Positions 1 to 64,000 of a DNA stretch of 64,000 nucleotides are shown here, piece by piece. The translations under genes were made by a program, and so were the position numbers. This DNA is from Ziziphus jujuba. Its lineage: Eukaryota > Streptophyta > Magnoliopsida > Rosales > Rhamnaceae. The notes under the pieces are model-generated. The model ran no database searches. It was not told the DNA's origin and saw only the letters and a list, made by a program, of their open reading frames with translations. Position 1 is the first letter of the stretch, and the number at the start of each line of letters is the position of its first letter. The stretch covers positions 2,616,501 to 2,680,500 of the forward strand of contig NC_083381.1 of assembly GCF_031755915.1 (NCBI RefSeq), read 5' to 3'.

Positions 1-2150
1 TTACGGTAAAACATTTTTATTATAAATCCTTATAACGATGGAATGACCCTATCTAATCATAAAAAAAATAAAAATTGTGACCCTAATATAGACCAATTAT
101 AAATAAAAATAAATAATTATGAGTTCTTAAAGTGATATGTAAGTGCATATGCATTTTAACAGTTAAAATGTCAAAGTTTGAGACTAACGCTGCAACATTT
201 ACAAACTTTATGAGGCATTTACACTAATTTGATATTCTAGGGGGTCAAGTACGAAAATGATGAAACTTCTAGGGTATTGGTGCCAAAAATCTAACAACAT
301 TAATAAAAAATATTGGGGAAAAAAAAAAAAATCTCGAACTTGGCCAACTTCAACGCCCTTTTCTCGTTAAGTTTTGATTGGTCAACATCAGTCAACACTG
401 GTCAGCATTAAAATAGTATTACTAAAAATGTAGTTATCCCTATGTATAAATAAGTTTTATATTACATATTAATATTATACTAAAAAATCTATCAAATCTA
501 CTTTTTGGAAAAGGCTATTGATAAACATTAATAACTATTAATTATATATTCTATTAACTTTTGTCATTTTGAAAAAAAAAAAAAAGGATTTTTTTAAAGA
601 AAAATTTGGCTTTTCTCTGAAATACACATTCACCTTAGAGCATCTTCAATAATGATAAATGTGAATCGTTCAATATATGATATAGAATTTGATACAATCT
701 AAATTTAAGTGATAAATACACAATTAATTGTAAAATTATTTTTCAATTGTTGTGTGCATAAACTATTAATTAATTAAATATTTTATTAGTTTATTTCCTT
801 TTAAGTTTTTTAGGTAAATGACCATAATTGGAAAGCTAAAAGCATCTCCAAAAGATCTTTAAAAGATAAACTAGCTAGGTTTATCTTTTAAAGAGTGATA
901 TCAAATTTTTATAACTTTATATATATATATATATACACATATATAAGTATATAATTAATTTAATTTAAAAAAAGAAAAAGAAAAAAGGAAAGCCATAAAG
1001 GTAAAAATAAAAAGAAAAATGATTTATAATTATTTATTGGGAATTAAAAAATAAAGAATGATAATAAAGTTTGTATTAAAATCATATTTTGGTCAATCTA
1101 TCCAAATATTTGGTCAAAGTTTTAATTTTTAAAAATATTTGGCCATTTTTCATTAAAACCTCTGTTAATTGGACATTTACACAAAGAAATTTTTCCTTTT
1201 TTTTTAAAAAAAAAAAAGGATTTTTTAAGAAAAATTTTATTTTTTAAAAAAATTTGAGCATGTATAATAATAGATCATCAAGAAGTAGAAGATCACTTCA
1301 AAAGTGATTTTCTTTTTCTTGCTACATCTACCTGACAAGGTGTTTAGACAAATTAATTGGAAATGCTTTTTTAATGGCTATATATTTTTATAATATGACA
1401 ATATATATATATATATATAGATAAAACTATTGAATATGCTCTTAACAATGTTTAGGTCGGATCAACTTAACATCTATTTTAACTTTTTTAAAATGTTGTT
1501 TCCATAGCAATATTATGAGTCTCAACAAAAGGTTAAGATGGCACTCATGGAATTTTTCCAATTTTTATGACTTTTTTTAAGCATGTGGTGTTACTATTTC
1601 TTGCTTGCTATCCAATTAATTGATATTAATTTTACAAATTTGCTTATGGTTCTGAATAGATAAATATGGTTTTTAGGTAATTTTTTTTTACTTGCTTTCA
1701 ATGTTGCTTTTACATATTTATCATTCATATTTATTGTTATAAAATGAATGTAATATAGTTTTCAAGTCTTTTTATTTAATGTTGGTATTTATCAAAAAAG
1801 AACTTGTTAGTGCTCTCAATCCTTTTCATTTTTGTGGTATTTCTCCTTTTCTCTTACTCCATTTTCATTTTGTAGTTTAGAATACTTTTTTTGTTGTATT
1901 TTACTTAATATGCTTGCTAAATTATCACTATTCAAATTACTAATAACTTCAATGACCCAAAAAAAAAAAAAAAAGGGAAAAAAACACTAATAACTTCCTT
2001 AAGAAAGATATGAGAATTTTTGATTAAATGATGCTGAAGTTTTATTAAGTAGTAATATGAGAGAGTTAAAAAAACAAAAACAAAAAAAAACAAAAAAAAA
2101 AAGGGAATTACTGCCATTTTTGCATGATTTTGAATTAACTAATTTTATAT
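1..2150. other. AT-rich intergenic DNA, no gene seen
   Basis: No supportable coding region. The stretch consists of poly-A/T runs, short (AT)n tracts (near 920-945 and 1400-1420) and unstructured AT-rich sequence. Open frames here are short, low in complexity and rich in Phe, Leu, Ile and Lys, as expected by chance in such DNA. Confidence 0.7.
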
Positions 2151-2712
2151 CTAATTGATTTCTATAAAAATTATCTATATATAGGGTGAGTGTCATGTGT
2201 CAGTATATTATAACTTTAATTTCCCTCCAAAATCATCTTTTTTATTTTAATTATATTTATTTATATTTATGATCTTACCTTTTATAGGTGTACCCAAATA
2301 TATATAAAATTAAATTTTGTTTTGAAATAAATTTTAAAAAATATATTTTTTAAAAATATTGATAACCATATATTGAACACAACAAAATAGTGATACATTA
2401 TTATACTCATGAAATTGCACACTCATTCTATTATAATATTATAATATGTTTATAGTATTATATATGTTTTTTATTTTTTTATTTTTACATATAATAGATT
2501 TCGGTTTAGGAAATGAAGGAATAAAAATATATATTTTTGTTATTATAATATTTTTATGACATAAAATGTATTTATATATATATATATATATTGTTTGCTT
2601 AATTAAACATATTTTAAATATTTTTACATATATAAATATGGTTATATAGAAATTAATAAAGATATCTTTTTTATTTAAACATAAAAAACATAATATCATG
2701 AATAATTATCTA

Positions 2713-2909
2713 TCTATAAAATATATAAAAGTAGAAGAGTCTTGTGCCACATGTCAATATATTATCATTCCGAATTTCCTCCAAAATCATAAATAAAAAA
2801 ATCATCTCTTTTTTTTATTATTTATGATTTTATCAAAATATTAATCAGTACCAAATAGAATAACTATTTAAAAAGCATGGAATTTTTTACCTTTATTGGT
2901 TATCTTAGA

Positions 2910-2941
<32 letters not shown>

Positions 2942-5428
2942 ATTAAATAATTGATTAAAAAGTATAAAAAATGTTACCTTTTATGGTTGTATCCAAATAT
3001 AGATAAAATCAATTTTTGTTTTGAAATAAATTTTAAATAAACAATAAATATGTATCTTTATAATATTATATATATATATATATATATGTATATAATTTTA
3101 CGTAATTAATATTGCCATACATACTAAATGTAGGTCATAATCAAATTATATGTAATATTAAATAAAATATATACAACACACCATAAGTTATATCTAAGTT
3201 GATACTAATCTGTATTATAATGTATAAACCGATACATATGATAGTGGAACTGTATATATATGATGTATAAATATATATATATATATATATCCTTTTAAAT
3301 CCAAATTATTGTTAGTTAGGTTATAATAATAATAATAATAATAATATAATTATATTATATTATAAGGATTTAAGATAGGAAAATTAATTATTTACAAAAA
3401 ATTAAAAAATACATTTGAATTTGAATTTGAATTCCATAGATAGAAAATATTATATAAATACGTTTGAATTTAAATTAGAATTTTGATTTTATAGATGTAA
3501 AAAATTAAATTGTTGAAATTTTTTAATTTGAGTCCATAAATGATATACCGTATAAGGTTAAAATATGTTTATAGGATAAATAATAATAATAATAATAAAT
3601 AAGTAAATAAATAAATTACAGTATGAATATTTAATATATGAAAATTAAATATTTGCAAGGAATCAAAAAATACATTTGAATTTGAATTTTATAGATAAAA
3701 AATATTATTTAAATAGAATTGAATTAGAATTAAATTATATAAATGCATTTAAATTTGAACATAAATTTCCATAGATGAAAAAAATTAGATAGGTAAACAT
3801 TTAAATCTATAAAATATATAAAAGTAGAAGAGTCTTGTGTCACATATCAACATATTATCAATTTGAATTCCCTCCAAAATCATCAATAAAAAAATTATCT
3901 CTTTTTTTATTATTTATGATTCTATCAAAATATTAATCAATACCAAATAGAACAGCAATTTAAAAAATATGGAATTTTTTTTACCTTTACTATTTGTATT
4001 ACAAAATATATATTATTATTATTATACTATTAGATAATTGATTGAAAAAGTATAAATTTTTTTATTTTTTATGGTTGTAGCCAAATATATATAAAATCAA
4101 TTTTTGTTTTGAAATAAAATTTAAATAAACAATAAATATATATTTATAATATTATATATATATATATATATAATTTTACCATAATGAATATTGCCATACA
4201 TATTAAATGTAGGTCATAATCAAATTATATTTAATATTAAAATAAAATATATACAACACACCATAAGTTATATATAAGTTAATACTAATCTGTATTATAA
4301 TGTGCAAACTGATACATATGATAGTAGAACTGTATAGATATGGTGTGTATATATATATATATATATATCTTTTTAAATCCAAATTATTGGTAGTTAGGTT
4401 ATAATAATAATAATAATAACAACAATAATAATAAATATTATTAAATTATATTATAAGGATTTAACATAGAAAAATTAATTATTTGTAAAAAATTAAAAAA
4501 TACATTTGAATTTAAATTTGAATTTGAATTTTATAGATGTAAAAAATTAAATTGTTAACATTTTTTTTTAATTTGAGTTCCATAAATGATATACTGTATA
4601 AGGTAAAAATGTGTTTATAGGATAAATAATAATAATAATAATTAATTAATTAAATTACATTATGAATATTTAATATATGAAAATTAAATATTTGTAAGGA
4701 ATTAAAAAATACATTTGAATTTTAAATTCTATAGATGAAAAATATTATTTAAATACAATTGAATTAGAATTAAATTATATAAATACATTTGAATTTGCAC
4801 ATAAATTCCATAGATAGAAAAAAAATTAGATAGGAAAATTCTATAGATGAAAAAAATTAGATATATAAACATCTATATAACATATAAAAGTAGAAGAGTT
4901 TTGTGGCACACGTTAGCATATTATAATTCAAAATTCCTTCCAAAATCATCAATAAAAAATCATCTATTTTTTTTTAATCATTTATGATTATATCAAAATA
5001 TTAATCAATATAAAAAATAGAGCAGTTATTTAAAAGCATGAAATTTTTTATCTTTATTGGTTAAATTCAAATTCGACTATTAAATAATTGATTAAAAAGT
5101 ATAAATTTTTTACTTTTTATGTTTGTATCCAAATATATATAAAATTAATTTTTGTTTTGAAATAAATTTTAAATGAGAAATAAATATATATTTATAATAT
5201 TATATAAATAAAATTTTACCATAATGAATATTATCATGTATATTAAATATATATCATAATTAAATTATATGTAATATTAAAATAAAATATATACAACACA
5301 TCATAAATTATATATAATTTGATATAATGTACAAATCGACACATATGATAGTAAAACTGTATATATATTGTATGTATATATACCTCTTTTTAAATCCAAA
5401 CATTATAGTGAATTAGGTTACAATGATG

Positions 5429-5467
<39 letters not shown>

Positions 5468-5950
5468 GTAAATATAATTAAATTATATTATAAGTATTTA
5501 ACATAAGAAAATTAATTATTTACAAAGAATCAAAAAATACATTTGAATTTGAATTTGAAATAAATTATATAAATGCATTGAATTTGAATTTTATAAATGA
5601 AAAAAAATTAAATAGGTAAATATTTTTTTAATTTAAATTCCATAAATAATTTACCTTATAAGGTAAAAATGTATTTATGGGATAAATAATAATAATAATA
5701 ATAATTAATTAATTAAATAATTAAATTATATTATTAGTATTTAATTTATAGAAATTAATTATTTGCAAGAAATCAAAAAAATATATTTGAATTTGAATTT
5801 AAATTCTATAAATGGAAGTTATTATTTAAATAAATTTGAATTATATAAATAAGTTTGAATTTGAATTTTAATTTTCATAAATGGAAAAAATTAGATATGA
5901 AATTTTCATATATAGAAAAAATTATATCGGTAAAGAATTTGAATTCTATA
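2713..5950. repeat. Three tandem copies of a ~1.07-1.09 kb AT-rich repeat
   Basis: The phrase aaaagtagaagagt, followed by a 'cttgtg..cacat' block and 'cctccaaaatcat', recurs at about 2727, 3820 and 4886, giving periods of 1093 and 1066 bp. Each copy then carries, in the same order, a poly-T block, 'accaaatagaa', '..gttttgaaataaa', an (AT)n tract, 'ccataagttatat', a (TAA)n microsatellite and repeated 'atttgaatttgaattt' phrases. A shorter related piece lies at about 2160-2350. No long open frame is present. The start of each unit (tctataaaatatataaaagtag) resembles the 5' ends of some plant Helitrons, but I found no convincing CTRR end with a hairpin, so class is undecided. Confidence 0.8.
5435..5472. 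repeat. (TAA)n microsatellite
   Basis: About a dozen uninterrupted taa/ata trinucleotides inside the third copy of the tandem repeat. Equivalent shorter tracts occur at the same place in the other two copies (near 3328-3350 and 4403-4435). Confidence 0.85.
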
Positions 5951-7080
5951 ATTGTATAATATTATATGTAGAGATCAAATTTATAGCTTTTAACAAACTT
6001 TTATACTATAGATTGAAAAAAAAAATTCAAATATACTTATTAACAATAAAATTTTTAAATAAGTTTTTAAATATAATTAATTATTTTTAAAATCATCTAT
6101 TATAATTAGATATGTCGTATATCGTATGGGGATGGATGTTAGTCTATATATATATATATATATATGTATATATAAAAGAATTATCATACTGTTCACAAAA
6201 TGGTACTGAATCCTACAACAACAAGGCAATTCAATTGGGACAAAATTATCATTCATACAAAAGGTAACAAACCTTAGATAGTAAACTATGGAAAGTTCTG
6301 TCACTCTCAATTACTTATACACTATATAAATGGAAAATAATTAAGAAGGAAAAAATAAAACAAATTTTGAAATAAGCAACCCACAACATAAATAATTTAC
6401 TTTACTAACTTATTTTACTAATAAAAAAGCTTCCATAATATTTGATATCATAAAACCAAATTTCTTAACCAAAGTAAATAACACAAACACTGGATGATCA
6501 TTATTCTTCCAACAAGTATAAAAAATTGTTATGCCTAACATTGAATCAAACATTAAATTATTGTTATGTAATAAATACCACTTCATTAAAAATTAGGAAA
6601 TGTGTGAAGCATGTTGCCTAGCTAGTATATTGCTTATGTGTTCCACAATCCATATTGTAATTTGCCAGATTGTAAATTTCAAGGCAAAATCAAATTTCAA
6701 GGTAAATTCAAATTTCTGGCAAGTTTCAAACTTTTTCATATTTAGAATAAAAAAAAACTCCAACCTTTTATTTATGAATAAAAGAATTCAACCTTTTTGC
6801 CGAGGAAGAAAGAATTCAACCTTAGAAAAATCCAATTATTAATGTCTTAACAGCTTCATCATCTTGGCCAGTCAAAGAATCAAATAAATGAATTTGATCC
6901 ATTCAATTTCATGCCCAAAAAATAAAATAATAATATGAAAAAAAGAAGAAGAAGAAGAAGAAGAAATTGGTGTTTAGGAAAAAATTTGTGTCAAGTCATT
7001 GTCTGATGACTCGGACTACAGTTAAGGTAACTTTTTGAAATTATATTTTTCAAAAGAAAATGATTTCTAAAACTTACTTA
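5951..7080. other. AT-rich intergenic DNA, no gene seen
   Basis: Nothing recognisable apart from an (AT)n tract near 6147-6172 and an (AAG)n tract near 6940-6965. No coding or RNA gene could be supported. Confidence 0.6.
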
Positions 7081-7367
7081 CAGGGAAGAGAAGAATTTAG
7101 CTATAGAAGCTATATATTGGTTGACTATAGGAGCTGTATATTTAATAGATAGTATTTTATATAGCTGTATAATTATTTGTACAGCAACAGTTGCCTTATC
7201 GGGCTCTTCAATTGTGCCTATATATTGTGTTATTTTCTCTTCTTTGATATACTAAATAATGAGACATATATATATATTCTCTGGTGTGCTAGTTGGTAGC
7301 TACTATAGTTTTTAAAGCACGTCAATATTTTGTCTTTCTTCTATTTTTCTTTTGATTATTTTCTCCA

Positions 7368-9874
7368 TGGTACCAGACCAAGTTCGATATTTTTCTCTTT
7401 GTTTCTTCTACAATTTTTTTTTTCTCTTCTTGTGTGTTTTGCTGATGGTCTATGGTTGATTCAGATGCAAGTCTAAAGTTTTTATATGTTCTTTTAATGG
7501 ATTTAATTTTGTATCTTGGTCTAAAGCTGTTTCTTTATCGCTTATTGGCAAACGAAAATCGGGTTATATAGCTGACATCCTTGTTTGTCCAGAAATTGAT
7601 GATGCAAAATTTGAGGATTGGATAACTACTGATCAACTTGTTAGACCGTGGATCTTACATTCTATGGATCCACAAATTAGTGAAATATTTATCTATTTTG
7701 AAATAGAATTATGGGAAGCTGTCACAGACTTGTATGGTAATAAAAAATAATATTTTTTGTATTTTATGAATTAAAGCTTGAGATTGCAAGAGCAAAACTA
7801 GGCGACAAAACATTCAGTAAGCATTTTGGTCATCTTAAAAAATTATGGGACAAATTGAAATTTTATTGTCCACATATGATAGATGCCAAAATATTGTTGC
7901 AAAAAGATGGGGAAGATAAAATCTTTGCTCTTCTTAGCAGTTTGAAACCAGAATATGAAACTTTGAGAAGGAACATTCTTATGGATGCTACACTTCCTCC
8001 CTTATCTATTGTGTATGCCAGTATTCAAGTAGAAGAAATTTATAGACAAACCATGAAGGTGGTCGAGTCAATTTAGGATGCAGAAAAATCTGAATCTCAT
8101 GCACTGGTGACTAGAAAAATTGTCTGAAAAAATTTTCAAGCTCAGAAGGGAAAAATAATTCCAAATACAAAGGAAAGATGGAACCCTTCTATTATGAACA
8201 TTGTGGTAAATCTTGGCATACAAAAGATCGATGTTGGGAGTTGTATCCACATCTTAAATTAAATTTTGAGAAAAGTAAAAAGGGTTATGTTGCAATGGTT
8301 GATACCTCTATCTTTACAAATCAAATGAATCAGTTTAGTCAACTCCTTCAACAATTTTATAAGTCCATATTTTTTGAGTTAAATCCTTCTTCTACATCAT
8401 CTACTTATCTTTTAAGTAATTTACAAGCCTACCTCACTTCATCTTCTAATATCACTTCATGGATTATTGAATTTTGGAGCAACTAATCATATGACCAATA
8501 ATTTTTCTTCTGTATATGATTTTATTTCAAAAGTTAATAACCATGAAGATTCTGTAACCAATGGGTCTACTACTCCTGTCATAGGAAGTGGAAAATTAGT
8601 TTCCTTCCTCATTGTCCCAATTTAGATGCTCTAGTTGTCCCATCTTTCCATGTTTAGCTTTTATCTATTGGAAAGATAACTAACTCTTTGAACTATAATG
8701 TTATTTTTTCTCCTACTTCTAAAATTTTTCAATATCGAAAAACAAAGAGGAAGATTGGTGAAGGATCTTACTCTAATAGATTACATATGTAGAATTCTAA
8801 TCTTTTTGAAAGAGCTTGTCATACAAAGACTGTTGAGAAGAGTCAAGTTTTACATAAAAAGCTTGGTTATCCATCAACTCATATTTTATCAAGTCTATTT
8901 TCATCCATTGTTGTTAAGTTAGATATTGAGATGTTTGTCAGTTCTCTAAACATACTAGTTTACCTTTCCTAATTCTTCTTCTATTTCAAATTAATGCTTT
9001 GAACTAATTCATTCTGATTTATGGGGTCCTGCACTTATTCACTCTTATAATGGATACAAATATTTTATTTTATTTATTATTAGTTGATCTAGAGCCACCT
9101 GGATTTTTTTATTAAAATCTAAAATAGAGGTGGCTTCGATTTTTCAAGAATTTCATAATATGGTGACTACTCATTTTGATTTTGATGACAAAACTAAATT
9201 GTTTAGATCTGATAATGGCCCAGAATATACCAAAGATTTTTTACCTGAATAAAATCAATTTACGCAGCCTTTGTATCATATATCTAACTAGTTGTGTTGG
9301 AATACTATAACAAAATGAGATAACTGAGAGAAAAAATCGACATATTCTTAAAATCACATGTGATTATGTTTCAAATGCATGTTCCAAAGAGATATTGGTC
9401 GCAACGTGTTCTTACTGCAACAATTTTTTATTAATAGGCTACCTAGCCCGAATACTTAAATTCAAGTCTCCATTAGAAATTTTGAATAATAATAAACCTG
9501 ATACATTACACTTACGTGTGTTTGGTTGTAATTGTTATGTGCATCAATAGGCTACTCATCATGATAAATTGGATGATTGAGCAATTAAATATGTATTTTT
9601 TAGTTATTCTTCTACAAAAAAGGATACATAGTTTACAATGTGAGTAACCAAGAAATTATTATCTCACGTGATATTGTTTTTGTTGAATCAAAACCATTTT
9701 TTAAGGCAAAAAATGATTCAGAGAATCAGTCTCAGGGGGAGAACTTGTCATATTTGGTATCTCTTCCAATTGCTCCAAATATAGAAACAAAGACAAAAGA
9801 AGATGGTTCGCTACAGTTCAGAATGGTGTTGGAGAGCCAGAAGTAGAATAAGTTCAAGGTGCAAACAGAAATGC
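7368..9874 (+). mobile_element. Decayed Ty1/copia retrotransposon, left part (host of the nested insertion)
   Basis: Remains of an old copia polyprotein on the plus strand in several broken frames. A gag segment starts near 7500 (SWSKAVSLSLIGKRKSGYI-like). A second gag block lies at 7855-8075, including LLQKDGEDKIFALLSSLKPE. A CCHC-like knuckle region is at about 8178-8260 (HCGKSWHTKDRC). A protease-like stretch follows at 8455-8520 (ATNHM), then integrase remnants at about 9000-9250 (SDLWGP, RSDNGPEY). Stops and frameshifts are frequent, so it is non-functional. A sequence resembling the tRNA-Met primer site, tggtaccagaccaag, sits at 7368-7382, so a 5' LTR probably ends just upstream, but I could not define it. 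The element stops abruptly at 9874 and resumes at 19606 on the far side of a younger insertion. Confidence 0.85.
9870..9874. repeat. Target site duplication AATGC (left) of the 9.7 kb copia element
   Basis: AATGC directly precedes the 5' LTR start (TGTAAC at 9875) and recurs directly after the 3' LTR end (TTCTACA at 19600) as 19601-19605. Five bases is the usual length for copia insertions. It proves that 9875-19600 entered as one unit. Confidence 0.92.
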
Positions 9875-10410
9875 TGTAACGTTTGCAACGTTTTTTTTTT
9901 AATTTTGAATGATTTTCCATAATGGTCTTTAATGGGCCTTTATCAGCATTATGTGTGGCCTTTTAACTTTCCTAACGTGAGTTTTGAAATTTGGATGGAT
10001 TTTTTTGAAAAAATGAGTTTTGAAAACAGAATTCCCTACCATGAGCATTAATTGGAAAAAGGAAAAAGAAAAATATAGTTTTTTTCTGCATATTTTGCAT
10101 TGTGAGTGTGATAAAGTTTAGGTGCACTGAAAGTTCGAAAGGAAAGCTTCGGATGTGCTACGTCCAAGAGTTTTCGAATCCGTTGTATCTTGGGAGACAA
10201 CTATCGGGAACCATCTGCACCGGTAGGATGGAAATTGTTTTAAAGACACTGTGATATTACACATGCCTCGGACCATTTTTCAACAAGCAGATTAAAACTA
10301 TGGACATACAAGTTCTTAATTTTATTTCATTATTTTTGTAAATTGTCATTTACTTTTGTAGATCTACATGTATATACACATATATATTATTCCCATAATA
10401 TTTTTCTACA
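9875..10410 (+). repeat. 5' LTR of the copia element (536 bp)
   Basis: It starts TGTAACG and ends TTTTCTACA, so the standard TG...CA termini are present. It aligns throughout with 19063-19600. The shared landmarks are 'gattttccataatggtc', 'ctaccatgagcattaattgg', 'aaggaaagcttcgga' and 'accatttttcaacaagcag'. Confidence 0.93.
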
Positions 10411-11528
10411 ATCTTAAGACAATTTCACGTTTATATACGTGTGGATTTATTGGATCTGTGATTAGTAAAAAAAAAAAAAAAATTATATATATTATATTTG
10501 TTTTGGCTTGAAACCCATGCGAAAGAATGTGTGGTGGGCATGTGTATTATTTTGTTTAATTTATATTGTTTTCAACCAATCAGATTCATGCCCATGAATT
10601 TATATATACATATATATATAATTTTTTTTTTTATTCCTTTACATTGTATGTTTCGGCCTTAATATTTTTTTAAAAAAAAAGGAAAAAAAATTTCCTGTGA
10701 GTTTAAAAATTTTTGGGCAATTCTTTATTATTGTTTAAAATCGAAATTTTTTCCAAAATTGAATTGCCCATGAATTTTTAAACATTTTGGTGATTTTTCG
10801 ATATTTTTTTATCATTGGAATAGTGAAAACCGACGAAAAATGATGAATTGGGTCAAAAAATCTGTTTACCAGTGAAATTCATGTTAACGGGTCGAAAAAA
10901 CGGATATGGATAGGTTTCTGGGTCAGTGGGCCTGAATTTTAAATTCTGATGGACCTAGCCAAGTTCCAAAGCCCAGCCCGTGGTTAGAACAGGTTACTGT
11001 TCAGACCAAGCCCAAGCCCAGACTAGACCCAGGCCCAAAGTAATTTGGCCCGATTGGGATAACCATATGTAGAATTGGGAGAGCACCATGTGGCATGACG
11101 GGCGATGACACATGGCACACCAAGGCCACGTGTCGCATAGTGTTGAAGCCATGTGTCGGCTTCTTAGGGAGCCACGTGTGGGATTTTACTAGTGACATGT
11201 GTCGACCTGTTACAGGTGACACGTGTCATGTCTGAAGCGAGTCACGTGTCGTGCTAAGGATGCTCCACATGTCAATCTATAGCAAATGACATGTGGTCGT
11301 TGGAGAGGGTGACATGTGTCAGTCTCCCAGTGTGACATGTGACAGTCTCACATGGTGACATGCGGCAGTGAACAGTGATTCTGGGTGTATACAGTAATTT
11401 TTGTTGTGTACACAAAAACCGTAAAAATTACATTTTTGCATATTTTTCCTTTTGGAATTTGGTTTAAATTAGTTTGTTGAGACAAAAATAATAACTAATT
11501 GATTTCTATTTTTTGTGATTATACAGAA
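10411..11528 (+). other. Untranslated leader of the copia element
   Basis: About 1.1 kb between the 5' LTR and the gag ATG, with no coding potential. The first half is AT-rich. The second half (from about 10900) is more GC-rich and contains a regular array of CACGTG/CATGTG-like cores, listed separately. A primer-binding site complementary to initiator tRNA-Met would be expected right after 10410 but is not recognisable, so either another primer is used or the site has decayed. Confidence 0.7.
11080..11370 (+). repeat. 23-bp periodic array with CACGTG/CATGTG cores in the copia leader
   Basis: The core [AC]-A-[CT]-GTG-TC recurs with the adenine at 11128, 11151, 11174, 11197, 11221, 11244, 11269, 11291, 11314, 11337 and 11360. 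The spacings are 23, 23, 23, 24, 23, 25, 22, 23, 23 and 23. Most units read tgacatgtgtc or ccacgtgtc. Less regular related units lie at about 11088 and 11111. This is a degenerate tandem repeat. The CACGTG core is the G-box bound by plant bHLH and bZIP factors, so an enhancer role is possible but is inference only. Confidence 0.8.
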
Positions 11529-12304
11529 ATGGCTAGTGGAGATGTGCCTGCTGCACAAGTGCCTTCTCAGGCTCCTATTTTTCAAGTGCCTTCACCTGCA
11601 GGTCATGCAAAAAGACCGTAGAAGTTCGATGGGGCTAATTTCAAAAGGTGGCAGCAGAAAATGCTGTTCTACCTAACTACACTAGGCCTTGCGAGGTTTC
11701 TAACTGAGGACGCACCACCAAGTGATGAAGAGAGTGACAAAGAAACTTTGATGGCGGTGGATGCGTGGAAGAGTTTTGATTATTTATGTCGAAATTATGT
11801 TCTGAATGGCCTATCTGATGCTCTATACAGAGTTTACGGTGGCATGAAGTCTGCAAAAGAACTGTGGGAAACTTTGGAAAGAAAGTACAAGACTGAGAAT
11901 GCTGGGTCCGAAAAGTTTGTTATAGGCTGTTTCTTGGACTACATGATGGTGGATACCAAGCCCTTGATGAGTCAAGTACATGAGCTGTAAGTGCTCATCC
12001 AAGAACTTCTTGCTGAAGAGATGGTCATTAATGAAGCCTTTCAGGTTGCTAAAATGATTGAGAAGCTGCCTCCTAATTGGAGAGACTTCAAAAAGTATCT
12101 CAAGCACAAGAGAAAGGAAATGGACATGGAGGCTCTCATTGGAAATCTTTGAATTGAAGATGACAATAGGAGGTCTGATAGAATATCCATGAAGGCGAGA
12201 ATGAAGGCAAATGTTGTGGAGCATGGCAGTAGTTCCAAGAACAAGAAGAAACCTAGAAAGAATTCCAAGGTGGGGCCAAAAGGAGGCATCTCCAAGAAGG
12301 TCAA
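11529..12304 (+). pseudogene. copia gag, 5' part, with three in-frame stops
   Basis: Gag of the younger copia element. The ATG at 11529 opens a frame (MASGDVPAAQVPSQAP...) stopped by TAG at 11619. The same frame continues with a typical copia gag segment: KFDGANFKRWQQKMLFYL, then TLERKYKTEN. It is stopped again by TAA at 11988 and TGA at 12150. A Lys/Arg-rich stretch leads towards the zinc knuckle, but the frame is cut at 12304 by insertion of the 2982-bp solo LTR and resumes after 15286. No functional Gag can be made. Confidence 0.88.
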
Positions 12305-14320
12305 TGTCAAGACCCGTCCAGAATTCCTTCCCCGGAACCCTAGACAGCCCTGATCCCAGGGAAACCCTACCGAACTCTCCAACGGAAAATCCGGCAGAGC
12401 CTCCCCTAAGGGATTTACTTACCACAAACTACCTGCACTGAAAACACACTTCTAAAAATATCCCCTTATTCCTCCCGTAACTACAAACTGATTCTACAAA
12501 TTGCAGCACTTCAAAAGAAAACAACAGCAGCAACCCAGTGCATAAATAAAAACAGAAGTATCCCAATAGTATACAGAGCTTTAAGAAGTGCTAAACAATA
12601 GAAATACAACAAGGCTGAAAAGAAATAATACACTGAAATGAAAGAGTACAGAGTACTTCTCGAAACACAACAGCAGCGGAAAACTTGGTTCGCTCCGGAA
12701 GAACGTCTACCACCACTTGCACCTAAGGGAACGGAATTTAAGAGTGTGAGATGCTAATCATCTCCGTGAGTAACCCGAACTACTGAACACCTTTTGTGAT
12801 AATAAAAATAATAGTAATAACAATTAAGGAATAGAACAAATACCAACAATTAATAAATAAATAATAATAACTATTGGAAAATAATAATTTCCCTCAAAAC
12901 TCTCACCAATCGCTACGTTTGAAATGTTCCCTTTTTAAAACCTTTTCGCAAAACCCAATGTTCATACCTCCCAAAAACCAAGGGATTAAACCATTTGATA
13001 CATAATAATTAAATAAATACATACCCCAAATATATAATAAAAATATAATAAATTATAGTAAATAATTTTTGAACACCTTTGGGGTTTAAACCATTATTTG
13101 CAATTTACACCGACAATTACACCTGACGCACCACACCATATACCGGTGATGCCCTCCGATACCCAGCGTCCCGAGCACCGACTGGCGGGAGGTTAAAGAG
13201 AGAAACCTGCAGTGGTCACTTCGGCGTCCCGACAGTACCGACTGCTAAAAACCATCACCCGGCCAAGGAGGGGGGCGGCTGTGCGCAACAATAACCTTGC
13301 CTGCCCACGGTCCAATGGCAACTCACGGGTGAAGTAAAAATCGCACGCTAAACCACATAATAACCGCGTGCTAAACCACGTGTCCATACACCATACACCA
13401 GAACACCAATACTGTATGAGTGCGTCTAAAAATAACCATAAATAACCAACCGTACCGTTTTTTCCAAAAACCACCATGGGAAGTATACCATATTTTCACA
13501 AAACACCATCCCACATATTTTTATTTAAACAACCCGGTACGAAACAGCGATAATCAACAAACCACAATTTCCTCGAAATACGAAATGCAACCATAAAAAT
13601 ACCACGGGCATAATTTATAAAATTCAAACCAAATATTTTCATAAAATATTTAACCCAATTATGCCCGAGAAATCACATTTGAAACCACGTAAAATTAATA
13701 CCGAAACATACCTTGCTCATGCATAACAAATAAATTAAATTAAACCGCATTAAAATCATAATTAAACCACACCACATGAGCATAATTTAAATACTAAATT
13801 AAATACCAATTAAATTTAATTAATTGCCCAAAATAATTTTTGAAGGTGGGTCACTCACCTGGAGAGCACAAATCAACTAAGATCCTCCTCGGGATCCACT
13901 CCACTACTCGCGCGTGCACTTAAACAACCACAGTGCACAAACCAAAAATATTAATATTTTATTCGGGTAATTCCCAAATGGATACCCGGGGAGCGAACAC
14001 CAAGCGACATCTAAGGGTTACGAGTTATATACCGAATCGAAGCTTGCGTGATGAGGATCACGGATTCGGTCTTACTTTCCGGTGATCGAACCCGACGGGG
14101 TCGGAATCTCGCCGGAAAGCTTTTCGAGTTTCGGCTCCGCAATTCTCCCAAACCGTCGTGAATTGGCAGAAACGGAAGCCGGATTCGGATTCAGGAGATC
14201 GAACACTGCAGACTGGAGCTGGCCGGAATTTCGGGTACTCGTCGGAACAGTAATTTCCGGCGAGCCGCCGCGGTCACCGGCAACCGTCGCCGGCGGCGGC
14301 GCGTGCGGTGGCCGTTGGTG

Positions 14321-14760
14321 GTGAAATTTTGCAGACTTGTAGATCTTGAGGAGAGCAACCCAACGGGACCGGCGGTGAGCAAAACGGAGGTCGGACGGCG
14401 GAGAAATCACCGTTTGAAGATTTCCGACCCCTCGTCGGAAAACGCTCCGATCCCGGCGCGTCGGTGGTCCGATGGCCGTGATTTTTGGTGGGTCGGCCGG
14501 ACTTGAGGAGAGGATCAAGGCTAGCTGGCGCGCGTACTGTAGATAGGCCGGAACAGGGTCGATTCGCGGTGGAGGGGTAAAACTCGCCGCTGAACTTCGG
14601 AGGTCCGATCCGGGCGCGTCCGGCGGCCGTTCGGCGTGAAATTTGGAGGTTTTGCCGGAAATGAGGAGGGCAAGCTTGCTGGCCGGCGCATGTACAGTAA
14701 CTCGGCCGGACAGTTTGAAAATCACCGGTGGCCGGCGGTCTCTCTCTCTCTCTCTTTCTC
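14321..14760 (+). repeat. Three-fold ~157-bp internal repeat in the solo LTR
   Basis: Modules centred on 'gtgaaatttt', 'gtgatttttg' and 'gtgaaatttg' start at 14321, 14478 and 14636 (spacing 157 and 158). Each is followed about 20-40 bp later by a '.ctTGAGGAGAG..' or 'atGAGGAGGG' phrase and by 'cgGCCGG.' phrases. The copies are diverged but in register. Long open frames across this block, on either strand, are a by-product of GC richness. Confidence 0.6.
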
Positions 14761-14924
14761 TCTCCTCTCTCTCTTTCTCTCTCTTCCGCAAGACTTTTAA
14801 CAAATAAAAACCCTTGTGTGACACTGTTCATGCCACGTGGACCAATCAGCAGCTGACACGTGGCATTTCACTGTTCACCGATCCAAAAATATTAAAAAAA
14901 ATACGGTATCCGGTAAACTTCAAA

Positions 14925-15170
14925 CGTCCATAACATTTTAACCGGATGTCCGTTTTGAGCGTGCCGCTAGTCTGTGAACTCGTATCGACGAGCACTTCAC
15001 AACCATGCATGAGTCAAAGCTCATTTCCCCATAAACAAAAAGTCAACTCCGGCACCCCCTGGACAGTTTGGACCGCAACTTGTTTCGTCCATAACTTTCA
15101 AACCGTAGCTCCGTTTTCGACGTGCTACTAGTCTACGAACTCGAGGCATCGTGCACTTCGCCACGGTACC
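14925..15170 (+). repeat. Duplicated ~80-bp block near the 3' end of the solo LTR
   Basis: 'cgtccataac' begins at 14925 and again at 15086 (offset 161 bp). In both places it is followed by 'ccgttttgagcgtgc' or 'ccgttttcgacgtgc', then a 'ctagtct.cgaactcg'-like phrase and 'gcacttc'. Both copies lie in the same orientation. Confidence 0.75.
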
Positions 15171-15291
15171 CTGGTCAACTTGAAATTCCCACCACGTCAA
15201 AAAGTCAACTTTTGACCCCTTTCGGTCAACGGTCAACCTCGGTCAACGTGCACGGATTCCGATGCGATTTGGGACGGGGTGTTACAGTCAA

Positions 15292-18200
15292 GTTCCAAGG
15301 GAAATATTTCAGTTGTGATAAGATGGGTCATAAAGTGATAGATTGTAAACTGCCGAAGAGAAAGAGGAACATAGAGACAACTATGATGGAGCACATCACA
15401 AGAGAGCTTGATGAGATTGACCAAAGCACTGTTGTCTCTGAGGTGAACCTAGTCGGTTCTAACCCAAGAGAGTGGTGGATAGATACAGGTGCAACCCGCC
15501 ACGTGTGTGCAGATAGAAACATATTCACCTCCTTCGAACCAAAGGCAAATGGGGAGAAGTTGTTCATAGGGAACTTTGCATATTCAGAAATCCAAGGGGA
15601 GGACAAGATTGTCCTGAAGATAACCTCTGGGAAGGATCTGACTCTGAATAATGTACTGTATGTTCCAGATATTTGTAAGAATTTGGTGTCTGAATCGTTA
15701 CTAAGCAAACATGGTTTTCGCTTAGTGTTTGAGTCAAATAAGGTTATCTTGTCCAAGTATGGGATGTTTGTGGGAAAGGGCTATGTAGTCAATGGTATGT
15801 TCAAATTGAATGTAATGACTGTAATGCCAAAGAATATTAATAATAAAGCCAGTACTTTTTCCGTTTACTTGCTTGAGTCTTCCATTTTGTGGCATGGTAG
15901 ACTAGGTCATGTTAATTATAATTCTCTGCGGAGGTTAATTAACTTGAATCATATTCCCACGTTTGGTATTGATACCAAACATAAGTGTAAAACTTGTGTA
16001 GAGGCAAAATTAATGAAATTATCATATCGAACAATTGAAAGAAATAATGAACCTTTGGATTTAATACATAGTGATGTATGTGATTTAAAGTTTGCATCGA
16101 CTAGAGGTGGTAATAAGTATTTTATCACCTTTATTGGTGATAGCACGAAATATTGCTATATGTACTTGTTTAAGATCAAGGATGAGACTATAGAGAAAGT
16201 TATTCTCTATAAAACGGAAGTTGAAAATCAACTCACCCGAAAAATTAAAGTAATCAGAAGTGATTGTGGTGGAGAGTATGTGACTCCATTTGGAGAGTAT
16301 TGTGCTCAACATGGCATAATACATGAAGTTACTTCACCATATTCGCTGCAATCAAATGGTGTGGCTGAACAAAAAAATAGAACTTTAAAACAAATGATGA
16401 ATGCAATGCTGGTAAGTTCTAGAGTACCTCAGAACTTGTGGGGGGAAGCCGTTTTGTCGGCAAACGACCTTTTAAATAAAGTGCCCCGAAAAGATCAAGT
16501 AAAGACACCCTATGAATTATGGAAAGGAAGACAACCTTCCTATAATTACTTACGAGTGTGGGGGTGTCTAGCTAAAGTTATCGTACCCACTCCGAAGAAA
16601 GTGAAGATAGGTCCTAAAACAGTTTATTACATTTTCATAGGATATGTAAAAAATAGTAGTGCATATCGGTTTCACATGTATAGATCAGAAATTCCTGATA
16701 TACACAAGAATACGATAATGGAATCAAGAAATGCATCATTTTTCGAATATATTTTTCCTTATAAAGTGGAAGAAGAACCGAGTTCATTGAAACGAACTTA
16801 TGATATTATCGATGAAGATAATTATGATAGTGATCAAGAACAAGAAACTGATGCTGAGACTAAGGTTGAGCTTAGACGTAGTAATAGAGTAAGAATGGAA
16901 AAATCCTATGGTCCGGATTTTCTTACGTATATGCTAGAAAGTGAATCTCAAAGCTTCCAAGAGGCTATAAATTCTCCTGAAGGGAATTTATATAAAGAAG
17001 CTATGAAAAGTGAGATAGATTCTATCTTACAGAATCACACTTAGGGGTTGGTAGATCTTTCTCCATATTGTAAACCTTTAGGCTACAAATGGATTTTTAA
17101 AAGGAAGATGAAAGCAGATGGAACTATAGACAAATATAAGACAAGGCTTGTAATTAAAGGATACAAGCAACAAGAAAACCTTGATTATTTTGACACTTAT
17201 TCTCCAGTGACGAGAATAAATTCTATAAGGATGGTACTAGCGATAGCTGAATTGCGGGATCTAGAAGTATATCAAATGGATGTGAAAACAGTCTTTCTTA
17301 ATGGAGATCTAGATGAAGAGATTTACATGGAGCAACCAGAGGGTTTCTCCGCTCCAGGATAAGAAAAGAAAGTTTGTACATTGGTGAAGTCCTTGTATGG
17401 ACTTAAACAAGCTCTGAAGCAATGGCATCAAAAATTTGATAATGCCATGCTAAGTGATGGATTTAAAATAAATGAGTGTGATAAATGTATCTACGTAAAA
17501 GATACAAAGAATGGATATGTCATTCTTCATCTGTATGTAGATGATATACTCGTAGTAGGTAGTGACGATAAGATGGTTCGAACTACGAAAGCAATGTTGA
17601 AATCCAAAATTTGATATGAAAGATATGGGACTTGCTGATTTGAATTTAGGAATAAAAATCACAAGGACTTCGAATGGAATCATTCTTAGTCAAATGCATT
17701 ATGTGGATAAAATATTGGCTAAGTTTATTAAAAATGATACTAATATAGCCAGAATACCCAGAGATGTGAGTTTACACTTATCCAAAAATAAAGGAGAGAG
17801 TGTATCTCAAGTGGAATACGCAAGGGTGATTGAAAGTCTGATGTACTTAATGAATTGTACAAGACCAAACTTAACCTATGCTATAAGTAGACTAAGTAGA
17901 TACACGAGTAATTTGAATGAGAATCATTGGAAAGGAATCATAAGAGTATTAAAATGCTTACGATATACTCGTGAATACGGACTGCACTATATTAGATATC
18001 TAGCTGTATTAGAAGGATACAGTGATGCTAACTGGATATTAGATATCAAGGATTCAAAATCCACTAGTGGCTATGTATTTACATTAGCGGATGCAGTTGT
18101 AACGTGGAAGTCCTCAAAACAAACAGTAATAGCTCAATTCACGATGGAATCTAAATTCATCGTATTAGATAAATGTGGTGAAGAGGCCGAATGGCTACGT

Positions 18201-18479
18201 CAATTTTTGGAGGACATTCCGAAGTGGCCTAAACATGTGCCAACAATAAGTATACATTGCGATAGTCAATTTGCGATTGGCAGGGCACAAAATGTGATGT
18301 GTAATGGAAAGTCTAGACATATTCGTCATAGACACAATTCTATTAGACAATTAATCTCAAATTGAGTTATCTCAATAGACTATGTAAAGTCTAAAGATAA
18401 CATTGTGGATCTGCTAACCAAAGGGTTAAATAGAGAATTAGTTGAGAAATCGTCGAGGGAATGGGATTTAAGCCCGTAA
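15292..18479 (+). pseudogene. copia pol (zinc knuckle, protease, integrase, RT, RNase H), disrupted
   Basis: Continuation of the copia polyprotein after the solo LTR. Visible in order are a zinc knuckle whose first cysteine is replaced (YFSCDKMGHKVIDC, with CX4HX4C intact), an aspartic protease with DTGA at 15482-15493, a GAG-pre-integrase segment (LWHGRLGHVNYNSL) and an integrase core with SDVCD, RSDCGGEY and GVAEQKNRT, the last two being the expected D and E regions. RT follows with KWIFKRKMKADG and YVDD at 17534-17545, then RNase H to KSKDNIVDLLTKGL, ending at TAA 18477-18479. The frame is broken by TAG at 17042, TAA at 17360 and a frameshift near 17612. Domain order (integrase before RT) fixes it as copia. 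Confidence 0.92.
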
Positions 18480-19062
18480 GTAAAGTCGATACGATGGAAA
18501 TCCAACCTAGTTAACTGGAGATTCCAAGATCTAGGTTCAATGGGACAATGCAATTGTAAAGACTGGTATGGTTCACTGTGGGGGGTTAATCCTCTGCCCA
18601 TTCCTATGATGAAACAGTGATAGAAAAAAGTTAAGCGTAAAGTATGCTTTTAATGATTCCTGTAAGTGTTTGTATAGTAATCTTTGCATAATGATGCTGA
18701 TTACTTTGAAAAAAGGAATCACTTATGTGAGAGAGAAGAGTGTCCGCTTCAAAGGAGAATTGTTGAGGGTGCAATTCTTTAAAAACTCTTGCAAAATCAG
18801 GCAGGTGTTCAAGGACAAAATAAACACAACAGTGAGAACTGAAGTGTACCAGGAAGGAATATGTGTGAACTATGTTGTCATTTACACAAACAACAAAATG
18901 GTTCAAAGATGTCGCATTTACCATTAGTTAGTAAAGAAGATATAGTCTCACAATGGAAGGTTTAAATAGTAACATCTACATATCCTATGCAGGTTCCAAC
19001 TGCAAAGCTTTACCACCAGAGTCTTGCATAGTCCAAGTAGTCAAATCATTCATGTGGGGGAT
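18480..19062 (+). other. 3' untranslated region and polypurine tract of the copia element
   Basis: Non-coding stretch between the end of RNase H and the 3' LTR. It ends in the purine-rich run tgtgggggat immediately before TGTAATG, as expected for the plus-strand primer of reverse transcription. No other gene is seen. Confidence 0.75.
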
Positions 19063-19600
19063 TGTAATGTTTGCAACTTTTTTTTTTTTTTTTTGTTGAA
19101 TGATTTTCCATAATGGTCTTTAATGGGCCTTTATGAGAATTATGTGTGGCCATGTAACTTTCCTAATGTGGGTTTTGAAATTTGGATGGATGTTTTAGAA
19201 AAAAAGAATTTGAAAATAGAATTCCCTACCATGAGCATTAATTGGAAAAAGGAAAAAGAAAAATATAGTTTTTTCTGCATATTTTGTATTGTGAGTGTGG
19301 TAAAATTCAGGTACACTGAAAGTTCGAAAGGAAAGCTTCGGAGGTACTGTGTTCAAGAGTTTTCGAATCCGTTGTATCCTAGGAGACAACCGTCGGGAAA
19401 TCATCTGTACCGACGGGACGGAAATTGTTTTAAGAACACTATGGTATCACACAGGCATCGGACCATTTTTCAACAAGCAGATCAAAACTAAGGATATACA
19501 GGTTTTCGATTTTATTTTATTATTTTTGTAAATTGTTATTTACTTTTGTAGATCCACATGTATATACATATATATATTATTCCAATTATATTTTTCTACA
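19063..19600 (+). repeat. 3' LTR of the copia element (538 bp)
   Basis: It starts TGTAATG and ends TTTTCTACA, pairing with 9875-10410 over its whole length, and is followed by the second AATGC at 19601-19605. The main differences are a longer poly-T run near 19078-19095 and scattered substitutions. Confidence 0.93.
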
Positions 19601-19605
19601 AATGC

Positions 19606-19880
19606 CACATGTATAAAAACAATATCCGCACCATTACCTCGATGTAGAACAAGTCAAGCGACTTGTCCTCGTGAACGGATGAAGGATTTCTTTACTTATC
19701 ATAGTGTTTCTCATCCTATTGAAGCTCATTTGACATATGATAATATCTCCAAATCTTATGTTTGTTTTTTAAATGACGCATGCAGGAATCAAGAGCCTAT
19801 CTTTCACTTAATTATTTTCTACAAGTTTTCATTCAAAAGAAGTTACCCACCATAGTTTTCAAGCATTTAACCATACAAAA
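19606..19880 (+). mobile_element. Decayed Ty1/copia retrotransposon, right part
   Basis: Resumption of the older copia element after the nested insertion. A readable stretch includes ERMKDFFTYHSVSHPIEAHL and then KSYVCFLNDACRNQEP, which fits the linker between integrase and reverse transcriptase in copia polyproteins, exactly where the left part left off at 9874. The remnant fades at about 19880 before any RT motif, so the old element is also 3'-truncated and its 3' LTR is not found. Confidence 0.75.
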
Positions 19881-20097
19881 AAAAAAAAAAAAAGAAAAAA
19901 AAAAGGAAAAACTCTACCACTATTGACGATTATAAATGAATTTAAATAATTTAAATAGCAACTAAAATAAATTATTTTTTAAAATTAAAATTTTAAAATA
20001 GAAAAATAATACATAAATTAAATGCAATTAATCAATAAGTGTGATGTTACCAATGGTTACTCGTGATCATTACCCACAAATGGCAAAACTGAAAAAA

Positions 20098-20129
<32 letters not shown>

Positions 20130-20268
20130 CAAAAATAACAACAAAAATATTATTTCAAAAAAAAAAAAAAAAACCATAGAAATAAAAATAAAAATCACTC
20201 GAACCATTTGCATTCGTTTCCGTTTTTTATAGTTTCATTCCCACAACACAAAAACCCCCAATTTGGCC

Positions 20269-21690
20269 ATGGCTGCTGGAGAGGCTTTTTCTCTGCGCGT
20301 TATTTCTTCTTCAAGTTCTATTTGATTGATTGTCTTCCTAAGGGAAAATTTCTAATACTCCCGAGTACTGGCCACTCAGTACTACTGCCGTTCTCTGACT
20401 GCCACATGTATCAATGTTTCCAGGTCAAAAAGCTTCTTCGTTCTCCTCTCCGTCTCTCCAAAACGCCGTTCCTCTCGGTTCTTTGTTTCTGAAACAAAAC
20501 CACCCACCACCGAAGAGAGGAAAAGATTAAAATGTGTGAGGTTCATTATTTTGCCCTAGCAAGTATTGTTGCTCCTTTTCCTTGCTTCCATAGAATGGTT
20601 TTCCAAGGGAAGTTTTTAATCCTAATTATATATCCTATATTTTCCAGCAAAAGACCATAAAAAAAGTGATAAATGTATTTCAAACAGCTTCCTCCCCAAC
20701 CAAATATTTTTCTTTTATTTTTTTTGAATCTGAACCAAACAGAATTAGGAATTGATTATGTTTAGGAATTACAAAAATGGTAAACTAAATATAAAAGTTA
20801 AATCCTCAAATACCCAATTATGAAAACATAAGAAATGAAGAGGAAAAAAACAACAAACCACAATAATTTTCCACTACCAACATCATCAAATCAAATCAAA
20901 CACCCATAATTTGTTATATATATATATATATATTTTTTTTTTTTCTAAAATCACTTTCAACGCAGTCTTGAAAGTTTTAAACCCATGAAGCCATGTTCCT
21001 TGTGATTTCACTTTATATCCAATAGAGCTTCCTCAAACTCATACTTCTCAATCTGATACTGCTCAGTCAATAAATTTCACCATTGTTGCAATTAATTGCT
21101 TCGTTGCTAGCATACGAGTCCACCGCCGCCTCGATTTGCTTCTCAGCTTCCATATTCACATCCAAAGCTACCGGATAACAATCCCAACCCGCTCTCTTCA
21201 CTTGGAATTTCTGTCTAATCTTTTTTATTTTAACCTTTTCTCCTCTTCGGTGGTGTGTTTGGTTTCAGAAACCAGCAACATAAACAGAGACGAACGGAAT
21301 TATGCAGGAGGAATAAAGCAGCTTCTGACATGGAAAAAATAATACATGTGGCAGTCAAAGAAGGATAGTAGTACTGAGTGGTCAACTACTCCGGAAGTAT
21401 TAGAAATTTTTTCCTTCCTCAGAGTTTTTATATATATATATATATACTTATTCTTTGGAAAAAGAATGTGGAGAATCTCTTCAACAATTAAAGCAGTTTT
21501 ACGGGCCAAAGGTGCAATTCTTGATGCCGACAACTTGCTTGATGAAATGGCTTTCTCAATCTCAAGCTTTGAAATCTAAGTTGGAAGTTGAATCTCAGGC
21601 AAACCCAGATCAGGTATCGAATTGAAACCACATTTTCTTCCTCTGTCAGTCCATGTAGTAGAGGGTTAAATCTAAGGCTTTTGAAACTTA
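20269..21690 (+). pseudogene. 5' fragment of a CNL resistance gene, broken and TE-interrupted
   Basis: 20269-20341 matches the start of the intact resistance gene at 22339 (ATGGCTGCTGGAGAGGCTTT against ATGCCTGTTGGAGAGGCTTT), including the upstream 'ttcatt..aca' leader. It is frameshifted after about 8 codons and runs to TGA within 20 codons. Homology resumes at 21422 after an inserted transposon (20342-21413): 'ggagaatctcttcaacaattaaa', then after an internal deletion 'gatgccgacaacttgcttgatgaaatgg', 'ttggaagttgaatctcaggcaaacccagatcaggt' and 'agtagagggttaaat'. It fades near 21690. Only the coiled-coil part is represented; no NB-ARC follows. It is a tandem neighbour of the intact gene and not functional as a receptor. 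Confidence 0.88.
20342..21413. mobile_element. Non-autonomous DNA transposon with ~190-bp inverted repeats (MULE- or hAT-like)
   Basis: The ends are inverted repeats: 20342-20533 (gggaaaatttctaatact...) pairs with 21227-21413 read in reverse complement (ggaaaaaatttctaatact...). Shared internal phrases are 'actactg', 'ctgactgccacatgtat', 'tttctgaaac' and 'accaccgaagag'. Flanks are an imperfect 8-bp duplication: CTTCCTAA (20334-20341) and CTTCCTCA (21414-21421). The host resistance-gene sequence reads CTTCCCAT at this point. There is no transposase frame inside, so it is non-autonomous. Long terminal inverted repeats favour a Mutator-like element, while the 8-bp duplication would also suit hAT. 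Confidence 0.85.
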
Positions 21691-22338
21691 TGACACATTC
21701 TTGGTGAAAGCAACGTTCGGAGGGAAGAGAGAGTGTTTTCTCTTTCTTTTTTTTTTTTTTTTTTTCCTTAATTTTTTTTTTTTTTTTGTGGGTCCAAAAA
21801 CCATAACACCAACTTCATCTTGACGGGGACGAACAAATTTACTGGTGGTAAAGAATGCAATCCAGTCCAGGCTTCCAATTTCAAGGTAAAGGTACATCCA
21901 ACTACATCTAGAAATTTCATATTTCTTTTCTTACTTGAAATGAAAAAAGAATTCACACCTTATAAAATGTCAACTATGTATTAAGAACTTTATCTTGACC
22001 CGCCACTTCTAGTCTATAGATATGAATCTGCACCACTTAATATCTGTCCCCACATCGATACATGAAAAGTATAATAATAATAATAATAATAAAAGAAATA
22101 GGTGTTTCAGACAAAATTGGGGTCAAATTCCTAATGGTATCAGTAAGTTCTTTGAACTTGCATTTCAAAGGAAAATTTATTTTCTTTTGAAAACAGAAGC
22201 ATATGTCTTTGAAAAGTATTTTTTTTATCATACCAACCATATTATTTGTAATTATTTGACCCCCAAAACAATTCCCCATTTGCATCTGTTGCTTCTTACC
22301 TCTTTTTCATTCTTGATACAAGAAAGCACAATTTAACC
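21691..22338. other. Upstream region of the CNL resistance gene
   Basis: About 650 bp with long poly-T runs near 21748-21790, an (AAT)n tract at 22070-22092 and otherwise unique sequence. It should hold the promoter and 5' leader of the gene at 22339. I could not pick a TATA box with confidence. Confidence 0.55.
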
Positions 22339-25300
22339 ATGCCTGTTGGAGAGGCTTTTCTCTCTGCCTTTCTTCAAGTTCTGTTTGATAGGTTGGCTTC
22401 CCATGAGTTTATAGGCTTATTCTGTGGGCAAAAATATGGTGAATCCCTTGAACAGTTGAAGATTACACTGGTCACTCTCACTGCTTTGCTTAATGATGCT
22501 GAGGAGAAGCAGTTTTATAGCCCAACAGTGAAGAAGTGGCTGCACATGGCTAAAGATGCAATCTTTGATGCAGAGGACTTGCTTGATGAAATGACTTATC
22601 AAGCTTTGAAATCCAAATTGGAAGCTGAATCTCAGGCAAATCCAGATCAGGTATGGAAATGGAAACAAATTTCTTCCTCTCTAAGTCCATCCAGTAGAGG
22701 GTTAGATTTCAAGTTGAGAAAGATTATTGAGAGGTTGGAAATGATTGCTAAATATAAAGATGTGCTGGGTTTAAAAGAAAACATTGGGGAGAGGTCCTTT
22801 CATTGCAAACAGAGGTTGTTAGCTACTACTTCTTTGGTAGATGAATCTTGTGTTTATGGTAGGCATGATGATAAAGAGGAAATTATTCAACTTTTGCTTG
22901 GGGTTGAAGAGAATAATGGTAATATAGGTGTGATTCCTATAGTGGGTATGGGTGGCATTGGCAAAACTACCCTTGCTCAACTGGTATATAATGATAGAAG
23001 AGTGGAAAGTCATTTTGACTATAAAGTTTGGGCATGTGTATCCGATCAATTTGATGTGGTGAAAATAACAAAAACAATTGTTCGTTCAATCACTATGAAG
23101 AATTTTGATCTTGATGACTTGAATCTCCTTCAAGTTTTTTTGAAAGAGAATTTGAATGGGAAGAGATTTCTTCTCATTTTAGATGATGTTTGGACCAAGA
23201 GAAATAATGCATGGGATCTCTTATGGAATCCATTGAAAGTAGGGGGTAAGGGAAGTAAAATAATTGTAACAACACGGGATAGCAATGTTGCATCAAGCGT
23301 GGGAACAGTTCCATCACACTGTTTAAGAGGTTTGACATATGAAGATTGCTGGTTATTGTTGATAAGTCAAGCATTTGGGAATATAAATGTTAACGTCAGT
23401 TCTAATTTGGAGGCCATTGGTAAGGAAATTGTGAAAAAGTGTGGAGGCTTGCCCTTAGCTGTGAAAAGACTCGGAATTTTATTGCATTCAAGAAAAGAGG
23501 AAGATGAATGGAAAGATATACTGAATAGGAAAATATGGGATTTACCAGATGACGAAAGTGACATCCTTCAATCTCTAAGATTAAGCTATCTTCACCTTCC
23601 TGCCCATTTAAAGCAGTGTTTTCGGTTCTGTTCTGTATTTCCTATAGAGCATGAATTCGACAAGGGCTCACTTGTTTTGCTATGGATGGCCGAAGGTTTT
23701 ATACTGCAACCGAAAGGAAAGAAAAGATTGGAAGAAGTGGGAGATGAGTATTTCTGCGAGCTGGTAGCGAGGTCATTCTTTGAACAATCTGTTAACAATA
23801 GGTCACAATATGTAATGCACAGGCTTATGAAGGAGTTGGCTGATTTTGTTTGTGGTGAGTTTGGCTTCAGATTGGAGGATTACAACAAGGATGATAGTCA
23901 AAAAAAAATTTCAGAAAAGGCTCGACATTCATCGTACATTCGTGGAAAGCGTGATGTACTTGCAAGATTTGAGGCCTTTAATGAGGTTGAGTTCTTACGC
24001 ACCTTCCTCCCACTAAATCCAGCCGGAAGCATTGGATCTAGCTTTTTGGCAAATAATGTCCCCTATGATCTGTTGCCAAAGTTAAGATATTTACGAGTAT
24101 TATCTTTTAATGCCTGTCGCATTAGTGAAATGCCAGATTCAATAGGAAGTTTGAAACATTTACGATATCTTGACCTCTCTCACACTGCAATTAAAGAGCT
24201 ACCAGAATCAACACATAATCTTTACAATTTACAAACATTGATCTTATTAGAATGTCGCTGTCTCACAAAGTTACCTTCAAAGATGGGAAACCTAACAAGT
24301 TTACGACATCTGTACATCAGTGGAAGCAGATTAAGAGAAATGCCATCACAAATAAGTGAATTGCAGAATCTCCAAACATTATCTTATTTTGTGGTGGGTA
24401 AAGATAGTGGGTCAGGAATTCAAGATTTAAGGAAAATGACAGAGATACAAGGGTCACTTATAATTGCAGGGCTGCAGAACATTGTAAATTTCATAGATGC
24501 AATGGAGGCTAATTTAAAGGGCAAGCAGGAACTTGATAAGCTGGTCTTCCAATGGAGTAATGGTTTTGATGGTTTGCCACAGCTTCAAGATCTGAACGTG
24601 GCAGATTATACAAGCATGGAAGTCCCTAATTTTGGAGAAACCATTAATGCATATACACAAGACATGATGGAGTTAGAGTTGAAACAAAATAGAAGTCTGG
24701 ATGATTCAAGAGATGAAAGAGTTGAAATGCTCGTGCTTGAGATGCTACAACCTCACCAAAACATTAAAGAAGTTACAATAAAAGAATACGGAGGCACAAG
24801 ATTTCCAAGTTGGATTCAATCGTCTTTGTTCTGCAATATCAAATTCTTAAAGCTTAGTAATTGTTTAAAGTGTGAATGCCTGCCAGCACTTGGGCAACTT
24901 CCCTCATTGAAAGATCTCATTGTTGAAGGGATGGAAAGAATAACGACAATAGGTTCTGAATTCTATGGGGATGGACTTTTTTCTGTTCCACCTTTTCCGT
25001 CATTGGAGACTTTAAAGTTTGAGAATTTGTTAAACTGGGAAAATTGGTCATTTTCTGGGGTTGACGGCAGGGAAGGTTTTCATTATCTTCAGAAGATTGA
25101 AATACAAAACTGCCCAAAGCTAGGAAAACTATTGCATAGCTTCTCGGCCTTGAAAAGCATGATTATCAAGGGATGTGAAGAATTAGTAGCTCTTCCAAGG
25201 CTTTCAACATGCTATGATAGCATTGGCAATGGCAGAGAATATCCTTGCCTTGTTGAGCTTTCATTATGGGAGTGTCCCAACTTGAGGGAATTACCCATTC

Positions 25301-26664
25301 TCTTCCCATCCTTGGAGATACTGGAAATAGATGGATGTCAAAACTTAACAGAGTTTCCCGAACTCCCTTTACTCCGTGATCTAGAATTAAAGAATTGCAA
25401 CTTGGAGGTACTACAAAATATACTCAAACTCACTTCACTTGCCTCTTTGCGAATGTCTGAAATTCCCAAGCTCAAGTGTCTGCCTGAAAATTTTTTTCAA
25501 GAAATGGCTACTCTTGAAGAGTTACGGATTACCAATCTCAGTGAGCTCGAAACTTTGTCCGATATGACTGGACTGCAAGACCTCTCAAACCTTGAGGGAT
25601 TAGAAATTTCAGAATGTCCAATATTAGAGGAGTTGCCACAAAGTTTTCAAAAACTTATATCGCTTAAAGAACTAAGAATTTGGAGATGTCCTTCAATTGT
25701 ATCCTTCCCAACAACAGGCCTGCCTCCCATGATAAGAGGCCTTGAGATTAAGGATTGTGAGTCACTTCAGTCCCTACCGAACTGGAAGAAGCATGATGAC
25801 GATAAGTTGTCTTCATCGCTTGAATACTTAATAATTGAAGGTTGTTCTTCTCTCCAATCTTTACCAAGAGATGAGCTGCCCAGCACAGTCAAAGGACTTG
25901 AAATACAAAACTGCATAAATTTGATGTCCCTTCCAAGGGAGATGATTAACAACAACAAGTCTCTTGAACTTTTCAGAATTGCAGGCTGTCATTCCATCAA
26001 GTCATTTTCAGAAGGTACTTTCGGGCATCCTATACTCACATCTAGCATAGCCATGAACCTTAAGAAACTAATCATCAACAACTGCGCCAACCTTGAGCTG
26101 CTCCCTGAAGGCCTTCACAATCTGGGTTGTCTCAATCACTTGGAAATAAGTGATTGTCCACTTCTTCAATCATTTCCTGGACGTGGCCTATCAATCTGCA
26201 TGTTGAAGTCTATTAGATTGTGCAACTGCAAGGCTTTGAATTCCCTACCAAATCGTTTATACAGCCTCACATGTCTTCAAGAATTATATGTCGAAGGTTG
26301 TTCGAGTCTTGAGTCATTTCCAAATGGAGGGTTGCCTGCAAATCTGATGTCACTTTCGGTATTGGGATGTGAGAAACTGAAGCCTTCATTTGAGTGGGGT
26401 TTGCACAGACTTACTTGTCTTACAAACCTTATGTTTGGTGGATGTGAATGGCTGGTTTGTTTTCCAGAGGATTGGTTGCTGCCTATCAGTTTATCCTCTC
26501 TTCAACTGCTGAAGTTACCTAATCTTAAAACCCTTCCCAAGGGTTTGAAAAACCTCACTTCTCTTGATAGTCTAGAAATATGCGAATGCGACAACCTTCA
26601 AACTTTGCCTGAAGAAGAGCCACCTGAGATTGTTCAAAGTTTTGATTTTTGGGACGTACTCTAA
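22339..26664 (+). CDS. CC-NB-ARC-LRR disease resistance protein (CNL, RPP13-like), single exon
   Basis: Intracellular immune receptor of 1441 aa, one uninterrupted exon. The N-terminal coiled coil (about 1-150) has the EDVID-like AEDLLDE at 78-84. NB-ARC motifs are P-loop GMGGIGKTT 203-211 (Lys209), kinase-2 LLILDDVW 278-285, RNBS-B GSKIIVTTRD 305-314, CGGLPLA 368-374, and an RNBS-D region ending in LLWMAEGF near 450. The MHD position reads MHR (493-495), an unusual change because this Asp normally helps hold the inactive ADP state. From about 575 to the C-terminus are some two dozen leucine-rich repeats, the later ones with the C.NL..LP pattern common in this subfamily. The ATG at 22339 is the first in frame and starts the family-typical MPVGEAFLSAFLQVLFDRL. 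A broken relative lies just upstream (20269-21690), so it belongs to a local cluster. Its pathogen target cannot be read from sequence. Confidence 0.96.
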   Translation: MPVGEAFLSAFLQVLFDRLASHEFIGLFCGQKYGESLEQLKITLVTLTALLNDAEEKQFYSPTVKKWLHMAKDAIFDAEDLLDEMTYQALKSKLEAESQANPDQVWKWKQISSSLSPSSRGLDFKLRKIIERLEMIAKYKDVLGLKENIGERSFHCKQRLLATTSLVDESCVYGRHDDKEEIIQLLLGVEENNGNIGVIPIVGMGGIGKTTLAQLVYNDRRVESHFDYKVWACVSDQFDVVKITKTIVRSITMKNFDLDDLNLLQVFLKENLNGKRFLLILDDVWTKRNNAWDLLWNPLKVGGKGSKIIVTTRDSNVASSVGTVPSHCLRGLTYEDCWLLLISQAFGNINVNVSSNLEAIGKEIVKKCGGLPLAVKRLGILLHSRKEEDEWKDILNRKIWDLPDDESDILQSLRLSYLHLPAHLKQCFRFCSVFPIEHEFDKGSLVLLWMAEGFILQPKGKKRLEEVGDEYFCELVARSFFEQSVNNRSQYVMHRLMKELADFVCGEFGFRLEDYNKDDSQKKISEKARHSSYIRGKRDVLARFEAFNEVEFLRTFLPLNPAGSIGSSFLANNVPYDLLPKLRYLRVLSFNACRISEMPDSIGSLKHLRYLDLSHTAIKELPESTHNLYNLQTLILLECRCLTKLPSKMGNLTSLRHLYISGSRLREMPSQISELQNLQTLSYFVVGKDSGSGIQDLRKMTEIQGSLIIAGLQNIVNFIDAMEANLKGKQELDKLVFQWSNGFDGLPQLQDLNVADYTSMEVPNFGETINAYTQDMMELELKQNRSLDDSRDERVEMLVLEMLQPHQNIKEVTIKEYGGTRFPSWIQSSLFCNIKFLKLSNCLKCECLPALGQLPSLKDLIVEGMERITTIGSEFYGDGLFSVPPFPSLETLKFENLLNWENWSFSGVDGREGFHYLQKIEIQNCPKLGKLLHSFSALKSMIIKGCEELVALPRLSTCYDSIGNGREYPCLVELSLWECPNLRELPILFPSLEILEIDGCQNLTEFPELPLLRDLELKNCNLEVLQNILKLTSLASLRMSEIPKLKCLPENFFQEMATLEELRITNLSELETLSDMTGLQDLSNLEGLEISECPILEELPQSFQKLISLKELRIWRCPSIVSFPTTGLPPMIRGLEIKDCESLQSLPNWKKHDDDKLSSSLEYLIIEGCSSLQSLPRDELPSTVKGLEIQNCINLMSLPREMINNNKSLELFRIAGCHSIKSFSEGTFGHPILTSSIAMNLKKLIINNCANLELLPEGLHNLGCLNHLEISDCPLLQSFPGRGLSICMLKSIRLCNCKALNSLPNRLYSLTCLQELYVEGCSSLESFPNGGLPANLMSLSVLGCEKLKPSFEWGLHRLTCLTNLMFGGCEWLVCFPEDWLLPISLSSLQLLKLPNLKTLPKGLKNLTSLDSLEICECDNLQTLPEEEPPEIVQSFDFWDVL

Positions 26665-27634
26665 TCCAACATTTTTTTTTTTTTTTGGGGAGAAATTTAC
26701 TACGTAGTCGAATCCAACAGTTTTTTATTTTTGAGAAATTTACTGTGACATATGTTTGCTCCTTCATTTGGTGATGTAGAAACTGAAAATTTGAATGCCG
26801 ATATTTTTGTTGGAAAATTTTCACATCTACTGAGAAAATGTTACAACGTAGCAGACTTTTTTTCTTCCTTACTTTCTTTCTTTCTCTTTTTTTTTTTTTT
26901 TTTTTTTAATTATTATCTTAAAACACAGTCAAATGTAGGTTCATTTGTTTGAGGGAGCTTGTATAGAAAGTCATGGACATTCATGCTACAATTGTATGGC
27001 TCCATTGCCCAGCCTGCCAACCATACCATTTTAGTTTAATTATTTTCTGTGGGACTTTTGCAAGCCCTGAAGCTGATAAAATAATTAAATATTGTTCTTA
27101 TTATTATTATTATTATCAAATAATATTATTATTAAATATTATTATAAGCTCTTGATTTTTCATATATATTTTTTTAGGAATAAAAGAAAGAAAAAAAAAA
27201 CTACCTTTTTTATAAATTAAAAATGAACAGACCCACTTAATCTTTCTCTAAAAATGAATATATAAACACAAATACAACTGTTAGACCTCCAATAACAGGC
27301 ATTTGGGCAATGCCATTGCTAAAATATAACACTAGCTTTTCATTTGGGTCCTTCAATGCAGTATTATAAATTTTGTCAATTGTAAATTTAATTTGGATTT
27401 CATGTCATTTGTTGAATTAACTAATATTATTTGTTTTTAATTTGTAAAAAGTAAACCACAAATGGGTATATAATTATTTAATAATATTTATAATTTGATA
27501 TAATGTTATATTTTTAACATGTATTATTGAAAAGCAATACTAAAATTTGCAATTAATATTTACTATTAAATACTTTAAGTCAATGATAAATTTTCGAAAT
27601 AACAGCAGCAAAATGATATTTACACTAAACAAAC

Positions 27635-27678
<44 letters not shown>

Positions 27679-27774
27679 TATATATACACACATACTTTTT
27701 TTCTAATTGTATATGATTAATTTCTATTCAAATGATTATTAAATTGTTTATGAGCTTATTTTGTTGTTGCACGA

Positions 27775-27810
<36 letters not shown>

Positions 27811-27829
27811 TATTTATTAATTGTCTCTG
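26665..27829. other. Intergenic DNA with simple repeats
   Basis: 3' flank of the resistance gene followed by AT-rich sequence. It includes a short imperfect duplication around 26664-26740 (aatccaaca...gagaaatttac twice), poly-T near 26890-26910, an (AT)n tract at about 27633-27690 and an (AAT)n tract at about 27777-27810. No gene supported. Confidence 0.6.
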
Positions 27830-29900
27830 CAGTCCTCCGATTAACGTCTTCGGCTGCCATGCCGCCAGTGATTATGTTGCCGAAGCCAATGCGAAATCAC
27901 TGACCGTTAATTTTGATTGGAAGCTAGAAAAAAATGAGGTGGGTCTGATTCCTCTAAGCTTTTACTTGCTTTTTTCAATGGCAATTTTTGGAAATAAAGA
28001 ACACTTTTAAACTCTCACAGGATTCCGCAAGGAATGCCCTCCATCCCCACATCTAACATAAGGTTATTCCCACAACCCATGAAGAGTTCAAACCCAGTTG
28101 GAATATATCCCCAACTAAATGATCAAGCCTTGTTTTTTTGATTTATTTTTATTTTTGTTTTCCTTTTGTGTGTGTCATGGAGCAGTAGGTAGTAATTGCT
28201 TCTCTTTTGTTGTTGCTGTTAATTTTCTTCCTGATTCCTGCATTAACTGTGTAGAAATTATGGTTTTTATAATCTTGGAAGAAATTTTGATTGAAAGCAT
28301 GATTTTATTTTATTTTATTATATTATATTTTAATTTTCCAGTTAAGTGTGGGAAGGTGGTGAAGAAAGCATTGAACGAAAATCTGCCCCAATGGCCGTTA
28401 GTGAGCACTTGGTGCTTGAACTTATTAGTCCTGATTTTTCTTTTCTTGAACTTTCCAAGGTAACTACTTTTCTACACACCTTGTATTACTTTGTTATATT
28501 TGATTCGAAGGTCACTCTTTTGGGTTGCAATGGTGAGTGGTTGATTTGATTGCTCTCTATGAATTTAATACCAAGTTTTGATAATTGGAAAATAGAAGTT
28601 CTGGAAGTAAAATTGTTTTATTGAGGTTGAGTTATAGCATTACCTTTGTTTGATCATTCTATGTTTCGCTGCAATATATTGGGGAAAAAGAAAATAAATA
28701 AGTAAAAAATTGGCTGCAATGAATCAAAGCAATTATGTTTCCTGTACCTATAATAAACAAATCACAGCAGCTAATAAATTCACTAGAATGTAGTTGGATT
28801 AAGAACTGATAATCCTTTATTTTAATTATTTGTATGGAGTTTCTCAGCAACTCATTGTGGTGGTGTCAATTTTAAATTTTTGATGCATATGTTTGAGGAT
28901 TATCTCATTTTAGCATAATTTTTAGTTGATGGAAAAGTCTTTTTTTTTTTTTTTTAAATTTTATTTTAATCTTCTTAGAGAAAGTTCATAGCCTAGCTGC
29001 TTGTGTATTGAGCTTTGCCATTTCAATTAATGTGGTTCTGATTGGAGTGGAAGTGACACTAAGAGCAAGATAACATATGAAAAGAAGAATACAACATTGA
29101 GTACAACGACTAAATTAGCATGATACCTAGAAAAGGTGCCTTTTAAGATTCAAATTTTTGCGTGGCGGTTACCTATAATAATATAAAATACCAATGACTC
29201 AATCTGAAGGCAAAAGACTAGAATCCTTTTAGTACCTTTTATGGTGTCTAACATGTGCATGGTGGAGCATGGAAGCATAAGTAAATACTTATTTTAGGTG
29301 ACCTGCTCTGATTCTAAAAGACTCTAGCACTGTCTCACAATAGCTCCCTTGTTAATGGAAAGTTTATAGAGTCTTTTAATGAAACTAAAACAGTAATCTT
29401 ATGGAGGTCTGCAGTTTTTTGTTTTTGGTGCTTTGGATGCGTGGTTAGAATTGGAAAATTAGAGGATTATTAAGAATAAGGCTGAGATTAAAAGAGTTTA
29501 TGGGATATTCATATTTGTTGCACTTTTGGTCTTGTAAAGCTAAGGACTCTACATACTTTCTTGTTGATTTAGATATAGATTTGGGAGCATTTTCTTTGAT
29601 TTTTATTTTCAGGTTTCTCTGTCATTTAGATTTGACTGTAGTCAGTTTCTTGACTTCCTTGATGTTGAAATGACTTGAACTTAAAGATGAGGAAGTTAGA
29701 TTGTGCAATTTTTTTTTTTATTATTATTATTTTTTTTCAAATTGAACTCTATTTAATATAAAAACTGCTTCTTTGTTTTCTTTCAGTGTGTTGCTTCTCC
29801 TCTTATGACCAATCTTGGACTAGCTGTAAGAACATCCCAGCTAAAGGTGGGATCTCCTAAGTTGCAGTTGCAGCAGGACCTTTTATGGTGGTTTTGCAGT
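27830..29900 (+). pseudogene. Truncated copy of the 5' part of the CNOT9 gene
   Basis: 28391-28459 is a copy of CNOT9 exon 1 (MAVSEHLVLELISPDF...LELSK against [16 protein letters not shown]...LELSK) with two residues deleted, the same donor position (ctttccaag|gtaactac) and similar following intron. Shared intron phrases are 'gtttctcagcaa', 'ttttgatgcat' and 'ggaggt.tgcagttt', matching 34411 onward. At 29787 a piece resembling exon 4 follows its acceptor (tttcag|TGTGTTGCTTCTC against ttgcag|TGTGTAGCTTCCC), but the sequence then diverges and stops. Exons 2, 3 and 5-9 are absent. 27830-27940 may be a 5' UTR exon, by analogy with the real gene. It cannot make CNOT9; it could still supply a promoter or non-coding transcript. 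Confidence 0.75.
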
Positions 29901-29964
29901 TAAGACAATCGCACGGTATGTGTTAATAATAGAGACTAAAAAGAAGTCCAACACTAAGAGGTGT

Positions 29965-32382
29965 ATGTTACTTTCAAAGCTAAGAAGTTGGGTTCTTTGT
30001 ATAAATAAGACTAGTCAGTTCGAAACAATTATCAAAAACCGACTCCAACTCTATTGTTCCAGTTCCTTCTCTACATGCTCTAATTTCTTGGCAGGGAAAG
30101 ATCCATCTAGAATTGCCACTGCCCTTTGCTTCTCTGAAAGTACAAAATCATATTTGCTTGGTACCCAACTGCATGCCTGTGTAATCAAGCTGGGACATAC
30201 TAATGATGTTTTCTCACAGAATAACTTGATAAAGATGTATACAAAATGCAGATATTTGGGTGATGCATTTAAGTTGTTTCATGATATGGTGGAGAGAAAC
30301 CTTGTTTCGTGGACTTTGATGATCTCTGGTTCGGTCCAAAATGGTGAATTTCAAGTTGGTTTGGAGGTTTATTTAGACTTGATAAGAAGTGGGTTACGAC
30401 CAAATGAGTTCACTCTTGGTAGTATTTTAAAGATATGTGCTAGTGCAGGTTCATATGAGTTTGGTTCAAGTATTCATTGTTTTGCATTGAAAATTGGGAT
30501 TGAACTGAACTTATATGTGGGTAGTTCTATTTTGAACATGTATGCTAAGTTGGAGGACATTGGGTCTGCTAAAGCAGTGTTTGAGTCCATGCCCATTGTC
30601 GATGTTGGTTGTTGGAATGCTATTATTGGAGGGTATGTGCAATGCGGCTATGGCATTCATGCATGGAAAATTGTTTCCTTAATGCTGACTAGGTGTATAA
30701 GTATGGACCAATTCACCTTTATTAATGCTCTTAAAGGGTGCTCCGTTACAGGAAATTTGGATTGTGGGAAACAGCTCCATGGACTGGTCATCCAAAGTGA
30801 CATGGAGCATAGTACTTCATTGATGAATTGTTTGATGGATATGTACTTTAAAAATGGCATGAAAGACTCAGCTTTGAAAGTGTTTGATAGGATACAAAAT
30901 AAAGATGTTATATCCTGGAACACTACATTTGCATCCTTATCTCAACATGCAAATGCAAGGAAACTTGCAGACTTGTTCCATGAGTTCAGGTTAGATACTG
31001 TGAAACCCAACGATATCACTTTTTCAATCTTGTTCAGATTATGTGCAGAGCTAGTTGATCTTGAACTTGGACTTCAGTTTTTCTGTCTAGCATTACAATT
31101 TGGGTTTCATGATGAAACTAATATTGCAAGCTCATTAATCAATATGTTTTCTAGATGTAATGCTATGGGATTGGCATCCCTAATCTTTGACAACAATGCA
31201 GTACTTTTACAAAACATAACTGCTTGGAATGAGTTGATTTCTGGATACACTTTAAATTATTCTTACATGGAAGCCCTAAAGGTTTTTGTTAATTTATGGG
31301 GTTTAGGAGTTGAATTGAACGAATATACCTTCTCCAGTGTATTGGAAGCTTGTTCTAAATATGAAAACCAGCAAATATTTAGACAAATTCATGGTGCTAT
31401 CATCAAGTCTGGTTTCTCTTCTAGTGGATATTTATTTAGTTTATTGATTAATGGTTATGTTAAATTTGGGCTATTAGATGATTGCTTTGAATTTTTTGAT
31501 GGCCACGAGAAATTAGATTTGGTATGTTGGAGTACTTTGATATCTGCATTAACACAGCAGGGACATACTTACGAGGCTTTTGGATTTCTCAAATCTCTAA
31601 AAGAAGCTGGTGAGAAGCCTGATGAGTTCATTTTTGGCAGCATTTTGAATTGTTGCGCCAGTATTGCCGGTTATCTTCTAACTAAATCTATCCATTCCCT
31701 TGTCATTAAAATGGGATTCAACAATCAAGTTTTTGTTGCAAGCGGAGTTATTGATGCTTATGCAAAATGTGGGGACATTGACAGCGCAAGGATGGCTTAT
31801 AGTCAGTCAGATAGATTGAACGATGTCATTATACACAATTCTATGATCATGGCTTTTGCTCATCATGGTTTTGTCATGGAAGCTATGGAAATCTTTGAAA
31901 CAATGAAGTTGTCTAATCTGCATCCCAGCCAAGCCACATTTGTGTCCACCATATCAGCATGTAGTCACATGGGACTAATCAGTCAAGGCCTTGATTTGTT
32001 TCAATCAATGGTCTCAGATTACAAGATGGAACCTTCTCCAGATGTTTATGGTTGCTTGGTTGATATGCTTTCTCGAAATGGATACCTTGACAATGCTCAA
32101 CAAATAGTTGAAGTGATGCCGTATACTCCTTGGCCTGCGATATTGAGATCCTTGCTTAGCGGCTGTAGGATTTACGGGAATAGAGAGCTCGGAGAATGGA
32201 CTGCAAAGAAGTTAATTCAGTTGGATCCAGAGGATGATGTACCTTTTGTACTACTGTCGAAGGTTTATTCTGAAGTTGGCGGTTGGGAAGATGCCAGAGA
32301 AGTGCAGAGAAGCATGATAGAGAGAGGCATAGCGAAAAGCACAGGATATAGTTGGATTGAGGTGGAGCAGAAGGTCAGCTGA
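29965..32382 (+). CDS. Pentatricopeptide repeat protein, PLS class with E domain
   Basis: Intronless gene for 805 aa. Such proteins bind organelle RNA sequence-specifically and act in editing, splicing or stability. The first ATG in frame is 29965 (MLLSKLRSWVLCINK), giving a basic, Ser-rich N-terminus suited to import into mitochondria or plastids. Residues about 81-724 hold some 19 PPR motifs in P-L-S order, for example NNLIKMYTKC, LVSWTLMISG, WNAIIGGYVQ, VICWSTLISA-like and VIDAYAKCGDIDSARMAY. Residues about 725-805 are the E region (ILRSLLSGCRIYGNRELGEW, ending YSWIEVEQKVS). There is no DYW deaminase domain and little E+ sequence, so if it edits RNA it must recruit a deaminase in trans. 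It sits immediately after the CNOT9 fragment. The specific Arabidopsis counterpart was not identified. Confidence 0.93.
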   Translation: MLLSKLRSWVLCINKTSQFETIIKNRLQLYCSSSFSTCSNFLAGKDPSRIATALCFSESTKSYLLGTQLHACVIKLGHTNDVFSQNNLIKMYTKCRYLGDAFKLFHDMVERNLVSWTLMISGSVQNGEFQVGLEVYLDLIRSGLRPNEFTLGSILKICASAGSYEFGSSIHCFALKIGIELNLYVGSSILNMYAKLEDIGSAKAVFESMPIVDVGCWNAIIGGYVQCGYGIHAWKIVSLMLTRCISMDQFTFINALKGCSVTGNLDCGKQLHGLVIQSDMEHSTSLMNCLMDMYFKNGMKDSALKVFDRIQNKDVISWNTTFASLSQHANARKLADLFHEFRLDTVKPNDITFSILFRLCAELVDLELGLQFFCLALQFGFHDETNIASSLINMFSRCNAMGLASLIFDNNAVLLQNITAWNELISGYTLNYSYMEALKVFVNLWGLGVELNEYTFSSVLEACSKYENQQIFRQIHGAIIKSGFSSSGYLFSLLINGYVKFGLLDDCFEFFDGHEKLDLVCWSTLISALTQQGHTYEAFGFLKSLKEAGEKPDEFIFGSILNCCASIAGYLLTKSIHSLVIKMGFNNQVFVASGVIDAYAKCGDIDSARMAYSQSDRLNDVIIHNSMIMAFAHHGFVMEAMEIFETMKLSNLHPSQATFVSTISACSHMGLISQGLDLFQSMVSDYKMEPSPDVYGCLVDMLSRNGYLDNAQQIVEVMPYTPWPAILRSLLSGCRIYGNRELGEWTAKKLIQLDPEDDVPFVLLSKVYSEVGGWEDAREVQRSMIERGIAKSTGYSWIEVEQKVS

Positions 32383-34132
32383 AGTTGTTTCTTCTGCATT
32401 ATATAGAAGTGCTTTTCAGATTTTGATCCACATCTCCTTTGGTGGGAAAGGAGTTCCAATTCATTCACAGGAAGCATTTTGGCGAATGTTATCAAATATA
32501 AAGAAGGGGAAATTACAGTATCACCGCTCGTTTTGCCAGTTTTATAGAAATGGCTTTGTATCTTTAAAAATTAATGGAAAACCGATTCATATTTCACTTT
32601 TATTACAATGTCATCCTTTTTGTATGTATATATATATATATATATATTTTTTTTTTGGCGAGTATGATACAAGTAAAATTGAGAGTGAAAATTTTTAAAT
32701 GAATAGTTGGATTTCTTACCAACTAATTAATAGTTGGGATTTAAATTTCAATTGCATGTTCTTTTAGTATTTGTCCATATGCCTATGTGGACTCATTGGA
32801 CACATGGATGCCTATCTGGACATATGAGCAGAACCACAAACTGTTCTTGTAGAAATGATTTTTTGTTTTTAAGGTTAACCATACCTTTGGACCATTTAGT
32901 ATGCCCAATTTCCATTTAGGTCCTTAATTTTTAATGTTTTCAATTGAGAATTTCAGTTTTAATTTAGATATTTACATTTTCAATTGAGACCCTTAATTTT
33001 CCTAAATATGTTATGTAATATATATGGATTAAAAGAAATTACCAAAGAAAATATAAAATTAAGATTTTGCCAATTTTGCATTAAAAAAAAAGAAAACAAT
33101 GGACATGTAAATGATAGTTTAGATTAATTGTTATTAAGTAAAATACGAGTACTATGGAGTATTGGGATGACAACTGACTCCTCCCTGCAACTCCTCACTC
33201 TAAATGCCAGCGATGTTTTTACACGGCAGCAACAAAAATTATATTGTGAAAATAAAAGCATTTATATGTAATTTTTTAAAATTTATTTTTGCCCAAACTT
33301 AGATTTTAAATCGTGTGATCAAATTTTTGTTTACAACCGATTTAGAATGTGTTTTTTTTTTTTTTTAATTTTAAATAAATCATCTATTTTATAAATTATT
33401 TAAAAAAATTTATTTTCGTAATTTGAACCCATATTCATTTAGACATAAATAAAGATATATTAGAACTATTTTCTTCATCACCGATTTGAAAGTGTATTAG
33501 AAATAATTTTTAAAATATAAAAAATTAAATTTAAATTATGATAAACTTGGAGCATTATTTTTTTCTGCATGAATGATAATCTAAATTTTTTTGGTAAAAA
33601 AAAAAAGTTTCAGTTGAAAAAATAATAATAATAAACTTTATATTCATTTAACCAAAAAATAAAAAATAAAATAAAATAAAGGAGCGAGGAAGGAAATACT
33701 AATTTCACTCGTTCTCTGATTTTTTATTAACGTTATTGAGGGCGAGCAGTTTTGGTTAAACAGCTGATGTGGCTATAGTTATCCAGATGTCAATTTTTTT
33801 TTTTCTTTCCGCTGAAACACACTTCTTCAACCCTCGTACCAACCCAAAATCCGATTGGCTTTGCAGTCTTCTTTTAATGTTTGTGTAACGGCGACGGAGG
33901 ATTTCGTTTTCACTTTCCTCAACTGACAAGTGAGTAACCAAAAAACCAGGTTTTTTTTTTTTTTTTTTTTTTTGAATTTCAGAAACAAATGGTGATGATC
34001 TTTCATGTTTGGATCGATGGGTATTTTTCTTTTTGCATGTTCATGATCAATCTGCTAATGGGTTTTGTTTAAAATTTGCCTATTTTGATGATTTCGACTG
34101 AAAGAAAGGGTTTTTTTCTTGTTTTCCTGCAG
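32383..34132. other. Intergenic DNA between the PPR and CNOT9 genes
   Basis: PPR 3' flank with (AT)n at about 32624-32647, then AT-rich unique sequence. The last ~400 bp (33700-34130) is less AT-rich and should contain the CNOT9 promoter. A likely 5' UTR intron runs from a donor at 33930 (caa|gtgagtaac) to an acceptor at 34132 (tttcctgcag). No other gene seen. Confidence 0.55.
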
Positions 34133-34230
34133 AATTTGAGGAGTGTAAAGGAAAGGAAATCAAGGGTTTCTTTTTTTTCTTTTTTTCTTTTTTTCTTTTG
34201 TTTTTTTTTTTTTTTCCTTAAGAGAAATCA

Positions 34231-37200
34231 ATGGCGAATCTTCCCCAGTCGCTATCAATGAATGTGGGATTTGGAGGTCCAAGTGCATCAACACCAAGCG
34301 TATCAGGTGCTCAAGGAAACAAAGATAGGAAAATGGCATCGGCTGAACACTTGGTTCTTGAGCTCAGTAACCCTGATCTTAGGGAAAATGCTTTGCTTGA
34401 ACTCTCCAAGGTAAACTACCTTTCTACATTCTTTCAAGGGTCTTCTTTTTGCTGGTTGGAAATGCTGAATGTTTGGTTTTTATTGACCTTTAGAATTTTG
34501 GTTTGAAGGTGTAATGATTGGTCTCATTCTTGCAGAGAAAACTGTTTGATGTGCTAGAAATTGATTTCGTTTTCCTGTGCCTATAATCTGGCCTCCTTGT
34601 CTTAGTAGTTTCATCACCTTGAGTTGAGTATAGAATTATATGTATTCTATTTATATAAAGTTTCTCAGCAAGCCATTTTGGCACTTCCATGTTTAATCTT
34701 TTGATGCATCTTTGAGAGTTTTGTTTATTCGTTAATGGAAATATGAATTTAGGCTTGTTTTTATACATTTTTTCTTTGTTAAACAAAATTGATAGCTGGA
34801 TATATGTTTAGTCTTTTTTCCATTTGAACTAGTGTAGTTATGCTTGCTGGGAATCGAAGTAATATAACAAGCATGAGAACATTTGAGTCATATGTCATTT
34901 GATATGATAGAAGAATATGGTATTAGTTATGGTCCTTTAGAGGTTTCTCTAATGTGTAATAGAGGAGGAAGATTGGCCTCACTAAATAATTGTTTCAGCT
35001 AAACTATTGTGGTTAAGAATTAAGAATTGGTAGCTCCATGGCATTCTAGCTCCTCTCCTCTGTTAGCAGAAAGTTTATGGTTGGGGTTTATAAATGAAAG
35101 CAAAGGATGCCTGGAGGTGTGCAGTTTTAGCATTGATTGATGGGGTTGGTAGGGACGAGAGCTAGTAAGTTTTGTATGAATAAGTTCATATTTTGGCATA
35201 GTTTTGGTGTTGTACAGCCTAGGAATTTGGCAGAGTTTCTTCTTTTAGAATTAACGTAGATTGGTGCAAGTCATTTTATCTTTCTATTACTTGTATTTGC
35301 TGATGTTCTGTTTGTTTGTGTATATGGTAGGACTGTGGATTCTTAACTGTGAACTACTCTCAGTTTAATAAAATTAATTTCCTAAATAAAACACAAAAGA
35401 AAAAAATGATATTAGTAGTAGGAAAAAATGGACTATTTTTTTTTTTTTTTAATAGTTTTCTATGAGATATACTCTTTTTCCTTTCTAACTAGGTGGTTAA
35501 ATAAATTTTGACAGATACTGATATAATGGCGTCTAATCAGTAGTTGGTAATGTAACAAATTACTATGGAAGCTTCAGACAGCATGTCTTTAGCATGCAAT
35601 GCAATTGGCTTTTAGAATCTCAAACTCAAATTTGTTATCACATCTCAAGCAGGCTATTATACACATAACAAGCTTCATACCAGATTCCTTCTTCTCCTAT
35701 TTTCTTTTTCCCGTTTGGATGGGGGGTGGGGTTTGGGGTGCGGAGGTGAAGTGAGGTGAGGGGTGTGTGCCAGATAGTTGTACTTTCTTATTGTTTCATC
35801 TATGATTTTTTTTTTTTTTTTAAATAGTTGTATTTTCCTTACCATGAAAATAATTAGCACTGCTAACGTATATGGACATCAAAATATGTTTGACACTTGG
35901 GGTGGGGAGGTGAAGTGAGGTGAGGGGTGTGTGCCAGATAGTTGTACTTTCTTATTGTTTCATCCATGATTTTTTTTTTTTTTTTTTTAATAGTTGTATT
36001 TTCCTTACCATGAAAATAATTAGCACTGCTAACGTATATGGACATGAAAATATGTTTGACACTTGATTGATTTCAATGCAAATTTTTTAAAAACATATTT
36101 ATATAAGTGGTTAAATAATTTATTGAAAGGTTCATACTGGACAGCATGACCTCATAGACAAGTACTGCAATTGTTGGCTGGTCATCTTGTCTACAACCAT
36201 CCAGCTCTAGCTTGGTCTTCTAGTTTCTTGTTTTTGACACTTTTCATGTTTATAGATGAGAGAACATTAATTTGGCCTTTCTTTCGATTCTTAGCTAAAC
36301 TAAAAGGACCGTGGTCTATAATAACTATTATTAAAACTGATAGTAATAATAATCTTTATAACTTAATCTTTTTGCAATATAGAAGTTTAAGGGCCTTGAC
36401 CTTCACCTAAAATTGCTCCAATTGACTTTTGGGCCCCTATACCTTGCTTATGTTCCCATGATATCCTTGCATATGCTCGATGTTGGATTTAGGATGTCAT
36501 AATCTTCCATTGTTAAGGTTTTAGTATCCTTGTCATTACTCAAGGATGGAGGTTGTGTTGTTCCTTTCTTGTTTTGTCATGGTCAAAAGAATTGGAGAAA
36601 CGTTTGATCTTTTAATCTTACTTTTTAAGGTGGCAGTTAATACTTGGTTTTGGTTTGTAAAAGAAAGCTGGGTTCTCATGGGTTTTTCTAGAATTGGTTT
36701 GGTTAGCGAGGATTGCTTCTTTCAACGGCTCTAGAGGAAGTAGAAAAGTATTATGGATTACTGTTTCTTTGTTTTGGTTAACTTGGTTGGAAAGAATTGG
36801 AAGATTATTTGTAGACAGGTACCAAGATTTAATGTTTGTGTGAGATAGGATTAGATTTTTTGCTAATTTGTGGCTTCAACTTCTTGGCAAGTTAAAGAAA
36901 TATCCCTTTTATGCCTCTATTAGGATGAATGGATATTGTCTAATTTAGTATATGTTCTAATCTTTTCATTTCTTATGCAAGATATCTCTTCCTCTTAAGA
37001 CTTGGTGATTTCCTTTACATAAGAAAAATGGTTAATTTCATATACACCTTATGAGGTATGACTTAATTACAAAAACTGTCCCTAATACTTGCTTACAACC
37101 CCTATAGGGGCTGTGGATGATATTAATTTAAGGGGCATGAATGAAAGAATAGCGAAGGAAGATGGCTTTTTGAAATTAGAGAGAATGGTAATGATATTTT

Positions 37201-40200
37201 TAAAATGAGAGGGATCAAATTGTATTTGGGCCAAATTTTAGGGAAGGCCATTGATACTAAACCTATGAGAAAAGAAGGAAAAAAAGTCTTACTTTGGTGT
37301 TAGATGCAACCATTAACTTAACCATGTATCTAGTAGAGGGTGGTGCCCGTACTCCATTTGGCTCCTATAGGGGCTGTGGATGATATTAATTTAAGGGGCA
37401 TGAATGAAAGAATAGCGAAGGAAGATGGCTTTTTGAAATTAGAGAGAATGGTAATGATATTTTTAAAATTAGAGGGATCAAATTGTATTTGGGCCAAATT
37501 TTAGGGAAGGCAATTGATACTAACCCTATGAGAAAAGAAGGAAAAAAAGTCTTACTTTGGTGTTAGATGCAACCATTAACTTAACCATGTATCTAGTAGA
37601 GGGTGGTGCCCCTATTCCATTTGGCTCCTATCCCAACTTTAGTTGTTTGTAACGTTCAGTGCCTCAGCCAAATAATTACCAGCACGTGGATACATTGGCA
37701 AATAACTGTTCTGCCCCATTTTATAAGGATTAATCTGGGTAGTGAATTTCCAATTGGAAGAGATGCTGGGTTTAGACACAAGGGAATTTGTTGCCTTAAG
37801 TACCACTACAGACATGCAGTTGGATGCTTTGACATTTAAGTTGGGCTCTAATGAGGTTACAACATTTGGGTGAAGCCATTGGTATCGGACATTAGAATGA
37901 CCATGGAGATTGTACCAGGATTTATTGTCTCAAGAGAGTTCTTTTATGAGTTTGTTTTGTGGGGCTTAGCATAATTCAGTTAAACAGAAGGAAGGTTCCT
38001 ATAATTTTGGCAGTGCATGGGGATGTCAGAGAGTTAACTTAATTGGTAGAATTTTGGTGTTATTCTATGGACATGGGAATGAAATTTGCTTCATCAGAAT
38101 AGGCAGTCTGTGTAATAGAAGATGGATGTGTCCCATTTTGTAGCATATAGGTTCACTGGTTCTTCAAATGAATGATGAAAGGTGGTGTCTTCATCTTCAA
38201 TATAAATGGGTAAAAAAGAAAGAAGAGAAATTCTGATAGTAAATTTTGTAGGTTTGTTCACATGTGCAATGAATGCATTGGTTGATGTTGTTTCTACTAC
38301 TTATGTGCATATTCTTTTCTTGAGGTGGTTTTGCAATTTTGCTGTCCAGATTAGGTTTGCTGCAATATAAACTTTCTTTGGTTTCATTTTTAGAACAAGG
38401 AATTATTTCAAGATTTGGCTCCTTTCGTGTGGAATACTTTTGGTACTATTGCTGCACTGGTACAGGTATGCCTAATAAACTTCTTTTTGTTTCTGTTTTT
38501 ATTTTAGAAGAGAGAAATATTTCAAGATTTGGCTCCATTGTTGTGGAATTCTTTTGGTACTATTGCTGCACTGTTACAGGTATATTCTTTATGATTGGTA
38601 TATTGTTTTGCTCACAACCATTTTTCATGTTCTTTTGGTACTATTGTTTGTTTCAGTCAAAAATTATTTCCCTGTTGCAAGCTTGGTTTTCTACATTGTC
38701 TTTATATGTGTACTTTCCCAAGTCTTTTTTAATATCTTGATGATTTTAAAAGTGGGAGTTGATATCAGCATAGGAAAAGGGGCTATAGTGGTGATATGGT
38801 CATAAGATGTTTCATTTTTCAGCTGGGAAACAGCTTAGAGAACCAATCAATGTTGTGGTTTCGGTAGCATTTGTCCATATGATTGGATGCACTCCACTTA
38901 GCTTTCTGTGGGGAAGAGGGGGATTTGAGACAACACAGTAAGCTGAAAAGTCGTGTATATAGGAAAATTTTTATCATGGATCTTCAGCAAAAGATCCATA
39001 ATTCTATTGAAACTTTGGTGATTTTGAAATCATTTCATAAATTTTTGGCATACTGAAAATTCTCATAAAGCTCATATCTTTTGAAAGTTTGCTTGAAGAT
39101 GCATTCTTGTAAGACATACCAATCCTAAAAAATAAGCATCTAAAAGAAATTCAATAAACAATGATATGCTATATGTTTTTCTCATAAACAAGTAATACAA
39201 AGCTTAAAAAATTATGAGTAAAAGGGAATGAAGGAATATTAATTACAACTTAGAATAAAAGAGAAAAAGAAAAAGATAGGAATAATGAACAAACTTAGAA
39301 ATGCTATCTCGGTAAGGTTGATATATTCATAACTATAATCGAAACTTTCTTGGAAGTGTAAATCTGATGAAGTAGACTCACGTTATATCACGTACTCTAC
39401 ACATGAAGATAAGGGAAATAGTTATCTCTTAGGAATTCTACTGGAAATTGGTTAACCAGGTAAAAATCATGTATAATTAAAAATAATTGTAATAAGATAT
39501 TACTATAATATGAAAATAAAGATTCTTTTAGTACATAATTAAATTATATAAATGATAAACAACTTCTTAAACTGTCTGTGTGCACAATAATAACCTTAAG
39601 AAATACAACCCTATTATCCACTAGTTTTTATGTATATAACTTTGTAATTAAATGACCTCATAAGAACCTCTTGAACTCTCATTTTGAAATTATTGTGTTT
39701 TCCTCTTAACTTCTGCAATTTCTTTTAATTCTTAGTGATATTTTATTTTGCTGATATTTTCACTGGTATTTTCATATTTTCAAATTCTTCTTTGTATCAT
39801 GGAATGCTGCATCAATTGCATGTGTTTATTGTTTTATCTCTGCACAAATATTAGAGGTATTGTTGGTGTGTCATAAGTTGCTTTATATGTACTGCAGAAT
39901 GGGATTTAAAATCTGTAAATTTCGAATCTTAAATTCCTTTATTGATTTTTATGATAGCCTATCCAATATGTTGTTTGTGTTTCTACCTGTAGGAGATAGT
40001 ATCAATTTATCCTGTTTTATCGCCACCAAATTTGACTCCTGCACAATCAAATCGGGTTTGCAATGCGCTTGCTCTTCTTCAGGTCACATGTTTTACCCTC
40101 TTAAGTTTTATGTCCCATGCTTATACTTGTATCAACCTTGTGCTTTTGTTCCTTTTTTTGAAATTATGATTACATGATCAATTTCAATTCAAAAGCACTT

Positions 40201-43200
40201 TTGCTATGTTTAAGAAAATTAACTTATGTTGTTTCCATTATCGGTCGATACACATCAAACTATAGTGAAGAAAAGAAAAAAACTGTGAATGTAAAATAAA
40301 CTAATATAATAAATATTGTCAGGCCCATTTTCTACCAACTTAAGCTTTTAGGTTCTACCAACTTAAGGTTTTAGGTTGATGATAACTTGAAATACTGTCA
40401 AAACTTTATTAGCATAGAGGTCCCTCAACTTTTTGCCAATTCACTGTGTTGCACATTTAAAGCCCAATTTCTATACCATTATTGTCCACTTCCTACAATT
40501 CAAGCTTTTGCTATTAGTGGTAACTAAACAAAGCTGTTAGCAGCACTTTGTGTTATTATCATTGTTTCTTTGTTTTCTTGCAGTGTGTAGCTTCCCACCC
40601 AGATACAAGGATGTTGTTCCTCAACGGTAATATTGTTGATCTTTACAAGAAGCTTTTGCACATTTGTTGGTGGTGTGATTGTTTCTTTTGTTTCAACTGC
40701 CTTCAAGCATGAAAAGTATATGTGCTGTAATCTATCATTTAATATGTTTTAATCCTCTTGTTTTTATATGTTTGTACACTCCTATTTGGTTTTCCTCCTC
40801 AATATTTACAGTATTCTTGATAACAAACCAATATATACTCAATGTCAAATAACTCAACCTAGGAAGCTATCACAGCTTGAGCTTGTAATTTATAATAAGA
40901 TTTTTTTTTTCTGATTGTGGCATGAACGAGGAAGTGGTTTCTGTGAAGTGCCGATAATTTTATTCTTAGGAGACAATTAATTGTGGGGATGTATGGTTAG
41001 ACAGTTTTGCCAGTGGCCCAGTGAGTAAACAAACAATTTTTGTGTATTTGATTGGCTTTTGTGCATTCTCAGGGTCCAAGAAGATGAAATATTGAAAAAT
41101 AAATAAAGTGACACTAGCAACAATTCTGCTTTCCCAGTAATAATAGTAACTGTGAACCTCATAGGCTGAAATGAATCTGGGTTTGGATTGATGTCAGGAG
41201 AAAAAAGTATGAATTGGTGGGTCTAGAATGTCAAATAAAACTTAGGACTAGTATTTCTGTGGTACAGATAAATTAAATGATCTTCTCTGCACTAGTATTT
41301 CTGTGGTACAGATAAATTACATTATCTTCTCTGTTTTACAAATTTACTAATCTACTTTTATATATATCAAAATTATAAAGACTTCCCTTGATGTTCGTTT
41401 ATGTTGCAATTTGCATCCATCCATAAAAACTTCTCTGATTGAAGTTTAGATATAATTGAACTTATAGAATGCAATATGTGGATTCAGGAAAAATTTTTGT
41501 CAACTTATAAATCATATAGAATTATGACTTGGAATTATTTAGCTATGCAAGCATTATTAATCTATGCGCTAGCCAAGAAACTTGACCATTCTTATGCTAT
41601 AACTTGCCACAATATCTTTTTCATACTAAAAATTTTCTTACATTTAAGGTGTATTTCCCTGGATACCCCTCTTGAGACATGTGTATATCGAATTTTTTTA
41701 TCAATTAAATATTCAACATGGGAAGGAGTATTTAACAAGTTTTAGTATCTGGTATGGATTTGTGTCCTTTTTAGACTGATTTACTTTGATGGCAGTTTTG
41801 GTGCTATGTTTTGTTTGTAAGTTGTGATTGTGATGGAAACAGGCACAAAGCCTTGAGTTCATTTCCAAACTTAATTTCAAGTAATTCAAGCTGCTTTCTG
41901 GAATACATATGTTTTAATTTTACAGAAATATTTATCATACTAAAATTTTGTCCTTTTCAGCCCATATACCTTTGTATCTCTATCCTTTCCTTAATACAAC
42001 AAGCAAGTCAAGACCCTTTGAGTACCTGAGGCTCACTAGTTTAGGTGTCATCGGTGCCTTGGTGAAGGTAATTAATCCGTTTTTAACATTACCTTGCATG
42101 TATACCATATGTTTCTTTTCCATTTTCTCTTCATTGTAAACATATTTAGCATAGTAAGGCTGACGTAACATTATTCAAGTAGAGGTTTAGAATTTGTTTA
42201 GCAGAATGTGGTATTCTATCTTAGAATTTATATTTTGTTACCTTTTACTGTCCTGGGAACCTTTGGGATCTCATTTTCCGACATTTTTGAGGAATGGGTA
42301 ATGGTCCCCATATAAGATTGCGACTTTTAATAAGAAGCTGTTCAAACCAACCTAAAACTATTTCTTATATAAAGCATTGAGTTTCCAGTGAGTTTGAACA
42401 TGGGGATATCTGCTACAATATTATTCTCTTGCCCCTCCTTTCCCTTCCTACTTTCCTTTTGCACATTTTCTGTGCTTGGTAGTAAACCTTTTACCCAATT
42501 TTAAATTCTTTTATAATTAATATAGTTTCTAATTTATAATTTCTAATTTTGAATTTTTTTTTCTTTTTTCCTTGCCAGGTTGATGATACAGAAGTTATTA
42601 GTTTCCTTCTCTCTACAGAAATAATACCCTTGTGCTTGCGCACGATGGAGATGGGAAGCGAATTATCAAAAACAGTTTGTTTTTATAAATTTCCTTCAAG
42701 AATTTGATTTAATTGATTCTGTTTCACTTGGATTTGAGGTTGTTGCTTGTTTAACAAGTGGTTTCTCTTCTGGCAGGTAGCTACATTTATAGTTCAAAAG
42801 ATTTTATTGGATGATGTGGGTTTGGATTACATTTGTACTACAGCAGAGCGGTTTCTTGCAGTTGGTCGGGTTTTAGGCAACATGGTTGCAGCACTAGCTG
42901 ATAACCCATCTTCGCGTCTGTTAAAGCATATCATCAGATGTTATCTTCGACTGACGGATAATCTAAGGTCGGTTACATAGCAGACCATTTCATTTCTTAG
43001 AGGCTCTCTTTTCTTTCTATTCCCTCTTCCATTATATATTATATGCACATGTTGTCGATTTGTGTTTTATTGGTCCCCATCATGCAGGAGTTCGACTGTT
43101 CTCTACCATTAGTTGGGTCAAATATTAGAAGGCCAAATGTGTAGATATGATATAGGTTTGAAAGCTCCTAATTGTGAAATGAATGAACATCTGTGAAGTT

Positions 43201-44221
43201 GTAATAATTGAGATATGACTAAGATTAAGGGATTTGTAAAATATTAAGCTTTTAGTAAATGGAGCAAACAATTCTAATATAGCACACTTTTCTTCAATGC
43301 TGGTTTTTCCTCAATGGCTTGAGATCGAACGTGAGCCTTATGAGTGTAAATACGACGGAATTCCTAATTTTGAGCAAAAGAACAAACCAATGACAAGGGC
43401 CCTTGGACCTACCCTGTTAAGAAACCCTTCCTTTTTCTGTTCTCTCTCAGAGCATAAGCCTTTAGGAAGTAGGCACTACATCATTAGAGGGCCTGGTATT
43501 AAAAAGTACCAAGATGCAAAATATGACATGATTCTAGGTGCCTAACATGTGGAAAGAAATGGAAACTTTAGAAGAAGTTGTTGAAGAGGTTTGACGATGC
43601 ATAAAAGCTTGGGTTTTTGGGGTGAATCATTTTATGTCTGATAAAACTTTTCTTTTGGTCTTTGTTGCGCAGGGCCTGTGAAGCATTAAGAAACTGTCTT
43701 CCAGACATGTTAAGAGATGCCACTTTCAATGAATGCCTGCGTGTATGTGTTTTCTTTTTCTTTCTTTTTTCCTTTTTTGTTTTTTTGTTTTTTTTTTTTT
43801 TTGGTTCTTTTTTTATTATTTTTTATTGTTTTATTTTTCTAGTCTTTCATGTGGTAATTTTGAGCCCAATTGTTAATCTTTGACATGAAATTTGGTGGTT
43901 TGAGTGAGTTCTTTTTGGGGACTTAAGGAAGTTGATCAACGAAGAGTGGGACTATGAATTTTTTTTTTTTTTTTTCCGAATTTTTTCTTTGATAAGAGGC
44001 AAAACTTTATTGGCAATAAAAGATTCAGTATACAGATTTTGGCGCATGATCTGCAATAGATTAAAAACAAAAAAATGATCCCATCTCATTATTATCATTG
44101 ATGAATGCAGGAAGATCCAACTACAAGAAGGTGGCTGCAGCAGCTGTTGCACAACACCGGGGTAAGCCGTGTTCCATCGTTCCAAGCGGGCGGAGGTTTT
44201 GATCATATGATGGTGAATTAA
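34231..44221 (+). CDS. CNOT9: CCR4-NOT subunit 9 (CNOT9/CAF40, RCD1-like)
   Basis: Armadillo-type scaffold subunit of the CCR4-NOT complex, which shortens mRNA poly(A) tails in the cytoplasm. The coding exons, all with GT-AG borders and matching phase, are 34231-34410, exon 2 (either 38394-38465 or 38508-38579), 39993-40082, 40584-40626, 41961-42067, 42579-42674, 42777-42967, 43673-43742 and 44111-44221. With one exon 2 they total 960 nt, 319 aa, close to plant homologues. Diagnostic segments are [70 protein letters not shown] and [15 protein letters not shown]. The N-terminal ~40 aa are low in complexity. Exon 2 is tandemly duplicated, with 2b the conserved version. Intron 1 is 4 kb and carries two recent tandem duplications. 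Confidence 0.95.
35742..36066 (+). repeat. 164-bp tandem duplication in CNOT9 intron 1
   Basis: 'ggaggtgaagtgaggtgagg' starts at 35742 and at 35906. Each copy continues through 'tgtgccagatagttgtac', a poly-T run of different length, 'ccttaccatgaaaataatt', 'cgtatatggacat' and 'tatgtttgacacttg'. By eye the copies differ mainly in the poly-T run and a few bases, so the duplication is young. Confidence 0.92.
37101..37626 (+). repeat. 263-bp tandem duplication in CNOT9 intron 1
   Basis: 'cctataggggctgtggatga' starts at 37101 and 37364. The copies run in parallel through 'aatagcgaaggaagatgg', 'gggatcaaattgtatttggg', 'gaaggaaaaaaagtcttac' and 'gtatctagtagagggtggtg' and differ at only a handful of positions by eye. 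No coding capacity. Confidence 0.93.
38394..38465 (+). other. CNOT9: CNOT9 alternative exon 2a (72 nt)
   Basis: 24 codons with good splice borders (catttttag|AACAAGG ... GGTACAG|gtatgcc), encoding [14 protein letters not shown]...AALVQ. It differs from exon 2b at 9 of 72 bases and 7 of 24 residues; only one changed codon is silent. Residues that are Leu in the conserved family version are Phe or Val here. It keeps the frame when joined to exons 1 and 3. The excess of replacement changes suggests either relaxed constraint or a diverged function. Confidence 0.8.
38508..38579 (+). other. CNOT9: CNOT9 alternative exon 2b (72 nt, conserved version)
   Basis: 24 codons with borders ttattttag|AAGAGAG ... 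CTGTTACAG|gtatatt, encoding [14 protein letters not shown]...AALLQ, which matches the eukaryote-wide CNOT9 consensus at this point (K-R-E...[16 protein letters not shown]). The gap to exon 2a is 42 nt (38466-38507), shorter than plant introns usually are, so 2a and 2b are unlikely to be spliced to each other. If that gap were retained, its last codon in frame is TAG. Confidence 0.9.
41247..41332 (+). repeat. 44-bp tandem duplication in CNOT9 intron 4
   Basis: 'actagtatttctgtggtaca' starts at 41247 and 41291. Each copy is followed by 'gataaatta' and 'atcttctctg' with two or three differences. Confidence 0.85.
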
Positions 44222-44856
44222 ACTTACTAATATGCAATGTCAATAGGACTGCCTAATTATTTATGATCCAAATTAAATAGTATACCTAGCTTAAGCTTAT
44301 TATTTATCCAAATCAGTTTCTGGTAATAGCATAGGCCAAATTCGGTTCCTGCTAATAGCATGCCATTAGCAAATGTGTTAACATCTTTTATTGATATAAT
44401 GGTTATCCATTTTCCATGGTAACCCATTTCCGAAAAGTGTGAATCAATATAAATCTTTGGCTTTTTCTTTATTTTTCTAGTTTTTTACTTATGCCTATGT
44501 TTAGGTTTCAAAATCCTTTAACTAGCAATGATGTTATTTGAAGTTTAGCTACTTGTCACCATGCCCGATTATTACTAGTAGAATACATAATAACATGACA
44601 ATGGTCTGTTGGTTGTATTTAATGTCTTTTTGATATTTTAAAACTAAAAGCCTATGGGAAAGTGAACCTGTAAGAAGGTAGGCAATTAAATTTAGCATAT
44701 GCCCGTATATGGATTCCATTATAAATGATCACTAGGGGTGATAAATATTATTATTTTTTTGGTAATTAAGCCGTCTGTAAATGGAAAAAGAATAATTGAA
44801 GAGAAATATTTATATCTTGTTTACTTTAGAACATAATAAATTTATAATAACAGTTT
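44222..44856. other. Intergenic DNA between CNOT9 and the subtilase remnant
   Basis: CNOT9 3' flank, AT-rich, no gene or clear repeat recognised. Confidence 0.55.
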
Positions 44857-46860
44857 AACAAAAATAATTTTCCATGTTATTAACTCTAGGTGACACAACA
44901 ATAGAACTCCTTACAAGTTGATTTCCATTTTCTTCGACCCAAACAAACCAACCAAATGGAACGTGTCCTTTGTTGTTGCCTCTATATCTTATTGTCAATG
45001 TATAAGTTTTCCTCTCATTCTTTTCAAATACCAATTTATCTGGTGAGACAGTAATTTCAGTGTCATTTGATCTTGTTGTGTTGGCTTTATAACTTTGTAG
45101 TATCTTTTCCAACATTTGTTACAATCCATTGAAATTTTGTCATTACAATAAAATACGATAAAAGACGGGTAATTAAGATGGGAAGATGGGTTCGAGCAAT
45201 TGTAGTTGTCTCTAATTTGGTAATGCTGGAAACCCTATGTTTTTTATATATAGAGCACAAGAAGTTCAGAGTCTTTTGGAGTTGCATCATAAATCAAACC
45301 TAGATCAAGTGCTTGGTTGGCATTGATAAAACCTGCACCGATTGCTAAAGACGAAGCAGGTTGATAATCGTTTCCATTATCTTGAATTGGTTCAAAAGTA
45401 GCATTTACAATATCTGCAGGAGTTATTATGGAAGACCTAATGGCCACCTGACTCCGATTCGAGTGCAAGCCTTTCAAAAATACAGCAACACCGGCTGCTA
45501 GAGCACAAGCAATAGATGCTCCAGACATTATATTGAAATCACTGTAAGGCACGTCATGTTGAAAAATTGGTAAGTTTTGATGCCAAGCAGCCACAACTTC
45601 GGATCCTGGTGCCATTACGTCCGGTTTCAAAATACCTGAAGCAATTGCTGAAGGACCTCATGAAGTGTAACTAGCCACGGCAGGAGCTGGTTTTTCCCCG
45701 TGATGGTTTGTTTGAATGACATGGTAACCAAGGGTGAGTCAGTTGATGTTACGTATTTCATCAGCATTCCTTCGTCTTTTTGCTTCATCACTACACAAGC
45801 ACATGGTGTATCTTCTACCTCAAATATATAAGGACAATCAGAAATAAAGATTGCAACTTTAACTTTTGACCAGGGAATGAGTACTAATTGAAAAGAAACA
45901 TGTATAAATTCTGGAATGCATATGAGAATTCCATTTAGAGTTTCAAGTATTGCTTTATTACATTTTGACAATTCCTTGCAATAGATTAATGGCATGTTTT
46001 CTAGTGAAGCTTCTCTTGAGTACAATGACCATCCAACAATGGATATTCCTCTTCCAAAACACAAAATCCCTGCGAACCAACATGCAACTGAACTCAATGC
46101 AACTGTCATCACCCAAGAGACACTGTTACAGAGTGTTCCGAGCATTGGTCCGTTATTTCCTCCTGAATTGGAAACTATTATACCTTTTCATGAACCTAAT
46201 GAAAACTGGATCAATATCCAACGGTCCTTGGTTGTTGTCCAAGGAGATGAAAATCACATCAACGCCGTCAGCAATGGCTTCATTTATTCCTGAAAGAACA
46301 TCGGGATCATAACCCTTTTCCAAACCAAGAGACCTTGTAAACAGCTAACCTAGCGAGCAGCACAAAACCTCTTGCTGTCCCGGTAGAAGAACCGAAATAA
46401 GATGCATAGTCTACATAGTTCCCAGCAACTACAGATGACATAAAATTCCTGTGCACTGTAGTGTCTCTAGAAGAGTTCATTCTTATTTTGTAATCTGGCC
46501 GTTCCTTTCTCAATCCCTCACTGGCATATTTTGAACCAATGAATTAGTTGTTGCAATTAGAGGCATTGAAATCTTGTGCAATCTCACATTTTCCCCTCCA
46601 TCTATTTGATGAAATATTTGCGGAGATGCCATGATCATTGAAGCTTTTGTTGTAAGGCCAAATTCCAGAGTCAATTACATCTACAATTACATCTTCACCT
46701 TGTTTTGAAGAATACAAAATCCCACTTGAAGTTCTTGAGGGAGAGAAAATAGGGTGTGTAAGTTGTGTCAAGTGTGACAATTTAGTCCTTGAAGGAAGAT
46801 TGGAAGCCATGGATTTGCTTTATTTTTTCAAAGATATGGTTTACATACAAGCATGAAAAG
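44857..46860 (-). pseudogene. Subtilisin-like serine protease (SBT family) pseudogene
   Basis: Minus-strand remains of a secreted plant subtilase in several frames. From its 5' end: the end of the I9 prodomain (about 46750-46860; HGFQSSFKD then an in-frame stop, continuing VTLDTTYTPYFLSL); the Asp region VIVDVIDSGIWPYNKSF (about 46650-46690); a decayed His region (TVHRNFMSSVVAGN, where the family has GHGTH..S..AGN); AVYKV (about 46320-46350); and the Ser region MSGASIACALAAGVAVFLKG (about 45480-45535). The Fn3-like C-terminal part follows (IVTNVGKDTT, then TVSPDKLVFEKNERKTYTLT and FVWVEENGN..VRSSIVVSP) to about 44857. At least four frameshifts or stops and no signal peptide make it a pseudogene. 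Its introns, if any, were lost or never present. Confidence 0.9.
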
Positions 46861-48428
46861 CCAAAGAAAACAAAGTAGTCTTGCAAGTCAACCATGTCGA
46901 CATTATTCAAATCAAATTAAATATCTTTTCCCCAAAAAAAATATTCTTGCCCATAATTTGTAAGGAAAAACCAATTATGTATTCAATTTCAAAATAATAA
47001 CAGTTAAGTGGCAAATCTATTATTTTCGTGGATGATTATCTTAAATTTGAATATCACATCCTTATATCATCAAAAATATATATATATATATATATATATG
47101 ATTTTGATTTTTGTATATTATACAAAGTAAGGTCATGCTGCTGAAAAGCAATGAACAAAGTGGTTCCAAATTTTGGTTTCTTTCTGCCATTGTTGTTCTC
47201 AGGAATTTTACATATTGTAGTTTTTCTGTTGAAGTTCTGCCTTACACAGCACTTGAAAGGTAGGACTTGGTGCTTGTCCAAGTGGCTAGAAAGTTGAATT
47301 ATCCAAGGCCAACTTATTACATTATAAAATCATAAAAAGAATCTGACTAATGTGCAAGTTGTTTTAAGTACAGAATGAGCTACATGTCTTATTTCACTCT
47401 GGGGCCTTATCTTTACCCCAGAGGCTGCAGCCTGCAATAAAAAATAGGTAAAATTGGCTACAGCCTTAAAAACAAAAAACAGAAAACAAAAACACAAAAC
47501 AAAACAATACAAAACAAAGAAAACAAAAACAAAAACAAAATAAAATAAGATTGCAAATGATTTTAAATTATTTATAAAATAAGACTCATTTGATAAAGTT
47601 TTTCTTTTTGTCACCATGGGTTAATGACTATCATAGTAATCATTTATTATATTTCATATATGTTTAATCTCTCAAACTATTTTTCGAAAAGAAAAAAGAG
47701 AAAAAAAAAAAAATGTTACCTATCGGGCCCTCAAAAGCCTTTACTGGTGTATGGCATTGTTTTATTGGGTGGCACTGTTTTCATATCAAAAATTTTCCAA
47801 CCTTATAAATAATTACTAGTTTACTCTTCAAGTTGATCATCTTATTCTATTCCTCTTTTGAATTTAGATGATTTGGTTGCACATTTTCCTCTTAATTAGG
47901 ACATGAAAAATACGATATTAAGCTAGCCTAATATGCGTAGCATTACATTTAAATTACATCCCAGTGGTCAATAGATTTTTAACCGTCATGTTTTGCGTCA
48001 AAACCATGAGAATGGATGATGTGCTTAGAAGAAATGCAAACAATTTTAACTTTTAGGCAACATTAAGGGGAAAATGCATAAAAATAAAAAATGACCTCAT
48101 CCATTGAGGTAGAACTCTCACTTTATAAATAAAAATTGATATACATATTGGCACAACTAGCAATGTTGTTCACCAAATCACTTTGTAACAACATAAAAAA
48201 TTCTTGTCACAAATTTCTCCATGCGGTGTTTCTTTCATCATCAACAAAAGGGCTTAGCAAAAACAACGCAACAACTAGCCCAAATACAGAACAATGCTTT
48301 TCCTCTTCCTCATTTTTTCTTTTTTTTTTTTTCTTAAATAGAAATTTCATTTCCCGAATATGAAAAATATATAAACTTGCATATAATTTCAGAAAGATCA
48401 TTTATAATAATTTGATAAAGTGTGTCAT
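46861..48428. other. Intergenic DNA between the subtilase pseudogene and the myosin gene
   Basis: AT-rich sequence with an (AT)n tract at about 47076-47098, an (AAAAC)n-like tract at about 47468-47545 and a poly-A run near 47700. It includes the 3' flank of the myosin gene on its right. No gene supported. Confidence 0.55.
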
Positions 48429-51400
48429 TCAATTTATCCTTGTGCTGTTCCTCCTTCCCCACCACTTCTTTTTTACCCGGTCGATAGCACCTTCTTCACT
48501 TCCAAGCTTGTGCAAAATCAACTTTGTCTCCCGCAGTCTTGCACTGTAATCCTTCTTCCATCCTTCAAACATTTGCTTCAACCTTCTAAGCTCTTTGTCT
48601 GGATCTAGACTCGCTTCAACTTGACCAGATTTAACCTCCACCAAGAACTTGGCATCATCACCAAATACTTGACTCCTCTGCTCAAACTCTTCAGTCAACC
48701 GACTTATTACACTTAAACCTGCACTCATTGGCCTCAGTCCATTGCTCTCTTGGCCTTTATGATTGCTTGCTGTATCCCAGCTGTAGTCTCGATCATCGCT
48801 AGCATTCACTGATGCATCAGAATTTCTCTCTGAATCATCAATGGCTAGGCTCTTCTTAGCAATAGAGAGACTCGACTGTAGGGATCTCATTTGTTTTTGC
48901 CAAACTTCTTCCATGGATTTCATTTTGAGCTCATACTCAGACCAACGGCTCTCGTATTGTTGGAGACGTTGGTGGAGGATGTCATTCTCTTCTTCCTTCT
49001 CCCTCAAAGCAGCTTCAGCCTTGAGGACACGCCGCTGTAGTTCAGCAAGAAAAGATGCCTTCACAAGCACTTCATCTGACTCATTAGCCTATTATAAGAG
49101 CAAAGCAGATGGTGGATGTCAAGTAAAATATGGGCCCAAACCAACTAAAATTTTAAACTTCAAAACAATGCAGAACTTCAAACATAGAGAGAGAAGAAGA
49201 AAAAGATAAGGATCCCTAAAATATAACCATAGATTCTTAAGTAAATATGAGTGGTCCAGCTATGCAAAACAGGGCATCAAATGCAAGCTAAGAAAGGTAA
49301 TAGCTAGGTGTTCTTAGTTTAAGCTTTTGGTGAAAATTACACCTTTATATGGTATCTGAGCATTTCATCTTATATGGTTTATTCAGATGCTACTAATCCT
49401 CATTTTTGTTGAAAATGATGCTTTACTTGCAAGGCCCAATTTGTCTCGAAACTGAATAGCGATTATGAGGGAGAACTAAAACTGTCCACAATATTCACAG
49501 TTGGGCATACATTTTAATATCTTAAGCTTTTAGGTTGATGAAAACTTTAACACGGTATCTGACCCAAATTGTCTAGTTGGTAGCCTCTGCATGAGGGCAA
49601 GTGTTAAATATAACCTACTTGACATACATAATTGGGTGATAATTGTAGATGCAAATATGGTGACGTATCACAATAAAACAAAATAAAATGCCTAAGTATA
49701 AATTTACACACTGTTTCATCTTGTCCATTCAAACATAGAAACTAATTGAGGTTACATGGTTATTGGTCATAACCAATTTTAGTCTGAAATCATGCAGAAA
49801 CATTGTTTAAGAAATGGAAGTAATAGCTACCTTTTTATCACAAAGTTTCAATAGTCCAATATCTCCAGAGCACCTCCTGACCAACCAGCCTCGAATGACT
49901 GCAAGATACCACATAGAAAATCATTAAAAATATACAGTAAAGTACCACACATGCAGCAGCTTCAGATGTGACATGAAGCTTTTAATAGAGAGCGCAAGGA
50001 AAGACATGTTTCATTTTAAGAATTGCTTCCACGAGCCCTCCCAGTTCATCAGTATCTTTATAGACAAACTCATTTTCAATTTACAACCTTAAACTTTTAG
50101 ATACACTAAACCCATAACCATTTCAGTTTTTCATTTGTATAATTATTGAATATACCACACTCAGGTTGAACTCAAGGCTGAAAAATACCTCAGCTCATCC
50201 CCTTCTACGTGGAGGTTTGGTTTCGACTCATTTTATTATCAATGCAAGTAAAAACTTTTCAATTGTTTGGGTAGTTAGGAAAATAGAAGCGACCAAATTA
50301 CTACAACTCCTCAGAGATCATGCAGATTATGCAGCTCAGAAACAAAAAAAGACCTGATTGTATCACAATTGATGCATCAGTAATTTTCTTCAAATTCTTC
50401 CTAGCAATTGTGTTTTTAATCTTCTTTTGTATGACGATTGCAGCTCTGTGCCTCTGTAGTAAAACTTCATATTCCCTTCTGGCTTTGTCTCCCCGAACAA
50501 CTTCATAAATAAATAGACATTCAGTAAGTAGTTTTATCTCCTTAACAAATAACTTATAACCAAAGTAAATAGAGAAGCTATACATGACTGCAGTGTGGCT
50601 ATTCCTTTCTTACACTCCTTCAGATAGCAGCGAGCTCGGTGTCCTCTAAAGCAACTTTGGACACGCAAAATACCATGAAGGGTTCGATTTCTTGTGTCCT
50701 CAAGCACCCCAATCTGTATACAAGAAACATAACAGGGAAAATGTTGGTTATGTACTTCATTGCTCCCACTTCCCCAATTTTCCCAAGTCACAAAATCTCC
50801 GAAAACATGTAGAAAATTTTATCTTCCTCTAAGATATGAAGGTAAACATCCAATTTACCTGCCCAGTCCGGAAAAACAGTTTTGTGTAGCCAACTTGATA
50901 CATCTCAGGTAATATATTGAACTGATGAAGAATTGCGACAGAAACACTAAGTGGATCCTGAGATGCAACATTCTCCAACAGAAGAAAACCATACCTGATT
51001 CATGAAAAAATACACACAACCCAACCAAGAGAGAAGATGGGAGGAAAAAAATTAGATACCATGCTCAATAAAAATAACCAAGAACAATTTATATACAACT
51101 TTCATTTAATTCTTGCAACAGCTTAAAAAATGAAAATATCTTTCATTACCTTCTTGCAAACTTCTGGTGTGACATTCTAGTTGGAAAACCAGATCTTGAT
51201 ATTCGAACCACTTCTAGAACTCCACAACATCTAAGCTGCTGAAGTACAAGTCCTTGCTCATATAATCTAGGAGATTGAAGATTGTTTGGCTTGACGCAAC
51301 GTATGAAATGAGGTGTGGTGCTCTCTAGACGTTGCATCAATTGGAACAATTGGCCCTAAATACCAACACAGATCAGTGAAAGATGAATCTGATAGGTAAA

Positions 51401-54093
51401 ATGAATGAGGTTTCTCATTCAGTTTCAAAAATTATAAGCTTCAACAATTCCCTAAGTTCTATTCATTCTTTGTCTATATCACTATAAATAAAAGAAAAGA
51501 TTCAATGAATAAAGCCATTCCTAGTACTGGCTCAATAATATACGTCAATTATGTCATCAACATAATAAACCATCTAATTCATATACAAGTTTGTCAACAT
51601 TTAAAGTACCTTAAATTTCGTTGCAACACTTAGCTTCTGGGAATCTGCTCCACCTGATTTATACAAGGGCCCAACAACAGGCTTCTCCGATTGTGCAAGC
51701 ATATTGGAAGCAAATATTTGAGGAAGGTGGCATGAGCATGAAGAAAGAAGTTGAATTGAATCCAAATGCAACAAGTCCCTGTTCTTCTCCAAAAATCCAG
51801 TTGTGTCATATGTAACCTGAGTAGAGAACCAAGTTCAATTTTCATATGGTAAGCAAACAGAGACTGAGGCAGTCAAAATCAAAACATTACACATGAATGG
51901 TAAGATCAGACATAAAACCGTAGTAGTTCACAAAATACAAATGAAAGGTATTAATTTTATCGGTATAATCAAACACTACATTAACATATTAAAAAACAAG
52001 CATGAAGTTCTAAAATTCGACCAAATTTGGAAAGTAATCCTTCAATTCCTCAATTCTTTTAGAGTCATGCTGGACAATTTAAAAAACAGTTTGAGTCATT
52101 TGCAAAATTTAGAATCAGTTAACATTTGAGATTTTAATAACCATGACAGAAATAAATTGAACCTCAAACATTTGTTCTTCATTTTATGAGCACAGACACT
52201 GGGTGCTTCAAAAATATATCAATGAAATGTTATAAAATGTTGACATAGAAATTTATGAGATATATGGTAGATGTCCGAGTTTTTCTATATGCTTCATGCA
52301 TATTGTATTTACACATGTACATGCATTTGCGGGGGACCAAAAAAAAAGGATCAAGGAATGGGATTGAAATGGAAGAAAAATGCATTCCCAGAAATGTCTC
52401 ATATACAAAGAAAAACTATTCTGTTAATCAGTCCTTGATCACACAGCTGATATACATATAAACCTCCATCATAGTTTTCCTGCCGACTTTTAACCCTATG
52501 CCAGGAATAGAAATATTATATGATAGCCAACATGAAAAGAAGTTCAAATAGTACATATGGTTAAATGACTGGGAAAAAAAAAATTATTGCTTAGTATAAG
52601 GTAAATACCTCCCCGGCATAATGAGAGACAGTAAAAGCTTTGTCCCGTTCTCCTTTGAAACTAGAATTAGAATTAAGATGCTGCTTAAGCTTATTGGCAA
52701 AAGTCAAATCCGTGCCATTTGGGAAAGTGGACTCCTCATCTAATAGGGACAATAATCCCAACGGTTTCTGCAATGATGCGAGAAGGTTAAGGGAAATACA
52801 ATTTAAATTGAACTTCAAGTGGTATTATAAGGACTTGGAATAAACAAATACATTAGATATATAGGATGTAATCATGCTGGAGATCCTTAGATTTGATTTT
52901 TCTTTCTTTTCCCTCAAAATTTCCAAAGTATAAAATCCACTTCAAGTAATTCTTCACATGCTCAGGTCTAGTATAACCAAACCCTGAGATAAAAACATCT
53001 CTACATACCATATATAACATTATGATATGATATGACATGACATGACAGTTAAAAAGTATTACTATTTAAAGGAGGCATGTTGATTGTTAACTAACTTAAG
53101 CTGCTCATCAATGACCTTCAATTTCCATACCTTTTCAAAAAGTGTGAGACAGTCTTGGTTGTCTTCAAACTCAACTTTTGCCCAGTCAATCCCATCTTGG
53201 ATATATTCCTGAACAGAATAACAGTTAATGAAAATATAAGCATGGACTTATGTCCTGTGAATCTTCTCTTTCAATTTGTAGAATAAAAGTCAATAAAGCA
53301 GGACTTATTTAATGTAGTAGAAATTTTTCAATAAAAAATTCAAGAAAAATTAATAAAGTTAAAAGTGCGTATCATTTTGAGAATTAATGGTGACACCTCC
53401 AAGAAATTACAACACCTCTGATTGGATGTACTGTGAGTAAATGGCCAATTAAAAACCTTGGCAACCGATTGAAGGGCAACCCACAAAAGGTTAATTTTTG
53501 GGAAGCAGTGGTAGAAACAAAGGTGACTAAGAGACTTGAAGGATGGAGAAGGACTTTCTTTCAAGAGGAAGCTTACACTAGTGTAATATGCATTATCAAG
53601 CATTCCCATTTACTGTTTGTCTGCTTTTTAAGTTCCAAGTCTGGCTTGCGAAAGTTAGAGAGAATGATGAGATAATTCTTATGGAAGGATAGTGGGAATG
53701 GCAAATTCACACTTAATCCTCAAAGAAATTGAAATCAAACTGTATATCAAATTATAGTTTTGCAATATGGGTTCTGATCAGCTAGTGACTTCCCTCAGCC
53801 GTTACACACTTAATCCTTAAATAATTTATATCAAACAGGTTATTTAATTATTGTAAAACACAAGTTACCAAATAATAAAACCATCTGTGCTTTAACTAGA
53901 TACCATATATTATGTACATATTAACATGAAGAAAGCACAGCATGGTTACCTCTTGCTCTAACTTGAATAGATGGCGATTGAAGTGTTGCTGCAATCTCTC
54001 ATTTGCATAATTAATGCAGAACTGTTCAAAACTATTCCTCTGCAGAAACAGTTTACATAAAATACGTAAGTAGATAAGGTACACAACTGCCTA

Positions 54094-54139
<46 letters not shown>

Positions 54140-57100
54140 GGAGGTTGTTAAAGTAAAAGGATAACAGAAACATACATCAAATGATTCAAAGCCATAGATA
54201 TCAAGAATACTAATGGCTCTTCCTGTCCGCCGTTTGCCTACTGCAAGTGACTTATTAATTTGTTCAACCAGCCATTCAAACAGACAGGCATATATTGACT
54301 TTGCCAGAGCATCTCTTGTATCAATTGCCTGAAAATAAAAATTTTTAAAGATGGCAACAGAGTCAACTTCAGTTTCAATGACAGAAGCCATCAGTAAACT
54401 TAAGGCATGTTCCTTAAAAAATAAAAATAAAAAACTCTAATATTCATTGAACTTCTAAAATAATTACACTTCCCAAGTAAAGTAGCCCTATGTTTCCTTT
54501 TAGCATCTTGAAGACCTTATCCTAAATACTGGTTAAATTGGTTAAATTTGATCCAGAACTATATATGAACAACTATGAACAAATGAGGCAGTGGGCATTA
54601 AAGCCTATGAACATGTGAAGGATTATGCTTCAGCTGCTGAGCTTAAGCATCATTCTTGGTACTCCATACATTCGTTTAGCCAAAAAAATACGAAAGTGCA
54701 TTTCTTCTGGTTGTACTTGGAGAAGTGGTTATTTAGTGCTTAAAGGTGAAGCACCTAATAGGTGCTTCTTGCGGAAACATTTTCACAGGATAAGCATTTC
54801 CTACAGAAGCATTCACAAAACAAACCCTAAACCATAAATATAGATATTAAAGTATATAAACATCACAAGACAACTCTGTGCATGCACCTAACTTTTTTCT
54901 TTATTCTAAGATGTACCGGAAAAATAGAGACCAAGATGTTTTGCACGTCTTGGCTGTCTTCAATAAGCTCGTAGACAAAGAACCATAGCTAGAGGAATGG
55001 ACCAAATTAGGTAAGGTAAATGTTTTATGTTTTTTAAGTCCACTAATATCATATAAACTAAAGAAAAATAAAAACAAAGCCATATGAAACAACTAAAATC
55101 TGAGATTGATGAAAACGTTATAATTTTCCTATTCTACAACCGGCTTACAAAATCATGTTTCTTGATTTGCAGAAATTGTTACCTGTGAATGTTTCAGCTT
55201 CTGGACAATATTATCATTTCCAACTTTCATTTTACGAGTTGATAATGCTTTCTTAAGCTCCTCAACATCACATCCAATCAAATTAGCAACATTGAATAGA
55301 CCTGAAATGATTTTACCTCCATTAGTGCAGTCATACAACAATCAATATTCTATAAAACCCGAACAACACTACGCTTGTGTGTTATACTTCATATGAAATT
55401 AAACATTTTTATTATGGTTTAAAGTTAAGAGCAATAACTCCTCCTGCTCCATATCATATTAGGAAGAATTACCACACCAGCACATCCATATAAATCTCAC
55501 AGCCATGCACATGCTTTAATGGTGCAAAAACAATGCGAAAATAAAATTTCAAAACTGTGATCTGCATATTCTATGGATACTTTTGAGTTCAGCTCCTAGA
55601 AAATACTTACCTTCATCTTCCACAGGTTCAACATGGTCTTCATTATCTATCACAATAAAAGAGACATTTCCCAGCCACAACACTGCAGCTAACATTGCAA
55701 ATACACTATGTTGATCTTCTTTGCCAATATGGACAACATCAAGAGCTTCCTGAAAATGATGAAAGCCAATATTAAGTTATTAGGCACCTATTCACAAATT
55801 TTTGTGATAAATAGGAAATAATTATTTTTTCTAGAACGGATTGGTGGAACAGGAAGAATGTACCATTACTACACAAAATTGTTCAGCATCATTAACCCCC
55901 GCAATCGAATAACAATCGCTTTGACTCAGATACTTGTACTCGCTTGCACTCTTCAAATTCAGCGTCTCTGTAAAATGAAATGAATAATGATATTTTTCTA
56001 CAACAAAGAAAAAGGTCTACAGATTCTCTAATTTAATTTGGATGATCTGGCAATTATACAGGGAAACATCAAAAATTTACCTAAAACTCTATGACCACCA
56101 CTCACTAATTATAGCAACTAAGACCACTAGCAACATCACTGCTGCTCCCTCTTTTGAACAATACCAAAAAAGAAATAGTATTACAGCAGTTTATTTTGAG
56201 TCATTCAACATTCAAAAACTCAACCACACCACAGAAATTACTCATCATAACCAAATTGAGGACAACCATAAATATATTGGTTGATTCATTATATAACATA
56301 CACAAGGGTAATAAAGGTAAAATAATTATGAACACCAATTTACCAGACTGACCATGTCACCCTTGTTTATTCATAACAATTTTTAGTAAGAAAAATGATT
56401 AAAAATAAATAACAGAATATAGGCAATAATTACTTCTAAGTGCAGGTGAAGCCCCAGCACACAGCTGATAAAATATATGATATGACCTTTCTCCCTCTGT
56501 GCATTGGACCACTCTCGACTGTTAAAAAAATTCAAATTAGTGTACTGAAGCAAATATCAAAGAGGCAGCATTCATAAACGAGTGAACTGAATTACCTTTT
56601 CAAGCAAAACTGCATCAAAGAGGTTAATGCAAAAAAAAAAAACAAAAGAGAGGTCAGCTTCAATAGTTTATCAATAATTAATACACAAATACAATTTCAC
56701 ACAGGGACCTGAGCAAAAAAGTTACATACAAGTTTGAATTTTGGCCCCAGATATTTTTCCAGTTTCGCTGAAGTGGATTTCAATCAATTTCCCCTGTAAC
56801 ATGTTAACACAGACAATCAAACTATGCAGTATGAAAAGTCGAAGTGTCAGCCTTTCACTAATCCTCAGTAAAAATGTGATAACACAAAGAACATTCATGT
56901 GAAAGACAGGAAGCTTACAAAACGACTTGAGTTGTCATTTCTCAATGTTTTTGCATTACCAAAGGCTTCTAAGATCGGATTAGTTTTCAATATTTCATAC
57001 TCTATTCCACTTCCACCTCCAAGGTAGGCCAAATATTGCATTGCTATCTTTGCTGTTTCAGTTTTTCCTGCTCCACTTTCACCACTGGAAATGCATAAAA

Positions 57101-60100
57101 CATCATTGTAAACAACTAGTATATATAGACAAAAAAATGGAATTCAAATACTGCATCAAACTCATCAAGAGTAAGTTCAATTCTTCAGTTTCTATCATGA
57201 TATAGTACCAGATGCTACAAGTATAAAGAAGCTCTATGATTTTAAATATCATTAGAGTTCAATGTAGCTAACATCAGGGTATGTGCTGAGCAGAGAAGGT
57301 GCTACTCAAATGAAATTGGAATTTTCAGTATCAGAATACACACAGCATAAAAGAGCAGCTTATTTTAAGAAACACCATCGGTGAACTTCGCACAGAAAAT
57401 AATGTCAAAAAAAGTATAGATGAAGTAGCCTATTTATCAAGGCACATTCAAAACTAGAGGAGACATGCTCAACACAGCAACACCACTTTAATTCTTTAGT
57501 GAGTGGATGATTAATTCAGCAATCACAAAAGAACCTTCGTCAATGGACATACAAGCATATAAAACTTAATATTCAGATTGGTGAAAAAATGAAGGTCCAT
57601 CCATTCTTTATTCCATTTCCACATTTACTAAGCTGCAAATTGATCGACATTTTTTTATCAGAATGATTTAAAGAATAACACGGCAAAGTGCACTAACCTT
57701 ATGATGATTGATTGATTTACTTCATCTGGGGGGAAAAGGAAAAATAAAAAATAAAAAATAAAAAAAATAATGAGTGGGTAAGAACTCCACAAACTAATGA
57801 TAATTCACAGGATAGGATAAAATAACCGTTCAAGCGTCAAACTCATGAAAGTAATGGAAAAGCAAACTACCCCTTATCATTTCCCGGATGGCTGTGTCAG
57901 TAATGGCATACACATGTGGACTTTCAATTGTCTTGCGCTTATAGGCCTCTATATATTCATCTCCATATAAGGGAACTTTCTTGAAAGGATTGACTGCAAC
58001 CAATACTGGCCCTGCTTTTGTCTAAAAGGCATTACAATTGTCAAATAAAGGAATTAAAAGAAACAAACATTTTAAGAGTGTATTCAAGCGAACGTAAAAT
58101 CAAGAAACTTAAACGCTTACATAGATCATATCTTGATTGTATCTATATTGAAGATTGTACAAAACTGATGGCTCATTTAGGTAACTTAGTTGCATGAGAT
58201 CATCAACTCCATCAAGGATATCAGGATTTGCCGGAACCAAAGTTTCTGTTTTTACCTTTAAAACCTAAAAACAAAAATAAAAATGAAATTGAACCAAACA
58301 TCTAACTGCGATAGACAAGACCATACTTCACAATTACCAAATTTCTCTTACTTTATCATTTGGCAGTGCAATAACAGATTCAGCCCCCGAGGTTGATAAT
58401 ATCTTCCCCAACTCCCAATTCCCGTTTGGAAGAAGAAACCAAAACTGAAGCTTCTGAAACATTAAACTTTAACAAATAGGTAAAAGAAATTAATAAATAC
58501 TAAATGATATGTTAAGAAAGTTCACTCCGACTATCATAAGTTAGCTCCCGTAAATAGTTTAACTATTATGACTTTTCTCTTCCATAGCAACATTTTTAAT
58601 CTCTCACAAGATTTACATGTCAAAGAGGAAGCCAGAACAACAAAATCACACAATTTATCAAAGAGGCACTTAGAGATACACAAGTGTGATTAAATCTGTA
58701 AATGACCAAAAATATCAACCATTCTTTTCTATTATTGATTTTCTATGATGCACAGGCCAAAAACTTAACCCTCATGCATCTCAAAGTCAAGAGCATGAAA
58801 TCACAACCAATTTGCTGTATGAAACTTCTTTTCTGCTGCAAACATGTCATAAAGTGAACCTACGTACAGAACAAAATTAAGCCAAAAAACAGCAAAGATC
58901 CATTCAGGATATCAACAAGATAGTATAACTCATTACTTTGCACCTATTATTCTGAAATTCATTAAATTCCCAGTTCACTTTGTCAAGCTTTAAACCCCAA
59001 TTAAAACACCTATGATGGAAACATCAGTGGCTATAAACAAAGCTATATATTCAATTGCTTCATATCCTGAAGGCAGCTCTTTCTCGTCTACAAGCACTCA
59101 TCCTTGAACGAACATCATCCATGAGCTCACAGGAATTTCTTCTTAATTTAACTCCATATATATAAACCAAGAATCATTCTACCTCCAGCTCACTTTTTAA
59201 CAACTCAAGTTTTTGGGATTTATAGCAACTTATAAGAAGTAAGGACCCAAAGTCATTGTCCTTTTGGCCTTGTGTTCAAACGCTTTCAGATAAATGGTAA
59301 TATAACTGTTGGAAACCATTGCACTTATATCTTTTTTTATTTTATTTCTATAGATACTTTACCTATTGAAGAATATACAAAACCATTGCACTTGTATCAA
59401 CAGGAAAGATAGGACATGTTTCTTCCTACACTCAAGGCTCAAGTAAGAATGCATTAGGCATGTAATAGAAGATTGTTGCAAGTTGCTAGCAAACTTTCTC
59501 AACCAACGAACACTCAAGGACACAATGAAAAGATTCCTAAATCAACAATGTCCTCTTGTAGATTTTGTTGAGATAAGAATGCAACTCATTTCCTTATGCA
59601 GCGTTCACTCATTCACATTGTTGTTGCCATGTAAAACTCCTATTCCACATACACAACTGAAAGTTCAGAAATTTTTTATAAGCATGTATCAAATACAAAT
59701 AAAAAGGTGCCACCAGTGCAACTCAGAAAGCCTCTAGGCATTACAGTATAAATTTAGAATCAGATTTCAAAACCTCATATATATGTTTTGAGTCTGAGAT
59801 GTATCTTACATATATAGATAACGATATTATATACAAGATAACAAAAGTCTCTTTTTTTTTCATCAGGGAAAAAAAAAAAAAATTGGGGGAAAAAAATAAA
59901 GTGAAACAATCCATAATGCAAGAAAATTTCGATCATTATTATAAGAAAACCTAATTGTTCAGTTTGATTGGAGATGCAAGTAAAGAATAATCAGGCATGT
60001 AAATTTAGATAATTCCATTGCCTAACAGGAAAAAAAGTGAAAGTGAACCAGACGTCTTAAAATACCTTCTTTACAGCATAAGAAGTGGTGTCTCCCCACC

Positions 60101-60449
60101 TATGTTCACTGCTAGATGCAGATACCGAAGGTGAAGGCAGAGCCACAGAATCCAAGTCTTCATTACTTACTGATGGCCTATCTTCAACAGAAACCATATT
60201 TACACCATAAGGCGAATCCTCGTTAACCTCGTTCATGTTGCCACCACTATCTTCAACTCTTTCAACGGCCTCAGCTCCTACAACACCATTTCCAGGAATA
60301 CTCGATGAGAAGATTTCACTGCTTCCCAAATCTCCTTCACCGGATTTTCCAAAGGGATCAGAGGAGGCCTGTGCACCCATCATCCTAAAATCACCAGGCA
60401 ATGATTTCATCAACTGGAGGGAAGGCGGGACCGAAACTTTCTGGGACAT
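48429..60449 (-). CDS. Class VIII myosin heavy chain (ATM1-like), 1177 aa
   Basis: Plant actin motor of class VIII, known in the family from plasmodesmata, the cell plate and endosomes. I could assemble 23 coding exons with GT-AG borders and consistent phase, totalling 3534 nt; family members are near 1160 aa. The start is ATG 60449 ([20 protein letters not shown]); an open frame extends upstream only to a TTG. Motor (about 129-840): P-loop GESGAGKT 271-278, switch I NDNSSRF 319-325, switch II DIYGFES 543-549, then HFIRCVKPN and the [15 protein letters not shown] relay/converter region. About four IQ motifs follow (about 857-950; [44 protein letters not shown]). A short coiled coil (about 965-1040) leads to a class VIII tail ending [14 protein letters not shown]. 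No globular DIL tail is present, which excludes class XI. No break was found. Confidence 0.96.
49290..49720. repeat. Possible LTR/primer-site remnants in the last myosin intron
   Basis: Two stretches carry 'taagctttt.ggt..a.gaaaa' followed by 'tatggtatctgagc' (about 49318-49363) or 'acggtatctgacc' (about 49525-49566). These resemble the end of a copia LTR followed by a tRNA-Met primer site (tggtatcagagc). A similar phrase occurs near 40340-40400 in a CNOT9 intron. Too short and decayed to define elements. Confidence 0.35.
54098..54139. repeat. (GA)n microsatellite in a myosin intron
   Basis: About 20 GA units with one interruption, directly downstream (in transcript sense) of the donor of the exon carrying switch II (donor at 54175). 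It would be a polymorphic marker. Confidence 0.9.
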
Positions 60450-60453
60450 TTTC

Positions 60454-61260
60454 CCTGAATTGTTTGTGAAACCAGGAAGATTCAATATACGATAAAAATT
60501 GAGATCAAAAAGCTACTTTTTTCCAACAAAAAGGAGGCCTAGAAAACGTTATCAAGGACCCACTCAACGACTTATCCGATGAACTTAATGGCGGGGACCA
60601 TAATTTTAGATGCAGACTCTAGTGCTCCTCCATAACCAGTCACCATTGACAAGCTTAACACCGAAAAGATGCTTTGCTAAATCTTCAAAATATCTCAAAC
60701 AAGTAGCTGTGGAAGTTAATTTTAAAAATAAAGTTCCTTTTTTTGACACTCTGAGCTGGTACATAACATTAAAGAACTTCTTTTGAATCTAGAACCGATC
60801 CTCAAAAAATCTATCTCTAACAATGCTCTTCGACAATTATAGATCTTCCACTTAAAGCGTCGTTTGGTTGCTGAGAAAAAGAACAGGAAAAGAAAAGATG
60901 AAGGAATAAAAAAAATTAAAAAAAAAAAGGGCTAATACTTACCTCAGCTGAATCCCAAAACCATTTCTAGAAGTTTAAAACCAAAAAAAGAAACAAACCC
61001 AGATCCTCATTTCTTTTATATTTTCCTTCATTTTCTCTTACAACCAAACAGACACTTCAAAATTTTCATAAACCCAGACTTCCACAAGCTCAAAACAGAT
61101 CCACTCACCTTAGAAAAATAAACTGAAACCCACTTCAAAATTTCGCCGGAACTCTCCGATCGATCTCACAAAGCTCCTGAATATCAGCTTGGAGCTCAGA
61201 AAAAAAGTTGAAGAATTTTCAAAGCTCTGACTTTTGACGAAAGAAAATTCAGAGAAAGCG
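60454..61260 (-). other. 5' UTR exons and leader intron of the myosin VIII gene
   Basis: On the minus strand a GC-richer leader (about 61260 to 61109; includes tcggagagttccggcg) ends at a good donor, ctaag|gtgagtgg at 61109. The acceptor before the start codon is at 60454. A small optional exon of 24 nt lies between them (60966-60943; ttctag|AAATGG ... GCTGAG|gtaagtatt). The transcription start and promoter should lie near 61260-61460. Confidence 0.6.
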
Positions 61261-61479
61261 AGCAGGTAAAGACCGCATTCTATGCTTGAAGTGAAACCCT
61301 AGAAATATTTTGTGAAGCTTGTGAGGTTACAATCAAGCTGTCCAGTGGCGAGCCTGACAATGGGGTGTTTGGATTCCGAGAAAAAGTGAACAGAGAAGCA
61401 AAAAAGAAATGAAAGAAAAATCCGAGGCGTGTGGAGACGAAGCAGCTTTTTTGGCTCTTTTTTCCTCTGCTTAACACCT

Positions 61480-63890
61480 AAAAAAAAACATTTTGGATTT
61501 TAAATTTGAATTTTTATTTTATTAAATTTGAATTTTTTTATTTATTTATTCATTTTTATGACATTTAAATTTCGTAGTTTTGGCACCAACCAATTTTAAA
61601 CCGCAGATCTTTTAACGGTTTCTGGAAATAACTTGATTGACGATATTACCCCCATCCTCCTTAATTTTTTTTTTTTTTGTTTCCATTTTGTTTTATTCTG
61701 AATTTTAAACATCATTTTGTTTAAAATTTTAATTTGTAATAGATTAGTTCATTTGATCAGATTTTTAATGATAAATAATATGATAATATCTTAATTGTTT
61801 ATAATAATCATCAATTTAAAGAGAAAATAAAAAAGGGACAAATTGGAGGAATCCATAAAATTTAGAAACTATAAATTTATTTATTTTAAAAGAAAAGACC
61901 ACCTTATTGAAAATTATTTATTTAAATTTTTAGTTATTTCACCTCTTTTTTTTTATGTAAATCAGTTCAAAAATCATAATCCATGCATTGTTATCGTTAC
62001 TTTCTTAGTGGTATTAGTTATCATCATTATTTTCTAAATTTATTTAAAGCTAAAATTTATACTTTAAATACAAGAGAGCATTATTAGAACTTTCTTTAGC
62101 ATTAAGCATTTTACAAGTGCTAATAATTTCTTTATAGTGGAGAAAAATCATAAAGCTCATAATAATTCATTTATTAATGCTTGGAAATGAAAGCAGCTTA
62201 GAATGACCTCGTCAATATTAGGCTTCGATTTTGGCTTAGGTTGATTTCATTTTGTCATTTCCTATAACATAAACATGTAAGAACTTTTGTCATCTCATGG
62301 AATAAAAAAAAATGTAATAACTTTTTATGTACTTTTTATTTAATATTAATACTTTAAACCTATAAGGGAACATGCTGATGGATTTCAAAATCAATAGCAA
62401 TTTTCTATAATTATTGAAAATATGAAGAAGTATCAATCATGATATGAATTTTTTTTTTTCCAAGAACAAATTTTTATCAACTTTTTGAATCTTAATAAAT
62501 ATAGTTGTAACTTATTGTTTTTCCATTGGATTTTATACCCCTATTGTGCCTTTTTAGGTTGTTTTTGAGATATTAACCTACTTTTTCACCCAAAACAAAT
62601 ACAAAAAGAAAGTGTTTTGTTTTTGAATGGAGAAAAAAAAAAAAAGTGTTGGTAGTATTGAAATAAATTATCTAAATATGTGGACTATCAATTTGTCAAT
62701 CATTATCTTCATTTGCTCAATCCTGATAAAAAAATAAATAAAAATAAAAAAATTAGAGGCATACATTTAAATTCCACTATTGTTTGGGTTAATTGTGTAA
62801 GCGATGTAGATGGGTCCATCATTAGAAATTGCAAATGTATATTAATCTTTACCTTTTTAATTTTTTTTAATAGAAAGAAATCTAAAGAAAAAAAAAAAAA
62901 AGTATGTAATTGTGGATAGTAATGGGGGTAAAGTAGTCATTAAATAAAGAGAGTCATAAAAGAACAAGGTGGAGGGAGTCAAAGCTGGCATTTAGTTCTT
63001 GTTTAAATTCTTATTACTTGTCGGACAGTGATTGGATGGCTGAAGATGAAAGGTAAAGTAGGAGTGAGAGCACACGATTACGCCACGCCAACATAACACT
63101 GGCCGTGTCAAAAAAGCCGGCAGTGTGTTGGGTAGGTTGGGTTAACGTAAGGTGTAACGCATTGACACTGTATCTTCCGCAATGTCGTAATTCAGTGGCT
63201 TACAATCTTATAAGATTGGGCCCACTCTTAACTCATCATACACCAGACAATCATATGCGTTTTTTGTTTTTGTGAGGAATTCTAATTGTATCTCAATTTC
63301 TTTTGACTGGACATATTCTTATGAAGAATTTCAATTTTGTTTTGAATATTTTATAATAATTTCTTCATTTTTCCGATATCCAAAACTCACAATTTTACGT
63401 GTAGATGTTAAGAATTTTGTAACTAAACCAAATTTACTTTGAACGAAGATTTTCTATTTGATTGAAAATTTTATTTAATTATTCATACTAAAATCTAGAA
63501 TCATTACCTTTTTTTTTATGAAAATTTATATATTTGTCTCAGTTAGTATGTTTTTCACATTTATACCATGAAGTTATAAATTTGAGATATCATATCCCTT
63601 TGCCAATTAGACTAAAATTTGTAATAATGATCAAAACAAATTTATATATTTGTCAAATTTTGCTTGAACAAAGTTGATGAATAAAATATTTTACTGGGAT
63701 AATCCAATTAGCAATTATCATCAGTAATAACTCCATGTGAACTTACAATTTCATATTGAAATCCTTCCTCCCCAATTGTCAGAAAAAAAAAAAGTTGATA
63801 AATAAAATACCAAAAAAAATCCAAAATATAATAATACTTGTAACATTTTAACTTTGAAATTATGTTTATTAGAAAAAAGCAAGCCTTCCA
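61480..63890. other. AT-rich intergenic DNA, no gene seen
   Basis: About 2.4 kb with poly-A/T runs and no supported gene. Open frames are short and low in complexity. The block at 63040-63200 is less AT-rich but I recognise nothing in it. Confidence 0.6.
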
Positions 63891-64000
63891 TGTCAGGACC
63901 CGTCCAAAGTTCCCCACCGGAACCCTAGACAAGCCCTGATCCCAGGGAAACCCTACCGGACCCTTCTGTGGAAGATCCGGCAGAACCTCCCCTAAGGGAT
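63891..64000 (+). mobile_element. Start of a second copy of the solo-LTR family, cut by the window end
   Basis: It begins TGTCAGGACCCGTCC and runs parallel to 12305-12415 (shared 'ggaaccctagaca', 'ccctgatcccagggaaaccc', 'gatccggcag' or 'aatccggcag', 'cctcccctaagggat'), same orientation, about 85 percent identical by eye. Whether this is a solo LTR or the 5' LTR of a complete element cannot be seen. Confidence 0.88.

Follow-up and report, generated by a model that had tools for sequence, protein, structure and literature searches.

A tandem duplicate of exon 2 in the jujube CNOT9 gene, probably one of a pair of alternative exons shared among core eudicots

In alpha-tropomyosin, the mutually exclusive use of exons is reportedly enforced by a branch point that lies close to the upstream donor. 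Branch points near the upstream donor also enforce exclusivity in vertebrate OGDH, whose exons 4a and 4b are ancient tandem duplicates; there, the branch points are closer to the donor than the roughly 50 nt proposed as the steric limit (PMC7969005). In plants, the Arabidopsis gene FLM/MAF1 contains internal exons that are used singly and change a protein interaction motif; its second exon is confined to MAF1-3 and is described as likely recent (PMC3266260). A different kind of plant exon choice concerns terminal exons and may involve separate promoters (PMC6243048). In Arabidopsis, variation around one site for NOT1 and phytochrome A (phyA) binding in NOT9A and NOT9B has been proposed to specify partners (PMC8009681).

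Here, a pair of exons in a CNOT9/NOT9 gene of Ziziphus jujuba, termed 2a and 2b, is compared with these systems. Like OGDH 4a/4b, 2a and 2b appear to be ancient tandem duplicates, and like the FLM exons, they are internal exons of a plant gene that would be used singly. In contrast to OGDH and alpha-tropomyosin, this is a plant gene with no more than 42 nt between the exons, and its candidate branch site, with the A at the tenth base of the gap, is a consensus match only. Whereas the FLM case is described as young, 2a is a clear exon duplicate in a core subunit of the mRNA decay machinery, and it was found among rosids, Saxifragales and asterids in what we take to be ten orders. The difference between NOT9A and NOT9B arose by gene duplication, whereas 2a and 2b offer a choice between two internal, not terminal, exons within one gene. 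It is probable that the pair is an old tandem exon duplication that has been kept as alternative exons, which in jujube would be used one at a time and may tune partner binding.

Apart from a skipped CNOT9 exon in grape (PMC8543832), no prior description of the pair was found in the accessible parts of the open-licence literature on plant CNOT9 and CCR4-NOT splicing and on plant mutually exclusive exons, and as far as that literature goes, the pair is of unusual age for plants. It may have been overlooked, perhaps because 2a is missing from the Brassicales proteins listed and because mutually exclusive exons are, in the passages available, not among the four types of event considered in a survey of splicing conserved between plants (PMC4374538). 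The sequence-only reading had called such exons rarely described in plants. In the passages available, this agrees with grape cDNAs, in which 4 of 944 events outside intron retention were mutually exclusive, but not with grape RNA-seq models, in which 781 of 11,842 events were of this type (PMC2646279).

The window is the whole stretch of 64,000 nt that was analyzed (C3:2616501-2680500 of a genome of 394 Mb in 14 contigs). It contains the CNOT9 gene with nine coding exons, which encode 319 amino acids with either 2a or 2b. The features are as follows:

34231..34410, plus strand: coding part of exon 1, residues 1-60, from reading through the gene and a protein match from the same genome
34411..38393 (to 38507 with 2b), plus strand: intron 1, 3983 nt with 2a
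38394..38465, plus strand: exon 2a, 72 nt, 24 residues, open frame, present in the NCBI isoform X2 protein P0001
38466..38507, plus strand: intervening intron, 42 nt, with an in-frame TAG if retained
38472..38476, plus strand: CTAAT, candidate branch site of 2b, a consensus match with no mapped lariat
38508..38579, plus strand: exon 2b, 72 nt, 24 residues, of the type present in all plant groups listed
38630..38646, plus strand: 17 nt identical to part of exon 2b, in the intron after 2b
39993..40082, plus strand: exon 3, spliced to 2a or 2b
40584..44221, plus strand: exons 4 to 9 and their introns, ending at the stop codon TAA
40584-40626, plus strand: exon 4
41961-42067, plus strand: exon 5
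42579-42674, plus strand: exon 6, 96 nt
42777-42967, plus strand: exon 7
43673-43742, plus strand: exon 8
44111-44221, plus strand: exon 9

The gene belongs to the Rcd1/CAF40/CNOT9 family, with an Rcd1 domain on an armadillo-type fold, and is CNOT9/NOT9/RCD1. With 2a, the gene encodes the same 319 residues as isoform X2 of NCBI LOC107421967 (P0001), which matches Pfam Rcd1 (PF04078) at 413 bits (cut-off 37.7), and human CNOT9 chains match the 2b form at 415 bits. Annotated jujube proteins exist for both types, namely P0001 with 2a and P0035 with 2b, the latter from another jujube assembly and without exon 6.

The two exons turned out to be homologous, adjacent, equal in length and phase, and bordered by intact splice sites. 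The coordinates proposed from the sequence alone, two open 72-nt exons 42 nt apart, were confirmed, and reading of the gap verified that its retention would place a TAG in frame. Codon comparison likewise reproduced the reported seven differences among 24 residues and the single silent codon difference. At the nucleotide level, 9 of 72 positions differ, and eight of these differences change the amino acid. The repeat that spans the exons has a length of 89 nt, an identity of 87% and a spacing of 114; given its length and quality, and its position within exons with conserved borders, it is not a product of chance. The exact 17-nt copy downstream of 2b scored 34, whereas none of 500 shuffles exceeded 31, which hints at the relic of a third, lost copy. 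Intron 1 also contains two tandem duplications, at 35733-36065 (period 166, 96% matches) and at 37101-37631 (period 263, 98% matches), and therefore seems to duplicate readily.

Within the last 20 nucleotides before the exon, the intact acceptors contain 17 (2b) and 16 (2a) pyrimidines, and the donors match U1 at 8 (2a) and 7 (2b) of 11 bases, with 7 matches in the 9-base core of both. The CTAAT in the gap is the only CTRAY match within 70 nt upstream of the 2b acceptor, and its A is 9 nt away from the 2a donor and 32 nt away from the end of the AG at the acceptor. No CTRAY was found within 70 nt upstream of the acceptors of 2a and exons 3, 4, 5, 7 and 9; because six other acceptors lack it, the consensus is not required in this gene.

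A gap of 42 nt is below the usual minimum for plant introns. With the predicted branch site so close to the 2a donor, the complexes at the 5′ splice site and at the branch point would not both fit, and in jujube, the two exons would thus be used one at a time by steric enforcement. This mechanism is proposed on the basis of a consensus match, and the distance of 9 nt is below the approximately 50 nt cited for animals. Strict mutual exclusivity in jujube, as deduced from the gap and the branch site geometry, would leave the choice between 2a and 2b to competition between splice sites and to cell-specific factors. Each version consists of 24 whole codons, and joining both or skipping both also keeps the frame, so that exclusivity rests on the short gap and not on the frame. 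That all four combinations are in frame is also what would be expected if 2a were a regulated optional exon, with 2a, 2b, both or neither included and the pair not strictly exclusive. The geometry of the jujube gap speaks against this explanation, as the distance from donor to branch site is below the animal threshold (PMC7969005); gene models and grape, as given below, speak for it.

The distribution of 2a was analyzed with 211 distinct plant CNOT9 proteins, the union of three protein searches: a full-protein search (best 120 of 5088 matches), an exon-limited search (best 120 of 384) and a deep-lineage search with 2a set in the context of an early-diverging plant protein (best 120 of 1938). 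With sequence patterns that were written after inspection of the sequences, 34 proteins were typed as 2a, 172 as 2b only and 5 as neither. Of the 34 2a-type proteins, 33 belong to 21 genera: Ziziphus, Malus, Prunus, Rosa, Carya, Morella, Quillaja, Populus, Salix, Mercurialis, Herrania, Reevesia, Hibiscus, Gossypium, Corchorus, Citrus, Pistacia, Vitis, Rhodiola, Davidia and Apium. For Davidia, Apium, Rhodiola, Quillaja and Vitis, the order was verified and is core eudicot; for the other genera it is presumed, and so is the total of ten. The diagnostic differences between 2a and 2b are found at exon residues 1, 2, 11, 12 and 23 in most copies, with exceptions in Morella and Carya (SL replaces FV), P0008 (L at 23), Corchorus (I at 11) and Rhodiola (S at 1). 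P0008 is a 379-residue open reading frame on a contig of 1624 nt, which is too short for the introns of this gene, and it is thus likely to derive from spliced RNA.

Outside the core eudicots, no 2a was found among the best 120 of 1938 matches; the set had been clustered at 90% identity, so that a 2a member could hide behind a 2b representative. The listed proteins without 2a include those of monocots, Magnolia, Persea, Amborella, Victoria, Ranunculales and Proteales, as well as two Gb_ entries, which were taken as Ginkgo. Among the listed Brassicales proteins (Tarenaya, Brassica and Carica) 2a was also not found, and proteins with 2b only include those of Morus, Cannabis, Trema and Parasponia. 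The simplest history would be one duplication on the core eudicot stem followed by losses, which in these data look the same as missing annotation. The duplication would date back at least to the divergence of rosids, Saxifragales and asterids.

These results bear on the nature of 2a. The sequence-only reading had left open whether 2a is a switchable alternative or a decaying copy of the conserved version 2b, and retention in relatives had been named as the check. The 2b type was indeed found in every plant group listed, which, together with the excess of amino acid changes among the nucleotide differences, would suit a duplicate without function. However, the residues specific to 2a recur over ten orders, one and the same 24-residue sequence is found in 18 of the 34 2a-type proteins, and the annotated isoform X2 carries 2a. 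Decay of 2a was therefore rejected as an explanation and is very improbable, and the alternative-exon part of the earlier interpretation stands, supported by the ten orders, isoform X2 and the Citrus pair described below. Within jujube, random introduction of nine changes created a stop codon in 37% of the trials, and changes as mild as those observed were obtained in 1.9% of the stop-free trials; taken alone, the jujube sequence gives weak evidence of constraint on 2a.

The silent sites allow a further rival to be weighed, a recent duplication in jujube with the likeness to other 2a exons due to convergence or repeated duplication. Among 17 codons for shared residues, 2a and 2b differ silently in one, whereas the CNOT9 gene and its paralogue on C1 differ silently in 99 of 259; the probability of one or fewer in 17 is 0.003 (binomial; Fisher P 0.007). 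This closeness could indicate youth, but the same set of 2a-specific residues in ten orders would not be expected from independent origins. The flanks also do not look young: downstream, past a shared GTAT, they do not align, with 9 of 25 nt matching (background mean 7.4, 95th percentile 11). In the upstream flanks, an ungapped comparison gives 17 matches in 42 nt, including 10 in the last 13. A duplication confined to jujube was thus rejected, the 2a-type residues being common to many orders, and the recent origin with convergence is the least credible of the explanations. The exons stayed alike while their surroundings drifted, which points to exon-sized gene conversion or silent-site constraint, and either would fit the low silent divergence better than youth; the comparison is suggestive only, as it depends on the age of the paralogue relative to the exon pair.

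One direct case of one gene with two products was found. The Citrus proteins P0128 and P0148, whose records share the same longest contig, agree at 265 of 265 positions when exon 2 is set aside, and their sole difference is 2a versus 2b. It is the only such case because the nearest 2b protein compared with each of the other 2a proteins is from another species or not identical. Eight gene models contain 2a directly before a 2b-type exon, namely P0002, P0096, P0100 and P0101 of Malus, P0121 of Salix, P0122 of Populus, P0123 of Vitis and P0124 of Morella, and P0026 of Hibiscus is a partial mixture of 2a and 2b. The eight models show order and adjacency of the exons and, taken literally, speak against strict exclusivity in these plants and for an optional 2a. 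However, gene callers may wrongly join adjacent exons, and the models may be such errors.

Grape provides the second observation in favor of optional inclusion, as its CNOT9 (Vitvi19g00539) was scored as exon skipping. Around veraison, inclusion of a coding exon dropped in both varieties (0.46 to 0.15 and 0.28 to 0.09), and at mid-ripening it was 0.05 and 0.03; the available passages name neither the exon nor the paralogue form of this stage-regulated skip (PMC8543832). Weighed against the jujube geometry, an optional rather than exclusive 2a is unlikely.

Exon 2 encodes residues 61-84, which in the model form helices 62-67 and 69-74 and the start of helix 78-87. The predicted structure of the 2a isoform has a pLDDT of 83 and matches human CNOT9 in complex with CNOT1 (4ct6_B) with a TM score of 0.94 by target and 0.80 by query; it was built on a mixed 2a/2b alignment and cannot distinguish the two forms. 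In Arabidopsis, the exchanges H70A V72A A77Y V85Y impair binding of NOT9B to NOT1 and phyA, and NOT9A binds NOT1, with no phyA binding observed (PMC8009681). If the spacing is kept, the counterparts of H70, V72 and A77 would be jujube residues 74, 76 and 81, all encoded by exon 2, and that of V85 would be encoded by exon 3. By this numbering, exon 2 would lie at the site for which NOT1 competes with phytochrome A in Arabidopsis.

The two forms agree at residues 74, 76 and 81, and the differences at 61, 62, 64, 71, 72, 75 and 83 lie beside them; those at 61, 62, 71, 72 and 83 are conserved, and 64 and 75 also differ in jujube. The repeat that the swap would alter is the first one in the fold and adjoins the site that binds NOT1 and phyA. 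As the three mapped residues within exon 2 are unchanged, tuning of partner binding is more probable than an on-off switch; the swap may tune the NOT1/phyA surface, and its effect may be small because the changes avoid the mapped residues. The altered scaffold surface proposed earlier is plausible. If the two forms differ in binding, the formation of distinct CCR4-NOT complexes by splicing becomes directly testable in plants.

We also hypothesize, with somewhat less than even confidence, that a mutually exclusive core eudicot pair, which we take to be more than 100 million years old, swaps the repeat that binds NOT1 and phytochrome and thereby lets a single gene generate two kinds of CCR4-NOT complex, the exons being kept alike by gene conversion and their diagnostic residues held apart by selection.

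Other CNOT9-related sequences were found in the jujube genome. The C1 paralogue (L003) has one exon 2, of the 2b type, and one exon 2 was seen in a divergent relative on C4 (L026), which we label NOT9C-like; among the matches listed for the 2a peptide, no second exon 2 was found in either. A partial copy of the CNOT9 5′ end (L025, 7181-8328) comprises the upstream part, exon 1 and the start of intron 1, with aligned segments of 881 nt (78% identity) and 157 nt (81%). Its exon 1 part (C3:2867839-2868030, minus strand) is about 217 kb from CNOT9 exon 1, and has an open frame with 43 of 60 residues identical; within the 10 kb examined, no later CNOT9 exons were seen near it. Downstream of CNOT9, a subtilase-like stretch on the minus strand (44855-46819) is split over several frames and looks like a pseudogene; of two pieces searched, one gave a match to Peptidase_S8 (35 bits, cut-off 21.8) and the other gave none.

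Exon 6 is skipped in frame in the annotated proteins P0035 of jujube, P0122 of Populus, P0124 of Morella, and P0128 and P0148 of Citrus. Among the nine donors scored in the window, that of exon 6 is the weakest (5 of 11), and this exon is possibly a second conserved alternative exon.
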